A DNA stretch of 64,000 nt from Alistipes sp. (lineage in GTDB: Bacteria; Bacteroidota; Bacteroidia; Bacteroidales; Rikenellaceae): NCBI GenBank assembly GCA_017936685.1, contig JAGBFA010000013.1, forward strand, positions 1 to 64,000, read 5' to 3'. Position 1 is the first letter of the stretch; each line of letters begins with the position of its first letter. Under the pieces are notes generated by a model that searched no databases, was not told the origin of the DNA, and saw only the letters and a program-made list of their open reading frames with translations. The position numbers and the translations under genes were made by a program. Shown in pieces: positions 1-64,000 of the stretch.

Positions 1-569
1 ACGCGGCGTATCTCCTCGTCGCGGCCGATGACCGGATCGAGCTTGCCGCTGCGCGCCTGCTCGTTGAGGTTGATCGCATACTTGCCCAGTGCGTCGAACT
101 CCTGCGAATCGGTCTGCGAAGAGATCGTCTGACCCTTGCGGAACTCCCTGACGGCCGCTTCGAGATCCTTGACCGTAGCACCCTCGGCTTTGAGCAGGTC
201 GGCCGCCGCGCCGCGCTCGGTAACCAGGGCCAGCAGTATGTGCTCGACCGAGGCGTAGCGGTCGTTGAATGTGCGTGTGAAGTCGACGGCGCGCTGTATC
301 ACGCGCGAAGCGTCGCTCGAAAAGTAGGCTTCGCTGTTTCCACCCGAGACTTTGGGCAGTGCCGCCACGGCACGGTCTGCGCCCTGTCGCAGCGTGCGGA
401 CGTTGACTCCGACCTTGCCCAACAGGAATGCGGCGAGCGAATCCTCCTCGGCCACGGCGGCCGAGAGAATGTGCAGCGGGTCGAGTGCCTGCTGCCCCGA
501 TCGCTGCGCGATGCCCAGTGCCGATTGCAACAGCTCCTGAGCCTTGATCGTTAATGAATTGATGTTCAT
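1..569 (-). CDS. clpB: ClpB disaggregase, N-terminal part (cut by window edge)
   Basis: Only the first 189 codons are in the window; the gene runs off the left edge. The protein begins MNINSLTIKAQELL and shows the Clp N-domain (two repeats, about residues 1-145, with the DPLHILSA and SVEHILLAL helices). A linker follows and then the LDPVIGRDEEIRR entry to the first AAA+ domain. ClpB is the cytoplasmic ATP-driven disaggregase that works with DnaK; the start at the ATG at 567-569 matches the family N-terminus. Divergent from the lipoprotein at 743. I found no clear sigma-ABfr type promoter on the minus strand, which would fit heat-shock control, but this is only inference. Confidence 0.93.
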   Translation of the reverse strand, partial: MNINSLTIKAQELLQSALGIAQRSGQQALDPLHILSAAVAEEDSLAAFLLGKVGVNVRTLRQGADRAVAALPKVSGGNSEAYFSSDASRVIQRAVDFTRTFNDRYASVEHILLALVTERGAAADLLKAEGATVKDLEAAVREFRKGQTISSQTDSQEFDALGKYAINLNEQARSGKLDPVIGRDEEIRR

Positions 570-707
570 AAGCTATGTCGTTTATTTTGTTTCTGCACCG
601 ACTCTCGGCAAATTTTCTGCCACAGGCTTCGTTGCGGAAATTTTGTCACTCTCGCTTGGCGAATCGTCATGCGGCGGGTGTCAAAGCGTCGATAAACGGC
701 GACAAAA

Positions 708-738
708 TTGCATGTCGTGCGACAAAATGCTATATTTG
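708..738 (+). promoter_or_regulatory. Bacteroidetes-type promoter, apparently leaderless
   Basis: TTG (708-710), 20 nt, then TATATTTG (731-738), a full match to the -33/-7 pattern. The box ends 4 nt before the ATG at 743, so the expected transcription start falls on or beside the start codon. Confidence 0.7.
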
Positions 739-742
739 CGAT

Positions 743-1624
743 ATGAAACATCTGATCAGCATATCGATGCTGTCGCTCGCGATTGCGGCGGCGGCATGCG
801 GCGGCTCGCAGTCTGCCGCTGACGGCCACGGCCGCAAGGAGTATCGTCTCTCGCAGGTGATCGAGGTCGAGGGACGGCAGGGCGTGGCTGCCGACGGCGA
901 GTATTATTATGTGTCGGGCTCGACCGCCCTATATAAATACGACAAGCAGGGGCGGTTAGTGGCCGAGAACACCTCGCCTTTCGAGGGGCTGGCGTTGGAG
1001 GCCAACCATATAGGCGACATCGACGTCCACGACGGCGAGATCTATGCCGGCATAGAGTGGTTCGAGGACGGCGTGGGGCGCAACATTCAGGCGGCGGTCT
1101 ACGATGCCGCCACCTTGCAGTGGGTGCGTTCGATCGACTGGCAGCCCTCGTCGGGGCAGGTGGAGGTGTGCGGCCTTGCGGTCGATGCCGCGCGCGGCAA
1201 GCTCTATATGGCCGACTGGGTCGACGGCCGCTACATCTATCGCTACGATCTGTCGACGGGTGCCTACGAGGATAAGATTCAGCTGCGCCCCGTGCCGGCG
1301 TTGCAGCAGGGTATATGCGTTGCGGGCGACGAGATACTGATCTCCTCCGACGACGGCGAGGCCGACCGTGGCGAGGCCGACCGCATCTATTCGGCTCCGA
1401 TAGCCGATCTGTCGGCCGCCTCGGCCGATGTCGGGGTGTGGCGCACGATGGAGGATTTCCGCCGTGCCGGCGAGATCGAAGGACTTACGGTCGACCCCTC
1501 GACGGGCGAACTGATCGTGCTGAGCAACCGCGGCGCACGCATCGTCTTAGGTATGCCGCGCGGGTTCTACGACGGCTACGATAGGGAGATTCACGAGCTG
1601 TATATTTACGAGCCGGTGGAGTAG
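743..1624 (+). CDS. Beta-propeller-like lipoprotein of unknown function
   Basis: 293-residue exported lipoprotein. The signal peptide MKHLISISMLSLAIAAAAC places the lipid-modified cysteine at residue 19. The rest is repeated beta-rich blades (GVAADGEYYYVSGSTALYKYD, GLAVDAARGKLYMADWVDG, GLTVDPSTGELIVLSNRG), the pattern of NHL/SMP-30-like or SdiA-regulated propellers. No catalytic motif was recognised. The frame is open from 575, but the start at 743 is chosen because it begins a proper lipoprotein signal peptide and the promoter lies between the two. Monocistronic; followed by a repeat island. Confidence 0.8.
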   Translation: MKHLISISMLSLAIAAAACGGSQSAADGHGRKEYRLSQVIEVEGRQGVAADGEYYYVSGSTALYKYDKQGRLVAENTSPFEGLALEANHIGDIDVHDGEIYAGIEWFEDGVGRNIQAAVYDAATLQWVRSIDWQPSSGQVEVCGLAVDAARGKLYMADWVDGRYIYRYDLSTGAYEDKIQLRPVPALQQGICVAGDEILISSDDGEADRGEADRIYSAPIADLSAASADVGVWRTMEDFRRAGEIEGLTVDPSTGELIVLSNRGARIVLGMPRGFYDGYDREIHELYIYEPVE

Positions 1625-1631
1625 CGGTAAT

Positions 1632-1743
1632 TGTCACTCCGAGGGAGGCGCAGCCCGACCGTGGGAGTCTCGCGGTCGGGAGCACGTTTGTCGTCTAAAA
1701 TAGAGATTCTCACGTCGGACGTTCCGTCCTCCTCAGAATGACA
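1632..1743. repeat. Type A palindromic repeat
   Basis: Ends TGTCACTCCGAGG and CCTCAGAATGACA are imperfect inverted repeats. Inside are two small side hairpins, GGC-GCA-GCC and GGACG-TTC-CGTCC. Same family as 1906-2022. Confidence 0.8.
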
Positions 1744-1748
1744 ACAAA

Positions 1749-1905
1749 CGTCGATCACAGAGTTACGGCTTACGCCGTTATATAATTCTGACCCCACCCC
1801 CAACCCCTCCCTCGGGAGGGGCTTTTGTCGCGCGATTTATCGCGCTCCATGTGGGGCGTGGCAGGCTTTGTTCTGCGTCCCGTGGTGGGGTGTTGGCATG
1901 TTGTC
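1749..1905. repeat. Type B repeat
   Basis: Begins with CTACGGCTTACGCCGTTATA-like sequence and contains the hairpins CCCCTCCC/GGGAGGGG and GCGCGATTTATCGCGC, then CCATGTGGGGCGTGGCAGGC. The same block recurs at 52656-52815, 55955-56111 and, partially, 35763-35872. Confidence 0.75.
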
Positions 1906-2022
1906 TGTCACTCCGAGGAGCAGTCGCAGACTGCGACGTGGGAGTCTTGCCGTCGGGAGCGCGGTTGTTGTCCAGAATAGAGATTCTCACGTCGCGTGCA
2001 TAGCACGCTCCTCAGAATGACA
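1906..2022. repeat. Type A palindromic repeat (clearest copy)
   Basis: Outer inverted repeat TGTCACTCCGAGGAGC / GCTCCTCAGAATGACA. Two internal side hairpins with three-nt loops: CAGTC-GCA-GACTG and GCGTGC-ATA-GCACGC. The whole folds as a cloverleaf-like cruciform. Confidence 0.85.
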
Positions 2023-2240
2023 CGGTGGGCATATCGTCCTCGCACATCTTTCCCAACCAGATTCTTGACCTGCGGTCTTCCTCCTTCGCGTCTCGGCATA
2101 AGAAATAAATTTCTTCTGCTCTCGACTTGTCGTCGGTTCATTTCGCTCTGCTCCACTCAGAATGACAGGACGTGTTGTCATGTTGAGCGGAGCGAAACAT
2201 CTGGTTGTGGAAGACAAGGCTTATCGTCCATGCACATCAT
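2023..2240. repeat. Type D repeat fragments
   Basis: Degenerate copies in both directions of a motif resembling TGTCATTCTGAGCGAAGCG followed by GAAGAATCTGGTTG; the left copy is reversed (CCAACCAGATTCTTG). No credible gene lies in 1625-2383. Confidence 0.55.
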
Positions 2241-2329
2241 TTCCAACCTTTTTTGATTCGTTGTCTCCATTTTTCGCTCTTGGCAGAGTTTCCGATTTGT
2301 CCCCGATAAATCCGTATGTATTGAAACGC

Positions 2330-2365
2330 AAAAGCGCGTACGAAGCATTCGCCGCACGCGCTTTT
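2330..2365 (-). terminator. Hairpin terminator of the DeoR-family gene
   Basis: Ten-base stem AAAAGCGCGT / ACGCGCTTTT with an inner CGAA-TGC-TTCG stem, located 20 bases past the stop codon of the 2384-3151 gene. It is bidirectional in form, but the U-tract is only four bases plus. Confidence 0.6.
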
Positions 2366-2383
2366 GGATAGTTGTCTCTGCCG

Positions 2384-3151
2384 TTACTCCTTGGCGATGA
2401 CCAGCTCCACGCCCGATTCCTCGATATATTTGCGTGCCTGCTCGGATATGCCTTCGTCGGTGATTATCATGTCGATGCGGTCCAGCGAGCATATCTTGGC
2501 GAAACCTCTTCGACCGAACTTCGTGGAGTCGAGCAGCACGATCACCTGCGAGGCTGCGTCCATCATGTCGTTGGTCAGGCGAGCCTCCTCCAACGTCGAG
2601 CAGGTTATGCCCGACTCGGCATCGATGCCGTCGGCACCGAAGAAGACCTTGGTGCAGTGTATGTCCTTCAACTCGGTCGCAGCCATGTCGCCGCGCACCG
2701 ACAGGGTGTTCTTGTAGATGCGTCCGCCCAACTGTATGATGTCGATCTTCTCGTTCTCGTTGAGCAGCACCGCCACGCGCAGATCGGGTGTCACGACATT
2801 GAGGTGCATGTCGGTCGAGATCTCCTCGGCGAAGGCGTAGAGAGTCGAACCCGAGGCTACGATTATCGAGTCGTTGTCGGATACCAACTTGGCCGCCTCG
2901 CGGGCTATGATGCGTTTGAGTTCGGTGTTGATATGGCTCTTGACGTGTACGCTCATATCCGTCACATGGGGGTTGACCGGCGATGCGCTGCCGTGGGTGC
3001 GGTACAACACCTTCTGCGACTCCAAAAAGCGTAGGTCTTTGCGGATCGTGGCTTTGGTGACGTTCAATTCGTTGGCTATATCGGCCACACGTATATAACC
3101 GTACTTGTTGAGTTGTTCCTGAATGTACTTGTATCTCTCGGCAATACTCAT
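2384..3151 (-). CDS. DeoR/GlpR-family transcriptional regulator
   Basis: 255 residues. N-terminal winged helix with the DeoR signature (IRVADIANELNVTKATIRKDLRFLES, about residues 19-45), then the DeoR C-terminal sugar-phosphate sensor domain with VASGSTL, GADGIDAESGIT and DSTKFGRRGF. Such proteins are cytoplasmic repressors released by phosphorylated sugars. It is a clear paralogue of the regulator at 13690 (shared GVDGID, DSTKF, RGFxKIC blocks), but here it stands alone between a repeat island and recR, so its target is unknown and autoregulation is the simplest guess. Confidence 0.9.
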   Translation of the reverse strand: MSIAERYKYIQEQLNKYGYIRVADIANELNVTKATIRKDLRFLESQKVLYRTHGSASPVNPHVTDMSVHVKSHINTELKRIIAREAAKLVSDNDSIIVASGSTLYAFAEEISTDMHLNVVTPDLRVAVLLNENEKIDIIQLGGRIYKNTLSVRGDMAATELKDIHCTKVFFGADGIDAESGITCSTLEEARLTNDMMDAASQVIVLLDSTKFGRRGFAKICSLDRIDMIITDEGISEQARKYIEESGVELVIAKE

Positions 3152-3477
3152 CGTAAAAATATATTAGTAGTCAATAATCCATGCTCAGCGGGACTCTTCA
3201 CGCCGGTCGTGCAGTCGGTACGCCGACGGTGAAGACTCCGTTTCCGGCCTTCAACGGCTTCCGTCTGCTCGGAGATGCGCAATGCGCTCGTGTTTGTCGG
3301 CGGCGGTGGCTCGATCCCACAATACAAATATACTGTTAAATTTTTGTAAAACCGCCGCTTTGCGGAATATTTTTTTGCGCATTGGCAAAATATTTCGTCC
3401 GATGAGACGTTTGCGACGGACTCCGCCGTTTGCAGCAGATATGTGTGCCGCCCCGTCGCTCCTTACACGATGCTGTG
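3152..3477 (-). promoter_or_regulatory. Structured leader and -7 box upstream of the DeoR-family gene
   Basis: 326-bp gene-free gap. A perfect minus-strand -7 box TATATTTG occupies 3325-3332 without a good -33 element, predicting a leader of about 165 nt. The leader contains the hairpin GTCGG-TACG-CCGAC (around 3213-3226) nested inside the pair TCTTCAC / GTGAAGA (about 3195-3236). No ORF or known riboswitch recognised. Confidence 0.4.
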
Positions 3478-4077
3478 TTATCGCTCCACCTCGCGGCGGT
3501 TCATCAGCGCGTGGGTTATGGTCAGCTCGTCGACATACTCCAACTCGTCGCCGAAGCCTATGCCGCGGGCTATGGTGGTGACCTTCACCTCGGGAAAGGC
3601 TTTCAGCCGGTTGAGTAGATAGAACAGCGTGGTTTCGCCCTCCACGGAGGTGGATATGGCTATGATGACCTCGCGTATGCCGCCTGCGGTGAGCTTGTCG
3701 CACAGCAGGTCGATCTTCAAGTCCGACGGGCCTATGCCCTGCATGGGCGATATGACGCCGCCCAGCACGTGATAGACGCCGTGATACTGTGCCGTGTTTT
3801 CGATCGACATGAGATCGGCCACCTGCTCGACGACGCAGATCGTCGAGCGGTCGCGGCGCGGATCGGTGCAGATGGGGCACAGATCGCCATCGGAGAGGTT
3901 GTTGCAGCTGCGGCAGTAGCGTATGTCGTGACGGAACGAGGCTATGCTCGCAGCCAGCGAGTCGACCGTCGAGGTCTCCATTTTGAGTATGTGCATCGCC
4001 AGTCGCAACGCCGTGCGGCGGCCTATGCCGGGCAGGCGTTGCAGTTCGCCGGTGACATTATCCAGTAGTTTCGACAC
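3478..4077 (-). CDS. recR: Recombination mediator RecR
   Basis: 199 residues, standard length. Helix-hairpin-helix LPGIGRRTALRLA (15-27), four-cysteine zinc finger C55-x2-C58-x8-C67-x2-C70, then a Toprim domain (STICVVEQVADLMSIE) and Walker-B-like C-terminal region with TTIARGIGFGDELEYVDELT. RecR with RecO loads RecA on gapped DNA. Last gene of batD-batE-recR; the batE stop is 13 bases upstream of its start. Confidence 0.97.
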   Translation of the reverse strand: MSKLLDNVTGELQRLPGIGRRTALRLAMHILKMETSTVDSLAASIASFRHDIRYCRSCNNLSDGDLCPICTDPRRDRSTICVVEQVADLMSIENTAQYHGVYHVLGGVISPMQGIGPSDLKIDLLCDKLTAGGIREVIIAISTSVEGETTLFYLLNRLKAFPEVKVTTIARGIGFGDELEYVDELTITHALMNRREVER

Positions 4078-4090
4078 TTCGTGCAGCGTT

Positions 4091-4927
4091 TTAGCGGATT
4101 ATCTCTATGTCGCCGTTGCGGATCCACCCCTTCTCGCCGTCGGCGAAGGTGATCTCGCGCCACTCTCCGAGCGAGCGGCCGACGGTGACGGTCACACCCT
4201 GGCTCGGTTCGCGTATGATTTTGGTCTCGCTGTCGGGCGACGAGTGTACGGGTGCCGTGTCGCGGCATACCACGACGGCCTGATCGTCGCGGCGTTCGAC
4301 GGCGCGCTGCGAGGCTGCCAGCAGCGTGGTCAGTACGAACAGCACGGCCAGCAGCAGTGCCCCGTAGAATCCTGCCTTGCGTCGGGCTATGTTGCGCGAG
4401 AGCAGATACAGCATGGCCAGCGTCAGCATCAGTGCCAGCAGCACGATGGAGAGTATGCCCCACGCATTGCTCGACAGCATGTCGCGCAGCGAACGCCACA
4501 CGCGTGCGAGGACGAACTCGGGCACGCCGTCGGTGTCGTTGGTGTAGTCGACGGCCAGATCGAGGTTGTACTGAGCGTCGCTCATCGAGGGGTCGATCTT
4601 CAATGCGCGCCGGTAGTTCAGCACGGCGCGTCCCAGCTCACCCGAGGCGAAGGGGCGGCCGGCGGCCGAGATGTTGCCCTGTCCGGCCTTGAAATATGCG
4701 TTGCCGAGGTTGTAGTATAGCTCGGCCGAGCCGTATTCCATCTCGGAGATGCGGGTGAATGACTCTATCGCCTCGTCGAAGCGTTTGTCCGAGTAGGCAT
4801 CGGTGGCGTGCTTCCACAATGCCCCGACGGCATCGCCGTCCGAAGAGCCGTCTTGTGCTTGAAGTGCTGTGGGCAGCAGCATGGCCGCCGCCGTCATGAC
4901 CGACAGTAATATCTTTATCCGTTTCAT
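4091..4927 (-). CDS. batE: BatE-like TPR and SH3 membrane protein
   Basis: 278 residues. Signal peptide (1-24), TPR-type helices (about 35-125, with SAELYYNLGNAYFKAG and AVLNYRRALKIDP), two membrane helices (about 156-176 and 186-205) and a C-terminal bacterial SH3 domain (215-278, ending GEKGWIRNGDIEIIR). This is the BatE architecture of the Bacteroides aerotolerance operon. It starts 6 bases after the batD stop codon. The rest of the usual bat operon (moxR, batA, batB, batC) is not in this window. Confidence 0.88.
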   Translation of the reverse strand: MKRIKILLSVMTAAAMLLPTALQAQDGSSDGDAVGALWKHATDAYSDKRFDEAIESFTRISEMEYGSAELYYNLGNAYFKAGQGNISAAGRPFASGELGRAVLNYRRALKIDPSMSDAQYNLDLAVDYTNDTDGVPEFVLARVWRSLRDMLSSNAWGILSIVLLALMLTLAMLYLLSRNIARRKAGFYGALLLAVLFVLTTLLAASQRAVERRDDQAVVVCRDTAPVHSSPDSETKIIREPSQGVTVTVGRSLGEWREITFADGEKGWIRNGDIEIIR

Positions 4928-4933
4928 GGCCGT

Positions 4934-6772
4934 CTAACGTTTTACGATTGATTCGATTTTGGAGATCATCTCCATTGCGTCGGCATAGACCTCCTCCATC
5001 GAGTTGGAGGTCGAGGGTGCGTACTGCGCCTCGTCGCAGCGCGATATGATCTCGCAGAAGAGTTCGGCATCGGCGGCCGATACGCCGCGGCGGTACAGCT
5101 CCTCGCGAATGGTCTCCTTTGTGAGGTTGGCCACCGGAATGTTGAACTTGTCGCTGATGTATCCCCACAGTGCTTTGAGCATCTCCTCGTAGAACGAGTG
5201 CCGCTGCTGCTGTTTCATGTAGCGTTCGGCCATGCGCAGACGCTGCACGGCCACCTTGTTGGCGCGTTTGATGCGTCGCTGCACGATGTTGCGGTTCTCG
5301 CGTATGCGGGCGCGCATGACGGCGTATATGACGATGAAGGCCGCCGCGATGATCACGACCAGCAGGAAATAGAGCGGCGAGAACATGAACAGCCTCTGCT
5401 CGCGGCGCAGATCTCCGCTGTCGGTGTGAATGAAGCGTATGTCGCGGTCGAGCTGCTTCATCTTCTCACCGTAGGAGGTCATCATGCGTGCATCGGACGG
5501 CATCTCGGGGACCGAGCCGTCGTTGGTGACGGTGAGTGTCATGGGCTGGGTCGAGAGTGTCACGTACTGGCCTTTCGAGGGGTCGAAGAACGAGAACTCC
5601 ACGGGCGAGATGCGGAACTCGCCCGACGAGCGTGCCACGAAGGGGTATTCATACTTGATCGTGCCTGAGGTGCCTACGGCCGAGACCTTGATCGAATCGG
5701 AGGTCTTGGTGTCGTAGATCTCGAACGACTCGGGCATCGTCACGCTCGGAGCGTCGATGAATTTCAGATTGCCGCGGCCGGAGATGGTCAGCGAGATGCT
5801 CGCCGCCGAGTTGACGCTGATCTTCTCGGGCGGCATCGAACCCTGCATGGTGAACTGTCCTACGGCTCCGTTGAAACTGCGCGGAGCACCCTCGGGCAGG
5901 GCCTTGACATTGAGCGTTATCTCGGGTGTGGTGACCTTGCGGTTGACGTTGTGCACCTCCTGTCCGCCGAAGAAGGGGTCGAACCCGCGGTTGCTCTGCG
6001 TGACGACTTGTGCCACGGCCGTCAGTTCGGCCGGTTCGATGCGCAGCTGTCCCGACTGCTGCGGATAGAGCAGATACTCTTTCAGAAGATATGTCGTGTA
6101 GACCTTGCCGTTAAGCTCTTCGCGCGACGACGAGTCTTCGCCCGCAGGCAGCTCCTGCGACCAGAAGCCCTCGAACGAAGGCAGCTTGACGTTGTTGATG
6201 GCGGCTATCGAGGTGCGCGTGTACAATACGATCGATGCGCGCACGGCCTCGCCCTTGTAGACCGATGTCGACGATAGTTTTATTCGCAGCTGTATGTCGT
6301 CCTTGGCCACGTGCGCCTCGGGTGAGGTGTCGCCGCGATTGCCTCCGGCAGGTCTTCTTTCGCCCTCGTCGACGACCTCCACGGGCAGCGGCTTGGTCGT
6401 GTAGCTGCGTCCGTCGACGCTGATGCGTGCCGCACCGATGGTGTAGGTGCCCTTGGCTTGCGGCATCAGCACGTAGGTGTAGGTGTAGCTCTCGGTGACG
6501 GTCTGCTTGCCGTTGACCCAGTAGACCTGCCGTCCTGTGGCCACGGTCGGACCTGCCAGAATGTCGAATCCGGCGAAGTCGGGTGCCTCGAACGAGTCGT
6601 CGTCGGGACGTGCGTCGGCCACGAACTCCACGCGCAGGTACTCTCCTAACGGCGTTATGGTCGGGGCGTCGACCTTGAAGCTGACGCCTCCGCCGTCGGC
6701 CGACACGGTGCCGATCATGCACGACAATGCCGCGGCCAGAGCCGCGACCATGCGTAAAAAGTATCCTTTCAT
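4934..6772 (-). CDS. batD: BatD-like protein (BatD/oxygen-tolerance family)
   Basis: 612 residues. N-terminal signal peptide (to about residue 25), a large periplasmic part of several Ig-like beta domains (for example the YTYTYVLMPQAKGTYTIG and IKYEYPFVARSSGEFRISP strands), one membrane helix near 465-485 (FLLVVIIAAAFIVIYAVM) and a cytoplasmic helical tail. This matches the BatD family (protein BatD, oxygen tolerance). It is translated just ahead of batE and recR. The proposed role, protection against oxidative or envelope stress, comes from Bacteroides fragilis work on Bat proteins; the molecular activity is not known. Confidence 0.9.
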   Translation of the reverse strand: MKGYFLRMVAALAAALSCMIGTVSADGGGVSFKVDAPTITPLGEYLRVEFVADARPDDDSFEAPDFAGFDILAGPTVATGRQVYWVNGKQTVTESYTYTYVLMPQAKGTYTIGAARISVDGRSYTTKPLPVEVVDEGERRPAGGNRGDTSPEAHVAKDDIQLRIKLSSTSVYKGEAVRASIVLYTRTSIAAINNVKLPSFEGFWSQELPAGEDSSSREELNGKVYTTYLLKEYLLYPQQSGQLRIEPAELTAVAQVVTQSNRGFDPFFGGQEVHNVNRKVTTPEITLNVKALPEGAPRSFNGAVGQFTMQGSMPPEKISVNSAASISLTISGRGNLKFIDAPSVTMPESFEIYDTKTSDSIKVSAVGTSGTIKYEYPFVARSSGEFRISPVEFSFFDPSKGQYVTLSTQPMTLTVTNDGSVPEMPSDARMMTSYGEKMKQLDRDIRFIHTDSGDLRREQRLFMFSPLYFLLVVIIAAAFIVIYAVMRARIRENRNIVQRRIKRANKVAVQRLRMAERYMKQQQRHSFYEEMLKALWGYISDKFNIPVANLTKETIREELYRRGVSAADAELFCEIISRCDEAQYAPSTSNSMEEVYADAMEMISKIESIVKR

Positions 6773-6811
6773 CTCTGCGATGTTATAAACGGTTCATCGA
6801 TAAAGTAAAAC

Positions 6812-6894
6812 GCTGCGGCGGCCGTATTATTATACGGCAGCCGTAGGTTTTTATCGTTTCGTGCAGACAAGGACTGCCCGGACTCGGGCAGCCC
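6812..6894 (-). terminator. Two consecutive hairpins after fumarase
   Basis: GGGCTGCCCG-AGTC-CGGGCAGTCC (6871-6894, minus) followed by a long stem with arms GCCGTAT / ATACGGC extended by CTACGGC / GCCGCAG (about 6812-6850). They lie between the fumarase stop and batD start. No strong U-tract follows the first one. Confidence 0.5.
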
Positions 6895-6923
6895 TCGTTT
6901 GCCGTGCGGTGCTCTCCGAGGCT

Positions 6924-8537
<1,614 letters not shown>

Positions 8538-8581
8538 AATGTTGTGTAGTTTCAGTTTTTATTGTCGTTTGTAAATTTCAA

Positions 8582-9895
8582 TCAATCGATCAGTCCGAAG
8601 ACGAACAGCGCCGCAACCAACGGCGGGCACACCCAGCGGAGCAAAAATCCGACCGTCGGGAACATCTTTGCGTCGATGCCGCCGCTGCGTGCGACTTCGC
8701 CGCGGAACTGTCGGCGGTCCCATATCCAACCGGCGAATATGCAGGTCAGAAGTCCCGATGCGGGCAGCAGCAGGGTAGCCGTCAGCGAGTCGAGCGCGTC
8801 GAAGATGTTGCGGCCGAATATGCGTATGTCGTCCCACGCCCCCATCGAGAGCGAAGCCGCTACGGCCAACAGTGCCGCACCGGCCGATACGCAGCGGGCT
8901 GCGCGGCGGCGTGTCATGCCGCGCTGCTCGGAGAGGTAGACCGTCACCACCTCGTGTATCGACACGGTGGAGAGTATGGCCGCCAGTGCGAGCAGCACGA
9001 AGAAGAGCGTCGACCAGAATCCGCCCCACGGCAGACCCTCGAAGACCTCGGGCAGCGCAACGAACGCCAGCGTCGAACCGCTCTGGTCGCCCACGCCGGC
9101 CGAGAGAATGACGATGCTGGCTATGACGGCAGCCAGCGTATCGAGCAGGGCGACGTTGACGGCTGTCGGCAGCAGCCGCGTCTCGGATTTGAAATAGGAT
9201 CCGTATGTTATCATGATGCCCATGCCTATCGACAGCGAGAAGAAGGCCTGCGAGAGTGCGGCCAGCACCGTAGAGGCATCGACCGCGCCGAAGTCGGGCG
9301 TGAGCACCTTGCGTATGGCCTGGCTGCTGTCGGGCATCGAGAGCGAGTAGACGGCCAGTGCGAGCAGTATGGCGAAGAATATGGGCATCAGTATCTTCGA
9401 TGCGCGCTCTATGCCTTGCTTGACACCCCGCTCGACGATGTAGTGGTTGACGGCGATGAATGCCGCGGTGTAGAGCAGCGGCTGCCACGGGTCGGTGATG
9501 AATCGGGCGAAGAAGGTGCTGTCGACGCGTCCTGCGGCCGAGTTGACCACGTAGGCCACCGTCCAGCCCGATACCACGAAGTAGTAGCCGAGGATCAGAA
9601 ACACCGTGGCGACGGCCATTGCGCCGAGCCAGCCCCAGCGGCGGTCTATGGCGCGGAAGGCTCCCACGGGATTCGACCGCGTGTGCCGTCCTATCGAGAA
9701 CTCGGCAACCATGAGCGGCAGACCCATCAATGCCACGCAGACGATGTAGATGATGATGAACGCACCGCCGCCGTTGGCATCGGCGACACCCGGAAAACGC
9801 CACACGTTGCCCAGGCCGATGGCACTGCCGGCCGCGGCGAGTACGGCCGCTATGCGGCCGCCGAATGTGGCTCTGTTGCTGCTGGTTGCGTTCAT
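8582..9895 (-). CDS. Neurotransmitter:sodium symporter (SNF/NSS) family transporter
   Basis: 437 residues, about 11-12 membrane helices. The first helix carries the NSS signature AAAGSAIGLGNVWRFPGVADANGGGAF that forms the Na+ and substrate sites, as in LeuT; later conserved parts are SIGMGIMITYGSY and NVALLDTLAAVIAS. Substrate is probably an amino acid, not predictable further. Its start lies 19 bases after the folB stop, so it is probably the distal gene of tyrS-folB-symporter. Confidence 0.92.
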   Translation of the reverse strand: MNATSSNRATFGGRIAAVLAAAGSAIGLGNVWRFPGVADANGGGAFIIIYIVCVALMGLPLMVAEFSIGRHTRSNPVGAFRAIDRRWGWLGAMAVATVFLILGYYFVVSGWTVAYVVNSAAGRVDSTFFARFITDPWQPLLYTAAFIAVNHYIVERGVKQGIERASKILMPIFFAILLALAVYSLSMPDSSQAIRKVLTPDFGAVDASTVLAALSQAFFSLSIGMGIMITYGSYFKSETRLLPTAVNVALLDTLAAVIASIVILSAGVGDQSGSTLAFVALPEVFEGLPWGGFWSTLFFVLLALAAILSTVSIHEVVTVYLSEQRGMTRRRAARCVSAGAALLAVAASLSMGAWDDIRIFGRNIFDALDSLTATLLLPASGLLTCIFAGWIWDRRQFRGEVARSGGIDAKMFPTVGFLLRWVCPPLVAALFVFGLID

Positions 9896-9914
9896 ATCTC
9901 GGATTATTGCCCTA

Positions 9915-10277
9915 TTATGCCTCTATTGTCACGCCCACGCGCTCGATCTTGCCGCCCAGCGGCGGTGCGATCTTGGCCACGGTGCACTCCACGCTGACGA
10001 TCTGCGGGAACTCTGCCTTGACGGCCTCGATGATGTTCATGGCGGCAGCCTCTATGGTGCGCTGCGTGCGCTGCATCGTCCGCTCGACTATACAGAAGAC
10101 GGTCAAGTAGTTGACCGCCCGTGTGACGTCGTCCGACTGCGGCAGGTCGCCCAGCGGCGTGCGCAGTGCCAGATCGACGCGGAAGCGGTTGCCCACCTTC
10201 TGTTCCAGATCGTAGCAGCCGTGGTAGGCGCGCACGTAGATGCCGTCGAGGCGTATGGTGTAGAGCTTCTCCGACAT
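9915..10277 (-). CDS. folB: Dihydroneopterin aldolase
   Basis: 120 residues, family length. Conserved YVRAYHGCYDLEQKVGNRFRVDLAL, NYLTVFCIVERTM with the substrate-binding glutamate, IEAAAMNIIEAV, and the C-terminal catalytic lysine context VAKIAPPLGGKIERVGV. FolB cleaves 7,8-dihydroneopterin to the 6-hydroxymethyl pterin in folate synthesis. It starts four bases after tyrS, so the two are co-translated. Confidence 0.93.
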   Translation of the reverse strand: MSEKLYTIRLDGIYVRAYHGCYDLEQKVGNRFRVDLALRTPLGDLPQSDDVTRAVNYLTVFCIVERTMQRTQRTIEAAAMNIIEAVKAEFPQIVSVECTVAKIAPPLGGKIERVGVTIEA

Positions 10278-10281
10278 GGCG

Positions 10282-11577
10282 TTACTCGACCGTTATCAGA
10301 TAGTAGTTCTTCTTGCCGCGCTGCACGAGCAGATATTTGCCGGCGATAAGATCGTCGGTGCCCACCTGCTGCATGGGGTCGGTCACCTTCTCCTTGTTGA
10401 GCGAGACTCCGCCGCCCTGTATCATCTTGCGGCATTCGCCCTTCGAGGGGAATATCGAGGTGCGCTCGGCGGCTATGTCGATGAAGGCACCCAGCTCGGC
10501 GGCCGAGATGCGGAACTGCGGCACGCCCTCGAATACCTGCAACAGGGTCTGCTCGTCGAGACGGTGCAGTGCCTCCGAGGTGGCTCCGCCGAAGAGAATC
10601 GACGAGGCCTCGACGGCGCGCTGCCAATCCTCGCGCGAGTGGATCATGCAGGTGATCTCCTCGGCCAGACGCTTCTGCAACGTGCGCAGATGCGGCGCGG
10701 TGTCGTGCTCGGCGATGAGCTGCTCGATGGTTTGTCTGTCCAGCAGCGTGAATATCTTGATGTAACGCTTGGCGTCCTCGTCGCTCACGTTGAGCCAGAA
10801 CTGGTAGAACTTGTAGGGCGAGGTGTAGCGCGGATCGAGCCATACGTTGCCGCTCTCGGTCTTGCCGAACTTCGTTCCGTCGGCCTTGGTTATGAGCGGG
10901 CAGGTGATGGCGAACGCCTCCTGATCCGAACCTAACTTGCGGCGGATCAGCTCGGTGCCGGTGGTGATGTTGCCCCACTGGTCGGCACCGCCCAACTGCA
11001 CCTTGCAGCCGTACTCCTGATAGAGGTGCAGGAAGTCGTAGCCCTGCAACAGCTGGTAGGTGAACTCGGTGAACGACATGCCGTCGCCCTCGCCGTTGAA
11101 ACGCTTCTTGACCGAGTCCTTGGCCATCATGTAGTTGACCGTGATGAGTTTGCCTATCTCACGGGCGAAGTCGAGGAATGTTATGTCTTTGGTCCAGTCG
11201 TAGTTGTTGACCAGCAGTGCGCGGTTGTCGGCATCGGAGTCGAAATCGAGCAGCTTCGACAGCTGACGTTTGATGGCCTCCTGGTTGTGGCGCAGGGTGG
11301 CTTCGTCCAGCAGATTGCGCTCCTGCGACTTGCCGCTCGGGTCGCCGATCATGCCCGTAGCACCGCCTATGAGTGCTATGGGACGATGGCCGCACAACTG
11401 GAAGTGTTTGAGTATCATGACTCCTACGAGGTGTCCTATATGCAGCGAGTCGGCCGTGGGGTCGATACCCAGATAGGCCGTGGTCATCTCTTTGCACAAC
11501 TGCTCTTTTGCTCCGGGCATGATGGTGTGGATCATGCCTCTCCATTCGAGTTCCTCTACGAAATCCTTGTTTTGCAT
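10282..11577 (-). CDS. tyrS: Tyrosyl-tRNA synthetase
   Basis: 431 residues. Class I synthetase: HIGH motif SLHIGHL (residues 44-50), tyrosine-pocket [17 protein letters not shown]-equivalent [10 protein letters not shown] near 240, and a C-terminal S4 RNA-binding domain (from about 355, [21 protein letters not shown]). Charges tRNA-Tyr; the cognate tRNA gene is at 61719. First gene of the tyrS-folB-symporter unit, 58 bases after dnaX. Confidence 0.97.
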
Positions 11578-11635
11578 AACTTTTATCTTTTTTATCTTTT
11601 TGTCGTTACTCTTTGTAAGGTTGTATGTTGCGGTT

Positions 11636-13495
11636 CTATTCCGCTTCCAGATCGAGCGCGTCGCGCATCTCCACTATCAGCGGGTTCTTGCGTATCATGT
11701 GTTGCAGTCTGTCTTCGAGCTTTATGGGCTTGGCCGCCCGTATCTGCTCGTTGATGTCGACTTGCAGGTCGATGAAGCCGTCGACGCCGGCTATGGCCGC
11801 GATCTGCATCATCAGCTCGGTCTTCGAGTGCATGATGTCGTCGGCCAGCGTGCGCGTGGGTGCGGCTATGCGGATCGTGTTGCCGCCAATGCGCATCGAG
11901 TCGAAAGCCGCCATGAAACGCGGGCGCGACCGGCCTATGTAGTCGAGTATGCCCTGTGCCGAGGCTTTCAGCTTGCTCTCGGCCTCGGGGTCGACATGCA
12001 GCTGCGCGGTGCTTTCCGACTTGACGGCGGCCGCCTCGGCCTGCATCTCGGCCTGCTCGTCGCCGCCGAGAAGATCCGCAAGCGAAGTGCCCGAGACCAG
12101 CGGTTTGCCGCTTCGGCCTGCGCTCTGCGGCTTCGGCTGTGACACCGCTGCTGCCGGCTGAGGCCGTACAGCGTCGGTTTGCGGTGGTGCCGTCGTCGCT
12201 GACTGTTGTCCGGGCTGAGGTGCCGTCTGCTGCGGCATGGCCTGTCGGGGCTGTGCCTGCTGCGGTGCGGTGTCCGGCTGTGGTGCCTGTGCCGTCTGCG
12301 GTTGGGGCTGCGGCGCGGCCGGAGCCGTATTGCGCGGCTGCGCGGCGTTGAGTTCGGGCAGCGGTGCCGAGACGTTGAGGGTCAGCGCGTCGGTGTCATA
12401 ATTTTTTTTTTGACCGAGACCCGCAATCTTCATGAGCCCCAGTTCGACCAATAATCTCTGATTCGACGACTGCCTTATCCGCCCGTCGGCTTCGGTCAGA
12501 AGCGATATTGCCCCGAACAGGAATGATTCGTTGCATTGCTCCGCCTGCCGGCGGTATCGCTCCAAGAGCGTGCCGGTAAATTCGATGAGCGATATGGCCG
12601 CACCGCGCGCCATCAGCAGATCGCGCATGTGCTGGTTGAGTCCCGCGATGAAGGTCTGTGCCGAGAAACCGCGGCTCAGCACATCGTCGAAGCGCACCAG
12701 AGCGTCGATATATCGTCCTGCGAACAGCAGGTCGGTGATGTCGAAGTAGGTGTCGTAGTCGAGCACGTTCAACGTGGCGGCCACCTGCTTGTAGTCGAGT
12801 TTCGAGCCGCAGAACGATACGGCCTTGTCGAACATCGACAGCGCGTCGCGCATACCTCCGTCGGCCTTGCGGGCGATGAGGTTCAGTGCCTGGTCGTCGG
12901 CCTCGACACCCTCCTGCGAGGCTATGTAGCGCAGATACTCCACGCCGTCCTCGACGCGTATGCGGTTGAAGTCGTAGATCTGGCAGCGCGACAGTATGGT
13001 GGGCAGGATCTTGTGCTTCTCGGTGGTGGCTAAAATGAATATGGCGTGGGCGGGCGGCTCCTCCAATGTTTTCAGAAAGGCGTTGAACGCCTGCGTCGAG
13101 AGCATGTGCACCTCGTCGATGATGAACACCGAGTAGCGTCCCTGCTGCGGCATGACGCGCACCTGGTCGATCAGGTTGCGAATGTCGTCGACCGAGTTGT
13201 TCGACGCGGCATCAAGCTCGTGTATGTTGAGCGAACGGTTCTCGTTGAAGCTGCGGCACGATTCGCACTGGTTGCATGCCTCCGCACCGTTGGGATTGAG
13301 GCAGTTGATGGCCTTGGCGAAGATGCGGGCGCACGTGGTCTTGCCCACGCCCCTCGGTCCGCAGAAGAGGTAGGCGTGTGCCAGCTGTCCGCGCTCGATG
13401 GCGTTTTTCAGTGTCGAGGTGATATGCTTCTGACCGACAACCGAAGCGAACGTGGCGGGACGGTATTTGCGTGCTGAAACTATGAAATTCTCCAT
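11636..13495 (-). CDS. dnaX: DNA polymerase III tau (and possibly gamma) subunit
   Basis: 619 residues. AAA+ clamp-loader core: Walker A GPRGVGKT (46-53), zinc site C65/C74/C77/C80, Walker B FIIDEVHM, sensor 1 [15 protein letters not shown]. Domain III ends near residue 360. A Pro/Gln/Ala-rich linker then leads to the tau-specific C-terminal part. Exactly at the domain III/linker border the coding strand has ten consecutive A (12402-12411). One extra A makes QKKKL-stop; one fewer gives a stop seven codons later, so slippage would yield a gamma-like product of about 366 residues. The start is the ATG at 13493-13495 ([13 protein letters not shown]), not 30 bases earlier, because the -7 box lies between. 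Confidence 0.96.
12402..12411 (-). promoter_or_regulatory. A10 slippery tract in dnaX
   Basis: Ten A on the coding strand, read CAA AAA AAA AAT (codons 362-365). Both alternative frames close almost at once (TGA after one codon with 11 A; TGA after seven codons with 9 A). Position and effect match gamma production known from E. coli (-1 frameshift) and Thermus (transcript slippage on an A run). Confidence 0.7.
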
Positions 13496-13502
13496 AACAT
13501 GG

Positions 13503-13510
13503 CAAAGATA
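13503..13510 (-). promoter_or_regulatory. -7 box of dnaX
   Basis: TATCTTTG on the minus strand, 7 bases before the dnaX ATG, predicting a leader of only a few bases. No TTTG at the -33 position; that stretch is the terminator of the upstream regulator gene. Confidence 0.5.
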
Positions 13511-13511
13511 T

Positions 13512-13550
13512 AAAAAAAAACTCACATGCGCTTATGCGTATGCGAGTTTT
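13512..13550 (-). terminator. Rho-independent terminator of the GlpR-like gene
   Basis: Minus-strand stem AAAACTCGCATACGC / GCGCATGTGAGTTTT with loop ATAA and a run of nine T. Lies 140 bases past the regulator stop codon and directly ahead of the dnaX promoter. Confidence 0.88.
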
Positions 13551-13689
13551 CGACTCTGTCTCACCTGTCAGTGCTGTTGCGGCGGCCGCGCATGAGGTCT
13601 GCGGCGGCCGTATCGTCTCTTGCGTGTCGCAACGAAATATGTTCGTTTGCGTTTCGAAACGTGTGTGTCGCAGGCGGTTTGCGGCCGTA

Positions 13690-14457
13690 TCATACGTCGA
13701 GTACGGTGACCTCGATGCCGCGCTCCTCCAACTGACGCATGACGTGCTGCGGAATACCGCGGTCGGTTACGATCTGGTCGATCAGATCGATGTCGCATAT
13801 CTTGCTGAAACCTCTGAAACTGAACTTGGTGGAGTCGGTCAGCACGATCGTCTTCTGCGAAGCGTCGATCATCTGGCGGTTGAGCGAGGCCTCCAACAGA
13901 TTGGTCGTCGAGAGTCCGTATTCGACATCGATGCCGTCCACGCCGATGAAGAGTTTGCTGCATGCGAAATTCGAAAGCATCTCTTCGGCATAGTGGCCGA
14001 CCACCGATTCCGACGAGTTGCGCGCTATGCCGCCCAACTGTATGACATCTATGTCTTTGTTGCGCGACAGATAGGTCGAGACGTTCATGGCCGAGGTGAT
14101 TACCGTCAGGTGCTCCTGCGGCACGATCTCGCGTGCCAGAAACATTACGGTGGTACCCGATGCGATGAGGATCGAATCGTTGGGCTGGATCATCTTGGCG
14201 GCATACTCGCCGATGGCCTTTTTCTGTGCTATCTGCTGCTTCTCCTTGATGTTGATGTCGCGGTCGTTGATATATGGATTCAGCCTTATGGCGCGACCGT
14301 GGGCACGATATATCGCCCCGTTTTTCTCCAAAAGGGTCAGGTCTTTGCGTATGGTCACTTCCGATACGCCGAACTCTTTGGCCAGTTCGCTTACGCCGAT
14401 GGATCCGGTTTCGTTCACGATGGCGAGTATGGCGGTGTGTCTTTCGTTCAGTGGCAT
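13690..14457 (-). CDS. DeoR/GlpR-family regulator, likely of the glp locus
   Basis: 255 residues. DeoR helix-turn-helix (SIGVSELAKEFGVSEVTIRKDLTLLEKNGAIYRAHG) and phosphosugar sensor domain (ASGTTVMFLAREI, IGVDGIDVEYGLS, DSTKFSFRGFSKI). Divergent from glycerol-3-phosphate dehydrogenase with a 289-bp shared upstream region, the arrangement of a local GlpR repressor relieved by glycerol-3-phosphate (inference from context and family). Start MPLNERHTAIL at 14457 is chosen over an in-frame ATG at 14541 because a -7 box (14485-14492) lies between them. Confidence 0.9.
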   Translation of the reverse strand: MPLNERHTAILAIVNETGSIGVSELAKEFGVSEVTIRKDLTLLEKNGAIYRAHGRAIRLNPYINDRDINIKEKQQIAQKKAIGEYAAKMIQPNDSILIASGTTVMFLAREIVPQEHLTVITSAMNVSTYLSRNKDIDVIQLGGIARNSSESVVGHYAEEMLSNFACSKLFIGVDGIDVEYGLSTTNLLEASLNRQMIDASQKTIVLTDSTKFSFRGFSKICDIDLIDQIVTDRGIPQHVMRQLEERGIEVTVLDV

Positions 14458-14484
14458 GGGTTTCTCTGTTTCGTTTAAGTCTTG

Positions 14485-14492
14485 CAAATATA
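14485..14492 (-). promoter_or_regulatory. -7 box of the GlpR-like gene
   Basis: TATATTTG on the minus strand, 28 bases before the chosen ATG; no convincing -33 element. Confidence 0.45.
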
Positions 14493-14574
14493 AGAAAAAT
14501 AATCTGTTTTCATCTCGGGAGATGTTATTTTTGTTTTGCAACGAAAATCTTTTTTAAAATAAAAGGTGTAAAAG

Positions 14575-14606
14575 TTTGCAAATTCGTCTGAAAAAAACTA
14601 CTTTTG
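14575..14606 (+). promoter_or_regulatory. Promoter of the glycerol-3-phosphate locus
   Basis: TTTG (14575-14578), exactly 20 nt, TACTTTTG (14599-14606). Leader of about 135 nt to the dehydrogenase ATG. The imperfect palindrome GAATTGAAATTC (14611-14622) just downstream of the box is a candidate operator. Confidence 0.75.
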
Positions 14607-14746
14607 TTTCGAATTGAAATTCAAATCGATCATAACGAAACCGGACAATGCCGCGAAAGGTCGTGGCCGATTCTAAGGATTGATTGTGCAATGTGTTGAC
14701 AGCGTTGAATTTATAAACATAAAACAAATTAAAATATCGAAACGAA

Positions 14747-16312
14747 ATGGACAGAAGTTTAATGCTCAAACAACTCGACGACACCGATAAGGTGTGGGAC
14801 GTCGTCGTTGTCGGCGGCGGTGCGACCGGTCTGGGTTGCGCTGTCGATGCCGCTACCCGCGGTTTCAGTGTGGCGTTGTTCGAACGCGAGGATTTTGCCA
14901 AGTGTACGTCGAGCCGCTCGACCAAGCTCGTTCACGGCGGTGTGCGCTACTTGCAGAAGATGGAGGTGGATTTGGTGCGTGAGGCACTGCACGAGAGAGG
15001 TATCATGAAGCGCAACGCTCCCCATCTGGTGAAGGATCAGGCTTTCGTGATCTCGAACTACCGCTATTGGGACAATTTCCTATATTTCTGCGGTCTGACG
15101 TTCTATGATATCCTCTCGTTCGGCTTCGGTTACGGCCGTTCGCGCTTCATTCGCTCGAAGACCGTTCTGAAGTATCTGCCTACGTCGGTCAAGAAGGGCT
15201 TGAAGGGCGGCATCGTATATCACGACGGCCAGTTCGACGATGCCCGTATGGCCTGCAACCTCGCGCAGACCTGTGCCGAGAACGGCGGCTGCGTGGTCAA
15301 CCGCATGGCTGTGGTAGGCGTTCTGCACAACGAGGCGGGCAAGGTTTGCGGCGTGAAGACGCGCGACATGCTTACCGGTGAGGAGCGCACCGTGAAGTGC
15401 CGTGCTCTGATCAATGCTGCCGGCTGCTTCGTCGACGAGGTGATGCAGATGGACGAGCCGGGCATGCCCAAGATGGTCGTTCCGAGCCAGGGTGTTCACA
15501 TTGTACTGGACATGAAGTTCTTGCAGAGCGACTACGCCATCATGGTTCCCAAGACTTCGGACGGCCGCGTGCTCTTCGCCGTGCCCTGGCACGACAAGGT
15601 GGTCGTGGGTACGACCGACATACCGCGCCCGAAGGCCGAGAGCGAGCCGCGTCCGTTGGAGGAGGAGATCGACTTTATCCTCAAAACCGCTTCGCTCTAC
15701 ATGGATCCCGCTCCGACTCATGCCGATATCGTATCGGTATTCGCCGGTCAGCGTCCGCTGGCTGCGCCCAAGAAGGAGGGCAAGAGCTCGAAGGAGGTGT
15801 CGCGCAGCCACAAGATCATCACTTCGGACAACAACCTCGTGACCATCACCGGCGGCAAGTGGACCTCATACCGCAAGATGGCCGAGGATACCATCGACAA
15901 GGCCATATCGCTGTGCGGTTTGGAGAAGCGCAAGTGCGTCACCAAGCGATTCAAGATCCACGGCTGGAAGCCGGCACCCGATCTCTCTGATCACATGTAT
16001 GTCTACGGCTCCGATGCCGAAAAGATACTCGCGCTGATAAAGGAGAACCCCGCTTTGGGCGAGAAGATCTCGGAGAAGCTCGACTATACGATGGCCGAGG
16101 TCGTTTGGGCTGTCCGCGAGGAGATGGCTCTCACGGTCGACGATGTGCTCGCACGTCGTGTGCGCGTTCTGTTCGTCGATGCTCGCGAGGCTCAGAAGGC
16201 CGCCCGCCGCGTGGCTGAGGTCATGGCCAAGGAGCTGGGTCGCGATGCCGAGTGGATCGAGGCTCAGGTGAAGGACTTTACGGCCATCTCGTCGAATTAC
16301 TTTCTTTCGTAA
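14747..16312 (+). CDS. glpD: FAD-dependent glycerol-3-phosphate dehydrogenase
   Basis: 521 residues. FAD-binding VVVGGGATGLG (21-31), followed by the glycerol-3-phosphate dehydrogenase signature SSRSTKLVHGGVRYLQ, the VPWHDKVVVGTTD strand, TGGKWTSYRKMAEDT, and the C-terminal DAO_C domain with DVLARRVRVLF. Oxidises glycerol-3-phosphate to dihydroxyacetone phosphate at the membrane, passing electrons to quinone. Its partner GlpT follows and no glycerol kinase gene is nearby, suggesting that imported glycerol-3-phosphate rather than glycerol is the substrate source. Regulated by the divergent DeoR-type gene by inference. Confidence 0.94.
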   Translation: MDRSLMLKQLDDTDKVWDVVVVGGGATGLGCAVDAATRGFSVALFEREDFAKCTSSRSTKLVHGGVRYLQKMEVDLVREALHERGIMKRNAPHLVKDQAFVISNYRYWDNFLYFCGLTFYDILSFGFGYGRSRFIRSKTVLKYLPTSVKKGLKGGIVYHDGQFDDARMACNLAQTCAENGGCVVNRMAVVGVLHNEAGKVCGVKTRDMLTGEERTVKCRALINAAGCFVDEVMQMDEPGMPKMVVPSQGVHIVLDMKFLQSDYAIMVPKTSDGRVLFAVPWHDKVVVGTTDIPRPKAESEPRPLEEEIDFILKTASLYMDPAPTHADIVSVFAGQRPLAAPKKEGKSSKEVSRSHKIITSDNNLVTITGGKWTSYRKMAEDTIDKAISLCGLEKRKCVTKRFKIHGWKPAPDLSDHMYVYGSDAEKILALIKENPALGEKISEKLDYTMAEVVWAVREEMALTVDDVLARRVRVLFVDAREAQKAARRVAEVMAKELGRDAEWIEAQVKDFTAISSNYFLS

Positions 16313-16356
16313 CGAAGATTTAATATAAAATAAGGTATTCCGTACAGATTTATTTA

Positions 16357-16484
16357 TAGTTTTGTGTAATGATTCTATCGGACTCTGTCAATAGCGCGTG
16401 TGCCTGCCGGAGGAGCAACTCCCCCTGCGGCGCACCGCCGTTGTACGGGGTGAGTCCTAACGGATCGTTACCTTATTAATAATA
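16357..16484 (+). promoter_or_regulatory. Possible internal promoter and structured leader before glpT
   Basis: TAGTTTTG (16357-16364) fits the -7 box but lacks a -33 element. Downstream (16400-16460) are small GC-rich hairpins such as GGAG-GAGCAA-CTCC and CGGCG-CAC-CGCCG. Whether this is attenuation, a processing site or chance cannot be told from one copy. Confidence 0.3.
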
Positions 16485-16539
16485 AGTGTGCGGCAGCAGG
16501 GAAAGACAAATAACAATAACCTAACTTTTACTAACCGAT

Positions 16540-17961
16540 ATGTCTAACTTTTTCGCTCCGCCCGCTGCCAAACCGAGACTGCCGAAGGATCGTATTCCCG
16601 AGGTGTATCGGCGTATGCGCCTGAAAGTCTTTTTGGGTGCGTTTTTGGGCTATGCGGCATATTATTTAGTTCGCAAGAACCTGTCGCTGGCGGCTCCCTC
16701 GATGATCGAGGAGGGGTTGCTCGACGAATCGGGCGTGAGTTTCGCCATGACCGGTATTCCGGTGGCGTATGCCTTCTCTAAATTCATCATGGGCAGCCTT
16801 TCTGACCGCTCCGATGCCCGCAAGTTCCTTGTGGTGGGATTGATCATAGCCTCGCTTGCGATGATGTCCGTCGGTTTTCTGCCGTTGGGCAAGTCGATAG
16901 GTGCCAATTCGGCCATATTGTTCGGCTTCATGCTCGTCGCCGGCTGGATCTCGGGCATGGGCTGGCCTCCGTGCGGCAGAGTGATGGCTCACTGGTTCTC
17001 GCAGAGAGAGCGCAGTTTCAAGATGTCGATATGGAATACGTCGCACAATGTCGGCGGCGGCTCGCTTGCCGTGCTGGCTCTGGCCGGCGTGACCGTTTTC
17101 GGTTCGTTGGGCATCGAGGATACGTGGCGTGCCAATTTCATATTCCCGTCGCTTGTGGCATTGGTCTTCGCGGCCGTCTGCTGGTGGCTGCTGCGCGACC
17201 GTCCCGAGGCGTGCGGTCTGCCTCCCATCGACGAATACCGGCAAGACTTTACCGGCAGACAGGGCGAGAAAGGCGAAGAATTAAAAATCCCGTTCCGCCG
17301 TCTGTTCGTCGACTACGTGCTGAAAAACCGTCTGCTGTGGTTCATCGCCATGGCCAACGTCTTCGTATATATGGTGCGTTACGGTATCAGCGACTGGTCG
17401 CCCACCTATATCTCCAAGGAGCTGGGACAGGGGCAGGATATTCAGAAGCTGGCCTTCTCCATCTTCGAGTATGCCGGTATCCCCGGTACCATCGTGTGCG
17501 GCTGGATCTCGTCGCGTTTCTTCTCGGGACGTTGCGCTCCTGTCAATGTGATATACATGCTGCTTGTGCTCGCGGGCGTGGTGCTCTACTGGCAGGCGGC
17601 TCCTGTGGCATCGGCGTTAGGTGTCAGCCTCTCGATGACGGTATATGTGGCGTTGGGTCTGATCGGCTTTGCGGTCTACGGTCCCATCGCGCTGATCGGC
17701 ATTCAGGCGTTGAGCTTCGTGCCGAAGAATGCCGCCGGTACGGCCGCCGGCTTCGTCGGACTGTTCGGCTATCTGTTGGGCGACGCGCTGCTGTCGAAGA
17801 TACTGATCGGACATGTGGCTGCGAGCGATCTGGGCTGGAACGCCACGTTCTGGTTCTTCATCGGAGCCTCGTGCCTTGCCATTGCCATCTGTGCCGTGAC
17901 GTGGCGCAGCGAGCTGGCGGTGATGCGCGAGCGTCTGCGTGAAGCACAGTCTATTAAATAA
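16540..17961 (+). CDS. glpT: Glycerol-3-phosphate transporter (MFS, OPA family)
   Basis: 473 residues with 12 predicted membrane helices. Organophosphate:phosphate antiporter features: RMRLKVFLGAFLGYAAYYLVRKNLSLAAP in helix 1 with the substrate-binding arginine context, GSLSDRSDARKFL loop, GWPPCGRVMAHWFSQRERS, and SHNVGGGSLAVLALAG. GlpT exchanges cytoplasmic phosphate for glycerol-3-phosphate across the inner membrane. It sits between the dehydrogenase and two exported phosphoesterases, the functional order of E. coli glpTQ, with unrelated esterases instead of GlpQ. Confidence 0.93.
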   Translation: MSNFFAPPAAKPRLPKDRIPEVYRRMRLKVFLGAFLGYAAYYLVRKNLSLAAPSMIEEGLLDESGVSFAMTGIPVAYAFSKFIMGSLSDRSDARKFLVVGLIIASLAMMSVGFLPLGKSIGANSAILFGFMLVAGWISGMGWPPCGRVMAHWFSQRERSFKMSIWNTSHNVGGGSLAVLALAGVTVFGSLGIEDTWRANFIFPSLVALVFAAVCWWLLRDRPEACGLPPIDEYRQDFTGRQGEKGEELKIPFRRLFVDYVLKNRLLWFIAMANVFVYMVRYGISDWSPTYISKELGQGQDIQKLAFSIFEYAGIPGTIVCGWISSRFFSGRCAPVNVIYMLLVLAGVVLYWQAAPVASALGVSLSMTVYVALGLIGFAVYGPIALIGIQALSFVPKNAAGTAAGFVGLFGYLLGDALLSKILIGHVAASDLGWNATFWFFIGASCLAIAICAVTWRSELAVMRERLREAQSIK

Positions 17962-17988
17962 ATTAACCGATAAGAACTTTATGATATA

Positions 17989-19431
17989 ATGAGAAAGCAA
18001 TTTTTAATATATATCCTGCTGCTGTCGGTGACGATGGCTACGGCCGCAACCCCCCCCCTTAAACAGAGGGTCAAGGGTTGTGTCACGGCCGAGGGCAAAC
18101 CCTTGCAGGGCGTTGTGGTAAGCGATGGGGAGAACTTCGCCGTCACGGATACGAAAGGTGTTTTCTCGCTCGAAAAGGGCGGGAAAGCACCTTTCGTATT
18201 CATAGTCACTCCGTCGGGGTATATAGCCCGTCAGACGGAGGGTTTCCCGCAATTCTATCTGCCCGTCGACGGCCGCAAGTCGTATGACTTCGATCTGCTT
18301 CCGTTCGCCGCGGAGGGTTACGAGCTGCTCGCCGTGGGCGATCCGCAGCCTCAGACCGAGGAGCACATGACGCGCCTGTCGGGCGAGGTGATGCCCGAAT
18401 TGGAGAAGATCGTCGAGGAGTGCCGCGAGCGCAATTCACTGCCCGAAGCGGCTATACTGTTGGGCGATATCGTGTGGGACAGAATGCACCTGATGCCCGG
18501 CGTGAAGCAGGAGTTTTCCAGATTAGGCATACCTGTATATCCCGTCATCGGAAATCATGACCACGATTTGGGGTGCGACAACGACTTCGATGCCACACAT
18601 GCCTATCGCGACAACTTCGGTCCGACATACTACGCCTTCAACATGGGCGGCACATGTTTCATCGTGCTCGACGACATAGTCTATTACGGCAAGAAGGAGT
18701 ACGACGAGCGCATCGACGATCGTCAGCTCGACTGGTTGGAGAAGTTGGTGCAATACATACCCAAGGGTTCGCGCGTGTGCGTTGCCATGCACGCTCCGGT
18801 GATGAAGTATTGGCGCGGCCGTTATCAGCAGCCGTCGAACCGTCGTCTGTTCAAGCTGCTCTCCGACTACGAACTGCATCTGCTCACGGGTCATACGCAC
18901 ATCAACTCCAATTACGACGTGGCCCCGGGCATCATCGAGCATAACGTGGCTCAGATCAACGGCAACCTGTGGCACGCTCCGCTCAACAGCGACGGCTCGA
19001 CCAAGGGTCTGTGCATCATAACCGACAAAGACGGCGAGTGGTCGTGGATCTACCGTTCGTTAGGTCACGGCGACGACTATCAGATGCGCACGTGGCTGCC
19101 GGGCGAGCTGAAAGCCCACAAGCAGTTCGCGGTGGCGAAGATATGGGGCTGGGATCCGCACTGGACGGTGGTGTGGTACGAGGACGGCCGCTATCGCGGT
19201 GCCATGGAGCAGGTGTCGATGGCCGATCCCGACTATATGGCCTTCGTGGATACGGCCGAGGTCGCTCCGCGCTTGAAGAACAATCTTTTGAACTCGGTGC
19301 GCGAGGCCGAGTTCTATTTCCGCGCACTTCCGTCGAAGGGTGCTCGCGAGATACGCATCGAGGCTACCGACCGCAACGGCCGCCGGTGGACCGAGACGGT
19401 CGATCTGACTGCTGTAAAATCCGGAAAATAG
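17989..19431 (+). CDS. Exported calcineurin-like phosphoesterase (MetallophosN/C type)
   Basis: 480 residues. Signal peptide about 1-20, N-terminal carboxypeptidase-regulatory-like beta domain (25-100), then the metallophosphoesterase core: AVGDPQPQ, LLGDIVWD, GNHDHD (about 188), GHTHIN (about 300), and a C-terminal beta domain. The order fits the MetallophosN-Metallophos-MetallophosC family. Predicted to cleave phosphomono- or diesters outside the cytoplasm. A C9 tract (18050-18058) lies at the end of the signal-peptide coding region; with 10 C the next codon is TAA. Same architecture as the protein at 19465. Confidence 0.9.
   Translation: MRKQFLIYILLLSVTMATAATPPLKQRVKGCVTAEGKPLQGVVVSDGENFAVTDTKGVFSLEKGGKAPFVFIVTPSGYIARQTEGFPQFYLPVDGRKSYDFDLLPFAAEGYELLAVGDPQPQTEEHMTRLSGEVMPELEKIVEECRERNSLPEAAILLGDIVWDRMHLMPGVKQEFSRLGIPVYPVIGNHDHDLGCDNDFDATHAYRDNFGPTYYAFNMGGTCFIVLDDIVYYGKKEYDERIDDRQLDWLEKLVQYIPKGSRVCVAMHAPVMKYWRGRYQQPSNRRLFKLLSDYELHLLTGHTHINSNYDVAPGIIEHNVAQINGNLWHAPLNSDGSTKGLCIITDKDGEWSWIYRSLGHGDDYQMRTWLPGELKAHKQFAVAKIWGWDPHWTVVWYEDGRYRGAMEQVSMADPDYMAFVDTAEVAPRLKNNLLNSVREAEFYFRALPSKGAREIRIEATDRNGRRWTETVDLTAVKSGK
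18050..18058 (+). repeat. C9 homopolymer at the signal peptide end
   Basis: Nine C read ACC CCC CCC CTT. Ten C would give TAA as the next codon; eight C would give a stop about 20 codons later. A candidate on/off tract, or a sequencing-sensitive site. Confidence 0.55.
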
Positions 19432-19464
19432 AATGATTGACAAATAATTATAACCTGATTTTTT

Positions 19465-21432
19465 ATGAAAAACTTATTGACAAAACTCTATGCGCTGACC
19501 GTGGCGGTGTGTCTGCTTGCCGCATGGTCGTGCTCATCGGACGATGGTACGACACCGGATATCCCGGGTGGAGAGGAGTACAAACGCCTCGTTTCGGGCG
19601 TTGTCCTCGACAACGAGTATGAGGTCGAACAGGGCGGGCAGATCACGCTCACAGGTTCGGGCTTCGCCTCGGGCGACTATATGGAGCTGCGCGGCAACAA
19701 TATCCGCTGCACGACGGCTTCGGTCGACAACACCTCTTTGAGTTTTATCGTCCCCGACGAGGTCGTTTCGGGTACGAGCTACCGCTTCGCTCTTCGCCGC
19801 GGCAACTCGACACATATCCTCGGTACGGCCGTCATCAAATTCAAAATTAAGGGCAGCCTTACAGATGTCCCCGATAAGGACGGTATGAATATCAAGGGTC
19901 TGGTCTACTGCGGATTGGAGCCCGTGGCCGGTGCACTCGTATCGGACGGCGTGCAGATCGTTCAGACCGATGAGAACGGTCACTACTGGATCAACTCTGG
20001 CAAGCGTCACGGCTCGGTGTTCATCATCACTCCGTCGGGCTACGAGGTCGCTACCCGTGAGGCCATGCCGCAGTTCTGGCAGAAGCTGACCAAAGGTCAG
20101 AGCGAGGTGGAGCAGCACGATTTCGAGTTGTTCGAGCGCAATAACGACAACCATATAATGCTGGTTGCCACCGATATGCACCTCGCCAACCGCAACAGCG
20201 ACATACAGCAGTTCACCACGGGCTGGGTGAGCGAGGTCACCTCGACATACAACAACTCCGCCACGCCGGTCTACTGCCTCAATCTGGGCGACTGGGCATG
20301 GGATCTCTACTGGTATCAGAACAACTTCTCGTTGGTCGATGCCAAGAAGGCCGTGAAGGATCTCGATTTCCAGTTCTGGTCGACCATGGGCAACCACGAC
20401 AATGATGCCGCTTATCAGGGCGACTGGGAGCCCGAACAGGCATTCCGCGACGAGGTAGGTCCCGTATTCTACTCGATGAATATCGGTAAGGTACACTATA
20501 TCATGCTCGACGATACGGTCTACAAGAATACCGGCACCCCGGGTCATTCGACCATCGTCGGCGACCGCAGCTACGACAAGTATTTCACGGCCGACAATAT
20601 CAACTACGTGAAGGAGGATCTGAAATACGTCGATCCGTCGACCCCCATCTTCGTCGGTTTCCACTGTCAGATCAAGACCATGTCGTACAACTCGGCAAAC
20701 GGCTGGTACGCCAACGATGCCATCAGCCAGACCTACCAGAAGCAGCTGTTGGAGTGCTTCGCCGGTTATGAGAACGTGACGCTGCTGTCGGGTCACTCGC
20801 ATGTCAACCGCAACATACCCATCGAGGGCTATGCAACGAAGATGATCGAGCAGAACGTGGCCGCCGTCTGCGGTACGTGGTGGTGGACATACCGCTATGC
20901 CAACAACAATGTCTGCACCGACGGTTCGCCCGCAGGCTACAAGGTATTCACCGCCAACGGCGATCAGGTCACCTATAAATATAAGGGTATTGGCGTGCCG
21001 ATCGACAAGCAGTTCCAGACCTACGACATGAACGAGTTCATGAAGTGGTGGGACAGCAGTGCCACACAGGCCTTCAAGACCAAACTGCCTGCGCGCGCCA
21101 ACGACTATGCTGACATCTCATCTTCGTCTAACACGGTCTACATCAACGTGTGGGCGTGGGAGCCGTCGTGGAAGATAGAGGTCAAGGAGAATGGCAAGTC
21201 GCTTGACGTAAAGCAGATCCACAAGTATGACCCGCTGCATTCGGCCTCGTATGACGTGCCGCGCGGAGCTACTACGTCGCTTTCGTTCCCCAGCGATTAT
21301 ACCTACCACATGTTTGCTGTCACGGCCTCGTCGGCCACGTCGACCCTCGACATCACTGTCACCGACTCGTTCGGCGTGACCTACTCGGAGACCATGACCC
21401 GTCCCAAGAGTTTTACTACCAAATACGAATAA
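19465..21432 (+). CDS. Surface lipoprotein calcineurin-like phosphoesterase with IPT/TIG-like domain
   Basis: 655 residues. Lipoprotein signal with C23 (LLAAWSCSSDD), an IPT/TIG-like Ig fold (about 40-125: VEQGGQITLTGSGFASGD, IVPDEVVSGTSY), a short regulatory-like beta domain, then a metallophosphoesterase core with ATDMHLANRNSD, NLGDWAWD, GNHDND and GHSHVN, and a C-terminal beta domain. Paralogous in its catalytic half to the preceding gene. The SxDD context after the cysteine resembles lipoproteins sent to the outer surface. Probable role: cleavage of phosphodiesters at the cell surface for the SusCD system that follows. Confidence 0.9.
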   Translation: MKNLLTKLYALTVAVCLLAAWSCSSDDGTTPDIPGGEEYKRLVSGVVLDNEYEVEQGGQITLTGSGFASGDYMELRGNNIRCTTASVDNTSLSFIVPDEVVSGTSYRFALRRGNSTHILGTAVIKFKIKGSLTDVPDKDGMNIKGLVYCGLEPVAGALVSDGVQIVQTDENGHYWINSGKRHGSVFIITPSGYEVATREAMPQFWQKLTKGQSEVEQHDFELFERNNDNHIMLVATDMHLANRNSDIQQFTTGWVSEVTSTYNNSATPVYCLNLGDWAWDLYWYQNNFSLVDAKKAVKDLDFQFWSTMGNHDNDAAYQGDWEPEQAFRDEVGPVFYSMNIGKVHYIMLDDTVYKNTGTPGHSTIVGDRSYDKYFTADNINYVKEDLKYVDPSTPIFVGFHCQIKTMSYNSANGWYANDAISQTYQKQLLECFAGYENVTLLSGHSHVNRNIPIEGYATKMIEQNVAAVCGTWWWTYRYANNNVCTDGSPAGYKVFTANGDQVTYKYKGIGVPIDKQFQTYDMNEFMKWWDSSATQAFKTKLPARANDYADISSSSNTVYINVWAWEPSWKIEVKENGKSLDVKQIHKYDPLHSASYDVPRGATTSLSFPSDYTYHMFAVTASSATSTLDITVTDSFGVTYSETMTRPKSFTTKYE

Positions 21433-21471
21433 AACTAAGCTAACTTATTTACTAACAAAAATCAAAATTCT

Positions 21472-24093
21472 ATGAAACATCTGAGACAATGTCTGTGGGC
21501 AGCCGCTCTTGTGGCCGGTATCGCAATGACCGGTTGCAAGGACGACGATCCCATTGTCGAGCCGGTGCCCGATGCGCCCGAGCTCGAAGTCGTCGGAGCC
21601 GAGAGCGGTTTTGCTTTCGCCTACTATGACGGTGAGGACAAGGCCAAGACGTTTACGGTTTACGCTACTGCCCCCTGGACTATTCAGAAGGACGGCGGCT
21701 GGTTCGTCTGCGAACCTTCGAGCGGCAAGGCCGGCGTGGATACCCGCGTAACGCTTACGGTCGTCGAGAACGACGGTGCGGCACGTGCGGGCAAGGTTAC
21801 CGTCGTGGCCAATGCCGGAACTTTCAAGCACCCCGTGACTTCGGAGTATGCTTTCTCTCTGACCCAGACTGCTTATCACAGCACTGAGTTTATCGTCAAC
21901 GGCTTGACAGACAATGCTATCGCATTCCCTGCCAAGGAGACCGAGGCATTTGCCTTTACCGTTGAGAACGCCTACGACTGGACCATGACCGCCGAGAACG
22001 AGACATGGTACACGGTAACTCCCAAGGCCGGTAAGGCCGGTGAGGTCGTGACCGTCACCGTCACTCCGAAGGATAACGAGACCGATCAGACCAACGAGGG
22101 TACGCTGACCTTCTCGGCAAAGGACGCCGAGAACCCCGATAACGCTTCGGAGTTTGTCGTGACGCTCTCGCAGGAGGGTTACTTCACGGTCGATCAGCAT
22201 GAGACGGGCTTCGTATTCTACAACGAGGACTTCTCGTGGATCAAGGACGTATTCCCCACGACGGGTTCGCTCTACGGCTATCCTACGGTCGATACGGGTG
22301 AGTTCCCCGACGGCATCAAGCTCGATACCAAGGGCAGCAACGATGTGGGTATCGCCAGCCTTACGGACGAGACGGTAGTTGCATCGAAGTTCGCAGGACT
22401 CGATACTGCCTACGGCCGCTACGAGGGCTTCGTCAAGGTGGGTAAGACCGGTAACATGGGTTATATCACCACTCCCGCCTTCTCGGGCATCGACGAGGGT
22501 TGCACCGCAACGCTTATCTGTTCGTTCCGCGTACAGGGTTATCGCACAGCCAACGTATCGTTCAACCCCGACCAGGAGAACCCGACCATTCCCGTCGAGA
22601 TTCTCGGTGCCGGTACCTTCGACGACGGCAAGACCGTCCGCGAGTTCGATGCCAAGGCTTACTTCACGTGGTTGCAGCATGAGTTCGTTGTGGTAGGTGC
22701 CACTTCGGAGACTCAGTTGAAATTAGGTTCGAGCGAGGCCATAAAGAACCGTCTGTTCATCGACGACATCAAGGCCGTGCGTGCCGACGACAACGATGCC
22801 AAGGCTGCCGAGGCCAAATTCGTGGCCGATGCTTTGGTCGTTGAGGTTTCGGGCATGCCCGAAGATATCATTCCCATTTCGGGCGGCGATATCACCACCA
22901 CGCGTATCCGCATCAACCGCGAGTGGAAGCTCACTTCGGATTCGGATTGGGTGACTTTCGATTCGTTCGCATGCAACACCACCAAGAACGGTACGGCCGG
23001 TATCTCTTACAACGAGACCAAGACCGAGGCTGCGTCGAACGGTTCGGCTCTGCCTTTCAACCGCAACGTGATCAAGGTGGCTGCCAACGACGGTGCTCCG
23101 CGTTCGGCTACCGTATCATTGGAGGTAGAGGGCAAGGTTGTAGGCTCGTTCACCATTCAGCAGAACGGCTCGGCCGACCAGCCTTTCATCACTCCTTCTA
23201 TTAAGACCATCAACTTCGCCGCTTATCAGACCGGTGCCTTCAAGGTAACGGTCGATGCCAACGAGGATTGGACCATGACCGCCGACGGCGACTGGTTCAC
23301 CGTCAGCGCAACCGAGGGCAAGGCCGATGCTTCGACCGAGTTCACGGTAACGCCCAATATCCACGCTGCCGGCGACTTCGCCGCTCGTTCGGGCAAGCTG
23401 ACACTGACGGGTGCGACCGCTTCGGCCGAGATCGCTTTGGCTCAGGCCGCTGCCGATCTCACTCCTACGCTTGCCGCAGGAGCCGACGTATATTGGTCGT
23501 TCTCTGAGGCCGATTTCAATGCCAACACCTATAACGATGCCTTCATGATCGACAACCTGCTCCACGCAGCCACCGGTACGGCATACATGCAGTATATCGA
23601 AGGCGAGGGCAAGCAGGATCCCGACGGCAAGTTCACCCGAATGATCGGTGGTACGGGTCACCCCTACGTGACTGGTGCATGGCCCGGCGACTACTGGCTC
23701 ATCACCTGCCCCACGACGGCTCTTGCCGCAGGCACGAAGGTTAACTTCACGGCATTGAGCCGCGTTTCGGGCACAGGACAGCTCTACTGGCTGTTGGAGT
23801 ATTTCAACGGTACCGAGTGGACTCCTGCCGCCGCTACCATGACGGCGGAGGTAAGCGGTACTACCATTACGTATACCCATGCTCTGAGCAAGGACTCGAA
23901 GAATAATACCAAGATCGACGAGACGATCACGCTGCCTGTGGCATTGCCCGCCGGCTTCATGTTGCAGATACGTTTCCGCTGCATGGCAAACTATACGGCC
24001 GGAAACGCTGTGCTTGCGGCTCCCAACGGCGGTACGATGCGTTTCGCAGGTGCCGGTGAAGCCGACTCGCCGCGTATAAAGATCGTCGAGTAA
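21472..24093 (+). CDS. Multi-BACON-domain surface lipoprotein
   Basis: 873 residues. Lipoprotein signal with C22 (GIAMTGCKDDD). At least three BACON-like beta domains can be seen from the repeated pattern W-T/A...W-F/Y-x-V-x-P/S-x-x-G-K-A-G (about 55-130, 155-235, 585-665), separated by regions resembling carbohydrate-binding or sulfatase-associated jelly rolls (255-450 and 690-870). BACON domains are non-catalytic and common in Bacteroidales surface binding proteins; a substrate-capturing role is inferred from its place just before susC. Confidence 0.88.
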   Translation: MKHLRQCLWAAALVAGIAMTGCKDDDPIVEPVPDAPELEVVGAESGFAFAYYDGEDKAKTFTVYATAPWTIQKDGGWFVCEPSSGKAGVDTRVTLTVVENDGAARAGKVTVVANAGTFKHPVTSEYAFSLTQTAYHSTEFIVNGLTDNAIAFPAKETEAFAFTVENAYDWTMTAENETWYTVTPKAGKAGEVVTVTVTPKDNETDQTNEGTLTFSAKDAENPDNASEFVVTLSQEGYFTVDQHETGFVFYNEDFSWIKDVFPTTGSLYGYPTVDTGEFPDGIKLDTKGSNDVGIASLTDETVVASKFAGLDTAYGRYEGFVKVGKTGNMGYITTPAFSGIDEGCTATLICSFRVQGYRTANVSFNPDQENPTIPVEILGAGTFDDGKTVREFDAKAYFTWLQHEFVVVGATSETQLKLGSSEAIKNRLFIDDIKAVRADDNDAKAAEAKFVADALVVEVSGMPEDIIPISGGDITTTRIRINREWKLTSDSDWVTFDSFACNTTKNGTAGISYNETKTEAASNGSALPFNRNVIKVAANDGAPRSATVSLEVEGKVVGSFTIQQNGSADQPFITPSIKTINFAAYQTGAFKVTVDANEDWTMTADGDWFTVSATEGKADASTEFTVTPNIHAAGDFAARSGKLTLTGATASAEIALAQAAADLTPTLAAGADVYWSFSEADFNANTYNDAFMIDNLLHAATGTAYMQYIEGEGKQDPDGKFTRMIGGTGHPYVTGAWPGDYWLITCPTTALAAGTKVNFTALSRVSGTGQLYWLLEYFNGTEWTPAAATMTAEVSGTTITYTHALSKDSKNNTKIDETITLPVALPAGFMLQIRFRCMANYTAGNAVLAAPNGGTMRFAGAGEADSPRIKIVE

Positions 24094-24187
24094 CAATCGA
24101 TAAACCGAATTATTCGTCTGTCGCAGGGTCGCTCCCGGGCGGCCCCGCGCAAGACGAGACTCGTAGAAAAGAAAAAAACTAAACAAT

Positions 24188-27100
24188 ATGAATTTGAAGA
24201 ATTACTTTTTCCGCGCCGTGATGCTCGTGGCCGCCCTCTTCTCGTCGGTCGAGGTCTTCGCCCAGGGCACAATCAAGGGTGTGGTTTACGATTCTGACGG
24301 CACGACGCCGGCCATCGGCGTGACCGTCGTGGTGAAGGGTACTACCACGGGTACTTCGACCAATGTCGACGGTACCTACACGATAACGACCAAGTCGGCC
24401 GACGATGTTCTCGTTTTCAACTTCATCGGTTACGAGCCGCAGGAGATCGTCCCCGGTTCGCGTACCAATATCGATGTGATAATGAAAGAGTCGGCTACGA
24501 ACATCGATTCTGTTGTGGTTACGGCATTGGGCCTGACCCGTTCGGAGAAGTCGGTCGGCTATGCCATTTCGCAGGTCGACAACGAGGCTCTTACTTCGAG
24601 TGTGGCTTCGAACTGGATCAACAACATGAACGGCAAGGTGGCCGGTCTGTCGATGTCGTCGGCAGGTACTGGCCCCGGCGGTACGGTGCGTGTGACGCTG
24701 CGAGGCGACTCGTCGCTGAACTACGGCTCGAACGAGGCTCTGTTCGTCATCGACGGTATTCCCGTCATATCGGGTACGGTGGCCTCGGGCTCGGGTGCCA
24801 ACTATGCCAACAACAACGCTCCGGTCGACTTCGGTAACTCGGTTGCCGACCTGAACCCCGACGATATCGAGTCGGTCTCGGTGCTGAAAGGTCCCGCCGC
24901 ATCGGCTCTTTACGGTTCGTTGGCTCAGAACGGTGTGATCCTTATTACGACCAAGAGCGGCCGTGAGAACAAGGGCTTCGGCGTGTCGTTCTCGTCGACC
25001 TGCACATTGGAGAAGGCCGGTTACTTCCCCGACTTCCAGGGCGAGTACGGTCCGTCGAACACCAGAGACAACACCGGCACCACCAATCAGTACGTATCGT
25101 CGTGGGGTCTTCCTGCTTCGATGACCGAAGACGGCGTAGCCGTGCAGAAGAACATCTCGCGTTATTCGTTCGGTGAGAAATACGATGCCTCGAAGATGCG
25201 TTACCTCTATCATTCGAAGAACTGGGAGACGGGTGAGTTCACCCCCGTACCGTGGGTATATGCCGACGACTGGTATACGGGTTTCTTCCAGACCGGTGTG
25301 ACGTGGACCAACTCGGTTTCGATCGACGGATCGACCGGCAAGGGCACTTCGGCACGCTTCTCGTTTACGGATAACCGCAACGAGTGGATCATGCCCAACA
25401 CGGGTTACGAGCAGCAGAACTACTCGCTCAACGTCAACCAGCGTCTGTCGAAGCATATCCGCTTGCAGGCCAAGGTCAACTACACTCACAAGAAGTCGGA
25501 CAACATGCCCATGTCGGGTTACTCGAACGCTTCGCCTATGTACGGTCTGATCTGGGGCTACACGGCTTATCCCATGCAGAACTACCGCGATGAGTACTAT
25601 CAGGGTCGTTACACCGAGGCCATCTACAACCTCGGCGACAGCAAGGATCCCTACAATATCACCTCTTCTCTGGTCTACAACAGCAAGTCGGGTCACAACC
25701 CCTACCGAGTTGTCGAGGAGGCAAAGAATACCATCGACCGCGACCGTGTCTACGGTAACATCGTCATCGGCATCGACATCATCGACGGCCTTACGCTCGA
25801 TCTGCGCGGCGGTATGGATATGAGCGTCGACTTCCGCACGCAGGGTCAGCCCTTCATGTCGGCCGACTATGCCAACGGTAGATATCAGGAGAAGACCGTG
25901 CGCCAGTACGAGTACACGATGGACTTCCTGTTGAAATACAACAAGACCTTCCTCGACGACCGTCTGGGCTTGACGGCAGCCATCGGTGCCAACCGTCTGG
26001 CTAACAAATACGCCTCGACGACCATCACCGCTGCGGAGCTTTTGGTTTCGGGTCCGGGTATGTACACCATGGCCAACTCGGCCGTTGCGCTGGACGTTTC
26101 GCCCTACCGCAGCCGCAAGGAGATACAGTCGGTTTACGGCTTCATCAACCTGAGCTGGGACGACACCTACTTCCTCGACATTACGGGCCGCAACGACTGG
26201 TCGAGTACGCTCAACAGTGCCAACTGGTCGTATTTCTATCCTTCGGTGAGCGCAAGTATCCTGATCGACAACCTGTTCAAGATCAATAGCAACCGTGTCA
26301 ACATGATCAAGCTGCGCGCATCGTGGGCCAACGTGGGTAACGATACTTCGGTCTACTCGCTCTATCCCGACTACACCACCTCGGACTACCCGGGCGGCTT
26401 CTATCTGCCGACCACCATTCCCAATGCCATGATCAATCCCGAGAACTGCGAGAGCTGGGAGTTGGGTTTGGATACCAGGTTCTTCGGCAACCGTTTGAGC
26501 TTCGATCTGGCGTTGTATCAGAATACGACCACCAATCAGATCATCTCTGCTTCGCAGTCGGCCGAGATCGGCAACACGTCGATGAAGATCAATGCCGGTA
26601 AGATCCGCAACCGCGGTGTCGAGGTCACTCTGGGCGGAACACCAGTCAAGACCCGCAACTGGACATGGACCATCAACGCCAACTGGTCGTACAACCAGAA
26701 TACTCTCTGCGAGCTTACCGACAACTGGGATCCCGAGGCTCCGTTCCAGGCATCTACGTCGACCACTATCGGTAGCCGTACCTACATCTACTCTTACTTA
26801 GGTCAGGAGATGTACCAGCTCTACGGTAAGGACTATAACCGTGCTCCCGAGGGTTCGTACTACATCGACGACAACGGCAACCGTGTGGATTGCTCGGGTG
26901 CCGTGCTGATCAACCCGACCACGGGTTATCCGTCGCTCACCTCGAAGCCCGATCAGCATATCGCACGTGTCACGCCTCGCTGGAAGGCAGGTTTGAATAC
27001 GTCGCTGACGTGGAAGGATCTTACCCTGACGGCGCAGTTCACTGCACAGGTCGGCGGTAACGCATTCTCCGTAACCAACTTCGCACTCTCTTACCAGGGT

Positions 27101-27538
27101 AAGTTGCGCAACTCTTTGGAGGGACGTACCGACGGTCTGGTATTGGACGGCGTGGTGGCTACGGCCGAGACCGATGCCGAGGGCAAGACCGTCTATGCGA
27201 AGAATACCACTATCACCGAGAATGCCAACGTCTACTACAACTCGATCAAGTGGGTGCGTGACAATACCTATGAAAATACGTTCTCGACCGACTTCTTCAA
27301 GTTGCGCGAGCTGCGTTTGGACTACCGCTTCCCTGCCAAGCTGATGGCAAAGACCAAGTTCATACAGGGTCTGTCGGTGGGCGTGTTCGCAACCAACGTA
27401 TTCTGCATCACGGATTGGCCGCAGTACGATCCCGAGGCAGCAGGTCTGGTCAACGGTACGAACATCTACCCCGGTATAGAGACCGGTACGTTCCCGATGA
27501 CCCGCACCTACGGTTTCAATGTTAAAATTCAGTTCTAA
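24188..27538 (+). CDS. SusC/RagA TonB-linked outer-membrane transporter
   Basis: 1116 residues. Signal peptide 1-25, carboxypeptidase-regulatory-like domain (about 28-105, GVVYDSDGTTPAIGVTVVVKGT), TonB-dependent plug (about 118-250) with DGIPVIS and DDIESVSVLKGPAASALYGSLAQNGVILITTK, then a beta barrel ending in aromatic GFNVKIQF. No secretin/STN domain, so no anti-sigma partner is expected. Forms the SusCD import complex with the next gene. Its partners here are phosphoesterases and GlpT rather than glycoside hydrolases. Confidence 0.96.
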   Translation: MNLKNYFFRAVMLVAALFSSVEVFAQGTIKGVVYDSDGTTPAIGVTVVVKGTTTGTSTNVDGTYTITTKSADDVLVFNFIGYEPQEIVPGSRTNIDVIMKESATNIDSVVVTALGLTRSEKSVGYAISQVDNEALTSSVASNWINNMNGKVAGLSMSSAGTGPGGTVRVTLRGDSSLNYGSNEALFVIDGIPVISGTVASGSGANYANNNAPVDFGNSVADLNPDDIESVSVLKGPAASALYGSLAQNGVILITTKSGRENKGFGVSFSSTCTLEKAGYFPDFQGEYGPSNTRDNTGTTNQYVSSWGLPASMTEDGVAVQKNISRYSFGEKYDASKMRYLYHSKNWETGEFTPVPWVYADDWYTGFFQTGVTWTNSVSIDGSTGKGTSARFSFTDNRNEWIMPNTGYEQQNYSLNVNQRLSKHIRLQAKVNYTHKKSDNMPMSGYSNASPMYGLIWGYTAYPMQNYRDEYYQGRYTEAIYNLGDSKDPYNITSSLVYNSKSGHNPYRVVEEAKNTIDRDRVYGNIVIGIDIIDGLTLDLRGGMDMSVDFRTQGQPFMSADYANGRYQEKTVRQYEYTMDFLLKYNKTFLDDRLGLTAAIGANRLANKYASTTITAAELLVSGPGMYTMANSAVALDVSPYRSRKEIQSVYGFINLSWDDTYFLDITGRNDWSSTLNSANWSYFYPSVSASILIDNLFKINSNRVNMIKLRASWANVGNDTSVYSLYPDYTTSDYPGGFYLPTTIPNAMINPENCESWELGLDTRFFGNRLSFDLALYQNTTTNQIISASQSAEIGNTSMKINAGKIRNRGVEVTLGGTPVKTRNWTWTINANWSYNQNTLCELTDNWDPEAPFQASTSTTIGSRTYIYSYLGQEMYQLYGKDYNRAPEGSYYIDDNGNRVDCSGAVLINPTTGYPSLTSKPDQHIARVTPRWKAGLNTSLTWKDLTLTAQFTAQVGGNAFSVTNFALSYQGKLRNSLEGRTDGLVLDGVVATAETDAEGKTVYAKNTTITENANVYYNSIKWVRDNTYENTFSTDFFKLRELRLDYRFPAKLMAKTKFIQGLSVGVFATNVFCITDWPQYDPEAAGLVNGTNIYPGIETGTFPMTRTYGFNVKIQF

Positions 27539-27556
27539 CGAAAGGAGATGACAATT

Positions 27557-29251
27557 ATGAAAAAATATATAGGTATTTTGCTCTCTGTCGCCCTTCTCGG
27601 TTCTTGTACGAGTGATTTCGAGGATTTCAACACCAATCCCAACAAGATCTCGAAGGGTTCGGTCGGCCCGATGTCGATGATAGAGTACATCACCGTCGGC
27701 GCATCGAATACGCTCGCCAACTACATGCGCGAGTGGTCGAACGACATTGCACAGGTGACCTGCTCGTCGGGTTCGACGGTGCGTTTGGAGCACTGCTACA
27801 AGCTCGAAAACCAGTATAACAGCGTCTGGAACCTCTGCTTCCTGCGCGCCAACAACGCCAAGCACATGTATGAACTGGCCGTCGAGCAGGGCAACAGCAA
27901 CTGCCAGGCCATAGCTCTTACGTTGAAGGTCTACTATCTGTCGATCGCAACCGACCTGTTCGGCGACATAGCCTATCGCGAGGCTTTGCGCGGCGACGAG
28001 GGTATAACCCGTCCGGTGATCGACTCGCAGAAAGATGTCTACGAGCAGATGATGGCCGAGTTGGAGACTGCCAACTCTCTGTATCAGCTCAATGTCGTTC
28101 TGGACGACTCGGCCAAGGATAAGATCTTCGCCGGCGATATAGCCAAGTGGCAGAAGTTCACCAATACGCTGCACATGCGACTTCTGAACCGCGTGTCGCT
28201 GCGTAACGATTCGTTCTCTCCGACCGTTGCCGAGCGTATGGTCAATATCGTCAACAACCCCGGCAAGTATCCGCTCATGTCGTCGAATGCCGACAATGCC
28301 ATGGTCAACTACGACGGTACGGCAACCTACTATCGCAACAACCTCAATCAGTTCGACTACACCACCGACAACGGTTTCTCGGGCGATCACAAGCTCTCTG
28401 AGGTGGTTATCGACCTGATGGTCTACAACGACAACAACCAGGCCGACTGCGACCCGCGTCTGCCCATCTGGGGCTGCCCGCGTTACCAGACCAACAAGGT
28501 ATGGCAGTGGCAGGGTTCGAAGCCCGGCTGCGATACGGAGTATCCCGCCGAGCCTTCGCGCTACAACGAGCCGGGTTCGGGTACCATCTACAACAACTCG
28601 CAGGTGGAGTCGTACATGCACTACGAGGTGCTGTGCCGCGATACCAACCCCAACATGCTGATGTGCTACGACGAGCTCCTCTTCATCGAGGCCGAGGCCG
28701 CCATGAACGGCTGGATCTCGGGCAGTGCCGAGCAGTATTACAACGACGCTCTGCGCGCTTCGTGCCAGAAGTGGGCTCCGTGGGGTGCCAACGGTCACTA
28801 TCCCGTCCTGAACGGCTCGACCGTGTCGTTTGCCAATGTTACCATCACCGAGGCTCAGATACAGAACCTCATCGCGCGTCCCGAGGTCAAGTGGAACGGC
28901 ACGATGCAGCGTCTGGCCGAGCAGAAGTGGCTCTCGCTCTACTGGATCGTGGGCTTCCAGCAGTATTCGGAGATGCGCCGCACGGGCTACCCCGAGTGCA
29001 CGATCAACAACGGTATCGTAAAGCAGGGCTTCTCGATCAACAAGGAGGGCAAGGCTGTCTTCATCGCACGTTGCAGCTATCCGCAGGTGGCTATCGCCAA
29101 CAACCGCGCCAACTACGCCGTGGCATTGGAGCGCATGGGTGCTGCTGACAACGATATCGTGACACCCGTATGGTGGAGCGGTCAGGCCGTTGCCCGCGAT
29201 GCAGGTCAGCCGTGGCCGCACTCGTTCCGCACGCTTACCTACCAAGAGTAA
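27557..29251 (+). CDS. SusD/RagB substrate-binding lipoprotein
   Basis: 564 residues, all-helical SusD fold. Lipoprotein signal MKKYIGILLSVALLGSC with C17. Contains the SusD TPR-like helices (NLCFLRANNAKHMYELAVEQGNSNCQAIALTLKVYYLSIATDLFGDIAY) and C-terminal QNLIARPEVKWNGTMQRLAEQKWLSLY. Start at 27557 is chosen over 27548 because AAAGGAG (27541-27547) gives a proper 9-base spacing only to the second ATG. It belongs to the SusD-like/SusD-superfamily group and caps the SusC barrel. Confidence 0.95.
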   Translation: MKKYIGILLSVALLGSCTSDFEDFNTNPNKISKGSVGPMSMIEYITVGASNTLANYMREWSNDIAQVTCSSGSTVRLEHCYKLENQYNSVWNLCFLRANNAKHMYELAVEQGNSNCQAIALTLKVYYLSIATDLFGDIAYREALRGDEGITRPVIDSQKDVYEQMMAELETANSLYQLNVVLDDSAKDKIFAGDIAKWQKFTNTLHMRLLNRVSLRNDSFSPTVAERMVNIVNNPGKYPLMSSNADNAMVNYDGTATYYRNNLNQFDYTTDNGFSGDHKLSEVVIDLMVYNDNNQADCDPRLPIWGCPRYQTNKVWQWQGSKPGCDTEYPAEPSRYNEPGSGTIYNNSQVESYMHYEVLCRDTNPNMLMCYDELLFIEAEAAMNGWISGSAEQYYNDALRASCQKWAPWGANGHYPVLNGSTVSFANVTITEAQIQNLIARPEVKWNGTMQRLAEQKWLSLYWIVGFQQYSEMRRTGYPECTINNGIVKQGFSINKEGKAVFIARCSYPQVAIANNRANYAVALERMGAADNDIVTPVWWSGQAVARDAGQPWPHSFRTLTYQE

Positions 29252-29270
29252 TTAATCTCTAATTCGGACA

Positions 29271-31400
29271 ATGAATATGAAAACAGATAATATGTTTAGA
29301 AGAGTTCTCTCGTCTGTGGCATGCGCGGCGGTCGTTTGCGGTGCGCTGCTGACTACCTCGTGCAAGGACGACGAGACGACAGGATACGAGGGCGGTGCGT
29401 TCCTCTATCTGGAAAATGCCAAGATGAACAGCTCGATGAAGGCTTACGTATCCGATGTCACGCTTTCGGGTTTTACGGCCGAGGCCATCATATCGAACGA
29501 TATCACCGAGCTGGCATCGTATGATATCCGTTCGAACCGCGACTGGTATTTGGAAGTGGAGAATCCCGACGAGGATTCATGGTTGAAGATCTATCCTTCG
29601 GAGGGTAAGTTGGACGGCCGTGTGAAGTTCCTGTGCGAGGATAACGACAACCTGACCGAGCGTTCGGCCAACGTCTACATCTACTATGCCGACGGCACTA
29701 TGGCCGAGCCTATGCTGACTATCCGCCAGAAGGCTAACGTGGAGCACATCGATCTCTATGTCGACGGCAGCGAGGCCACGCGTGCTTCTGCATCGACGGC
29801 CGCCGCAACCTTCGATGTCACGATCCGCGCCAACGTCCCCTACTACTACAAGTCGGAGACCGATTGGCCTGAGGAGTGGTTCCGCCTGACCGAGACTTCG
29901 CAGGATACCTTCACGCTCAATATCGATCAGTTCGATTCGCAGGACGGCAATCGCGAGGGCTACATCACCTTCTACGGTGCCGGCGAGCATAGCGCGATCA
30001 AGGCTCAGCTGCGTGTGATGCAGTCGGCATTCAACGCTGATAACTCGGTTGTGGTTACCATCGAGGAGCTGCTCTCATCGCTGGGTGAGGATCGCATAGT
30101 GATGGACAACTACTCTGTCGAGGCTACCGTCATCAGCGATATCGATAACGGCAATATCGGTTCGAAGACCATCGTGGTCGAGGACGCAAGCCAGAAGGGT
30201 CTGTGTCTGAATCTGACCACCGACAACACCTTCAAGGCCGGTACCAAGATCAAGGTATGGCTGCTCGACAAGGTAGTCACCCCGTGGCAGTCGGTCGACG
30301 GAGTGGTCGTTGCCGACAACATCTTCGATCCGGTGGAGAACGCCGGTCTGCCCACCCCCATCGACGTAACGTCGGTCGAGGACGCAACCCCGTATTACAA
30401 CACTCTGGTTACGTTGAAGAACGCCGAGTGGGTATTCCCCTACGGTACCTACTATCCGGGCGATGAGTCGGCTATCTACACCAACACCAACGCATTCGCC
30501 GATGTCGACCATGCACGCATGCTGCGTCTGGGCGGCGGCGGTGCCATCAGTGCCTACGTCGAGGGCGGCAGCTCTGTCGAGGGCGGTGCCAAGTTCAAGC
30601 ATATCCGCTTCCTGCCCAAGGGCAGCGGCGATATCACCGGTATCATCATGCCGCGTCACACCAACACCGGATTCGATCCCGCCACCAAGCAGTGGGTGGA
30701 GTACACTCCCGTATTCCGCATGCGCTCGGCCGAGGACGACAAGATCGCCGATAGCGGTGCACGCACATGGACCGATGTGGTGGAGTTCGTCTGGGACGAT
30801 ACGTTCGATCACGCAGGCGTGCTCGATATCAAGCCCAATGCAGGCGAGGGTACGTTGAAGACCACTTTCGAAGACAAGTGGAACTTCTCTAACGGCTCGG
30901 CAACCATCTATGCCGGTTACTGCTACTGGCGTAAGCTGCTCGAAACGCCCGCTTCGACTCCCAATGCCTACATCGGTCTGAATGCCAAGGGCTGGATCAA
31001 CCACGACGGCTCTGACAAGACCAGCTACGGCGAGATCAACGGCGAGGCATGGGTATGCACCGTATCTACGGCCGACGTTACTGCCGGCGAGCAGCTGGCG
31101 ATGTTCTTCGCAACCTCGTCGTCGGCTACCGGTCCCCGCTACTTCACCGTAGAGTGGGCGACTTCGGAGACGGGTCCGTTCACCGAGATCGGCAAGTACG
31201 AGGCTACCAACTGGGACGCACAGAAGTATCCGCCCGAGTTCTACTTCGCTCTGCCCGACGAGTGCGCAGGCCAAGAGACTCTGGTTATTCGCTGCCGCCT
31301 TTGGAAGGATCAGCGTGCCGATCTGGGCTCGACCTCTGCTATCGGCGGATCGGGTACCAACCGTATGTGTGCGTTCTCGATTGCTAAGCGCGCCAAGTAG
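29271..31400 (+). CDS. DUF5689/BACON surface lipoprotein
   Basis: 709 residues. Lipoprotein signal with C31 (LLTTSCKDDET). N-terminal BACON-like beta domain (about 50-160), a second short Ig-like domain (165-255), a DUF5689-type OB-fold domain (about 265-490, SVEATVISDIDNGNIGSKTIVVEDASQKGLCLNL), and a C-terminal jelly-roll region with YFTVEWATSETGPF. Such proteins follow susD and serve as surface binding proteins; ligand unknown. Last gene of the locus, followed after six bases by a type C repeat that may act as terminator. Confidence 0.86.
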   Translation: MNMKTDNMFRRVLSSVACAAVVCGALLTTSCKDDETTGYEGGAFLYLENAKMNSSMKAYVSDVTLSGFTAEAIISNDITELASYDIRSNRDWYLEVENPDEDSWLKIYPSEGKLDGRVKFLCEDNDNLTERSANVYIYYADGTMAEPMLTIRQKANVEHIDLYVDGSEATRASASTAAATFDVTIRANVPYYYKSETDWPEEWFRLTETSQDTFTLNIDQFDSQDGNREGYITFYGAGEHSAIKAQLRVMQSAFNADNSVVVTIEELLSSLGEDRIVMDNYSVEATVISDIDNGNIGSKTIVVEDASQKGLCLNLTTDNTFKAGTKIKVWLLDKVVTPWQSVDGVVVADNIFDPVENAGLPTPIDVTSVEDATPYYNTLVTLKNAEWVFPYGTYYPGDESAIYTNTNAFADVDHARMLRLGGGGAISAYVEGGSSVEGGAKFKHIRFLPKGSGDITGIIMPRHTNTGFDPATKQWVEYTPVFRMRSAEDDKIADSGARTWTDVVEFVWDDTFDHAGVLDIKPNAGEGTLKTTFEDKWNFSNGSATIYAGYCYWRKLLETPASTPNAYIGLNAKGWINHDGSDKTSYGEINGEAWVCTVSTADVTAGEQLAMFFATSSSATGPRYFTVEWATSETGPFTEIGKYEATNWDAQKYPPEFYFALPDECAGQETLVIRCRLWKDQRADLGSTSAIGGSGTNRMCAFSIAKRAK

Positions 31401-31405
31401 TTAAT

Positions 31406-31603
31406 TTTCCGTGAAAAGCGGCATTCTACTGCCGCGCACTCAATTGCCCGAACAGGTAGTACGCTAAGTACAACCTGTCCGGGCAGTTTTCGTTTACGTT
31501 CATTCTATGCACTTTTTCTCGCCGCGGCAAAGCCGAAGTAAACTTCGTTTTGCTCGTCCGGCTTGACGAAAAAGTTGTATAATACCGCTTTTGACGAAAA
31601 ATT
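31406..31603. repeat. Type C repeat (long variant)
   Basis: Ends TTTTCCGTGAAAAGCGGCAT and AATACCGCTTTTGACGAAAAA are inverted repeats. Central hairpin ACAGGT-AGTAC...GTACA-ACCTGT. Carries about 75 extra bases between centre and right end compared with other copies. Confidence 0.75.
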
Positions 31604-31607
31604 GTTT

Positions 31608-31731
31608 CTTTTCCGTGAAAATACCGCATCTGCTTCCGCTCCTCGTCGTTCGCCAATGGGCAGTACAGTCAGTACAGCCCATCGTCTCACTCTGTCGTCG
31701 CGTCGCATATCCGGCATTTTGACGAAAAAGT
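31608..31731. repeat. Type C repeat
   Basis: Same terminal inverted repeats; central hairpin ATGGGC-A-GTAC...GTAC-A-GCCCAT. Confidence 0.75.
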
Positions 31732-31770
31732 GGCGCATAATTCTTGGGAGACTCTTTCCACCACATTAAC

Positions 31771-31845
31771 AATGTCATTCTGAGCGAAGCAAAGCGTAGC
31801 GAAGAATCTGGTTGTGGACGACGTGCGTGGCCTATATGCCCACCT
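31771..31845. repeat. Type D repeat
   Basis: TGTCATTCTGAGCGAAGC, a short variable part, then GAAGAATCTGGTTGTGGACGA; same unit at 35522-35652. Confidence 0.6.
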
Positions 31846-31961
31846 TGTCATTCTGAGGAGCGGTCGACGACCGCGACGTGAGAATCTCTCTTTTGGTTGA
31901 CATGGGCACTTCCGAAGGCGAGACTCCCACGGTCGGGCATGCCTCCTCCCTCGGAGTGACA
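31846..31961. repeat. Type A palindromic repeat (reversed)
   Basis: TGTCATTCTGAGGAGC ... CTCGGAGTGACA, with side hairpin GCGGTC-GAC-GACCGC. Confidence 0.8.
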
Positions 31962-31968
31962 GCAGGGT

Positions 31969-32068
31969 TGTCATTTCGAGCGTAAGCGAGAAATCTGTGC
32001 GGGACTATTTCCGCAGTTATACCGCATATTTTGTCTTCCACAGATGTCTCACTTCGTTCGACATGACA
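31969..32068. repeat. Type E repeat
   Basis: TGTCATTTCGAGCG / CGTTCGACATGACA ends with inner AATCTGTG / CACAGATG pair; further copies at 52934-53040 and 56112-56200. Confidence 0.65.
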
Positions 32069-32123
32069 TGGTGGTCGAGTTGGCCACAGATATCATACTC
32101 TCGTTCGGCAAAATGCAAATGAA

Positions 32124-32155
32124 TTTGCTTTTGCCCTCACTTATTCGTATATTTG
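32124..32155 (+). promoter_or_regulatory. Promoter of the DHH phosphoesterase gene
   Basis: TTTG (32124-32127), 20 nt, TATATTTG (32148-32155), 28 bases before the ATG. Confidence 0.75.
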
Positions 32156-32183
32156 CACATGTTAACGACATAAACCCTCTGAT

Positions 32184-33209
32184 ATGGAGATAGCAAAAGA
32201 CAAACTTTCGGCTCTCGGCGACATGCTGAGTTATCCTCGCAAGGTCGTTATCGTGTCGCATACCAATCCCGACGGCGATGCCATAGGCTCTTCTGTGGCG
32301 TGGCGCGACGTGCTGACCGCAACGGGGCACAGCGTGACATGCATCTTGCCGAACCGCTATCCCTATTATCTCGATTTCATGCCCGGCATCAAGGATATAA
32401 TCATCTATAAGCACGATGCCGAGGGGCGTGCCGCAGCTGCCGTTAAGGAGGCCGATCTCATATTCTGTCTCGATTTCCACACCTTGACGCGTCTCGACGC
32501 TTTGAGCGATCTTATAGCCTCCAATACCACGGCCGAGCGCGTGCTGATCGATCATCATCTCGATCCGACCACCGATTTCGATCTGATGTTGTCTTATCCG
32601 CAGTCGTCGAGTACGAGCTATCTCGTGGCGCGGATAATAGAGGAGATGTTCGGTGCGGGCAGCATCACACGCCGCATGGCCGAGGATCTGTTCGTGGGTA
32701 TGATGACCGATACGGGCAACTTCGCCTTCTCGTTCATCACACCCGATCTGTTCCGTGTGCTCTCGCTGCTGTGCGCCACGGGCATCGACGTTCCCGCCAT
32801 ACACAACAACGTCTACAACTCGTTCACCGAGGGGCGCGCCCGTCTGTTCGGCTATGTCATCAACCGCAAGATGAAGATATTTCACGGCGGGCAGGTGGCT
32901 CACATGTCGCTCACCGAGCAGGAGATGCGCCGCTTCTGGTTCCAGCAGGGCGACTCGGAGGGCTTCGTCAACTATCCGCTGACCATACGCAAGATGAAGA
33001 TGTCGGCCATATTCATCGAGCATCACGATTTCATACGCGTGTCGCTGCGCTCGCGCGGCAACATCGATGTCAACCTCTTCGCTTCGCGTTATTTCCATGG
33101 CGGAGGACACAAGAATGCCGCCGGCGGCAAGTCGTTCGTTCCGATGGAGGAGACGCTGCGCCACTTCGAGGAGTCGGTATCCGCATTCGCCCGCGAAGGA
33201 TTGTTATAG
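32184..33209 (+). CDS. DHH/DHHA1 phosphoesterase (NrnA-like oligoribonuclease / pAp phosphatase)
   Basis: 341 residues, normal for NrnA. Motifs: SHTNPDGDAIGSS (29-41), DFHTLTRLD, LIDHHLDP (the DHH motif) and MMTDTGNFAFS, then the DHHA1 domain ending with GGGHKNAAGG. Family members degrade nanoRNA and dephosphorylate 3'-phosphoadenosine 5'-phosphate in the cytoplasm using Mn2+. Upstream of an MsbA-like exporter with a 54-base gap, probably co-transcribed. Confidence 0.93.
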   Translation: MEIAKDKLSALGDMLSYPRKVVIVSHTNPDGDAIGSSVAWRDVLTATGHSVTCILPNRYPYYLDFMPGIKDIIIYKHDAEGRAAAAVKEADLIFCLDFHTLTRLDALSDLIASNTTAERVLIDHHLDPTTDFDLMLSYPQSSSTSYLVARIIEEMFGAGSITRRMAEDLFVGMMTDTGNFAFSFITPDLFRVLSLLCATGIDVPAIHNNVYNSFTEGRARLFGYVINRKMKIFHGGQVAHMSLTEQEMRRFWFQQGDSEGFVNYPLTIRKMKMSAIFIEHHDFIRVSLRSRGNIDVNLFASRYFHGGGHKNAAGGKSFVPMEETLRHFEESVSAFAREGLL

Positions 33210-33263
33210 AAAAGGTTGCCATAAAAAAAAGGTTGTTATAGATTAGAGTAGACCCGAAACAAA

Positions 33264-35102
33264 ATGTTTAAAACCTATCTCAGATTATTGGGCTTCGCAC
33301 GGCCGCTCAGCAAATATGCCGTGCCGTATTTCTTTTACGCCGTTCTGCACGCCATATTCAACACGTTCAACTACGCGCTGATTATCCCGATCCTCAATAC
33401 GATGTTCCGTCAGGACTTCCAGTTCCAGCCGGTCTACGAGTTTCCCGCCATCTCGCTCGATTCGGGCGGCTTCGATGCACTGTTGAGCTATTTCTATACG
33501 CTTTTCTTCGGCGAAGAGTTCAACCACGTGCATTTTCTCGCCCTGCTGGCAGTGGTGGTCATCTGTACCAACTTTCTGAGCAACCTGTTCCGCTATCTCT
33601 CGGCCATGACCGTCGAGAACCTGCGCGTATGCACCTTGCAGCGTATGCGCGACGAGATGTTCTCGCGCGTGATACACATGAACGTCGGTTATTTCAGCGA
33701 CCAGCGCAAGGGCGACATCATATCGAAAATCACCTCCGACGTCACGGTCGTGCAGTATTGCATCACCAACACGCTGCAAGTGGCCTTCCGCGATCCGTTC
33801 CTCATAATCGGCTATTTGGTGCTGATGATAAGCATCTCGTGGCAGCTGGCACTCTTCTCGGTGCTGTTCCTGCCCGTGGTGGGTCTTGTCATAGGCAACA
33901 TCGTCAAACGCCTGCGCCACCCGGCACAGCGCGGACAGCAGCGTATGGGCGACATGGTCAGCGTGCTCGACGAGTCGCTGTCGGGTATCAAGATCGTAAA
34001 GAGTTATAACGCAACCGATTATCTCGTCGAAAAGTTCAAGAGTATCAATGCCGATTTCTCGCGTTTGGTGATCTCCATGGCGCGCCGCCAGCAGTTAGCC
34101 TCGCCCATGAGCGAGTTTTTAGGCATAATCGCCGTCAGTGTCATTCTGATCTACGGCGGCAACCTTGTCATAGAGGGCAGCGGAGCACTCACGGCGGCCG
34201 GCTTCATCGCTTTCATCGCCGCATTCTCGCAGATCACGCGCCCGCTGCGCTCGTTCATCGACCAGTTCGCCAACATCAATCAGGGTATCGCCGCCGGCGA
34301 ACGTATCTTCTCCATCATCGATGCACAGAGCGAGGTGCGCGACGCGGCCGATGCCAAGACCTTCGACGGCTTGAAGGAGTCGATCGAACTGCGCGGCGTG
34401 CACTTCTCCTACGACGGTTCGCGCGAGGTGATCAACGATGTGTCGCTCTCGATCCGCAAGGGCGAGACCATAGCCTTAGTGGGTGCTTCGGGCGGCGGCA
34501 AGTCGACTCTGAGCGAGTTGATACCGCGTTTCTATGATACCACCTCGGGCGACGTGCTCTTCGACGGCGTATCCATCAAGAACTATACGCAGGACTCTCT
34601 GCGCGCCAAGATGAGCGTGGTGGCGCAGGAGACCGTCCTCTTCAACGACACCATCGAGGGCAATATCCTGCTCGGCCGACCCTCTGCCACGCACGAGGAG
34701 GTCGTCGCGGCAGCCAAGGTGGCCAATGCCCACAGCTTCATCATGGAGCTGCCCGAGGGCTACAACACCAATATCGGCGACCGCGGAGCCAAGCTCTCGG
34801 GAGGCCAGCGTCAGCGCATCAGCATAGCCCGCGCCATATTGAAGAACCCCGAGATCCTTATCCTCGACGAGGCTACCTCCGCCCTCGACACCGAGAGCGA
34901 GAAGCTCGTGCAGGACGCCTTGACCAAGCTGCTGCGCAGCCGCACCTCCATCGTTATCGCTCACCGTCTCAGCACCATACACAATGCCGATCGTATCTTC
35001 GTCATCGATCAGGGACGTATTGCCGAGCAGGGCACTCACTCCGAGTTGATGCAACGGCACGGGATTTATGCGCATCTTATTGAGATGCAGAACATCTCTT
35101 AG
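33264..35102 (+). CDS. MsbA-like ABC exporter (fused membrane and ATPase domains)
   Basis: 612 residues. Type IV transmembrane domain with six helices (about 20-340), then the ATPase: Walker A VGASGGGKST (about 407), Q-loop VVAQETVLFND, ABC signature LSGGQRQRISIARA, Walker B ILILDEATSALD and H-loop IAHRLST. Best fit is the lipid A-core or lipid flippase MsbA family, but multidrug exporters look alike and the substrate cannot be fixed by sequence. A type C repeat starts two bases after its stop. Confidence 0.93.
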   Translation: MFKTYLRLLGFARPLSKYAVPYFFYAVLHAIFNTFNYALIIPILNTMFRQDFQFQPVYEFPAISLDSGGFDALLSYFYTLFFGEEFNHVHFLALLAVVVICTNFLSNLFRYLSAMTVENLRVCTLQRMRDEMFSRVIHMNVGYFSDQRKGDIISKITSDVTVVQYCITNTLQVAFRDPFLIIGYLVLMISISWQLALFSVLFLPVVGLVIGNIVKRLRHPAQRGQQRMGDMVSVLDESLSGIKIVKSYNATDYLVEKFKSINADFSRLVISMARRQQLASPMSEFLGIIAVSVILIYGGNLVIEGSGALTAAGFIAFIAAFSQITRPLRSFIDQFANINQGIAAGERIFSIIDAQSEVRDAADAKTFDGLKESIELRGVHFSYDGSREVINDVSLSIRKGETIALVGASGGGKSTLSELIPRFYDTTSGDVLFDGVSIKNYTQDSLRAKMSVVAQETVLFNDTIEGNILLGRPSATHEEVVAAAKVANAHSFIMELPEGYNTNIGDRGAKLSGGQRQRISIARAILKNPEILILDEATSALDTESEKLVQDALTKLLRSRTSIVIAHRLSTIHNADRIFVIDQGRIAEQGTHSELMQRHGIYAHLIEMQNIS

Positions 35103-35103
35103 A

Positions 35104-35223
35104 TTTTTCGTGAAAAGCGGCATTCTACTGCCGCGCACTTGCTCGCCCAAATGGGAAGTACGTCAGTACGTCCCATCTGGGCGATCTTCGTTTGCGTTGT
35201 ATAATACCGCTTTTGACGAAAAA
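35104..35223. repeat. Type C repeat
   Basis: TTTTTCGTGAAAAGCGGCAT ... AATACCGCTTTTGACGAAAAA; centre ATGGGA-A-GTAC-GTCA-GTAC-G-TCCCAT. Confidence 0.8.
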
Positions 35224-35246
35224 TCGGGTTGGTGGTTCTTTGGAGG

Positions 35247-35368
35247 TTTTCCGTGAAAAGCGGCATTCTACTGCCGCTCCTTGTCACTCGACAATGGGCA
35301 GTACGACGAGTACAGCCCATCGTCTCGCTCTGTCGTCGCGTTGTATAATACTGCTTTTGACGAAAAAT
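35247..35368. repeat. Type C repeat
   Basis: Same ends; centre ATGGGC-A-GTAC...GTAC-A-GCCCAT. Second of three in tandem. Confidence 0.8.
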
Positions 35369-35489
35369 TTTCCATGAAAAGGCATCATTAGCTTCCGCGC
35401 GCTCGTTCGTCCGAACGGGTAGTACGTCAAGTACAACCCGTCCGTCCTTACATCGTTTGCGTTGCTACTAACGCCTTTTGACGAAAAAT
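35369..35489. repeat. Type C repeat
   Basis: Ends slightly diverged (CATGAAAAGGCATC / GCCTTTTGACGAAAAA, still complementary); centre ACGGGT-AGTAC...GTACA-ACCCGT. Confidence 0.75.
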
Positions 35490-35521
35490 CGGGTTGTGGT
35501 GCTTAGGAGACAATTTCCACC

Positions 35522-35652
35522 GGTCTGTCATTCTGAGTGTAATGAAATGGAACGAAGAATCTGGTTGTAAACGATGTACGTGGTTGAGATGCCCACTCTG
35601 TCATTCTGAGCGCAGCGAAGAATCTGGTTGGGGAAGACATGACCGTTTGACT
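35522..35652. repeat. Two type D repeats
   Basis: Two head-to-tail units beginning CTGTCATTCTGAG and ending GAAGAATCTGGTTG. Confidence 0.6.
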
Positions 35653-35762
35653 TGTCATTCTGAGGAGTGCGGCACGCACGACGTGAGAATCTCTCTTTTG
35701 GACGATAAACGCGCTTCCGACCGCGAGACTCCCACGTCGCCTTGCGGCTCCTCGGAGTGACA
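35653..35762. repeat. Type A palindromic repeat (reversed)
   Basis: TGTCATTCTGAGGAG ... CTCCTCGGAGTGACA with side hairpin GTGCG-GCA-CGCAC. Confidence 0.8.
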
Positions 35763-35872
35763 GACCACCAGCCAACGTCCCACCACGGGACGCGTAACGA
35801 AGTCTGCCACGCCCCACATGGAGCGCGATAAATCGCGCGACCAAAGTCCCCTCCGAGGAGTGACAAGGTGCT
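35763..35872. repeat. Type B repeat, partial and reversed
   Basis: Holds CCACGCCCCACATGGAGCGC and the GCGCGATAAATCGCGC hairpin; the distal ACGGCGTAAGCCGT part is missing. Confidence 0.65.
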
Positions 35873-35888
35873 CCTTTCAAAAAACCGG

Positions 35889-38090
35889 TCAGTTCACGCG
35901 GTAGGCATGTTTGACGCCCTTGATGCGCAGTATGGCATACAGCAGCATGTCGACGATGCCTGTGCTCGGCACCTCCACGGTGATGGTGCCCGAGGCCGTG
36001 CCGTCGCTGCGCGAGGTCATCGAGAGCGTGCGTATGTTGAGTTTCAGCTCGCGGCTGACCACCTCGGTGATGGTGTTGGCTATGCCCGGCGTGTCCTGTG
36101 CGGTGATGGCTATCGTGACGCGGAATGCACCCGAGGCCTCGTCGCGCCAGCGCGCCTCCATGACGCGGTAGGGGTAACGCTCCTTCAAGCGCATGGCGTT
36201 GGGACAGTCGGCGCGGTGTATGGTGATGCCCGAGTTGACGGTGACGAATCCGAAGATCTCGTCGCCCTTGATGGGGTTGCAGCAGCGGGCGAGCTTGTAC
36301 TCGATGTTGTTGATACTCTCGTCGATGATCAGGGCATCGGTCTGCCGCACCTCGCTCTGGCGCGAGGCGGCCGCGTTCTGCACGCGACGCTCCTCAGCCT
36401 GTGCGGCGGCTGCGCGACGCTGGTCGTCGGCTTCGCCCGAGAGCCAGCGCGAGAGTATATCCTTGATCTGCGAGATCTCGATCTTTTGTGTGGCGATCAT
36501 CATGTAGATCTCCGTGCCGCGGCGTATCTTGAAGTGCTTGCAGAGGTAGGCCACGGCCTCGTCGATGGTGGTTGAGAGCTTCCAGTTCTTGATCTTGCGT
36601 TCAAGCTCCTCGCGTCCCATGCGAGCATGTTTCATCTGCTCCTCCCTCAGGTAGGCGCGTATCCGGGATTTGGCTTTCGACGTTACGCAGATGTTGAGCC
36701 AGTCGGCCTTGGGTGTCTGGTCCTTGCGCGTGAGCACCTCGCAGATGTCGCCGTTGTGCAGCGTCTCCTTGATGGGCACCGCGCGGTTGTTGACCTTGCC
36801 GCCGACGCAGATCGAGCCTAACGACGTGTGTATGTCGAAGGCGAAGTCCAGTACGGTGGCACCCTCGGGCAGCTTGCGTATGTCGCCGTTGGGTGTGAAG
36901 ACGAATATCTCGCCCGACGAGGGCTTGGCATCGAATCGCTGCGCCAGCGAGTGGGTCGTATCCTCCAACAGCTCGCGCAGGCGGCCTAACCACTGGTCGG
37001 CACCCATGCCTCCCTGCTTCACACCCTTGTAACGCCAGTGGGCGGCGATGCCGCGCTCGGCCACGGCGTCCATGCGCTCGGAGCGTATCTGTATCTCCAC
37101 CCAGCGTCCGTGGCCGTCGGTGACGGTGGTGTGCAGCGACTCGTAGCCGTTGGACTTGGGTATGGTGATCCAGTCGCGCATGCGTTCGGGGTTGGGCGTG
37201 TAGATGCTGCCGATGTGCGAATAGACCGTCCAGCAGAGTGCCTTCTCGCGCTCCGGCTCGCAGTCGATGATGATGCGCAGCGCGAAGATGTCGTAGACAC
37301 CATCGAACGGCACGTTCTGCTTGCGCATCTTCTGGAAGATGGAGAATACCGATTTGGTGCGGCTCTTGACGTGGTACTTTATGCCGTCGGCATCGAGACG
37401 CTCCAAAACCGGAGCTATGAACTTCGATATGAATGTGCGGCGTTCGCTCTCGGTCTCCTCCAATTTTTTGACTATGTGGTCGTAAGCGTCGGGTTCGAGA
37501 TATTTGAGCGAGAGATCCTCCAACTCGCTCTTTATGTTGTAGAGACCCAATTTGTGAGCTATCTGCGCATAGAGGTTGAGGCTCTCCCAGCTCTTCTTGC
37601 GACGCTTCTGCTGAGGGAACATCGCAAGCGAGCGCATCACGTCGAGACGGTCGGCCAGCTTGATGAGTATCACGCGAGGATCCTCCGAATAGGAGACGAT
37701 CATGTCGCGGAAGTCCGAGGCCTGCTCCTTCGAGACCTTCAGCTTGATGTCCGATATCTTGCACAGTCCCACGATGATGCCCAGCACCTGGTCGCCGTAA
37801 TTGTCGCGTATGGCCGCCGACAGCTCCGGCACCTGCTCGGGGTGTTCGCGGTTGGTTATGCGCATCACGTCGTGCAGGATCGAGGCTATGGCCGAGTTGC
37901 GTCCCAACCCGATCTCCTCGACCACGATGCGCGCCACGGCCACGTCGTGATCCATCATCGGCGTGCCGTCGTATCGCTGGTAAGGCTGCATGCGCTCGGC
38001 CGTGAAAACAAGCGCGTGATCCACCATCTGTTGCGTTTCGGCTGAAAATTGCGAGGCTATGACCTCTCTGAAATCATTGTATCTCTCCAT
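35889..38090 (-). CDS. RelA/SpoT-family (p)ppGpp synthetase/hydrolase
   Basis: 733 residues with the full long-RSH layout: HD hydrolase domain (about 25-190, MMDHDVAVARIV, SILHDVMRITN, IKLADRLDVMRSL), synthetase domain (about 240-350, VKSRTKSVFSIFQKM, YDIFALRIIID, IPKSNGYESLHTTV), TGS (about 390-450, FTPNGDIRKLPEGATVLDFAFDIH) and C-terminal helical, zinc-finger/CC and ACT domains. The intact HD pair suggests a bifunctional Rel enzyme. Start MERYNDFREV at 38090 is supported by GAGGAGAG just upstream. Confidence 0.95.
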   Translation of the reverse strand: MERYNDFREVIASQFSAETQQMVDHALVFTAERMQPYQRYDGTPMMDHDVAVARIVVEEIGLGRNSAIASILHDVMRITNREHPEQVPELSAAIRDNYGDQVLGIIVGLCKISDIKLKVSKEQASDFRDMIVSYSEDPRVILIKLADRLDVMRSLAMFPQQKRRKKSWESLNLYAQIAHKLGLYNIKSELEDLSLKYLEPDAYDHIVKKLEETESERRTFISKFIAPVLERLDADGIKYHVKSRTKSVFSIFQKMRKQNVPFDGVYDIFALRIIIDCEPEREKALCWTVYSHIGSIYTPNPERMRDWITIPKSNGYESLHTTVTDGHGRWVEIQIRSERMDAVAERGIAAHWRYKGVKQGGMGADQWLGRLRELLEDTTHSLAQRFDAKPSSGEIFVFTPNGDIRKLPEGATVLDFAFDIHTSLGSICVGGKVNNRAVPIKETLHNGDICEVLTRKDQTPKADWLNICVTSKAKSRIRAYLREEQMKHARMGREELERKIKNWKLSTTIDEAVAYLCKHFKIRRGTEIYMMIATQKIEISQIKDILSRWLSGEADDQRRAAAAQAEERRVQNAAASRQSEVRQTDALIIDESINNIEYKLARCCNPIKGDEIFGFVTVNSGITIHRADCPNAMRLKERYPYRVMEARWRDEASGAFRVTIAITAQDTPGIANTITEVVSRELKLNIRTLSMTSRSDGTASGTITVEVPSTGIVDMLLYAILRIKGVKHAYRVN

Positions 38091-38173
38091 AACTCTCCTC
38101 TTCTTGTCACTCTGCACCAAGATATGATATATAACGCCCGCGAGCGTCGGATAATTGTACTAAATAGCCGGAA

Positions 38174-38968
38174 TCATACCGTTTCCCCTTCATTGCTTCT
38201 CGGCCGGCGGACTATGTACAGCGGCTCGTCGCGCAGTGCGTAGCGGCGGCGGTCGTCGTCTGAGAAGCGGCGGGCATAGTGTAGCGTCTGCACCTCGAAA
38301 CCCGCTTCGCGCAGACGGTCGGCATAGTCGCGGCCGTAGACGCGGCGGTGGTCGTACTGCCCGAAAAGGCGTGTCCGCTCCTTAGGATCGGTGACGGCAG
38401 GATCTTCGAAGGTCTCTGCGCGCGCCTCATCGACGGGCGAGAGCATGATGCCCCAGCCTCCGCGGCGCATGATGCGATGCAGCTCGCGCATGGCCTGACG
38501 GTCGTCGTCGACATGTTCCAACAGGTGGTTGCATATCACCGCGTCGACCGATTCGTCGGCAAGCGGAATCTGCTGCACGTCGAAGTGCATCTGGGCCAGC
38601 GGCGAGCACAGATCGGCCGTGAGGTAGTCGCCGGTGCCTGCATATACGCGCTTGAAGCGGCGCATGAGCGATACCTCGGGTGCTATGTGCAGCAGGCGCG
38701 GCCGCGTGGTCGTAAGGTCTGTCTCGCGCTCGATCCACAGCCACAGCAGACGGTGCCGTTCGAGTGCCAGACAGCGCGGACACAGCGCGTCTTCGCGCGA
38801 GGTGACGTAGCCGTAGGGCAGAAACCTGCGCCGCCGCACGCCGCACACCGGACACTCGCGGCCGCGGCCTATGTAGAGCAGCCCGAGCAGGGGCACGCTC
38901 CACGATGCCATGCGTTGCAGCAGGCTGCGCGGTATGTGGTTGAGTATCCAGCGGACGAGTCGTTTCAT
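38174..38968 (-). CDS. SAM-dependent methyltransferase with N-terminal zinc-ribbon-like motif
   Basis: 264 residues. A four-cysteine knuckle CPVC...CPRC (about 39-65) precedes a class I Rossmann methyltransferase: LLHIAPEVSLMRRF (variant motif I), DYLTADL, FDVQQIPLADESVDAVICNHLLEHVDDD (motif IV region) and the MRRGGWGIMLSPV strand. Closest type is Methyltransf_11-like proteins next to sugar or surface-polymer genes, but here it follows xseB. Substrate unknown. Confidence 0.82.
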   Translation of the reverse strand: MKRLVRWILNHIPRSLLQRMASWSVPLLGLLYIGRGRECPVCGVRRRRFLPYGYVTSREDALCPRCLALERHRLLWLWIERETDLTTTRPRLLHIAPEVSLMRRFKRVYAGTGDYLTADLCSPLAQMHFDVQQIPLADESVDAVICNHLLEHVDDDRQAMRELHRIMRRGGWGIMLSPVDEARAETFEDPAVTDPKERTRLFGQYDHRRVYGRDYADRLREAGFEVQTLHYARRFSDDDRRRYALRDEPLYIVRRPRSNEGETV

Positions 38969-39022
38969 TGTGCTGTGGTTTATATAAGGTGCGTCGGCTG
39001 CTGCCGGTGCCGCATCGTCGGT

Positions 39023-39226
39023 CTATCTCTTTTCCGTATCGATTATTTTGCCGATCTGCTCCTCGGTCTTGCGAAGCCGCTGCCGGCAGAACTCTATCAG
39101 CTCCGTGGCGCGTTTGACCTCGGCCGCCAGCTCGTCGACCGACATCTGCTCGTCGCGAAGACGGGCGAGTATGGACTCTATCTCTGCGGCAGCCTCGTCG
39201 TATGTCATCTGCACTCTCTTTGCCAT
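39023..39226 (-). CDS. xseB: Exodeoxyribonuclease VII small subunit
   Basis: 67 residues, one helical hairpin with the family pattern MTYDEAAAEIESILARLRDEQMSVDELAAEVKRATELIEFCRQRL. XseB binds XseA to form exonuclease VII, which degrades single-stranded DNA. Start at 39226 (MAKRVQM) rather than 39247 because a promoter -7 box occupies 39245-39252. It lies 67 bases after xseA. Confidence 0.93.
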   Translation of the reverse strand: MAKRVQMTYDEAAAEIESILARLRDEQMSVDELAAEVKRATELIEFCRQRLRKTEEQIGKIIDTEKR

Positions 39227-39244
39227 AATGGTTTTATGTTTGGG

Positions 39245-39277
39245 CAAAGATAGCGGATTTGCCGCTATTATCCCAAA
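39245..39277 (-). promoter_or_regulatory. Promoter of xseB
   Basis: Minus-strand TTTG (39274-39277), 21 nt, TATCTTTG (39245-39252), lying in the short xseA-xseB gap. Confidence 0.6.
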
Positions 39278-39293
39278 TTATTCGTTATATTAC

Positions 39294-40562
39294 TCACTCT
39301 CTTTGCAGGTTCGGTTTGCCGGCGGCTGTCACCTCGGCTTGCAGACGGCCGTCCGACAGCTCTATGTCGAGCCGTGTGCCCGGACAGATAGCACCCGCCG
39401 ATGCTACGGCCTTGCCGCCGATGCGTACCACCGAGAAGCCGAGCCGCAGAATGTTGTCCACCGACCGGCTGCGTGTTATCTCTTCGGCTGCCTGCAACCG
39501 CCTGCGCCGTGCCGTGAGCAGTTGCAGAGTGTAGTCGCGCAGCCGCTCGGCCATGCTGTCGAGGCGTGCGGCGGCGGCTATCGTCGTCGAGATCGTCGCG
39601 CGGTGCAGCTCGGCCGAGCGACGCTCCAATGTCAGATGCTCGTCGTGCAGCCTGTCGGCCGTCATCTGGCGCAGCCGCTCGGCCGCGGCCTCGATCCACG
39701 CCTGCTCCGAGTCCATGCGCTCGACGAACGATGCCGCCACGGCGGTGGGCGTTTTAAGCGAGGTGTGTGCCACCATATCCACTACGCTCGTATCCTTGTC
39801 GTGGCCTATGCCTGCAAAGACGGGCAGCGGAAATTGCGCCGCGTGTGCCGCCATGCGGTAGGAGTCGAATGCCGACAGATCGCTCGCGGAGCCGCCGCCG
39901 CGGATTACGGCCACTGCGTCGAACTCCTCTTCGCGTGCCGCGATGCGTTCCAATGCCGCTATGACCGACTCTTCGGCCGCGGCACCCTGCATGACGGCTT
40001 CGAACAGCTCCGTGGAGATGTCATAGTCCGAGGAGCCTATCTCGCGCATGAAGTCGCGGTAGCCCGCAGCCGAGGCACTCGATATGACGGCTATGCGTCG
40101 CACCAGTCGCGGCAGCGGCAGCTCGCGGTTCATGTCCCACACGCCCTCCTGCTGCAACTGTCGTATGGTCTCGCGGCGGCGGCGTTCGACCTCGCCCATG
40201 GTGTATGCGGGATCGATGTCGGTTATCTGCAACGAGAAGCCGTAGACCTCGTGATACGACACTAATACCTTGGCCAATATGCGTATGCCGGCTGCGAGTG
40301 CGGCTCCGGTCTGAGCGGTGAAGTATGCCGAGATCTTGGAAAAGTGATTGCGCCAGATGACGGCACGCGCCTCGGCGCGCGGCACGCCGTCGGCCGCACC
40401 CTTCTCCACGAGGTTGATATAGCAGTGACCCGAGTAGTTGACTTTCAGTTCGGATATCTCGGCACTGATCCACACCGGCAGCGCGAACCGCTCTTCGAGC
40501 GAGGAGCGTACCATGCGTTGCAGGTCGTAGAGCGTCAGGTGTTGCTGGGGCGAGGCGGTCAT
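39294..40562 (-). CDS. xseA: Exodeoxyribonuclease VII large subunit
   Basis: 422 residues. N-terminal OB fold (LPVWISAEISELKVNYSGHCYINLVEKG, about 22-105), then the catalytic XseA domain with IAVISSASAAGYRDFMREI, VIRGGGSASDLSAFDSY, PVFAGIGHDKDTSVVD and HTSLKTPTAVAASFVERM. Forms exonuclease VII with XseB. Frame is open further upstream; ATG at 40560-40562 matches the family start and leaves 17 bases to the preceding stop. Confidence 0.95.
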   Translation of the reverse strand: MTASPQQHLTLYDLQRMVRSSLEERFALPVWISAEISELKVNYSGHCYINLVEKGAADGVPRAEARAVIWRNHFSKISAYFTAQTGAALAAGIRILAKVLVSYHEVYGFSLQITDIDPAYTMGEVERRRRETIRQLQQEGVWDMNRELPLPRLVRRIAVISSASAAGYRDFMREIGSSDYDISTELFEAVMQGAAAEESVIAALERIAAREEEFDAVAVIRGGGSASDLSAFDSYRMAAHAAQFPLPVFAGIGHDKDTSVVDMVAHTSLKTPTAVAASFVERMDSEQAWIEAAAERLRQMTADRLHDEHLTLERRSAELHRATISTTIAAAARLDSMAERLRDYTLQLLTARRRRLQAAEEITRSRSVDNILRLGFSVVRIGGKAVASAGAICPGTRLDIELSDGRLQAEVTAAGKPNLQRE

Positions 40563-40579
40563 GCTGTGCGCAGGTGTGA

Positions 40580-41134
40580 TTACATGAGTATTATGCCGGG
40601 TTCGGGCGGCAGCTGCCGTCCCTTGGGCAGGGTGAGGTTGAGCAGTCCTTCGCTTTGCACCGGACAGCCGCCGCGCATGGCGGGCTGCCACGACGGAGCT
40701 GCATCGAGCACACGCATTATGCGGCGCAGCAGCCGTTTGTCGGTGGCCTGCAATATCTCTTCGACGGCCATAGAGCCGTCTGCATCGATCGTATATCGCA
40801 GCGATACCTTGGCCGCGGGCATGTGCTCGTCCCACTCCACGCGTGCGGCCACGTAGTCGGTCAGCGAGGTCGATCCCTCGGCCTCGAACCGTGCCGGCGT
40901 GTCGTAACGCAGCGTGACGATTATCACTCCGTTGCTTGCCTGCTGTCCGTAGAGGGCTATGGTCTGCTCGTCGGCCGGCAGAGTGTCGATGCTCTCTATG
41001 TCGTTTTGCGGAATATGACGTATGCTCTGCATAGGTTCGCCGCCCACGATATAGAGGGGTGACTGTGCCGATGCGGCTGCGGCGGCGAGCAGTGCCGTGG
41101 CAGACAATAACATCTGGCGAAGTGTGTGTGACAT
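40580..41134 (-). CDS. Periplasmic protein joining a TonB-receptor plug-like motif to a TonB-C-like domain
   Basis: 184 residues. Signal peptide (1-23, ending AAASAQ). Residues 26-78 look like the core of a TonB-dependent receptor plug: PLYIVGGEPM, NDIESIDTLPADEQTIALYGQQASNGVIIVTLR. Residues about 88-180 resemble a TonB C-terminal domain (VSLRYTIDADGSMAVEEILQATDKRLLRRIMRVLDAAPSWQPAMRGG, ending PLP-like strands). There is no membrane anchor other than the signal. Upstream of xseA with a 17-base gap. Function unknown. Confidence 0.7.
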   Translation of the reverse strand: MSHTLRQMLLSATALLAAAAASAQSPLYIVGGEPMQSIRHIPQNDIESIDTLPADEQTIALYGQQASNGVIIVTLRYDTPARFEAEGSTSLTDYVAARVEWDEHMPAAKVSLRYTIDADGSMAVEEILQATDKRLLRRIMRVLDAAPSWQPAMRGGCPVQSEGLLNLTLPKGRQLPPEPGIILM

Positions 41135-41271
41135 TGTCGATGCGTTTTTATTCTTTCTGAATAACGATGCCGCCGCCGGGCATATTGCCCTCGGGCGAGC
41201 GAAAGTCCGTCATACGCCGACGACCGAGCCGTCCGTGTGGCCGCTCGGTCGTCGCGCTGTGGGAAAAGCCG

Positions 41272-42357
41272 CTACAACTCGCTCTCCTTCAATCGCTCGG
41301 CATTCTCGGCCACGATCAGATGATCGATGCAGTCCTGAATGTCGCCGTCCATGAAGGCCGACAGGTTGTAGATCGTGTAGTTGATGCGGTGGTCGGTGAT
41401 GCGTCCCTGCGGATAGTTGTAGGTGCGTATCTTGGCCGAGCGGTCGCCCGTCGAGACCATCGTCTTGCGCTTCGAGGCTATCTCGTCGAGATACTTCGAG
41501 TATTCGAGGTTGAAGATTCGTGTGCGCAGCTCCTCGAAGGCCTTGTCGGTGTTCTTCAACTGCGACTTCTGGTCCTGACACTGCACCACGATACCCGTGG
41601 GTATGTGGGTCAGACGTATGGCCGAGTAGGTGGTGTTGACCGACTGTCCGCCCGGACCCGAGGCGCAGAATATATCCTTGCGTATATCGTTCCACGACAG
41701 ATCGATGTCGAACTCCTCGGCCTCGGGCAGCACCGCCACCGATGCGGCCGAGGTGTGGACGCGTCCCTGGGTCTCGGTCTGCGGCACGCGCTGCACGCGG
41801 TGCACGCCCGACTCGTATTTCAACGTTCCGTAGACGCTCTGTCCGCTCACCTTCATCACCACCTCCTTGTAGCCGCCTGCGGCACCCTCGGAGTATGATG
41901 TGATCTCGTAACGCCAGCCCTTGGTCTCTATGTACTTGGTGTACATGCGCAGCAGATCGCCCGCGAATATGGCAGCCTCGTCGCCGCCCGTGCCGCCGCG
42001 GATCTCGACTATGGCGTTCTTGTCGTCCTGCGGATCCTTGGGTATGAGCAGCAGCTTGATCTGCTCCTCCATCTCGGCGATGCGGGGTTCCAGCTCGGCA
42101 ACCTCCTCGCGCGCTATCTCTCTGAACTCCTCGTCCTTCTCATTTGCCAGCACGTCTTTGGCCTCGGCCAGATTGGCCAGTGCCGTGCGGTACTGCTCCG
42201 AGGTGGTGACGATCGGCTCTATCTCCTTATACTCCTTGTTGAGCTGCACGAACTGCTTGACATCTGCTATCACCTCCGGGTCGGTCAGTTTCTGTCCGAT
42301 CTCCTCGTATTTGAGCTTCAGCCCGTCTAATCGTGTCAATATCGAATTATCTGCCAT
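41272..42357 (-). CDS. prfA: Peptide chain release factor 1
   Basis: 361 residues. RF1 features: stop-codon recognition PxT as RVPQTETQGRVHTSAASVAVLPE, catalytic GGQ in ASGPGGQSVNTTYSAIRLTHIPTG, C-terminal DGDIQDCIDHLIV. Releases peptides at UAA and UAG. PxT (not SPF) makes it RF1 rather than RF2. Start MADNSILTRLDG at 42357 is chosen because a strong promoter (42376-42407) overlaps the more distant ATG. Confidence 0.96.
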   Translation of the reverse strand: MADNSILTRLDGLKLKYEEIGQKLTDPEVIADVKQFVQLNKEYKEIEPIVTTSEQYRTALANLAEAKDVLANEKDEEFREIAREEVAELEPRIAEMEEQIKLLLIPKDPQDDKNAIVEIRGGTGGDEAAIFAGDLLRMYTKYIETKGWRYEITSYSEGAAGGYKEVVMKVSGQSVYGTLKYESGVHRVQRVPQTETQGRVHTSAASVAVLPEAEEFDIDLSWNDIRKDIFCASGPGGQSVNTTYSAIRLTHIPTGIVVQCQDQKSQLKNTDKAFEELRTRIFNLEYSKYLDEIASKRKTMVSTGDRSAKIRTYNYPQGRITDHRINYTIYNLSAFMDGDIQDCIDHLIVAENAERLKESEL

Positions 42358-42375
42358 GTTACTATTATTTTGCGA

Positions 42376-42407
42376 CAAAGATACGAATAAGCGAGGGCAA
42401 TGCCAAA
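42376..42407 (-). promoter_or_regulatory. Promoter of prfA
   Basis: Minus-strand TTTG (42404-42407), 20 nt, TATCTTTG (42376-42383); predicted leader of 10-15 bases. A second TATCTTTG lies at 42449-42456 inside a GTATCTT/AAGATAC hairpin. Confidence 0.75.
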
Positions 42408-42460
42408 TTTATTTGAGCATTGCCGAGCGAAAGTATCTTCGGCGAAGCCAAAGATACAAA

Positions 42461-42583
42461 TTTTTTCGTGAAAATACCGCATCTACTTCCGCTCCTTGTC
42501 GTTCGACAATGGGCAGTACACTCAGTACAGCCCATCGTCTCACTCTGTCGTCGCGTTGTATATCCGGCATTTTGACGAAAAAA
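42461..42583. repeat. Type C repeat
   Basis: TTTTTTCGTGAAAATACCGC ... GGCATTTTGACGAAAAA; centre ATGGGC-A-GTAC...GTAC-A-GCCCAT. Confidence 0.78.
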
Positions 42584-42671
42584 TGGGTTGGTGGTGCTTG
42601 GGAAACGATTTTCACTATGCTGTCATTCTGAACGAAGCAGCGCGGAGTGAACCGATGACATTATACGCTCC

Positions 42672-42785
42672 TGTCATTCTGAGGAGCGATTGAAAATCGC
42701 GACGTGAGAATCTCTCTTGGGCCGACATTTGCGATCCCGACGGCGAGACTCCCACGTCGCAACTGTGTTGCTCCTCGGAGTGACA
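42672..42785. repeat. Type A palindromic repeat (reversed) plus truncated half copy
   Basis: Outer TGTCATTCTGAGGAGC / GCTCCTCGGAGTGACA; side hairpins GCGATT-GAA-AATCGC and GCAAC-TGT-GTTGC. A truncated half element follows to 42842 (GAGACTCCTACGGTCGGGC ... CTCGGAGTGACA). Confidence 0.8.
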
Positions 42786-42876
42786 CAGTGTGTGCGGCAG
42801 AGACTCCTACGGTCGGGCAATGCCCCCCCCCTCGGAGTGACAGGCCATGCTGTCCGTAACCGCAGCCGTGGTGTGC

Positions 42877-43137
42877 CTATGGTACGGGGTCGTAGCCGCT
42901 GCCGCCCCATGGGTGACAGCGCAGCAGGCGGCGCACGGTGAGCCATGTGCCCTTGATGGGACCGTGTTTGCGCAGTGCCTCCACAGCGTATTGCGAGCAG
43001 GTGGGGGTGAAGCGGCACGAAGGCGGTTTGAGCGGCGAGATGCAGAGCTGGTAGAATCTGACCAGTGCGATCAACGGCCACGCAGCCACGCGTTTACAGC
43101 TTTGCCACAACTTCCGACAGGATCTTTGCAACGGCAT
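42877..43137 (-). CDS. yidD: Membrane protein insertion efficiency factor YidD
   Basis: 86 residues. Core [38 protein letters not shown] and ending [10 protein letters not shown] are diagnostic for YidD, an inner-membrane-associated helper of YidC-dependent insertion. Its start overlaps the rnpA 3' end by 44 bases, the usual rnpA-yidD coupling. Last gene of the ten-gene minus-strand cluster. Confidence 0.94.
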
Positions 43138-43465
43138 TTTCTATGGTTTTGTATTCGTGCGCTTGTTTCGAGGAGTAGATCAGGGCAAGACGGACGGTGT
43201 GTCCTGCGGCCGCCTCGTGCAGCGGCTGTTTGCTCAGGCGGTAGGCCTCCTTGGTGCGGCGGCGCAGCAGGTTGCGCTTGACGGCGCGTTTGTGCATGCG
43301 CTTGGGCACGGAGAACATCACTTCGACTGCCGTGTCGGCCGACTCCTCCGTGAGGACGACATAGCGGAGTGGATAGACGAACCCCGACTCGCCGTCGGCG
43401 AACAGACGGCGCACGGCGGAGAGCGAACGCAGTCGCTCGTTGTGCGGCAGGGATCGGTTTGTCAT
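43094..43465 (-). CDS. rnpA: Ribonuclease P protein component
   Basis: 123 residues. Conserved [27 protein letters not shown], the RNR box that binds RNase P RNA, after an N-terminal [14 protein letters not shown] helix. Needed for tRNA 5' maturation. Here it follows hemD rather than rpmH, an order I know from Bacteroidales (hemD-rnpA-yidD). ATG at 43463-43465. Confidence 0.95.
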
Positions 43466-43525
43466 CTTCGAAGATGGTGTATAACGGGCGGAGAGAGGAG
43501 GCTCTCCGCCCATATTGTGTCAGGG

Positions 43526-44389
43526 CTATTTCTTGGGCGTGGCGGAGCTGTGACGCACGCGGCTCTTTTTGGCCAGCTTCGACTGCTGTGCGCGGATAAA
43601 CTCCTCGCGTTCGGCGTCCTCCTTGTGCTCGACATCGGTAAGGTCGGCTCCGCTGGCCACGTTGTTGCAGTATATGTCGAGTGCCTTCACCATCGAGGGT
43701 GCGGCGGGCGTGGGCGCACTGGCCTTGACGTGCATGCCGGCAGCCGTTGCCGCACGCAGCGTGGCATCGCCGAAGGTGGCTATCGAGGGCAGGTCGTCGA
43801 CATTGAAGTTATCGGCCAGAGCCTTCACGTCGGAGGGCGAGTAGACCGCTATGATATCGTAGTCGGCGGGCTTCAGCTCGCTCATGTCGGCCGTGACGGT
43901 GCGTGCGAAGACCACCGGGTCGAACGTGAGTTTGAGCTTTGCCAGCGTCTCGGGCAGCTCGGGCTTGTGAGGCTCGCTAAGTGCCAGAAGGAACCGCTCG
44001 TCCTTGTGCTTTACTATAAGCTCCAAGAGCGAAGTGAAGGTGCCGTCGGCGAAGGATATCTTGCGCTTGCGGTAGACGATATATTTTTGCAGGTAGAGTG
44101 CCACGGCCTCCGTGTTGCAGATATATTTCATGGTCTCGGGAACGGTGATACGCGCCTCCTCGCAGATGCGGAAGAAGCTGTCGACGGTGGTTCGCGACGA
44201 GAATATTACGGTCGTATGATCGAGTATCTCGACGCGCTGTGCGCGAAACTCCTTCAACGATACGCCCACAACGCGTATCAGGGGCTTGTAATCTATCTCC
44301 AATTCGTGTCTTTGCGAGAAGTCGTAGAACGGCGACTTCTCCAAAATGGCAGGCTTGGGCTGCGAAACCAGTATTCGATTTACTTTCAA
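43526..44389 (-). CDS. hemD: Uroporphyrinogen-III synthase
   Basis: 287 residues if begun at TTG 44387-44389. The N-terminus KVNRILVSQPKPAILEKSPFYDF and NILDHTTVIFSSRTTVDSFFRICEE-type block match the Bacteroidales HemD-like family, followed by the second lobe (YDIIAVYSPSDVKALADNF, IATFGDATLRAA). Cyclises hydroxymethylbilane in tetrapyrrole synthesis. The TTG start has GGAG seven bases upstream and gives the family N-terminus; an ATG at 44458 would add 23 atypical residues. The charged tail (EHKEDAEREEFIRAQQSKLAKKSR) is longer than usual. Confidence 0.85.
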   Translation of the reverse strand: MKVNRILVSQPKPAILEKSPFYDFSQRHELEIDYKPLIRVVGVSLKEFRAQRVEILDHTTVIFSSRTTVDSFFRICEEARITVPETMKYICNTEAVALYLQKYIVYRKRKISFADGTFTSLLELIVKHKDERFLLALSEPHKPELPETLAKLKLTFDPVVFARTVTADMSELKPADYDIIAVYSPSDVKALADNFNVDDLPSIATFGDATLRAATAAGMHVKASAPTPAAPSMVKALDIYCNNVASGADLTDVEHKEDAEREEFIRAQQSKLAKKSRVRHSSATPKK

Positions 44390-44463
44390 CTTACAACTCC
44401 GTTTTAAATTAAAAATCACTTCGTTGCGACCGTCCGCCGTCGACGGCCCGGATCGCATGTGGC

Positions 44464-45342
44464 CTATTGCAGATCGGCTGCTATGAGACATATCGTACTA
44501 ACGGGCAACACAATGACACTGCAAAGGTACAAAAACCAATACAAAATCGAAATTTTTTTGTTCGTAAAGAACATAAAAGTCTCTTTTATATATAGTATGC
44601 ATACAAATCCTATTCCCATTACGGATAGTATGACCCATATGGAGGATCTGTCGCCGGTGCCGAGCAGCATCGTTGCCGTCAGCGGAAAGAGCAGCAGTGC
44701 TCCGGCGGCGAAGAATACGTAGGTTATGTTGCCCAAACGCTTGACATCAGTGCTTTGGCATACCCATGCGACGACTCTGTGCAGCAGCAGCTGCCACAGG
44801 CAGATGGCGACGACGGCTGCCGTGGCGGCAATCGGAGCGGCCGAGCGAATGGAGTCCGGAATGGCGGCGGCATCGGCACCGAGGATAAGATCGGCAGCCC
44901 TGACCATGACCATAGCCGAGAGCAGGGTGCTGAACAGCGTTATGCCGCCCATGGAGCGGGATATGATCGGGTTGTCGGACTCCTCGACGATCGAGGGGTC
45001 GGCTCCGCCGCTGTGGAATATCGCCCCGACTATGGCCCGCATGTGTCCGGCCGAGCGCAGCAGTATGGCCATATAGGCAGCTAAGAGTATTACGACCGAT
45101 ACTTGAAACACTGTCGAGTCGGTGAGGCGAGTGCCGATATCGGCAGCGGGCGCGGTCTGCGTCAAGGCCACCGACTCCGTCCCGAATACCTCTGCGGGCA
45201 CGGCCTGCCGCCATGCCTGTTCTCCGGCCGCGGGCAACGCCTCGCCCGAGAGCAGCTCTGTCTGGCTGCCGAAGATGTCGACAGCCGAGACCACGTGCAG
45301 CGAGTCGACGGTCTGGGCGGTTATGTCCGGCGAGCTATTCAT
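44464..45342 (-). CDS. DUF4271 integral membrane protein
   Basis: 292 residues. A polar N-terminal part of about 80 residues, then about seven to eight membrane helices (for example VSVVILLAAYMAILL, GGITLFSTLLSAMVMV, ATAAVVAICLWQLLL, WVILSVMGIGFVCILYIKET). Typical of DUF4271, a Bacteroidetes-only family usually next to hemD. Start overlaps the histidine kinase stop by eight bases, so the genes are translationally coupled. Function unknown. Confidence 0.83.
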   Translation of the reverse strand: MNSSPDITAQTVDSLHVVSAVDIFGSQTELLSGEALPAAGEQAWRQAVPAEVFGTESVALTQTAPAADIGTRLTDSTVFQVSVVILLAAYMAILLRSAGHMRAIVGAIFHSGGADPSIVEESDNPIISRSMGGITLFSTLLSAMVMVRAADLILGADAAAIPDSIRSAAPIAATAAVVAICLWQLLLHRVVAWVCQSTDVKRLGNITYVFFAAGALLLFPLTATMLLGTGDRSSIWVILSVMGIGFVCILYIKETFMFFTNKKISILYWFLYLCSVIVLPVSTICLIAADLQ

Positions 45343-46585
45343 TGTCTTGCAGGCGTTTGAGTGTTACGCGTATGGTGGTGCCCTTGCCCGGCTCCGACCT
45401 CACGACGGCGATCCTGCCGCTGTGATACTCCTCGACGATGCGGCGCGAGAGCGACAGTCCGAGTCCCCAGCCGCGTGTCTTGGTGGTGAACCCGGGGTTG
45501 AATATCTTGTTCCAGTTGCTCTTGGGGATACCCTTGCCCGTATCGCGCACCTCCACATATACGCTGCGCTCGTTCTCGCCGACGAAAACGTCGATGCTGC
45601 CGTGACCCTGCAATGCGTCCAATGCGTTTTTCAGCAGGTTCTCGATGACCCACTCGAACAGAGCCGAGTTGATCTGGGCGCGTATGGGGGCTATGGCCAG
45701 ACCGTTGTAGGAGAGGGTGACGTTGCGCGGTATGCGCTTGCGGAAATACATCACCGTGTCGCCCACCGTTTCGTTGATGTTGGTGGCTGTGAGCATCGTC
45801 TCAGAGCCGATCTTCGAGAAGCGGTCGACGATCTTCATCAGGTGCGCCAGGTCCTTGCTCATCTCCTCGACGGCCATCTGGTCGACGTCCTGGCTGCGCA
45901 GATACTCCACCCAGCCTAAGAGCGATGAGGTGGGCGTGCCCAGCTGGTGCGCCGTCTCCTTGGCCAGTCCCACCCACACGCGGTTCTGCTCGTTCTGCTT
46001 GGTCGACGAGAAGGCTATGTAGGTGAATACGGCGAATATGAGAATGATAAGCAGCTGCACGTATGGGAAGTATATGAGCGAATTGACGGGCGATTCGGTT
46101 ATATACTCCATGAAGCGCGAGTGTCCGTAGTAGATCGTATAGTAGCGGTTGGAGAAGTTGTAGCGGACGATGATGGGTTTGTTGCTGTCGGCCATGCGCT
46201 CGATGGCGCGGCGCAGTTCGTCGGCATCGGCCGTGGTCGAGGCGGGCAGATTGGAGATCACCACGTTGAGGTATTCGTCGGTGATGACGAACGGCACGTT
46301 GGTATGCCGCACTAAATTGGCGAACAGATCGGCGTTGTAGACCAGCTCGCCGTAGATGTTGCTCGTCGAACGCAGTATGTCGGCCCACAGCTCGACGCCG
46401 TTGCGCTCGGCCACGCGCAGCTCCTCGATCGTGCGCTCCTCGTTGCGGTGCAGCTCGGCCGTGACCATAAGCGTGTAGAAGACCGACAGCGCGGCCAGCA
46501 CCAAGCCTATGATGATGACCGCCGTGCGTCTCCTGATGGAGAAGATCTTTTGCGACAGATCGAATTGACGGAAAAAGCGGCGCAT
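45335..46585 (-). CDS. Membrane sensor histidine kinase (no partner regulator nearby)
   Basis: 416 residues. Membrane helix 1 (about 22-44), periplasmic sensor domain (45-170), membrane helix 2 (about 172-192), then HisKA with phosphoacceptor in AKETAHQLGTPTSSLLGWVEYL and HATPase with N box NLLKNALDALQG, G1 DTGKGIP and G2 RGWGLGLSLSRRIVEEY. Autophosphorylates and signals to a response regulator, but none is encoded in this window. Sits between the S41 protease and DUF4271 gene. Confidence 0.93.
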   Translation of the reverse strand: MRRFFRQFDLSQKIFSIRRRTAVIIIGLVLAALSVFYTLMVTAELHRNEERTIEELRVAERNGVELWADILRSTSNIYGELVYNADLFANLVRHTNVPFVITDEYLNVVISNLPASTTADADELRRAIERMADSNKPIIVRYNFSNRYYTIYYGHSRFMEYITESPVNSLIYFPYVQLLIILIFAVFTYIAFSSTKQNEQNRVWVGLAKETAHQLGTPTSSLLGWVEYLRSQDVDQMAVEEMSKDLAHLMKIVDRFSKIGSETMLTATNINETVGDTVMYFRKRIPRNVTLSYNGLAIAPIRAQINSALFEWVIENLLKNALDALQGHGSIDVFVGENERSVYVEVRDTGKGIPKSNWNKIFNPGFTTKTRGWGLGLSLSRRIVEEYHSGRIAVVRSEPGKGTTIRVTLKRLQDNE

Positions 46586-46611
46586 ATCCGGCGTGGTTTA
46601 TCGGTGGAGTG

Positions 46612-48324
46612 TCAATGTTTGTCCAGATCCTGCTCGGTGAGTATGTGCCGCATCTGCTCGGCATCGCCCAACACCTCGACAGCCTTGCCGACGGTCTGGT
46701 CGTCGGTGAGCGAGTGCCGGATCACGCCCCGCTGGTAGGCGTAGCGCAATACGATCTCGGCGTTGATGGCGTCGATGATCTCGCGGCGGTAGGTCTCCAA
46801 GTTGGATTGTTTGTCGTCTTTGACCAATGCCTCTATGGCGGCCACATGCTCCTCCAAGGTGCGGTCGTAGAGATCGGCTTTGGCTGCCTGACGCAGAGCG
46901 GCTATGGCGCGCCGCGTCTCCGACTCGTAGGGCACCTCCTTCTCTTCGATGAAGACCTTGAAGTCGTCGTAATCCTCTTCGTCTATTGTGAAGGTGTCGA
47001 TGTCGATCTGCTCGCCGGCATGACGGCGCATGTATCGGTCGGCCCAATCCTCCATGTAACCCATGGCATACAGCGTCAGGGCGAAGCGGCTCACGTAGTT
47101 GGGTTCGAGCTTGATGTCGGGCACGATGCCGCCGCCGTCGTACACCTTGCGGCCTGCGTCGGTGCGATACTCGCGTATGAGCGAGTCGGGCACTATGCCG
47201 GCGCGTCCGTCGGCGTCGCGCTCCGAGTAGTTGACGGCCTGTATGCAGCGTCCCGAGGGTATGTAGTATTTGGCCGTGGTGAGCTTCAGATAGGAGTTAT
47301 AGCCCAGATAGCGCGTGCCCTGCACCAGACCCTTGCCGTAGCTTCGCTGCCCGATGATGACGGCGCGGTCGCGGTCCTGCAATGCGCCGGCGAGAATCTC
47401 CGATGCCGAGGCCGTCGAGCCGTTGATCAGCACCGCCAGCGGTATGTCGGCCGCAATGGGGTCGTTGGCCGTGCGGTAGATCTGCCGCGAGAGCGAGTCG
47501 CGCCCCATGGTCGAGACGATCTCGGTGCCCTTGGGCAGGAACAGCGAGGCTATCTTCACTGCCTCCTGCATGATGCCGCCGCCGTTGGAGCGGTAGTCGA
47601 GTATCAGTGCCCGCAGCTCGCCCTGGCGTTGCAGACGCTCCAACGCCTCGCGCAGCTGGTCGTAGCACCCTTCGGTGAAGTCGCTGTGCTGAATATAGCC
47701 TATGCCGTCGGCCACGTAGCCCGAGTAGGGTATGCTCGGTATGACTATGCGTTCGCGGCGCAGGGTGAGCGTGTCGCGCCGGCCGTCGATCATGTGCTCG
47801 ACGACCACCGAGACCTCGCTGCCGGCATCGCCTTTGAGACGCGAGCTGACATCGTCGGGCGAGAAGCCCTTGGCATCGGCTCCGTCGATAGCCAGTATCT
47901 TGTCGCCTATGCGTATGCCGGCACGGTCGGCCGGCGAGCCTTCGTAGGGCTGGGCGAAGATGATGTAGTCGCCCTTCTTGCGTATGAGCGAGCCTACGCC
48001 GCCGTATTTGCCGGTGGTCATCACCTCGAAGCCCGACATCTTCTCTTCGGGCAGATACTCCGTGTAGGGGTCGAGTGCGGCCACCATGCCCTCGGCCGAG
48101 TATTCGAGCAGCCGGTCGGCATCGATCTTGTCGACATACTGGGTCGAGAGCTCGCGCAGCATGTTGATAAGTATCTCGGCGTTGCGCCCAAGAGTGAAGT
48201 CCCTCTCCGCAGGCTGCTGGCATGCGCCCTGCTGCGGCATGAGGGCTGCCGCAGAGAGGAGTGCCACGACGATGATTGCCGCCGAAGTTCTACTCTGCAA
48301 TGTATTTAAAAATCTATTTTTCAT
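46612..48324 (-). CDS. S41-family C-terminal processing peptidase (Ctp)
   Basis: 570 residues. Signal peptide with possible lipobox (ALMPQQGACQQ, C35), N-terminal helical region, PDZ domain (about 95-175, GVGSLIRKKGDYIIFAQPYEGSPADRAGIRIGDKILAIDG), and S41 protease core with catalytic serine in INGSTASASEI and lysine in SYGKGLVQG. Cleaves periplasmic proteins near their C termini. The start overlaps the preceding small membrane protein by 11 bases. Confidence 0.94.
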   Translation of the reverse strand: MKNRFLNTLQSRTSAAIIVVALLSAAALMPQQGACQQPAERDFTLGRNAEILINMLRELSTQYVDKIDADRLLEYSAEGMVAALDPYTEYLPEEKMSGFEVMTTGKYGGVGSLIRKKGDYIIFAQPYEGSPADRAGIRIGDKILAIDGADAKGFSPDDVSSRLKGDAGSEVSVVVEHMIDGRRDTLTLRRERIVIPSIPYSGYVADGIGYIQHSDFTEGCYDQLREALERLQRQGELRALILDYRSNGGGIMQEAVKIASLFLPKGTEIVSTMGRDSLSRQIYRTANDPIAADIPLAVLINGSTASASEILAGALQDRDRAVIIGQRSYGKGLVQGTRYLGYNSYLKLTTAKYYIPSGRCIQAVNYSERDADGRAGIVPDSLIREYRTDAGRKVYDGGGIVPDIKLEPNYVSRFALTLYAMGYMEDWADRYMRRHAGEQIDIDTFTIDEEDYDDFKVFIEEKEVPYESETRRAIAALRQAAKADLYDRTLEEHVAAIEALVKDDKQSNLETYRREIIDAINAEIVLRYAYQRGVIRHSLTDDQTVGKAVEVLGDAEQMRHILTEQDLDKH

Positions 48325-48790
48325 CGAATCTGCTGTTAAATATGTAGCCGTCCAGCCGGTATGCTATGCGTGCCACGGCGCGGCGTATGCCCTCGATCTC
48401 CAAGCCCGAGGCGGTGTCGCGCACCGTGATCTGGTCCTCGAACAGCAGCGACAGCCGTTTGAAGAGTCCCTCGCCGCGGAATGTCATCTCGCCCTCGTGC
48501 TCGCCCGTAAGGCGGAAGCCCTGCATCTGGAACGCCCGTATGATCTGCTCGCGGTTGCGTGCCACACTGCCGCCGATGCGCTTGCGCATGAATCCGAACA
48601 AGGGATATGCCGCAGCAAGCACGACGAACGCCGCCGCCATGATCACACCGCGCTGCGTTTGCAGTACGAATAGCATCATCTTCCACGGGTGTTCGGGCAG
48701 CGAGCCGCTCCAATACATCAGCCACACGATGGCTACATATAAAACGCACAGCAGTGCGAAATATTTTAATGACCTTACCAAGTATCTCAT
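48314..48790 (-). CDS. Small membrane protein of unknown function
   Basis: 158 residues. Two membrane helices near the N-terminus (about 9-30 ALLCVLYVAIVWLMYW and 50-70 VIMAAAFVVLAAAYPLFGF), then a cytoplasmic beta-rich domain (FRLTGEHEGEMTFRGEGLFKRLSLLFEDQITV, LEIEGIRRAVARIAYRLDGYIF). Start MRYLVRSLKYF at 48790 fits the helix. Overlaps the protease gene by 11 bases, so a link to that protease is plausible but unproven. Confidence 0.78.
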   Translation of the reverse strand: MRYLVRSLKYFALLCVLYVAIVWLMYWSGSLPEHPWKMMLFVLQTQRGVIMAAAFVVLAAAYPLFGFMRKRIGGSVARNREQIIRAFQMQGFRLTGEHEGEMTFRGEGLFKRLSLLFEDQITVRDTASGLEIEGIRRAVARIAYRLDGYIFNSRFDEK

Positions 48791-48875
48791 ATCCGTTATT
48801 ATATTATGTGTCCGATCGAAGATCCGTTGTCGTGCCTTGCGCCGCATGTGTCGGTGCGGCAGGCTGTATGGCGTG

Positions 48876-49745
48876 TCAGCGGCGGTCGAGCCGCTGCAAA
48901 TCCTCTCTTACGCGCTGCATCAGCCAGCCCGGAGTCGAGGTCGCACCGCAGATGCCCACCGATTCGGCTCCGTCGAACCACTCGCGCCGCAACTCCGCTC
49001 CCTCCTCTATGTTGTAAGAGCGGGGGTTAGCTTTGAGGCAGGCGTTGAACAGCACGCGTCCGTTGCTCGACTTGCGTCCGCAGACGAAGATGACCACGTC
49101 GACGCTGCGGGCGAAACTCTCCAAATGGGTTTCGCGGTTGGCCACACGCCGGCATATCGTGTCGTCGATGGTGACTGCCGCCGTATCCTGCGTCCGCGAG
49201 CGTATCTCCTCTCCTATACGGTTGAACAGCTCGATGCTCTGCGTGGTCTGCGACAGGAAGTATATCGGACGCGTGAAGTCGAGTGCGTCCAGATCGCTCT
49301 CCGATTCGATGACCGTCACCCGGTCGCCGACCTGTCCGGTGAGTCCCACCACCTCGGCATGTCCCCGTTTGCCCAACAGCACCACGCTGCCGCCCTCGCG
49401 GCTCATCTTGTCGTATGCCGCCTTGACGCGCCGTTGCAGGCTCGCCACCACGGGGCATGTGGCATCGACGGTGACTATGCCCAACCGTTCGGCCTCGGCG
49501 TATGTCGACGGCGGTTCGCCGTGGGCGCGTATGAGCATCGTCTTGCCGCCCAGACGCGGCATGTCGCCGTGCGATACGCTGTGCAGTCCCAACTGCTCCA
49601 ATCGCTGCACTTCGACACGGTTGTGTACTATGTCGCCTAACGAATAGACCTCTCCGCCCGAGCGTTGCAAGGCCGCTTCGGCCTCCTCTATGGCGCGCAC
49701 CACACCGAAGCAGAACCCCGAGTCGGCATCTATGACGATATTCAT
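48876..49745 (-). CDS. ispH: 4-hydroxy-3-methylbut-2-enyl diphosphate reductase
   Basis: 289 residues. The three cluster cysteines lie in DSGFCFGV (12), DATCPVV and DDTICRRVANRETH, with the substrate-binding histidines in DIVHN and RAHGEP. Last step of the MEP isoprenoid pathway, making IPP and DMAPP with a [4Fe-4S] cluster. Twelve bases after cmk. Confidence 0.95.
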   Translation of the reverse strand: MNIVIDADSGFCFGVVRAIEEAEAALQRSGGEVYSLGDIVHNRVEVQRLEQLGLHSVSHGDMPRLGGKTMLIRAHGEPPSTYAEAERLGIVTVDATCPVVASLQRRVKAAYDKMSREGGSVVLLGKRGHAEVVGLTGQVGDRVTVIESESDLDALDFTRPIYFLSQTTQSIELFNRIGEEIRSRTQDTAAVTIDDTICRRVANRETHLESFARSVDVVIFVCGRKSSNGRVLFNACLKANPRSYNIEEGAELRREWFDGAESVGICGATSTPGWLMQRVREDLQRLDRR

Positions 49746-49757
49746 GCGCCGCAGGTT

Positions 49758-50459
49758 TTATTTGTTGAGTGCCTCGGCGAATCTATCCATAAACCACGCC
49801 ATCTGCTCGTCGACGCTCATGTGCGAGTTGTCGAGCACTATGGCATCGTCGGCCTGCCTCAGGGGCGATATGGCGCGCGACATGTCGGCGCGGTCGCGCT
49901 TGACGACATTGTCGTACACCTCGTCGAACGAGACCTTGTCGCCCTTGGCCTGCAACTCCTGGTAGCGGCGTTCGGCACGGACTTTCGGATCGGCCGTCAT
50001 GAATATCTTCAATTCGGCATCGGGGAAGACCACCGTGCCGATGTCGCGGCCGTCCATCACAACGCCCTTCGAGCGTCCCATGGCCTGCTGCATCGCCACT
50101 AACTTGCTGCGCACCTCGGCGATCGAGCTGACGGCACTGACGCAGTTGCTGATCTCTATGGTGCGGATCTTGCCCTCGACAAGTGTGCCGTCGACATAGA
50201 TGTCGCTGGCTCCGCGCGAGGGGTTGAAGCGGAAGTCGATCGATATTTGGTCGAGCAGCTCCACGACCTTCTCCTCGTCGACCATGCCCGAGCGTATGGC
50301 ACCGTGCTCGGCCGCATACAGTGTCACGGCGCGATACATAGCTCCCGTGTCGATGAAGATATAGCCCAGGCGGGCTGCAATGGCCTTGGCGAACGTGCTC
50401 TTGCCGCACGACGAGAAACCGTCGATGGCGATTATGATTTTTTTATCCGTATTTGGCAT
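49758..50459 (-). CDS. cmk: Cytidylate kinase
   Basis: 233 residues. P-loop IDGFSSCGKST, CMP-binding FIDTGAMYRAVTL, and MDGRDIGTVVFPDAELKIFMTADPKVRAERRY. Phosphorylates CMP and dCMP. Start touches the end of the upstream exporter gene, so the two are coupled. Confidence 0.95.
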   Translation of the reverse strand: MPNTDKKIIIAIDGFSSCGKSTFAKAIAARLGYIFIDTGAMYRAVTLYAAEHGAIRSGMVDEEKVVELLDQISIDFRFNPSRGASDIYVDGTLVEGKIRTIEISNCVSAVSSIAEVRSKLVAMQQAMGRSKGVVMDGRDIGTVVFPDAELKIFMTADPKVRAERRYQELQAKGDKVSFDEVYDNVVKRDRADMSRAISPLRQADDAIVLDNSHMSVDEQMAWFMDRFAEALNK

Positions 50460-50460
50460 A

Positions 50461-51264
50461 TCAGTGCTTGATTAAGACCGAGATAAGAGTGTAGAGACCC
50501 AATATTCCGATTATGATGCCCGCCACATGGTTGATCGTGAGCATGTGGCGCGGGCGGAACCCGCGGCGGAACATGTTGATGACGAACGTCAGAAAGAACC
50601 ACCACAGCATCGCGCCGCACAGGAATCCCGTGATAACCATCACGTCGCGTGTGATGCGCGGCATGGCGTAGCCGTCCATCACAACGATCCTGTCGTCGGC
50701 GGCCGGTGCAGAGGTCTGCTGCTGCAACTCCATGTACGACTCCTCTTTGGGGCTGACCTGCATCGTCGCCTCGTCCTCTTCTGTCGTGACGGCCGTCTGC
50801 TCCACGGCCACGGTCGCCGGCTGAGAACTCAGATCGATGTTGAACATCGTAAAGAAGGCCAAAATATAGGGTATGACCACAACGAAGTTGGCCAGCGTGA
50901 AACCGAACATCGAACCGAAATCCTGCCACAGGTTGGTTTTGCCGGCGCGGTTTTTGCGTATCTGCGGAACGGGGTTCTTGAAGAATATGAAGACACCGAC
51001 GATGATGACGAATACACCGCCGCAGATCTGTATCGTGGTGTCGTAACGGTCTATCTGCGATTTCAAAAGCGCATATACGGTAAACGACAGTATAGCCATG
51101 AGCGTATCGGCGCAGGCTATGCCCAGTCCCGACATCATGCCCGACATGCGCCCCTTGCTGAGCGTGCGCTGTATGCACAGCACGGCCACGGGTCCCACCG
51201 TTACCGAAGAGGCCAGACCGACGCACATGCCGCTGAGCAGTATTTGCAACGCTTCGAGAAACAT
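50461..51264 (-). CDS. LysE-type exporter-like membrane protein
   Basis: 267 residues. N-terminal LysE pattern LSGMCVGLASSVTVGPVAVLCIQRTLSKGRMSGMMSGLGIACADTLMA, six membrane helices in two groups, split by a polar Glu/Gln/Ala-rich loop of about 60 residues (about 143-200) that is longer than in usual LysE proteins. Family members export amino acids or metabolites. Start MFLEALQILL at 51264 is the family-like choice; ATGs at 51294 and 51291 are also possible. First gene of the cluster. Confidence 0.85.
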   Translation of the reverse strand: MFLEALQILLSGMCVGLASSVTVGPVAVLCIQRTLSKGRMSGMMSGLGIACADTLMAILSFTVYALLKSQIDRYDTTIQICGGVFVIIVGVFIFFKNPVPQIRKNRAGKTNLWQDFGSMFGFTLANFVVVIPYILAFFTMFNIDLSSQPATVAVEQTAVTTEEDEATMQVSPKEESYMELQQQTSAPAADDRIVVMDGYAMPRITRDVMVITGFLCGAMLWWFFLTFVINMFRRGFRPRHMLTINHVAGIIIGILGLYTLISVLIKH

Positions 51265-51617
51265 AAACCGTAGGCTTCCGCCCTTCTGCATCATGCGTGT
51301 GCTCCTTCCGAGAGCTGTCGGCAAGAGCTTTGCACGAAGGCGAAATAGCGACAGCAAAGATACAACCTTTTTCTCGGATAATCGTCATTCGATTCAAGAA
51401 ATATATATGTCCCCGATTTCGCTTTTTGCAGCTCGGACAGGCTCCGGCGGCTCTCCGTTAGTCGAACGACGGTGCCGAAGGAGTGATAATCGGTAAAAAA
51501 TTTGGATTATCCGTGTGAAATTCGTATCTTTATGCGATAAACCGATCGTATGGCGGCTGTCGTCGCCCGCTCTTTCGGTCGGCAGAGGCTTTTACTATTT
51601 TATTTTTTCGGACTATT
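51265..51617. promoter_or_regulatory. Divergent promoter region, LysE-like cluster and DUF3467 gene
   Basis: 352 bp without a gene. Minus strand: -7 box TATCTTTG at 51355-51362. Plus strand: TTTG (51501-51504), 20 nt, TATCTTTA (51525-51532) ahead of the DUF3467 gene. Nothing else recognised. Confidence 0.6.
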
Positions 51618-51923
51618 ATGGCAGAGATTAAAAAATTCGGACTCGATATAGAACTCGACGAGGCGGCCGCTCAGGGCAACTATTCCAACTTGGCGATCAT
51701 ATCGCACTCCACCTCGGAGTTTATCCTCGACTTCGCCACCGTGCTCCCTGGTGTTCCCAAGGCCCGTGTCAAGAGCCGCGTGATCCTTACACCCGAGCAT
51801 GCCAAGCGGCTGCTCCTATCCTTGCAGGAGAACATCACCCGTTACGAGAGCAACGTGGGCAAGATCAATATTCCTCAGCATCAAACTCCCGGGGAGCCGT
51901 TCGGGTCGAAAGGGGAGGCATAG
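51618..51923 (+). CDS. DUF3467 protein
   Basis: 101 residues, cytoplasmic. Beta-rich core typical for DUF3467: GNYSNLAIISHSTSEFILDFATVLPGVPKARVKSRVILTPEHAKRLLLSLQENITRYESNVGKI. Common single gene in Bacteroidetes and other phyla; molecular function not known to me. The last 15 residues (HQTPGEPFGSKGEA) are a variable tail. A type C repeat array follows 26 bases after the stop. Confidence 0.9.
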   Translation: MAEIKKFGLDIELDEAAAQGNYSNLAIISHSTSEFILDFATVLPGVPKARVKSRVILTPEHAKRLLLSLQENITRYESNVGKINIPQHQTPGEPFGSKGEA

Positions 51924-51948
51924 CCCTTTTCCGTGCCTTTTTCGTGTC

Positions 51949-52068
51949 TTTTTCGTGAAAAGTGGCATTCTGCTGCCGCACCTTGTCGCTCGACAATGGG
52001 CAGTACGTCAGTACAGCCCATCGTCTCGCTCTGTCGTTGCGTTGCATAATACCGCTTTTGACGAAAAA
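51949..52068. repeat. Type C repeat
   Basis: TTTTTCGTGAAAAGTGGCAT ... AATACCGCTTTTGACGAAAAA; centre ATGGGC-A-GTAC-GTCA-GTAC-A-GCCCAT. Confidence 0.8.
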
Positions 52069-52101
52069 GGGGGTAGTGGTGCTTTGGTTGTTTTCCGTGT
52101 C

Positions 52102-52224
52102 TTTTCCGTGAAAAGCGGCATTTTGCTGCCGCTCGCTCCATTATCCGAACGGGTAGTACGTCAAGTACAGCCCGTCCGTCCAATGTTCGTTGCGCGTTGT
52201 ATGATACCGCTTTTGACGAAAAAA
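52102..52224. repeat. Type C repeat
   Basis: Same ends; centre ACGGGT-AGTAC...GTACA-GCCCGT. Confidence 0.8.
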
Positions 52225-52230
52225 TTTTTC

Positions 52231-52350
52231 TTTTCCGTGAAAAGACATCATTTGCTTCCGCTCCTTGTCGCTCAGCAATGGGAAGTACGCCAGTACGTCC
52301 CATCGCTTCGCTCCTGCGTTACGTTGCAACTAATGCCTTTTGACGAAAAA
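52231..52350. repeat. Type C repeat
   Basis: Ends CGTGAAAAGACATC / GCCTTTTGACGAAAAA; centre ATGGGA-A-GTAC-GCCA-GTAC-G-TCCCAT. Third of a tandem set. Confidence 0.78.
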
Positions 52351-52434
52351 GGGGGTAGTGGTGCTTTGGAGGCTATTTCCATCACGCAGTCATTCTGAGT
52401 GAAACGAAGAATCTGTGCGAGGCTATTTCCACCG

Positions 52435-52550
52435 TGTCATTCTGAGGAGCGATTGTAAATCACGACGTGAGAATCTCTGTTTTGATAGACAAACGTGCTC
52501 CGGCTGGCGAGACTCCCACGGTCGGGCATATGCCCTCCCTCGGAGTGACA
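52435..52550. repeat. Type A palindromic repeat (reversed)
   Basis: Outer TGTCATTCTGAGGAGC / CTCGGAGTGACA; side hairpins GCGATT-GTA-AATCAC (one mismatch) and GGGC-ATAT-GCCC. Confidence 0.8.
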
Positions 52551-52655
52551 GAGTGGTCATGTCGTCCCCAGATGTCTCGCATTCGCTCGACATGACGCAG
52601 TGTGTTTTGTCTTTCCCAACCAGATTCTTCACTACACTACGTTCCGTTCAGAATG

Positions 52656-52815
52656 ACAGACCACCTGCCAACGCCCACCACGGGATACGGTAAAAGCCTG
52701 CCACGCCCCACATGGAGCGCGATAAATCGCGCGACAAAAGTCCCCTCCGAGGAGGGGATTTAGGGGAGGGTAAAAACTATATAACGGCGTAAGCCGTAGC
52801 TCTGTGGTCGACATT
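52656..52815. repeat. Type B repeat (reversed, complete)
   Basis: CCACGCCCCACATGGAGCGC, GCGCGATAAATCGCGC hairpin, CCCCTCC/GGAGGGG pair, then ACGGCGTAAGCCGT. Confidence 0.75.
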
Positions 52816-52933
52816 GGTTATGCGTTCTGTGGAACGCGACGTGAGAATCTCTATTGTGGTAGATAAATTCCCACCGCCAAACGCGCTCCCGACCGCGAGA
52901 CTCCCACGTCGCCTGCGGCTCCTCGGAGTGACA
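52816..52933. repeat. Type A palindromic repeat (reversed, left end lost)
   Basis: Side hairpins GCGTTC-TGTG-GAACGC and GCC-TGC-GGC; right end CTCCTCGGAGTGACA. Confidence 0.75.
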
Positions 52934-53040
52934 GCCTGCGTGTCATGTCATTTCGAGCGTGAGCGAAAAATCTGTGTACGACTATTTCCGCAGTCTTGTC
53001 TTTCACAGATGTCTCGCCTTGCTCGGCATGGCAAGGTGAC
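52934..53040. repeat. Type E repeat
   Basis: TGTCATTTCGAGCGTGAGCG ... CACAGATGTCTCGCC, as at 31969-32068. Confidence 0.6.
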
Positions 53041-53150
53041 GCGATCCGGCGCAAGCCGTCGCACTGTGGCCGACAAAATAATTCGCCCCAAGTCTGCTCC
53101 TCGGAGCGGGCTTGGGGCGGTATCGCATGACATTATAACGGCGAGCACCG

Positions 53151-53486
53151 TCACTCCTGAGCTTGTTCGAGTAGTGCTTGCGTGAATGCCTCGATGAACT
53201 GGTCGGCGAACTCCTTGCCGTAGCCGTATTTATCGCTGTATTCGTAAATGTATTCGTAGAATGCTTCGCCGAACTCTTCTCCCTGCGCGTCGGTGAGGGT
53301 GTTGATATAGGCACCCATATCGTTACCGATCTTTTCCAGTTTGGAGAAGTCTTGTTCGTTGACGCTCTGAAAGATGCGCTCGACGAAATGTTTGGCTTTC
53401 TGCTTCGGTGTCGGCACCTGTGCCGAACATACACCTGCCGACAGCAGCAGCATGGCGGCAGAGAGAACAATCAAAAACCGCTTCAT
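53151..53486 (-). CDS. Small exported protein, paralogue of the 53512 lipoprotein
   Basis: 111 residues from MKRFLIVLSAAM. Signal peptide with probable cleavage after VCSA. Mature part is acidic and helical: PTPKQKAKHFVERIFQSVNEQDFSKLEKIGNDMGAYINTLTDAQGEEFGEAFYEYIYEYSDKYGYGKEF. Strongly similar to the upstream neighbour, so the pair arose by tandem duplication; this copy has lost the lipid-attachment cysteine context. Function unknown. Confidence 0.8.
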   Translation of the reverse strand: MKRFLIVLSAAMLLLSAGVCSAQVPTPKQKAKHFVERIFQSVNEQDFSKLEKIGNDMGAYINTLTDAQGEEFGEAFYEYIYEYSDKYGYGKEFADQFIEAFTQALLEQAQE

Positions 53487-53511
53487 GGGCATTGTTCGTT
53501 CAGATGTCGGA

Positions 53512-53871
53512 TTATTCCGTATAGATGTCGTCGCTTGCGGCCAAGGCAGTTACCATGGCTTGTATAAATTCGTCGGCGAACTCCTCTCCGTAACCGTATT
53601 TGTCGCTGTATTCGTAGATTTTGGTTGCGAACTCCTCGCCGAACTCCTCGCCCTGCTCTTCGGTGAGGGTGTTGATGTACTCGCCCATTTCGGTACCGAT
53701 CTTGTTTAACTGCGAGTATTCGTTATCTTCGAGAGCCTCGAATATATCCTGTACGAATTGTTCGGCCTGCTGCTTGGGGGTCGGGGTTGCCTGCTTCTTG
53801 TTTTTGCTGCCGCATGCGCCTATTGACAGTGCCAGCACGGCAATGGCGACGATGGTTAAAAATCGTTTCAT
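53512..53871 (-). CDS. Small acidic lipoprotein, paralogue of the 53151 protein
   Basis: 119 residues. Lipoprotein signal MKRFLTIVAIAVLALSIGAC (C20), a lysine-rich linker, then a helical acidic domain (PTPKQQAEQFVQDIFEALEDNEYSQLNKIGTEMGEYINTLTEEQGEEFGEEFATKIYEYSDKYGYGEEFADEFIQAM). Lies 25 bases upstream of its paralogue and 72 bases downstream of the sulfatase gene on the same strand. No known domain recognised. Confidence 0.82.
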   Translation of the reverse strand: MKRFLTIVAIAVLALSIGACGSKNKKQATPTPKQQAEQFVQDIFEALEDNEYSQLNKIGTEMGEYINTLTEEQGEEFGEEFATKIYEYSDKYGYGEEFADEFIQAMVTALAASDDIYTE

Positions 53872-53943
53872 AATTTAAATATTTGGTTTTATTGCGCTAA
53901 GTTACGTATTTTTCTTCGGTTACTGCCGTTCTGGCGGAGTTTT

Positions 53944-55524
53944 TTATCGGAAAACTTCATCGGGCATGACAGCCTTCTCTCCTGTGGCGCGCACTACGGG
54001 CATCGGGGCGTTCCATGCGCGGAGCCTGTCGGAAAGCTCCGAGGCCAGTTCGCGCACCTTGCGCGGGTGCTTGGCCGCCAGATCGTGCCTCTCGCCGATG
54101 TCCTCTTTGAGGTTGTAGAGTTCGAGACGGCCGCTCGCCTGCCGATAGACGAGCTTCCAGTCGCCCTTGCGCACGGCACTCAGAAAATCGATGTCTTCCA
54201 GATCGTAGGGCTTCCACTTGTGGGGATAGTGCCATACTAATGTGCGCTCGGGATCGAGACGGCCGCTGCCCGTAATGAGCGGCACGAGGTTCTCGCCGTC
54301 GATCTGCTGCACGGCCTGTGCGGTGTCGGCACCGGCCATGTCGGCGATAGTGGGGAAGAGATCTTCGATAATGACGGGCGTTGATATGCGTGTGCCCGGC
54401 TCGATGCGTCCCGGCCACTTGAAGATCAGCGGTACGCGTATGCCGCCCTCATAGCACGAGCCTTTGCCCTCTCTCAGAGGTAGATTTTGGGTGTGCAGCA
54501 CGCCGCCTTTCTGTTTGTTCTCGCTGTTGCCGCCGTTGTCGGTCATGAAGATGATGATGGTGTTGTCGGCTATGCCGCGGCTCTCGATGTAGTCGAGTAT
54601 GTCGCCCAGACTTTTGTCGACACCCTCGACCATCGAGGCGTAGCGCGCCTGGCCCTCGTCCATGCCGCGGTCGAGATACTTCTGTATGAAGCGGTCGTCG
54701 CGCTGTATGGGGGTGTGGGTGGCATAGTGTGCCATATAGAGGAAGAAGGGCTCGCCGTGACGAATGGGGTAGTCGAGCGTCTTCAACGCTTCGAGCGTGA
54801 GGGCCTCGGTGAGGTGGGTGTGCGTGCCGTAATACTCGGTCATGTTCTGTACGGCCAGATAGTTCCACAGCTCGGGCGTGTTGCCGTAGCTGTCTTCGCC
54901 CTGATAGCTGCGCGGCATGCCGGCTATGTTGCCCGAGACGTTGACCACGAAGCCCATGTTGTAGGGGCTTGCGCCGGGGGTGCCGGCCGATGCCCAGTGC
55001 GCCTTGCCAACCATGATGGTGTAGTAGCCCGCCTCGTAGAGCAGCTTGGCCAGCGGGGTGGCGTATTGCGTGTGGGCGATGCCGTCGACCGGACTCATGC
55101 CGTTGATGTTCCACTCGGGGCGCGACAGACGGTCGCCGACGATCTCGCCCGTTACGCCGTCGGCTGCCATGGCCACGGCTCCGCCCGAGGCGTCGCTCGG
55201 CGTGTCGCGCGTGGTGGCTGTCCAGTTGGTTATGCCTGTGTGCGCGGCGTTCATGCCGGTCATAAGACTGGTGCGCGTGGGTGTGGATACGGGGCAGGCG
55301 TAGGCATCGGACATTACCACGCCCTCGGCGGCCAGACGCCGCATGTTGGGTGTCTCGTGCCGCAGGTTGTAGGGGTAGGTGTGTCCGTCGAAGGCTACCT
55401 CCGAGTCGCTCCAACCCATGTCGTCGACCAGAAACATGATGATGTTGGGTCGGTTGTCGTCTTGTGCGGCGGCCGTCGTGGTTGCCAGCACCGATAGTGT
55501 GAATAGCGGTTTTATCTTTGTCAT
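53944..55524 (-). CDS. Exported sulfatase, Ser-type formylglycine
   Basis: 526 residues. Signal peptide 1-21 (TTTAAAQ), metal site RPNIIMFLVDDMGWSD, and sulfatase signature STPTRTSLMTG in which the residue converted to formylglycine is serine (S-x-P-x-R), so it would need an anaerobic radical-SAM maturase (anSME), not present here. Second signature GYYTIMVGKAHW and FMTDNGGNSENKQKGGVLHTQNLPLREGKG. Arylsulfatase family acting on sulfated glycans or aryl sulfates; substrate unknown. Confidence 0.93.
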   Translation of the reverse strand: MTKIKPLFTLSVLATTTAAAQDDNRPNIIMFLVDDMGWSDSEVAFDGHTYPYNLRHETPNMRRLAAEGVVMSDAYACPVSTPTRTSLMTGMNAAHTGITNWTATTRDTPSDASGGAVAMAADGVTGEIVGDRLSRPEWNINGMSPVDGIAHTQYATPLAKLLYEAGYYTIMVGKAHWASAGTPGASPYNMGFVVNVSGNIAGMPRSYQGEDSYGNTPELWNYLAVQNMTEYYGTHTHLTEALTLEALKTLDYPIRHGEPFFLYMAHYATHTPIQRDDRFIQKYLDRGMDEGQARYASMVEGVDKSLGDILDYIESRGIADNTIIIFMTDNGGNSENKQKGGVLHTQNLPLREGKGSCYEGGIRVPLIFKWPGRIEPGTRISTPVIIEDLFPTIADMAGADTAQAVQQIDGENLVPLITGSGRLDPERTLVWHYPHKWKPYDLEDIDFLSAVRKGDWKLVYRQASGRLELYNLKEDIGERHDLAAKHPRKVRELASELSDRLRAWNAPMPVVRATGEKAVMPDEVFR

Positions 55525-55545
55525 TGCTTTCGTTTTACGACTTTA

Positions 55546-55577
55546 CAAAGATAATAAATTTTTGTTTTGCAATCAAA
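55546..55577 (-). promoter_or_regulatory. Promoter of the sulfatase gene
   Basis: Minus-strand TTTG (55574-55577), 20 nt, TATCTTTG (55546-55553), 21 bases before the ATG. Confidence 0.75.
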
Positions 55578-55650
55578 TCACCCCTGTCAATAATTCTTCC
55601 GCCGGTTCTTTTTCTTTTCATGCAACTTGCAGGGGTGGGCAAAACCCTGC

Positions 55651-55780
55651 TGTCACTCCGAGGGAGGGCATTGTCCGACCGTGGGAGTCTCGCGGTCGGG
55701 AGTGTGGTTGGTGCGCGGGAAGTTGTCGCCCAAGAGAGAGATTCTCACGTCGCAGTCTATGACTGCTCCTCAGAATGATA
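55651..55780. repeat. Type A palindromic repeat
   Basis: TGTCACTCCGAGGGAGG ... CTCCTCAGAATGA; side hairpins GGGC-ATT-GTCC and GCAGTC-TAT-GACTGC. Confidence 0.78.
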
Positions 55781-55786
55781 ATCAAA

Positions 55787-55950
55787 CGTCGACCACAGAG
55801 CTACGGCTTACGCCGTTATATAATTCTGACCCTCCCCTAACTGCTGCGACAGGCGAGTGCAATCGCTTGCGGATTGCCGAGCCGCCAAAGCAGTCACGAC
55901 GCAAAAAGTCGCGCTGCGACGCGGCGTAAATCCCCTCCTCGGAGGGGAAA
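55787..55950. repeat. Type B repeat interrupted by an extra segment
   Basis: Starts CTACGGCTTACGCCGTTATA as other type B copies, but after CCCTCCCC carries about 90 unrelated bases (55840-55930) before a CCCCTCC/GGAGGGG hairpin. Confidence 0.6.
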
Positions 55951-55954
55951 ACCA

Positions 55955-56111
55955 ATGTCGACCACAGAGTGGCGGCTTACGCCGTTATACAATTCTGACC
56001 CCACCCCAAACCCCTCCCTCGGGAGGGGCTTTTGTCGCGCGATTTATCGCGCTCCATGTGGGGCGTGGCAGGCTTTGTCTTGCGTTCTAAGGTGGTGCGT
56101 TGGCAGGTTGT
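55955..56111. repeat. Type B repeat
   Basis: Near-identical to 1749-1905, including GCGCGATTTATCGCGC and CCATGTGGGGCGTGGCAGGC. Confidence 0.75.
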
Positions 56112-56200
56112 CTGTCATTCTTCACTGCGTTACACTCCGTTCGGAATGACAGGACAGGCATGTCACGCACAGATTTCTCGTTCGTGCTCGAAATGACACC
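56112..56200. repeat. Type D/E repeat fragments
   Basis: TGTCATTC...GGAATGACA and CACAGATTTCTCG...CGAAATGACA. The remaining bases to 56445 hold only a weak -7-like TATTTTTG at 56341-56348 ahead of the synthase gene. Confidence 0.55.
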
Positions 56201-56445
56201 GCAAGAGTTTTTTATTTTCTGCCTGATTCTTGACATCGATCACGAAGAACTTTTATTGCGATAATAAGTATATATACCTATTTGTTGGGTGTTGTCGCTT
56301 ATTTATAAGGTGTCAGGGGGCAATCAACGGAATTATTTTTTATTTTTGCATGGCTTTTCATGCCGGGTGCGGGGCGAACCTGTTCGGGACTGTGCCGAAG
56401 CGAGAAAAGAGCATGATATTGAAGTTTAACCAAACATAAATAATA

Positions 56446-57714
56446 ATGACAGATATTTTTGATCGTTTATCGAAAAATGCCGGCGGTCCGATCGGACAGC
56501 ACATGTCTGCCGCCCACGGCTATTTCGCATTCCCGAAATTGGAGGGCGAGATAGGCCCGCACATGGTCTTCCGCGGCAAGGAGGTATTGAATTGGAGCTT
56601 GAACAACTATCTGGGTCTGGCAAACCACCCCGAGGTGCGCAAGGCCGATGCCGAGGCAGCCGCAAAATACGGTATGGCGGCACCCATGGGTGCCCGCATG
56701 ATGTCGGGTCAGACCAAATACCACGAGCAGTTGGAGCGCGAACTGGCCGAGTTCGTCGGCAAGGAGGACGCTTTCCTGCTGAACTTCGGCTATCAGGGCA
56801 TGATCTCTATAATAGACTGCCTGCTCACGCCGCGCGATGTGGTTGTCTACGACAAGGAGTGCCACGCCTGCATCATCGACGGTCTGCGCATGCACAAGGG
56901 CAAGCGTTTCACATACGCCCACAACGACGAGGAGTCGCTGCTGCTGCAACTGCACCACGCCACCGAGCTGGCCGAGTCGCAGAACGGCGGCGTACTGGTC
57001 ATCACCGAGGGTGTGTTCGGCATGAAGGGCGATCTGGGCTTTTTGGACGTGATCGTGCGTGCCAAGAAGGATTTTTCGTTCCGTCTGTTGGTCGACGATG
57101 CCCACGGTTTCGGTACGATGGGCCCCGGCGGCAAGGGTACGGCTGCACACTTCGGCGTGGTAGACGGCGTGGACGTGCTGTTCAACACCTTCGCCAAGTC
57201 GATGGCCGGCATCGGTGCATTCGTGTCGGGTCCGCGCTGGCTGATCAACCTCTTCCGCTATAACATGCGTTCGCAGCTCTATGCCAAGTCGCTGCCTATG
57301 CCCATGGTTATGGGCGCGTTGAAGCGTCTGGATCTGATCCGCAAGCACCCCGAGTACCAGCAGAAGCTGTGGGAGATCACTCGCGCCTTGCAGAAGGGAT
57401 TGACCGATAACGGTTTCGATATAGGCGTAACGCAGTCGCCCGTCACTCCGATCTATATGAAAGGCGGTGTCGAGGAGGGTACCAACCTTATCTACGATCT
57501 GCGCGAGCACCACGGTCTGTTCTGTTCGATTGTGGTATATCCGGTGATTCCTAAGGGCGAGATCATTCTGCGTGTCATTCCGACGGCGGCTCACACTATG
57601 GAGGACGTCGAGTTCACGATCAACACCTTCAAGGCCGTGCGTGCCAAGTTCGAGGCCGGCGAGTATATCAAGCCGATTCCGAATGTGGCCGATCCCGATT
57701 TCAAGTTGCGATAA
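56446..57714 (+). CDS. PLP-dependent alpha-oxoamine synthase (SPT / CFAT / KBL-like)
   Basis: 422 residues. Fold type I: LNWSLNNYLGLANHPEVRKADAEAAAKYG, substrate-site GARMMSGQTKYHEQLE, PLP-stacking histidine in KECHACIIDG, VDDAHGFGTMG, and the PLP lysine in FNTFAKSMAGIGAF. Members condense an amino acid with an acyl-CoA. In Bacteroidales the likely roles are serine palmitoyltransferase (sphingolipids) or cysteate fatty-acyltransferase (sulfonolipids, known in Alistipes); glycine C-acetyltransferase is less likely. I cannot decide between them by eye. Monocistronic with a strong terminator. Confidence 0.87.
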   Translation: MTDIFDRLSKNAGGPIGQHMSAAHGYFAFPKLEGEIGPHMVFRGKEVLNWSLNNYLGLANHPEVRKADAEAAAKYGMAAPMGARMMSGQTKYHEQLERELAEFVGKEDAFLLNFGYQGMISIIDCLLTPRDVVVYDKECHACIIDGLRMHKGKRFTYAHNDEESLLLQLHHATELAESQNGGVLVITEGVFGMKGDLGFLDVIVRAKKDFSFRLLVDDAHGFGTMGPGGKGTAAHFGVVDGVDVLFNTFAKSMAGIGAFVSGPRWLINLFRYNMRSQLYAKSLPMPMVMGALKRLDLIRKHPEYQQKLWEITRALQKGLTDNGFDIGVTQSPVTPIYMKGGVEEGTNLIYDLREHHGLFCSIVVYPVIPKGEIILRVIPTAAHTMEDVEFTINTFKAVRAKFEAGEYIKPIPNVADPDFKLR

Positions 57715-57735
57715 ACGACCGCGACAGATAACGAC

Positions 57736-57770
57736 AGCGGGATTTTCTTGATGGAAATCCCGCTTTTTTT
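57736..57770 (+). terminator. Rho-independent terminator of the oxoamine synthase gene
   Basis: Perfect ten-base stem AGCGGGATTT / AAATCCCGCT, nine-base loop, seven T. Confidence 0.93.
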
Positions 57771-57782
57771 GATGATATCTCC

Positions 57783-59060
57783 ATGCGAAAAGTGTTGTTC
57801 GGTGCCGTTGCGGCAGTTGTCGCGGCGGCGATATGGTTTGTGATGTCGCTGTCGTCCGGCAAGGGCGAGGCTGCTGCGGAGCCGTCGGGTGTCTCTGCGG
57901 CTGAGACGATGAGGCTGCCGCACATTGGATTGCAGCAGGCGGGGTTCGATCCTGCACGACTGGCGTATGTCGACGAGGCTGTGATGCGCTCCATCGACTC
58001 GGGCGATGCACCGGGTGCTGTGCTGTGTATCGTGCGCCGCGGCGGCATAGCCTACCTGCGTGCATACGGCAACAGACAAGTGCTGCCCTCGACGGCGGCC
58101 ATGAGCGAGGATACCGTCTTCGATCTGGCCTCGCTTACGAAGGTCGTGGCCACCAATACGGCCGCCATGCAGCTCGTCGAGCAGGGGCGCCTGCGTTTGG
58201 GCGATAGGGTAGACCGCTATATCGCAGGGTTCGAGGGGTGGTGCAATCCCGACAACAAGCGCGACACGACCCATATCCGCATCATCGATTTGATGACCCA
58301 CACGTCGGGCCTGCCGGCGTATGCCCGGCCGGAAACGGTCGCGGCGGAGTATCCCGACCTCTGTTTTCCCGACCGCGACGCGACGATGGAGTATATCGCA
58401 CATTGTCCGCGCCAGTCGCCGCCGCGCGAGGAGTATCGTTACAGCTGCCTGAACTATGTGACGCTGCAACATATCGTGGAGCGGGTCTCGGGCGAATCGC
58501 TCGACAGCTATGCCGCCGAACACATATTCCGTCCGTTGGGCATGACGGATACGGGCTATCTGCCCGATGCCGGACTTGCCGCGCGTTGTGCACCGACGGT
58601 TGTCGACCGCGACGAGGGGCTGTTGTGCGGCGTTGTGCAGGATCCGCTCGCGCGCCGTCTGTGCGGCGGTGTCTCGGGCAATGCCGGACTATTCTCCACG
58701 GCCGAAGATCTGGCCGTGTTCGTCGAGATGATGCTCTCCGGCGGCGAGCACTGCGGCGTTCGCATACTGTCGCCGTTGGCGGTAAAGGCCGTTGCGACCG
58801 TGCCGCGCGGCTTCGAGCAGTTCGGCCGCACGCTCGGCTGGGAGAGTTATGCGGGCTATACGACCACGGCCGGCGATCTGCTGTCGCCGTCGGCATACGG
58901 CCACACGGGCTTCACCGGCACGAGCATCGTCATCGATCCGCAGCTCGATCTGGGCATCGTCCTGCTTGCCAATCGCGTCCACCCCTCGTCGACGGGCAGC
59001 GTGGCACGCATGCGCTCGGAGGTGGCCAACGCCGTGGCCGGTGCTATCGAGGAGTTGTAG
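57783..59060 (+). CDS. Exported serine hydrolase of the beta-lactamase (AmpC/EstB) family
   Basis: 425 residues. N-terminal membrane/signal segment (VLFGAVAAVVAAAIWFVM), then class C-like penicillin-binding fold: catalytic SxxK as DLASLTKVVATN (about 117), YxN-type YSCLNYVTLQHI, and C-terminal GHTGFTGTSIVIDP in the HxG position. Such proteins are esterases or D-aminopeptidases more often than lactamases. Ends in a 24-base sequence that is repeated exactly 2.1 kb downstream. Confidence 0.92.
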   Translation: MRKVLFGAVAAVVAAAIWFVMSLSSGKGEAAAEPSGVSAAETMRLPHIGLQQAGFDPARLAYVDEAVMRSIDSGDAPGAVLCIVRRGGIAYLRAYGNRQVLPSTAAMSEDTVFDLASLTKVVATNTAAMQLVEQGRLRLGDRVDRYIAGFEGWCNPDNKRDTTHIRIIDLMTHTSGLPAYARPETVAAEYPDLCFPDRDATMEYIAHCPRQSPPREEYRYSCLNYVTLQHIVERVSGESLDSYAAEHIFRPLGMTDTGYLPDAGLAARCAPTVVDRDEGLLCGVVQDPLARRLCGGVSGNAGLFSTAEDLAVFVEMMLSGGEHCGVRILSPLAVKAVATVPRGFEQFGRTLGWESYAGYTTTAGDLLSPSAYGHTGFTGTSIVIDPQLDLGIVLLANRVHPSSTGSVARMRSEVANAVAGAIEEL

Positions 59061-59061
59061 A
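59038..59061 (+). repeat. Left 24-bp direct repeat (end of serine hydrolase gene)
   Basis: Identical to 61166-61189. It covers the last codons and stop of the hydrolase plus one base. Candidate attachment-site copy. Confidence 0.8.
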
Positions 59062-59090
59062 AATGCATTGTTCGAATTATAAAAATTTAT

Positions 59091-59109
59091 TATTCGGCGT
59101 AGCCGAATA
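59091..59109. repeat. Short perfect inverted repeat inside the island's left edge
   Basis: TATTCGGC-GTA-GCCGAATA, 30 bases inside the left direct repeat. Confidence 0.6.
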
Positions 59110-59127
59110 TACTTCGTCTTGAAAAAT

Positions 59128-59147
59128 GCAAGCAAGCTTGCTTTTTT
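59128..59147 (+). terminator. Terminator after the serine hydrolase
   Basis: GCAAG-CAAG-CTTGC followed by six T. Short stem but clean U-tract. Confidence 0.6.
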
Positions 59148-59205
59148 CTATCGACTTATTCGTATATTTGCATAGTTGTTTGTTAAAATATTTGCCTATG
59201 AAGCA

Positions 59206-59234
59206 TTGACGTATGTCGGTACATACATTATAAA
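59206..59234 (+). promoter_or_regulatory. Promoter-like TTGACG-N17-TATAAA with spacer palindrome
   Basis: TTGACG (59206-59211), 17 nt, TATAAA (59229-59234). The spacer contains GTATGT-CGGT-ACATAC. Predicted start near 59241, where the structured region begins. A Bacteroidetes-type box TATATTTG also lies upstream at 59163-59170. Confidence 0.5.
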
Positions 59235-59241
59235 ATATTGG

Positions 59242-59417
59242 AAATAAGCGTTTAGCTTGTATTCTTGTTCTTGAAACTTAGACACTTTCATTGACAACCA
59301 AGAGTAAAGCGATGACGCTCACGCCGTTTGGCGTGGGCTTTACTCATTGTATTTGGTTGTCAGGTAGTCTAAGACCTCAAGAACGAATCCAGGAGTTTTG
59401 TCCGCGCTATTTTTTTG
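59242..59417 (+). ncRNA. Candidate structured RNA, long bulged hairpin (6S-like shape)
   Basis: Paired arms from outside in: AAAT(A)AGCG / CGCTATTT; an internal loop of 10 and 16 bases; ATTC / GAAT; GTTCTTGA / TCAAGAAC; CTTAGAC / GTCTAAG; TGACAACCAA / TTGGTTGTCA (59292-59301 / 59353-59362); AGTAAAGC / GCTTTACT; CACGCC-GTTT-GGCGTG. It ends in eight T (59410-59417). About 50 base pairs in one 176-nt rod with a central bubble and a terminator-like end recall 6S RNA, but I cannot confirm the family; a long 5' leader of the next gene is the alternative. Confidence 0.5.
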
Positions 59418-59478
59418 TATGTATATCAATGATCCTGGACAATGTGATAAATTATGTGTTTCAGTTAAATCTATGATT

Positions 59479-59847
59479 ATGAAGAAACTTTTTATTTGCA
59501 TAGGTGTAATTTCATTGTCGGCTTATTCTGTCGGTGCGCATATGGTCGGTGAACCGCCCGTCAGACTCGGTGACCGCTGCGAGAAGAACGGCCAATACGG
59601 AAGAGTGGTCGAGAAAACTTACTCGAATGACAATAATACGAAATCGCGTGATAACAGTTCATGGAATGTCGGCGGAGGTGCCAAGGGCGAGGCGAGTACG
59701 CCTGTCAGAACACTCTCCGGCAGTCTGTCGGTACAAGGCGGTTACCAGAAAGGAGTTGCCTCGGAAGAACAAAATGGTAGAAGCGAGACCACAAAAGGCT
59801 ATGAATGCGACACCTCTGAGAAGAGTAATTGGACTGTTGTTAAATAG
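59479..59847 (+). CDS. Small exported protein of unknown function
   Basis: 122 residues from MKKLFICIGVISL. Signal peptide with likely cleavage after SVGA. Mature part is polar, rich in Ser/Thr/Gly/Asn (SRDNSSWNVGGGAKGEASTPVRTLSGSLSVQGGYQKG), with two cysteines (CEKNGQYG, YECDTSEK). In-frame ATG at 59473 is an alternative start. First of five small exported proteins inside the direct-repeat-bounded block. No family recognised. Confidence 0.72.
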   Translation: MKKLFICIGVISLSAYSVGAHMVGEPPVRLGDRCEKNGQYGRVVEKTYSNDNNTKSRDNSSWNVGGGAKGEASTPVRTLSGSLSVQGGYQKGVASEEQNGRSETTKGYECDTSEKSNWTVVK

Positions 59848-59853
59848 AAAATT

Positions 59854-59991
59854 ATGAACAATAGGGAAATACTTATGGCGGTAGTTGCTGCTGCGGTTGT
59901 GGCGATGTTCGCAACATCGTGCAATCGGGTGGTTTATGATAATTTCAGAGATGACGCATCATGGTACCATACCTATGAGAGAAATATTTGA
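59854..59991 (+). CDS. 45-residue lipoprotein, copy 1
   Basis: Sequence MNNREILMAVVAAAVVAMF-ATSC-NRVVYDNFRDDASWYHTYERNI. The lipobox ATSC places the lipidated cysteine at residue 23, leaving a mature lipopeptide of only 23 residues. Six bases after the preceding stop. Its near-copy follows at 60024: signal and VxxA-rich helix almost identical, mature parts both with FYD/VYD and GFR/NFR. Function unknown; colicin-lysis-type lipoproteins have similar size, but there is no bacteriocin gene here. Confidence 0.72.
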   Translation: MNNREILMAVVAAAVVAMFATSCNRVVYDNFRDDASWYHTYERNI

Positions 59992-60023
59992 ATTGTTGTT
60001 AAATGATTAAAATTTAGAAGATT

Positions 60024-60161
60024 ATGAATAAGAGAAGAGTATTTATGATTGTAGTGGCCGCGGCTGTCGTGGCTATGTTCGCAACATCGTGCAGTCAGGA
60101 GTTTTATGATGGATTCAGAGAGGGCTGGAACTCTACCGCTCCCGAACATCTCAGATATTAG
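60024..60161 (+). CDS. 45-residue lipoprotein, copy 2
   Basis: MNKRRVFMIVVAAAVVAMF-ATSC-SQEFYDGFREGWNSTAPEHLRY. Same length, same lipobox position (C23) and same start context (AGAAGATTATGAA-like; copy 1 AAATTATGAA) as copy 1: a tandem duplication. Nine bases before the next start codon, so probably one operon. Confidence 0.72.
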   Translation: MNKRRVFMIVVAAAVVAMFATSCSQEFYDGFREGWNSTAPEHLRY

Positions 60162-60170
60162 CCTCCGATT

Positions 60171-60662
60171 ATGAAGACGATCTTAATGACCATTCTCCTG
60201 TTCTTGTTGACGGGCGGCTATGTTGCTGCGCAGAATCTCGACAGATGGGCAGACCGTAAAGTCCCGACCGAGTACACCGGATCGAACAGATCCGGCGGCG
60301 GAGACTTGGAAATATCGGTGGTTTCTATCGATAGACAAGGCTGGCACAAATGGCGCGATAATATTTATGTCACCAATAGGACGGGTGAGGATATGGTGTT
60401 TCAAGTCATATTCCGTATTGCCAGAACATCTGTCGTATCGCGCAAGAATAAGCTCGGTTCGAAACACTCTCCGTGGTTCCTGCTGACCAAAGTCGTCCCT
60501 AACGGAACATTGAATCAGCCGTTTGTCACGGACGATGATTTGAGAGATGCATTGGCGTACTCCGATTTCGGCGAATGGTTCTCCAAACTCTGGAAAAAAT
60601 CGGGACTGTCATGGGGAATAGAACTCGATGAATATCAATGTAAATCGTTAAAATCATTCTAA
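60171..60662 (+). CDS. Exported protein of unknown function
   Basis: 163 residues. Signal peptide 1-20 (LLFLLTGGYVAAQ). Mature part begins NLDRWADRKVPTEYTGSNRSGGGDLEISVVSIDRQGWHKWRDNIYVTNRTGEDMVFQVIFRIAR, a beta-rich pattern that might be Ig-like, followed by a basic stretch and a helical end. No domain recognised. Starts nine bases after the small lipoprotein. Confidence 0.75.
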   Translation: MKTILMTILLFLLTGGYVAAQNLDRWADRKVPTEYTGSNRSGGGDLEISVVSIDRQGWHKWRDNIYVTNRTGEDMVFQVIFRIARTSVVSRKNKLGSKHSPWFLLTKVVPNGTLNQPFVTDDDLRDALAYSDFGEWFSKLWKKSGLSWGIELDEYQCKSLKSF

Positions 60663-60672
60663 TTATTGCCAA

Positions 60673-61005
60673 ATGAAGAAGCTATTGCTTATATTATCGG
60701 TGATGTTCGTTTGTGTGACGGGTTATGCCGAGAAACGCGTTAGGGTTTCACAATCCGCCAACAACTATGTGACAATCGACAAAGAGTCGGTATCTGGCCG
60801 CGAAAAGGTGTGCGTCAGAGCCGATCATAAAGAGTTCAATCATGATATCGTCGTCGATGTCGCCGTTTACGAGATAAATGGCTGGGAGGAGACTCTTATA
60901 GACACAAAACGTTTTGTAATACGCAAATACTCTATTTCGGACGAGGCCATGATCGGCAACGGCAAGAATTACAGGGTGTCGATCGTAAGCGCGGAGTTGA
61001 AGTAG
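60673..61005 (+). CDS. Exported beta-rich protein of unknown function
   Basis: 110 residues. Signal peptide 1-19 (LSVMFVCVTGYAE). Mature domain of about 90 residues with alternating strands (KRVRVSQSANNYVTIDKESVSGREKVCVRADHKEFNHDIVVDVAVYEING). Ten bases after the preceding gene and followed by a strong terminator, so it closes the small-protein operon. Confidence 0.76.
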   Translation: MKKLLLILSVMFVCVTGYAEKRVRVSQSANNYVTIDKESVSGREKVCVRADHKEFNHDIVVDVAVYEINGWEETLIDTKRFVIRKYSISDEAMIGNGKNYRVSIVSAELK

Positions 61006-61106
61006 GACGGGCATGCGTGAGTTCAATGTATGAACCGTATCGACGCCGGTTGTATGTAATGCGTGATGACCGGCATTGACGCGAACTTTGTTAAGATACT
61101 TATTCG

Positions 61107-61141
61107 AAAGTATGGCGATTAGAAAATCGCCATACTTTTTT
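61107..61141 (+). terminator. Strong rho-independent terminator of the small-protein operon
   Basis: Perfect 14-base stem AAAGTATGGCGATT / AATCGCCATACTTT, loop AGAA, T-run to 61141. Reads as a terminator in both directions. Confidence 0.93.
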
Positions 61142-61165
61142 GTTGGATAGCCGGACCGGAAATTA

Positions 61166-61189
61166 CCGGTGCTATCGAGGAGTTGTAGA
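61166..61189 (+). repeat. Right 24-bp direct repeat (copy of hydrolase gene end)
   Basis: Exact copy of 59038-59061 with its TAG in place but no gene body before it. Bounds the 2.1-kb block on the right. Confidence 0.8.
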
Positions 61190-61334
61190 TACCTATATAT
61201 ATTATCCGTTTGACAGGGCGTTGCGGCCGGTCGTGCGGGCGGAGTTTTCCGCGGCGGATATGCCGACTTGTCGAAAAAATAGGTGTCGGACGAAAAAAAA
61301 CTGTCGCATAGTTTTTTATTTCGCAAAAGAGTTA

Positions 61335-61342
61335 TATATTTG
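61335..61342 (+). promoter_or_regulatory. Lone -7 box
   Basis: TATATTTG without a clear TTTG upstream; may start a longer transcript into the tRNA operon. Otherwise 61190-61433 holds nothing I recognise. Confidence 0.35.
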
Positions 61343-61433
61343 CAGTCGATTTTCCGTCAATATCGAAGCGGCGAATTGCGGTTCTTTGATACAGAGTATT
61401 ATTGATGATTTTTGCAAATTTTCGTGTTGAAAA

Positions 61434-61464
61434 TTTGGAGGATTAAAAATTATTCGTACCTTTG
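61434..61464 (+). promoter_or_regulatory. Promoter of the tRNA-tuf operon
   Basis: TTTG (61434-61437), 19 nt, TACCTTTG (61457-61464), 18 bases before tRNA-Thr. Confidence 0.78.
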
Positions 61465-61482
61465 CAATCCGATACGGTCAAT

Positions 61483-61556
61483 GCCGATGTAGCTCAGTTG
61501 GCCAGAGCAGCTGATTTGTAATCAGCTGGTCGGGGGTTCGAATCCCTCCATCGGCT
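61483..61556 (+). tRNA. tRNA-Thr (anticodon TGT)
   Basis: Acceptor GCCGATG / CATCGGC, D arm GCTC/GAGC, anticodon stem GCTGA/TCAGC with loop TTTGTAA, T arm GGGGG-TTCGAAT-CCCTC (one mismatch). CCA not encoded. Confidence 0.95.
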
Positions 61557-61718
61557 CACAAGCCGGGGGCGACGAGAACGAAAACGACGGCTCGCGACAA
61601 GAACAAGTGCGGCGGGAGTTTGCGGCGACGGCATTGTGAATCTTATCCGTGAGGGCGGCGAGCTTGGCGGCAGATGGCTGCGGCGATAGCCCCCGACGGA
61701 GGAGGATCGAAAAATATT

Positions 61719-61801
61719 GGGAAGATACCAGAGTGGCCAAATGGGGCAGACTGTAAATCTGCTGGCGTACGCCTTCGGTGGTTCGAATCCATCTCTTCCC
61801 A
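61719..61801 (+). tRNA. tRNA-Tyr (anticodon GTA)
   Basis: Acceptor GGGAAGA / TCTTCCC, anticodon stem GCAGA/TCTGC with loop CTGTAAA, long variable arm, TTCGAATCC T loop. Class II length. Confidence 0.95.
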
Positions 61802-61880
61802 CTAACTACAACGACGCCGGTCGGGGTTGCGAAAAGGAGGTCGAAAGATCTCGGGGCATACTCTGATACGGTGTATTTTT

Positions 61881-61953
61881 GCGGAAGTAGCTCAGTTGAT
61901 AGAGCATTAGCCTTCCAAGCTAAGGGTCGCGAGTTTGAGCCTCGTCTTCCGCT
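61881..61953 (+). tRNA. tRNA-Gly (anticodon TCC)
   Basis: Acceptor GCGGAAG / CTTCCGC, anticodon stem TTAGC/GCTAA with loop CTTCCAA, T arm GCGAG-TTTGAGC-CTCGT. Confidence 0.95.
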
Positions 61954-62072
61954 CATGAAGATAGCTGTACGGCACGTCTTGATCGAAGTTCGGTCGCAGG
62001 GAGGTGTTGTGCGTCTGTCTGTAAAATGTTTTTTTTGAGGATACTTTATAAAACTTAATACTTGATATTACT

Positions 62073-63257
<1,185 letters not shown>

Positions 63258-63273
63258 TTTTCGATAAAACCCC

Positions 63274-63301
63274 GAGGTGGGTGTTCAAGCCCACCTCTTT
63301 A
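63274..63301 (+). terminator. Hairpin between tuf and tRNA-Trp
   Basis: GAGGTGGG / CCCACCTC with eight-base loop, then TTTAAT. Weak U-tract, so possibly attenuating or a processing site. Confidence 0.55.
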
Positions 63302-63303
63302 AT

Positions 63304-63374
63304 AGGAGCATAGTTCAAGGGTAGAATAGCGGTCTCCAAAACCGTTGATGGGAGTTCGAATCTCTCTGCTCCTG
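63304..63374 (+). tRNA. tRNA-Trp (anticodon CCA)
   Basis: Acceptor AGGAGCA / TGCTCCT, anticodon stem GCGGT/ACCGT (one G-T) with loop CTCCAAA, T arm GGAGT-TCGAATC-TCTCT-like. Confidence 0.95.
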
Positions 63375-63396
63375 CTTGAATCAGAACAGAAGGATT

Positions 63397-63582
63397 ATGT
63401 TTAAGTACGTTAAAAATTCATACAACGAACTGGTCAACAAAGTGACATGGCCTACTTTCGCGCAGTTGCAGAACTCGACGATCGTGGTTATGGTTGCTTC
63501 GGTGATCTTCGCTTTGATTGTGCTGGCTATGGATATCACTTTCGAGGGTATCATGAATGCCATCTATAATCTGTTGGGTTAG
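63397..63582 (+). CDS. secE: Preprotein translocase subunit SecE
   Basis: 61 residues, single-helix type. NSYNELVNKVTWPTFAQLQNSTIVVMVASVIFALIVLAMD: amphipathic helix, WPT motif, one membrane helix. Part of SecYEG. Start at 63397 is favoured over 63376 because AGAAGGA lies seven bases upstream and the shorter protein matches the family. Confidence 0.94.
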   Translation: MFKYVKNSYNELVNKVTWPTFAQLQNSTIVVMVASVIFALIVLAMDITFEGIMNAIYNLLG

Positions 63583-63602
63583 TGTTGAAACAGTGTTGAG
63601 TG

Positions 63603-64000
63603 ATGAGTGAGATTAAGAAAGAATGGTATGTAGTCAGAGCCATAGGCGGTAAGGAGAAGAAGGTCAAGGAGTATATCGAGACCGAAGTTCGTCATAGCCA
63701 TTTGGAGGATTATATCTCGCAAGTACTTATCCCGACCGAAAAGGTCTATACGATCCGTAATGGAAAGAAAGTATCTAAGGAGAAGGTCTCGTATCCGGGT
63801 TATGTCCTGATCGAGGCCGCATTCGTAGGTCAGATACCGATTATCATTCGCAATATTCCAAATGTGCTCGGCTTCCTGGGCGATACCAAGGAGGACAGCC
63901 GCAAGATGAATCCGACACCTCTGCGTCCACAGGAGGTGAGTCGTATTCTCGGCCGTGTCGATGAGCTGAGCCAGATGGACGAGGAGAACGAGGTTCCGTT
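63603..64000 (+). CDS. nusG: Transcription termination/antitermination factor NusG (cut by window edge)
   Basis: First 132 residues present; the gene runs off the right edge. NGN domain: KKEWYVVRAIGGKEKKVKEYIETEV, QVLIPTEKVYTIRNGKKVSKEKVSYPGYVLIEA, NVLGFLGDTKEDSRKMNPTPLRPQEVSRIL. The C-terminal KOW domain lies outside. Binds RNA polymerase and couples it to Rho or the ribosome. Starts 20 bases after secE. Confidence 0.95.
   Translation, partial: MSEIKKEWYVVRAIGGKEKKVKEYIETEVRHSHLEDYISQVLIPTEKVYTIRNGKKVSKEKVSYPGYVLIEAAFVGQIPIIIRNIPNVLGFLGDTKEDSRKMNPTPLRPQEVSRILGRVDELSQMDEENEVP

Follow-up and report, generated by a model that had tools for sequence, protein, structure and literature searches.

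A widespread structured RNA, probably a cis-regulatory leader, heads an accessory operon of small exported proteins in Alistipes

The 2.1-kb block described here is an accessory operon that encodes small exported proteins and has at its head a structured RNA of a widespread family. It lies in a 64,000-nt stretch of Alistipes sp. DNA, hereafter the window. Sequence comparison places the RNA in a large family, apparently not described before, whose members precede many unrelated exported-protein genes in Bacteroidota. We consider it probable that the RNA is a new cis-regulatory leader, presumably an attenuator, of an exported-protein regulon and, jointly with this reading, that the 24-bp repeat at the borders of the block stems from a distinct event, specific to the lineage and to this locus.

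An earlier note had described an AT-richer block between two 24-bp copies of the 3' end of a serine hydrolase gene. Its borders and contents were borne out: GC content is 43.4% inside, against 60.5% in the two left-hand genes and 52.3% on the right side, and a promoter motif, the structured RNA, five small exported-protein ORFs, and a terminator lie in between. By reading of the ORFs, the neighbors of the block are kbl, the hydrolase, tRNAs, and tuf; the host is a gut-type bacterium. The features are as follows.

59038..59061, + strand: left repeat copy, covering the final 23 nt of the serine hydrolase gene with its stop codon and 1 nt beyond
59163..59170, + strand: TATATTTG, -7 promoter element of the RNA (motif match)
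59178..59420, + strand: structured RNA, candidate leader; 5' end placed from the promoter, covariance-model core at 59241-59420
59479..59847, + strand: gene 1, 122 aa, predicted exported, signal peptide MKKLFICIGVISLSAYSVGA
59854..59991, + strand: gene 2, predicted 45-aa lipoprotein, tandem copy of gene 3
60024..60161, + strand: gene 3, predicted 45-aa lipoprotein (containing FATSCSQEFYDGFREGWN), tandem copy of gene 2
60171..60662, + strand: gene 4, 163 aa, predicted exported, in 2/180 genus genomes
60673..61005, + strand: gene 5, 110 aa, predicted exported, predicted beta-rich with low confidence
61107..61144, + strand: intrinsic terminator of the operon, a perfect 14-nt hairpin (61107-61138) followed by T's
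61166..61189, + strand: right repeat copy; an AT-rich stretch and the tRNA-Thr region come next, in this order

Export of the five products was called by eye from a signal peptide or lipobox. Genes 2 and 3 are tandem duplicates (107 nt, 78% identical) of a gene that is single copy in the relative G075. Among the 180 genus genomes, gene 4 is carried by the host's own and G075 only, and the G075 version is broken by stops. None of the five proteins has a credible family in Pfam, NCBIfam, or PADLOC, and comparison with PHROGs returned two weak matches only (E = 0.01 and 0.07); gene 4 has no PDB sequence match and none in phages. A profile search with the 45-aa lipoproteins returned few relatives (best E = 7e-7, others 0.02 to 0.35) from loci that are biased because they were mostly chosen for the RNA. 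Structure predictions were poor, with mean pLDDT values of 46 for gene 4 and 56.6 for gene 5.

Spread of the RNA family and the genes behind it

With the host's own genome counted each time, the RNA was found in 168 of the 180 genus genomes (Alistipes), in 107 of 295 sampled genomes of the order (74 of 184 genera), and in 46 of 395 genomes of the phylum. The own genome holds nine matches at E <= 1e-6, including that of the window, and a single ~1.7-Mb genome holds up to 34, perhaps with antisense echoes among them. A 17-mer of the RNA retrieved at least 118 stretches, 80 of which became loci; this sequence type is therefore over-represented in the sample. Rfam release 15 (4,227 covariance models) yielded no credible match for the window (E up to 5) or for 12 relatives (E up to 0.5), the four matches of the window all scoring far below their thresholds. 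Searches with blastn gave no match to the RNA among plasmids or phages, and two patterns searched in viral contigs gave 13 loci, of which 4 match the RNA model at E <= 1e-7. No description of the RNA was found in the literature searched, with supplements and most subscription journals outside the search. A dCas12f-sigma guide RNA was considered and set aside; the literature searched gave nothing usable on it.

TATATTTG belongs to the TAnnTTTG family of Bacteroidota-type -7 promoter elements. The motif occurs at -110 to -20 of the RNA in 37/69 and 36/57 copies, against 1 to 3 of 69 and 1 to 6 of 57 in windows further up; in the 60 nt downstream of the RNA, it occurs in 0/129. At the level of motifs, the RNA thus lies between promoter and gene with no second promoter. 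Since the gap has no second motif, read-through from the promoter of the RNA is the simplest account of how the genes are transcribed.

The genus set comprises 69 loci (60 of 86 matches from five genomes, the eight other copies of the own genome, and the window), of which 68 were used for the genes behind the RNA and 65 for a direct-repeat test. The Bacteroidales set comprises 75 sense-strand model matches (E up to 2.7e-7), of which the 64 with 350 nt on either side were used for the downstream genes; 62 of the 75 are listed in one locus set, and 60 were used. By a home-made heuristic that fires on 25 to 30% of control ORFs of at least 80 aa (49/193 and 88/294), 52 of 64 Bacteroidales loci have an ORF with a signal peptide or lipobox that begins no more than 150 nt downstream of the RNA. 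Control windows of the same size gave 1/64 upstream, 2/64 antisense, and 6/46 further down (Fisher P = 3e-21). The corresponding figures for the genus are 41/68, against 7/68, 4/68, and 5/65 (P = 9e-10), and all nine copies of the own genome at E <= 1e-6 are followed by an exported ORF at this distance. The 104 first genes behind the RNA fall into 73 sequence clusters, and their products include small exported lipoproteins, BspA-type leucine-rich-repeat proteins, and lipocalin-like proteins. No exported ORF lies within 150 nt at 27/68 genus and 12/64 Bacteroidales loci, of which 6 and 5, respectively, are devoid of any ORF there; some of these loci are solo RNA copies in many-copy genomes (G071 and G196). 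Among Bacteroidia that are more distant, the gene that comes next often lies at least 200 nt away or is not exported.

RNA structure and competing helices

The window RNA folds with z = -5.2 against 100 shuffles. A conserved GCCTATGA from 59194 and a 5' hairpin at 59211-59226 both lie ahead of the RNA core, whose elements include the following.

59246..59258, + strand: helix 1, small hairpin AAGC..GCTT, 4/5 pairs with compensatory changes
59317..59338, + strand: apical hairpin GCTCACGCC/GGCGTGGGC, whose 3' arm (59330-59338) can pair instead with the tail
59363..59376, + strand: GGT..ACC mini-stem, enclosing the 3' strand of helix 3 as its loop; 1/3 pairs covaries
59400..59417, + strand: tail GTCCGCGC, then the U-run; can pair with 59330-59338

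In 83 distinct sequences, 37 of 41 proposed base pairs show compensatory changes, 96.3% of cells are paired, and the covariation score is 0.658, versus 0.202 for shuffled and at most 0.10 for slid controls; the alignment (A3) had been fitted to a model containing helices 1 to 5, a bias toward these helices that does not extend to the tail pairing or the mini-stem. The RNA thus has the conserved structure with compensatory changes expected of a leader. The mini-stem and the helix 3 strand in its loop form a possible second pseudoknot. Pairing between the tail and 59330-59338 may represent a pseudoknot or a terminator-like helix. This pairing reaches -8 kcal/mol or lower in 82 of 84 RNAs, with a mean of -12.3 compared to -11.2 when partners were permuted and -6.7 when letters were shuffled, and 0 of 5,000 permutations (uncorrected for relatedness) was equally good. 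By columns, it is 91.4% paired, with compensatory changes in 5/8 pairs and the outermost pair unpaired in 41/83. The computed strength of the apical hairpin is similar (mean, -13.4), and a U-run (at least 6 U in 8, within the last 22 nt) is found in 77 of 84 RNAs. At the sequence level only, these correspond to the mutually exclusive helices expected of an attenuator, one of them before a U-run.

In the mechanism that we favor, this RNA, with its own -7 element and a structure that comparison indicates is constrained, would act 5' of exported-protein genes as a cis-acting switch. When the apical 3' arm GGCGUGGGC is paired within its hairpin, the genes would be read through; when it is paired with GUCCGCGC of the tail, directly before the U-run, a terminator or roadblock would turn them off. 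A signal, be it a ligand, a protein, or a trans-RNA, would choose between the two helices. Re-use of one leader before many unrelated exported proteins would create a regulon of up to ~30 units per genome. A loop of ~60 nt, as closed by the tail helix, is unusual for an intrinsic terminator, and this helix may be a stable pseudoknot instead. We advance only tentatively, as something short of probable, a broader proposal: switch RNAs of a class not described before, each with two pairings of the pseudoknot type, would control genome-wide regulons of surface and secreted proteins throughout Bacteroidota and would be portable promoter-RNA modules with exchanged cargos, the repeat of the window recording one such exchange.

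Loci with no exported ORF nearby and the long gaps of distant Bacteroidia leave room for a free small RNA, i.e., a multi-paralogue sRNA gene with its own promoter and terminator that would regulate in trans, the downstream genes being leak-through or mere neighbors. The solo copies of G071 and G196, which have no gene behind them, and the U-run 3' end in 77/84 RNAs fit this explanation, as does the existence of multicopy trans-acting sRNAs such as FopS in Bacteroides (PMC11697453). However, exported-protein genes lie closely behind 52/64 Bacteroidales RNAs with no promoter motif in the gap, and we judge a free sRNA to be rather unlikely. The multiplicity of matches (up to 34 in one genome, antisense echoes perhaps included) and the solo copies could also suggest a DNA repeat of the MITE or REP kind that is dispersed in the genome and folds only incidentally. 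This is very improbable in view of the compensatory changes in 37/41 pairs, the promoter motif 5' of the RNA, and its orientation toward exported-protein genes; in addition, target-site duplications were not found, 63 of 65 loci having no exact direct repeat beyond the control range in a search for repeats of at least 9 nt.

The accessory block and its 24-bp repeat

The tRNA-Thr/tuf locus was fetched from 20 relatives, in 8 of which a hydrolase adjoins the tRNA. The block is present in just one of these eight syntenic relatives, G075, and the close relative G190 lacks it. By this comparison, the block is accessory; its presence in all relatives, which the earlier note had named as speaking against a mobile element, was not what we found. 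Nucleotide identity to G075 is 83.7 to 90.2% for the island genes, 96.3% for the RNA, and 88.8% for kbl. Island and kbl are therefore similarly diverged, with no sign of recent transfer.

The 24-mer CCGGTGCTATCGAGGAGTTGTAGA is identical at 59038-59061 and 61166-61189, so that the hydrolase 3' end is indeed repeated exactly at both borders. It occurs at just these two places in the own genome with up to 3 mismatches allowed (assembly 88.8% complete). A simple 4^-24 estimate puts the chance of an exact 24-mer within 2.2 kb at ~1e-8; the 13 other pairs of exact repeats of at least 24 nt in the window are all of dispersed repeat families. The alternative of a decayed second hydrolase gene was checked with the 176 nt left of the right copy, whose alignment score to the hydrolase was equaled by 156 of 300 shuffles. 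A long hydrolase copy that has decayed up to its end therefore does not explain the right copy. The two copies of G075 are identical at only 16/24 positions, and divergence between the window's species and G075 is 5/24 on the left and 7/24 on the right. The sequence context of the right copy resembles the hydrolase end of some block-free relatives: three of five outgroups inspected (L244, L252, and L258) have an AT-rich stretch ending in GGTAT 18 to 39 nt past the hydrolase stop. In L243, GGTAT lies 322 nt from the stop, and in L259, the near GGTAT is outside any AT-rich stretch.

The first reading had combined an accessory block with site-specific integration, and only the former held. No integrase or recombinase gene was found among the block ORFs, as noted earlier, or in adjacent genes. 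An exact search of viral contigs did not find the 24-mer, and with up to 3 mismatches, it is found in only 2/179 other genus genomes, once each and with 3 mismatches each; re-use as an attachment site was thus not seen in the own genome, genus genomes, or viral contigs. Exact flanking repeats of at least 9 nt were searched at 65 RNA loci, and only two exceeded the controls (maximum, 17 in 416): the window, with 24 nt, and a locus with a 40-nt repeat that, in our reading, resembles dispersed repeats. In none of the relatives seen does a lone copy of the repeat run cleanly into the sequence at 61190; at that position, G190 has 92 other nt. A scar in G190 is not claimed because the alignments fall on the promoter, not the border, and shuffles reach them (4 and 6 of 500 for the best alignments left of the island, 184 and 266 of 500 on the right).

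Site-specific integration is not well supported because there is no recombinase and no second use of the 24-mer, the right copy is degenerate in G075, and 63/65 RNA loci have no comparable repeat. A mobile unit that entered at the hydrolase 3' end, leaving attL and attR with a recombinase acting in trans, would account for an exact repeat including the 3' end of a gene and for the accessory distribution. The repeat is also perfect here even though the copies have diverged between species, as recent excision and re-entry, or else gene conversion, would explain, and three of the four viral-contig RNA copies lie near what we read as a tyrosine-integrase-like gene (two of these sequences being identical). 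Yet the lack of a recombinase, of a site used twice, and of comparable repeats at the other loci, together with an island about as diverged from G075 as kbl, makes such an entry improbable. We see a roughly even chance that the repeat is a local accident, produced by repair or by slippage during replication and then maintained or restored by gene conversion, which fits a one-off among 65 RNA loci and its degenerate state in G075 (16/24); random duplication nevertheless hardly explains a position at both borders of an accessory block. The local-accident explanation concerns the repeat only, says nothing of how the operon arrived, and is compatible with the leader reading.

Relation to known RNAs

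The RNA resembles riboswitch and attenuation leaders in being a promoter-borne 5' leader with conserved structure, two helices competing for one strand, and a U-run before the gene. It differs from them in having no known ligand and no metabolic gene theme and in serving many unrelated exported proteins within one genome. In operons with NusG paralogues (UpxY, LoaP, and RfaH), leader read-through decides the expression of surface operons, whereas the block encodes no regulator of this type.

Like the present RNA, FopS/GibS form a multicopy family in Bacteroidota, with a sequence also seen in a phage (PMC11697453). As described there, FopS has a single-stranded 5' stretch and a terminator hairpin, is mostly intergenic or antisense, and is deposited in Rfam; the present RNA, in contrast, is ~180 to 240 nt long and multi-helical, with pseudoknot-type pairing, a position before genes, and no Rfam match. 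The Bacteroidetes motifs of Weinberg et al. (2010), which include 6S-flavo, Flavo-1, Bacteroidales-1, Bacteroides-1, and Bacteroid-trp (PMC2864571), are likewise structured RNAs of the phylum found by comparison. The RNA matches none of those with Rfam models, GUCCY-hairpin, which has no Rfam number, lying outside the comparison. Fremin and Bhatt (2021) reported thousands of unnamed gut candidate RNAs from HMP2, of which one is stated to occur mostly in Alistipes and 508 lie immediately upstream of genes (PMC8040213). The individually named candidates compared here differ from the RNA in length (38 to 132 bp) and neighbors, and some overlap with the full lists may exist.

If the leader reading is true, Bacteroidota would possess an unusually abundant orphan leader RNA with strong covariation and no Rfam entry. 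This RNA would give a handle on the control of many small exported proteins, most of them without known function.

The accessory block and its boundaries

The AT-rich block lies between a serine hydrolase gene and a tRNA-tuf cluster, and the promoter motif, structured RNA, five small exported proteins and terminator that the earlier note attributed to it were all found.

Features of the block and its setting
57783-59060, serine hydrolase gene (beta-lactamase-fold family), left neighbour of the block
59038-61189, block, with the 24-bp direct repeat at 59038-59061 and 61166-61189
59178-59420, structured RNA (covariance-model core 59241-59420)
59854-59988 and 60024-60158, a 45-aa lipoprotein gene in two tandem copies
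right neighbour of the block, tRNA-tuf cluster, its first tRNA read as tRNA-Thr from sequence
1655-1871, 31405-31703, 31917-31940, 35109-35841, 42522-42556, 52010-52914 and 55675-56078, dispersed repeat families

Weak relatives of the 45-aa lipoprotein with an F..G[FY]..G[WY]-like end occur at other RNA-led loci (L010, L064, L026, L220). Dispersed REP-like intergenic repeats elsewhere in the window (exact copies of 24-70 nt) are unrelated to the block.

The comparison with relatives proposed in the earlier note was made at the tRNA-Thr/tuf locus, fetched from 20 relatives. The hydrolase is kept beside tRNA-Thr in eight, of which one, the congeneric genome G075, carries the block and seven lack it. 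G190, whose neighbouring kbl gene is slightly closer to that of the window (90.7% nucleotide identity versus 88.8% for G075), is without the block, and gene 4 is present in 2 of 180 genus genomes; the block is therefore accessory. The G075 RNA is 96.3% identical to that of the window at the nucleotide level, genes 1, 3, 4 and 5 share 84-91% amino acid identity, and a single 45-aa gene stands against the two in the window. The cargo seems to be decaying in G075, since gene 4 (L242, 1527-2015) is interrupted by stop codons in this genome, the only further member of the genus in which it was detected. Block and kbl have diverged from G075 to a similar degree, so the block has probably either resided long in the window's lineage and been lost in G190, or moved long ago.

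The 24-bp repeat proved exact, as claimed, with no third site in the same genome at up to three mismatches. Site-specific integration, which had been read from it, is possible but unproven: direct repeats of this kind are no rule at the RNA loci tested, and the homologous right-hand sequence of G075 matches the G075 left copy at only 16 of 24 positions. Left copies differ between the window and G075 at 5 of 24 positions and right copies at 7 of 24, whereas both copies within the window are identical; should the doubling date back as far as the block common to both, the copies must have been homogenised in some way in the window's lineage. An AT-rich stretch ending in GGTAT precedes the tRNA within 18-39 nt of the hydrolase stop in three of five block-free outgroups inspected, and lies farther from the stop in the other two; the right-hand copy in the window has an AT-rich stretch behind it. 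Read most simply, the block sits inside the old hydrolase-tRNA spacer with the hydrolase end doubled, and we regard the repeat as local in origin.

A widespread RNA family with conserved structure

Blastn with the RNA matched 27 of 61 genomes, its own included. A model built from 18 copies and used for genus, order and phylum scans matched 168/180 genus genomes, 107/295 genomes (74/184 genera) in the order and 46/395 in the phylum. The window's genome holds nine matches at E <= 1e-6, another two of lower significance and a pair of antisense echoes; a fuller scan of eight genomes gave 6-34 matches each, antisense echoes still counted. Viral contigs L404, L402 and L407 (the last two identical in sequence) carry copies with tyrosine-integrase-like genes some 0.3-1.7 kb away, seemingly within prophages or integrated elements of another kind. 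Rfam 15 held no credible match, and our search of the accessible literature found no description of the RNA; the candidate lists of PMC8040213 might contain fragments of it. FopS/GibS, as presented in PMC11697453, differ from it in structure and placement.

In an alignment of 84 matches (A3), with kinship among the sequences still present in the tests, pairing holds in 96.3% of cells and compensatory changes occur in 37 of 41 pairs. The observed covariation was reached by none of 500 shuffles, and sliding the partners abolishes the signal. For helix 3 the share of paired cells is 99.8%, and all seven of its pairs vary on both sides. Sequence comparison further supports two pairings that were not used in building the model. 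A GGY..RCC mini-stem encloses the 3' strand of helix 3; of the pairs in this mini-stem, two are near-invariant and the third is U-A, C-G or U-G. The other joins the 3' arm of the apical hairpin (59317-59338) to the tail (59400-59417), immediately before the U-run; its computed energy is -8 kcal/mol or lower in 82 of the 84 sequences, and the true partners outperform all 5000 permutations. By columns it is 91.4% paired and compensatory in five of eight pairs, the outermost being open in 41/83. Apical hairpin and tail helix are mutually exclusive and of similar computed strength.

Promoter-RNA-gene order and exported cargo

The Bacteroidota -7 promoter motif, TAnnTTTG, precedes the RNA in 37/69 and 36/57 copies, and all 129 gaps downstream of the RNA lack it. 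At 52 of 64 Bacteroidales loci, an ORF encoding a signal peptide or lipobox begins no more than 150 nt downstream of the RNA, versus 1/64 (upstream), 2/64 (antisense) and 6/46 (further down) in same-size control windows. Genus loci gave 41/68 against 7/68, 4/68 and 5/65 in controls, and all nine copies at E <= 1e-6 in the window's genome are followed by such an ORF. These controlled counts replace a coarser cut (in which 39/49 exported genes at Bacteroidales loci and 35/37 at genus loci started 20-110 nt behind the RNA) and thereby strengthen the reading of the RNA as a leader. First genes are varied, with 73 clusters among 104 proteins; matches among 43 scanned include BspA-type leucine-rich repeats (4), lipocalin-like (3), PEGA (2), FGE-sulfatase (1) and BACON (1) proteins. 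At 19 loci read in distant Bacteroidia, the RNA precedes SusC/TonB-type receptors or other genes.

By reading, a divergent small regulator-like gene precedes the RNA at six loci of other Bacteroidia (L301, L303, L309, L310, L312, L317), some with a SusC/TonB-type receptor behind it. A small helix-turn-helix gene (..ENLYQIKRGN..) directly follows a weak model match at L269 and a better one at L338, and may encode a regulator connected with the RNA.

Alternatively, the RNA could be a separate small-RNA gene, an explanation that stays viable because some copies have no gene behind them. One subfamily, in G071 (L357, L358, L360-L362, L364) and G196 (L375, L378, L379), has a TATCTTTG promoter, a tail TTTGCCCGC before the U-run and mostly no clear gene of its own behind; this subfamily may be a free small RNA. 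For the family, conserved structure, promoter-RNA-gene order and exported cargo make a leader role highly probable, and we lean towards an attenuator-like leader with a switch. Tail pairing would halt transcription or block read-through, the apical hairpin would permit it, and a signal selecting between the two would govern expression of the exported proteins.
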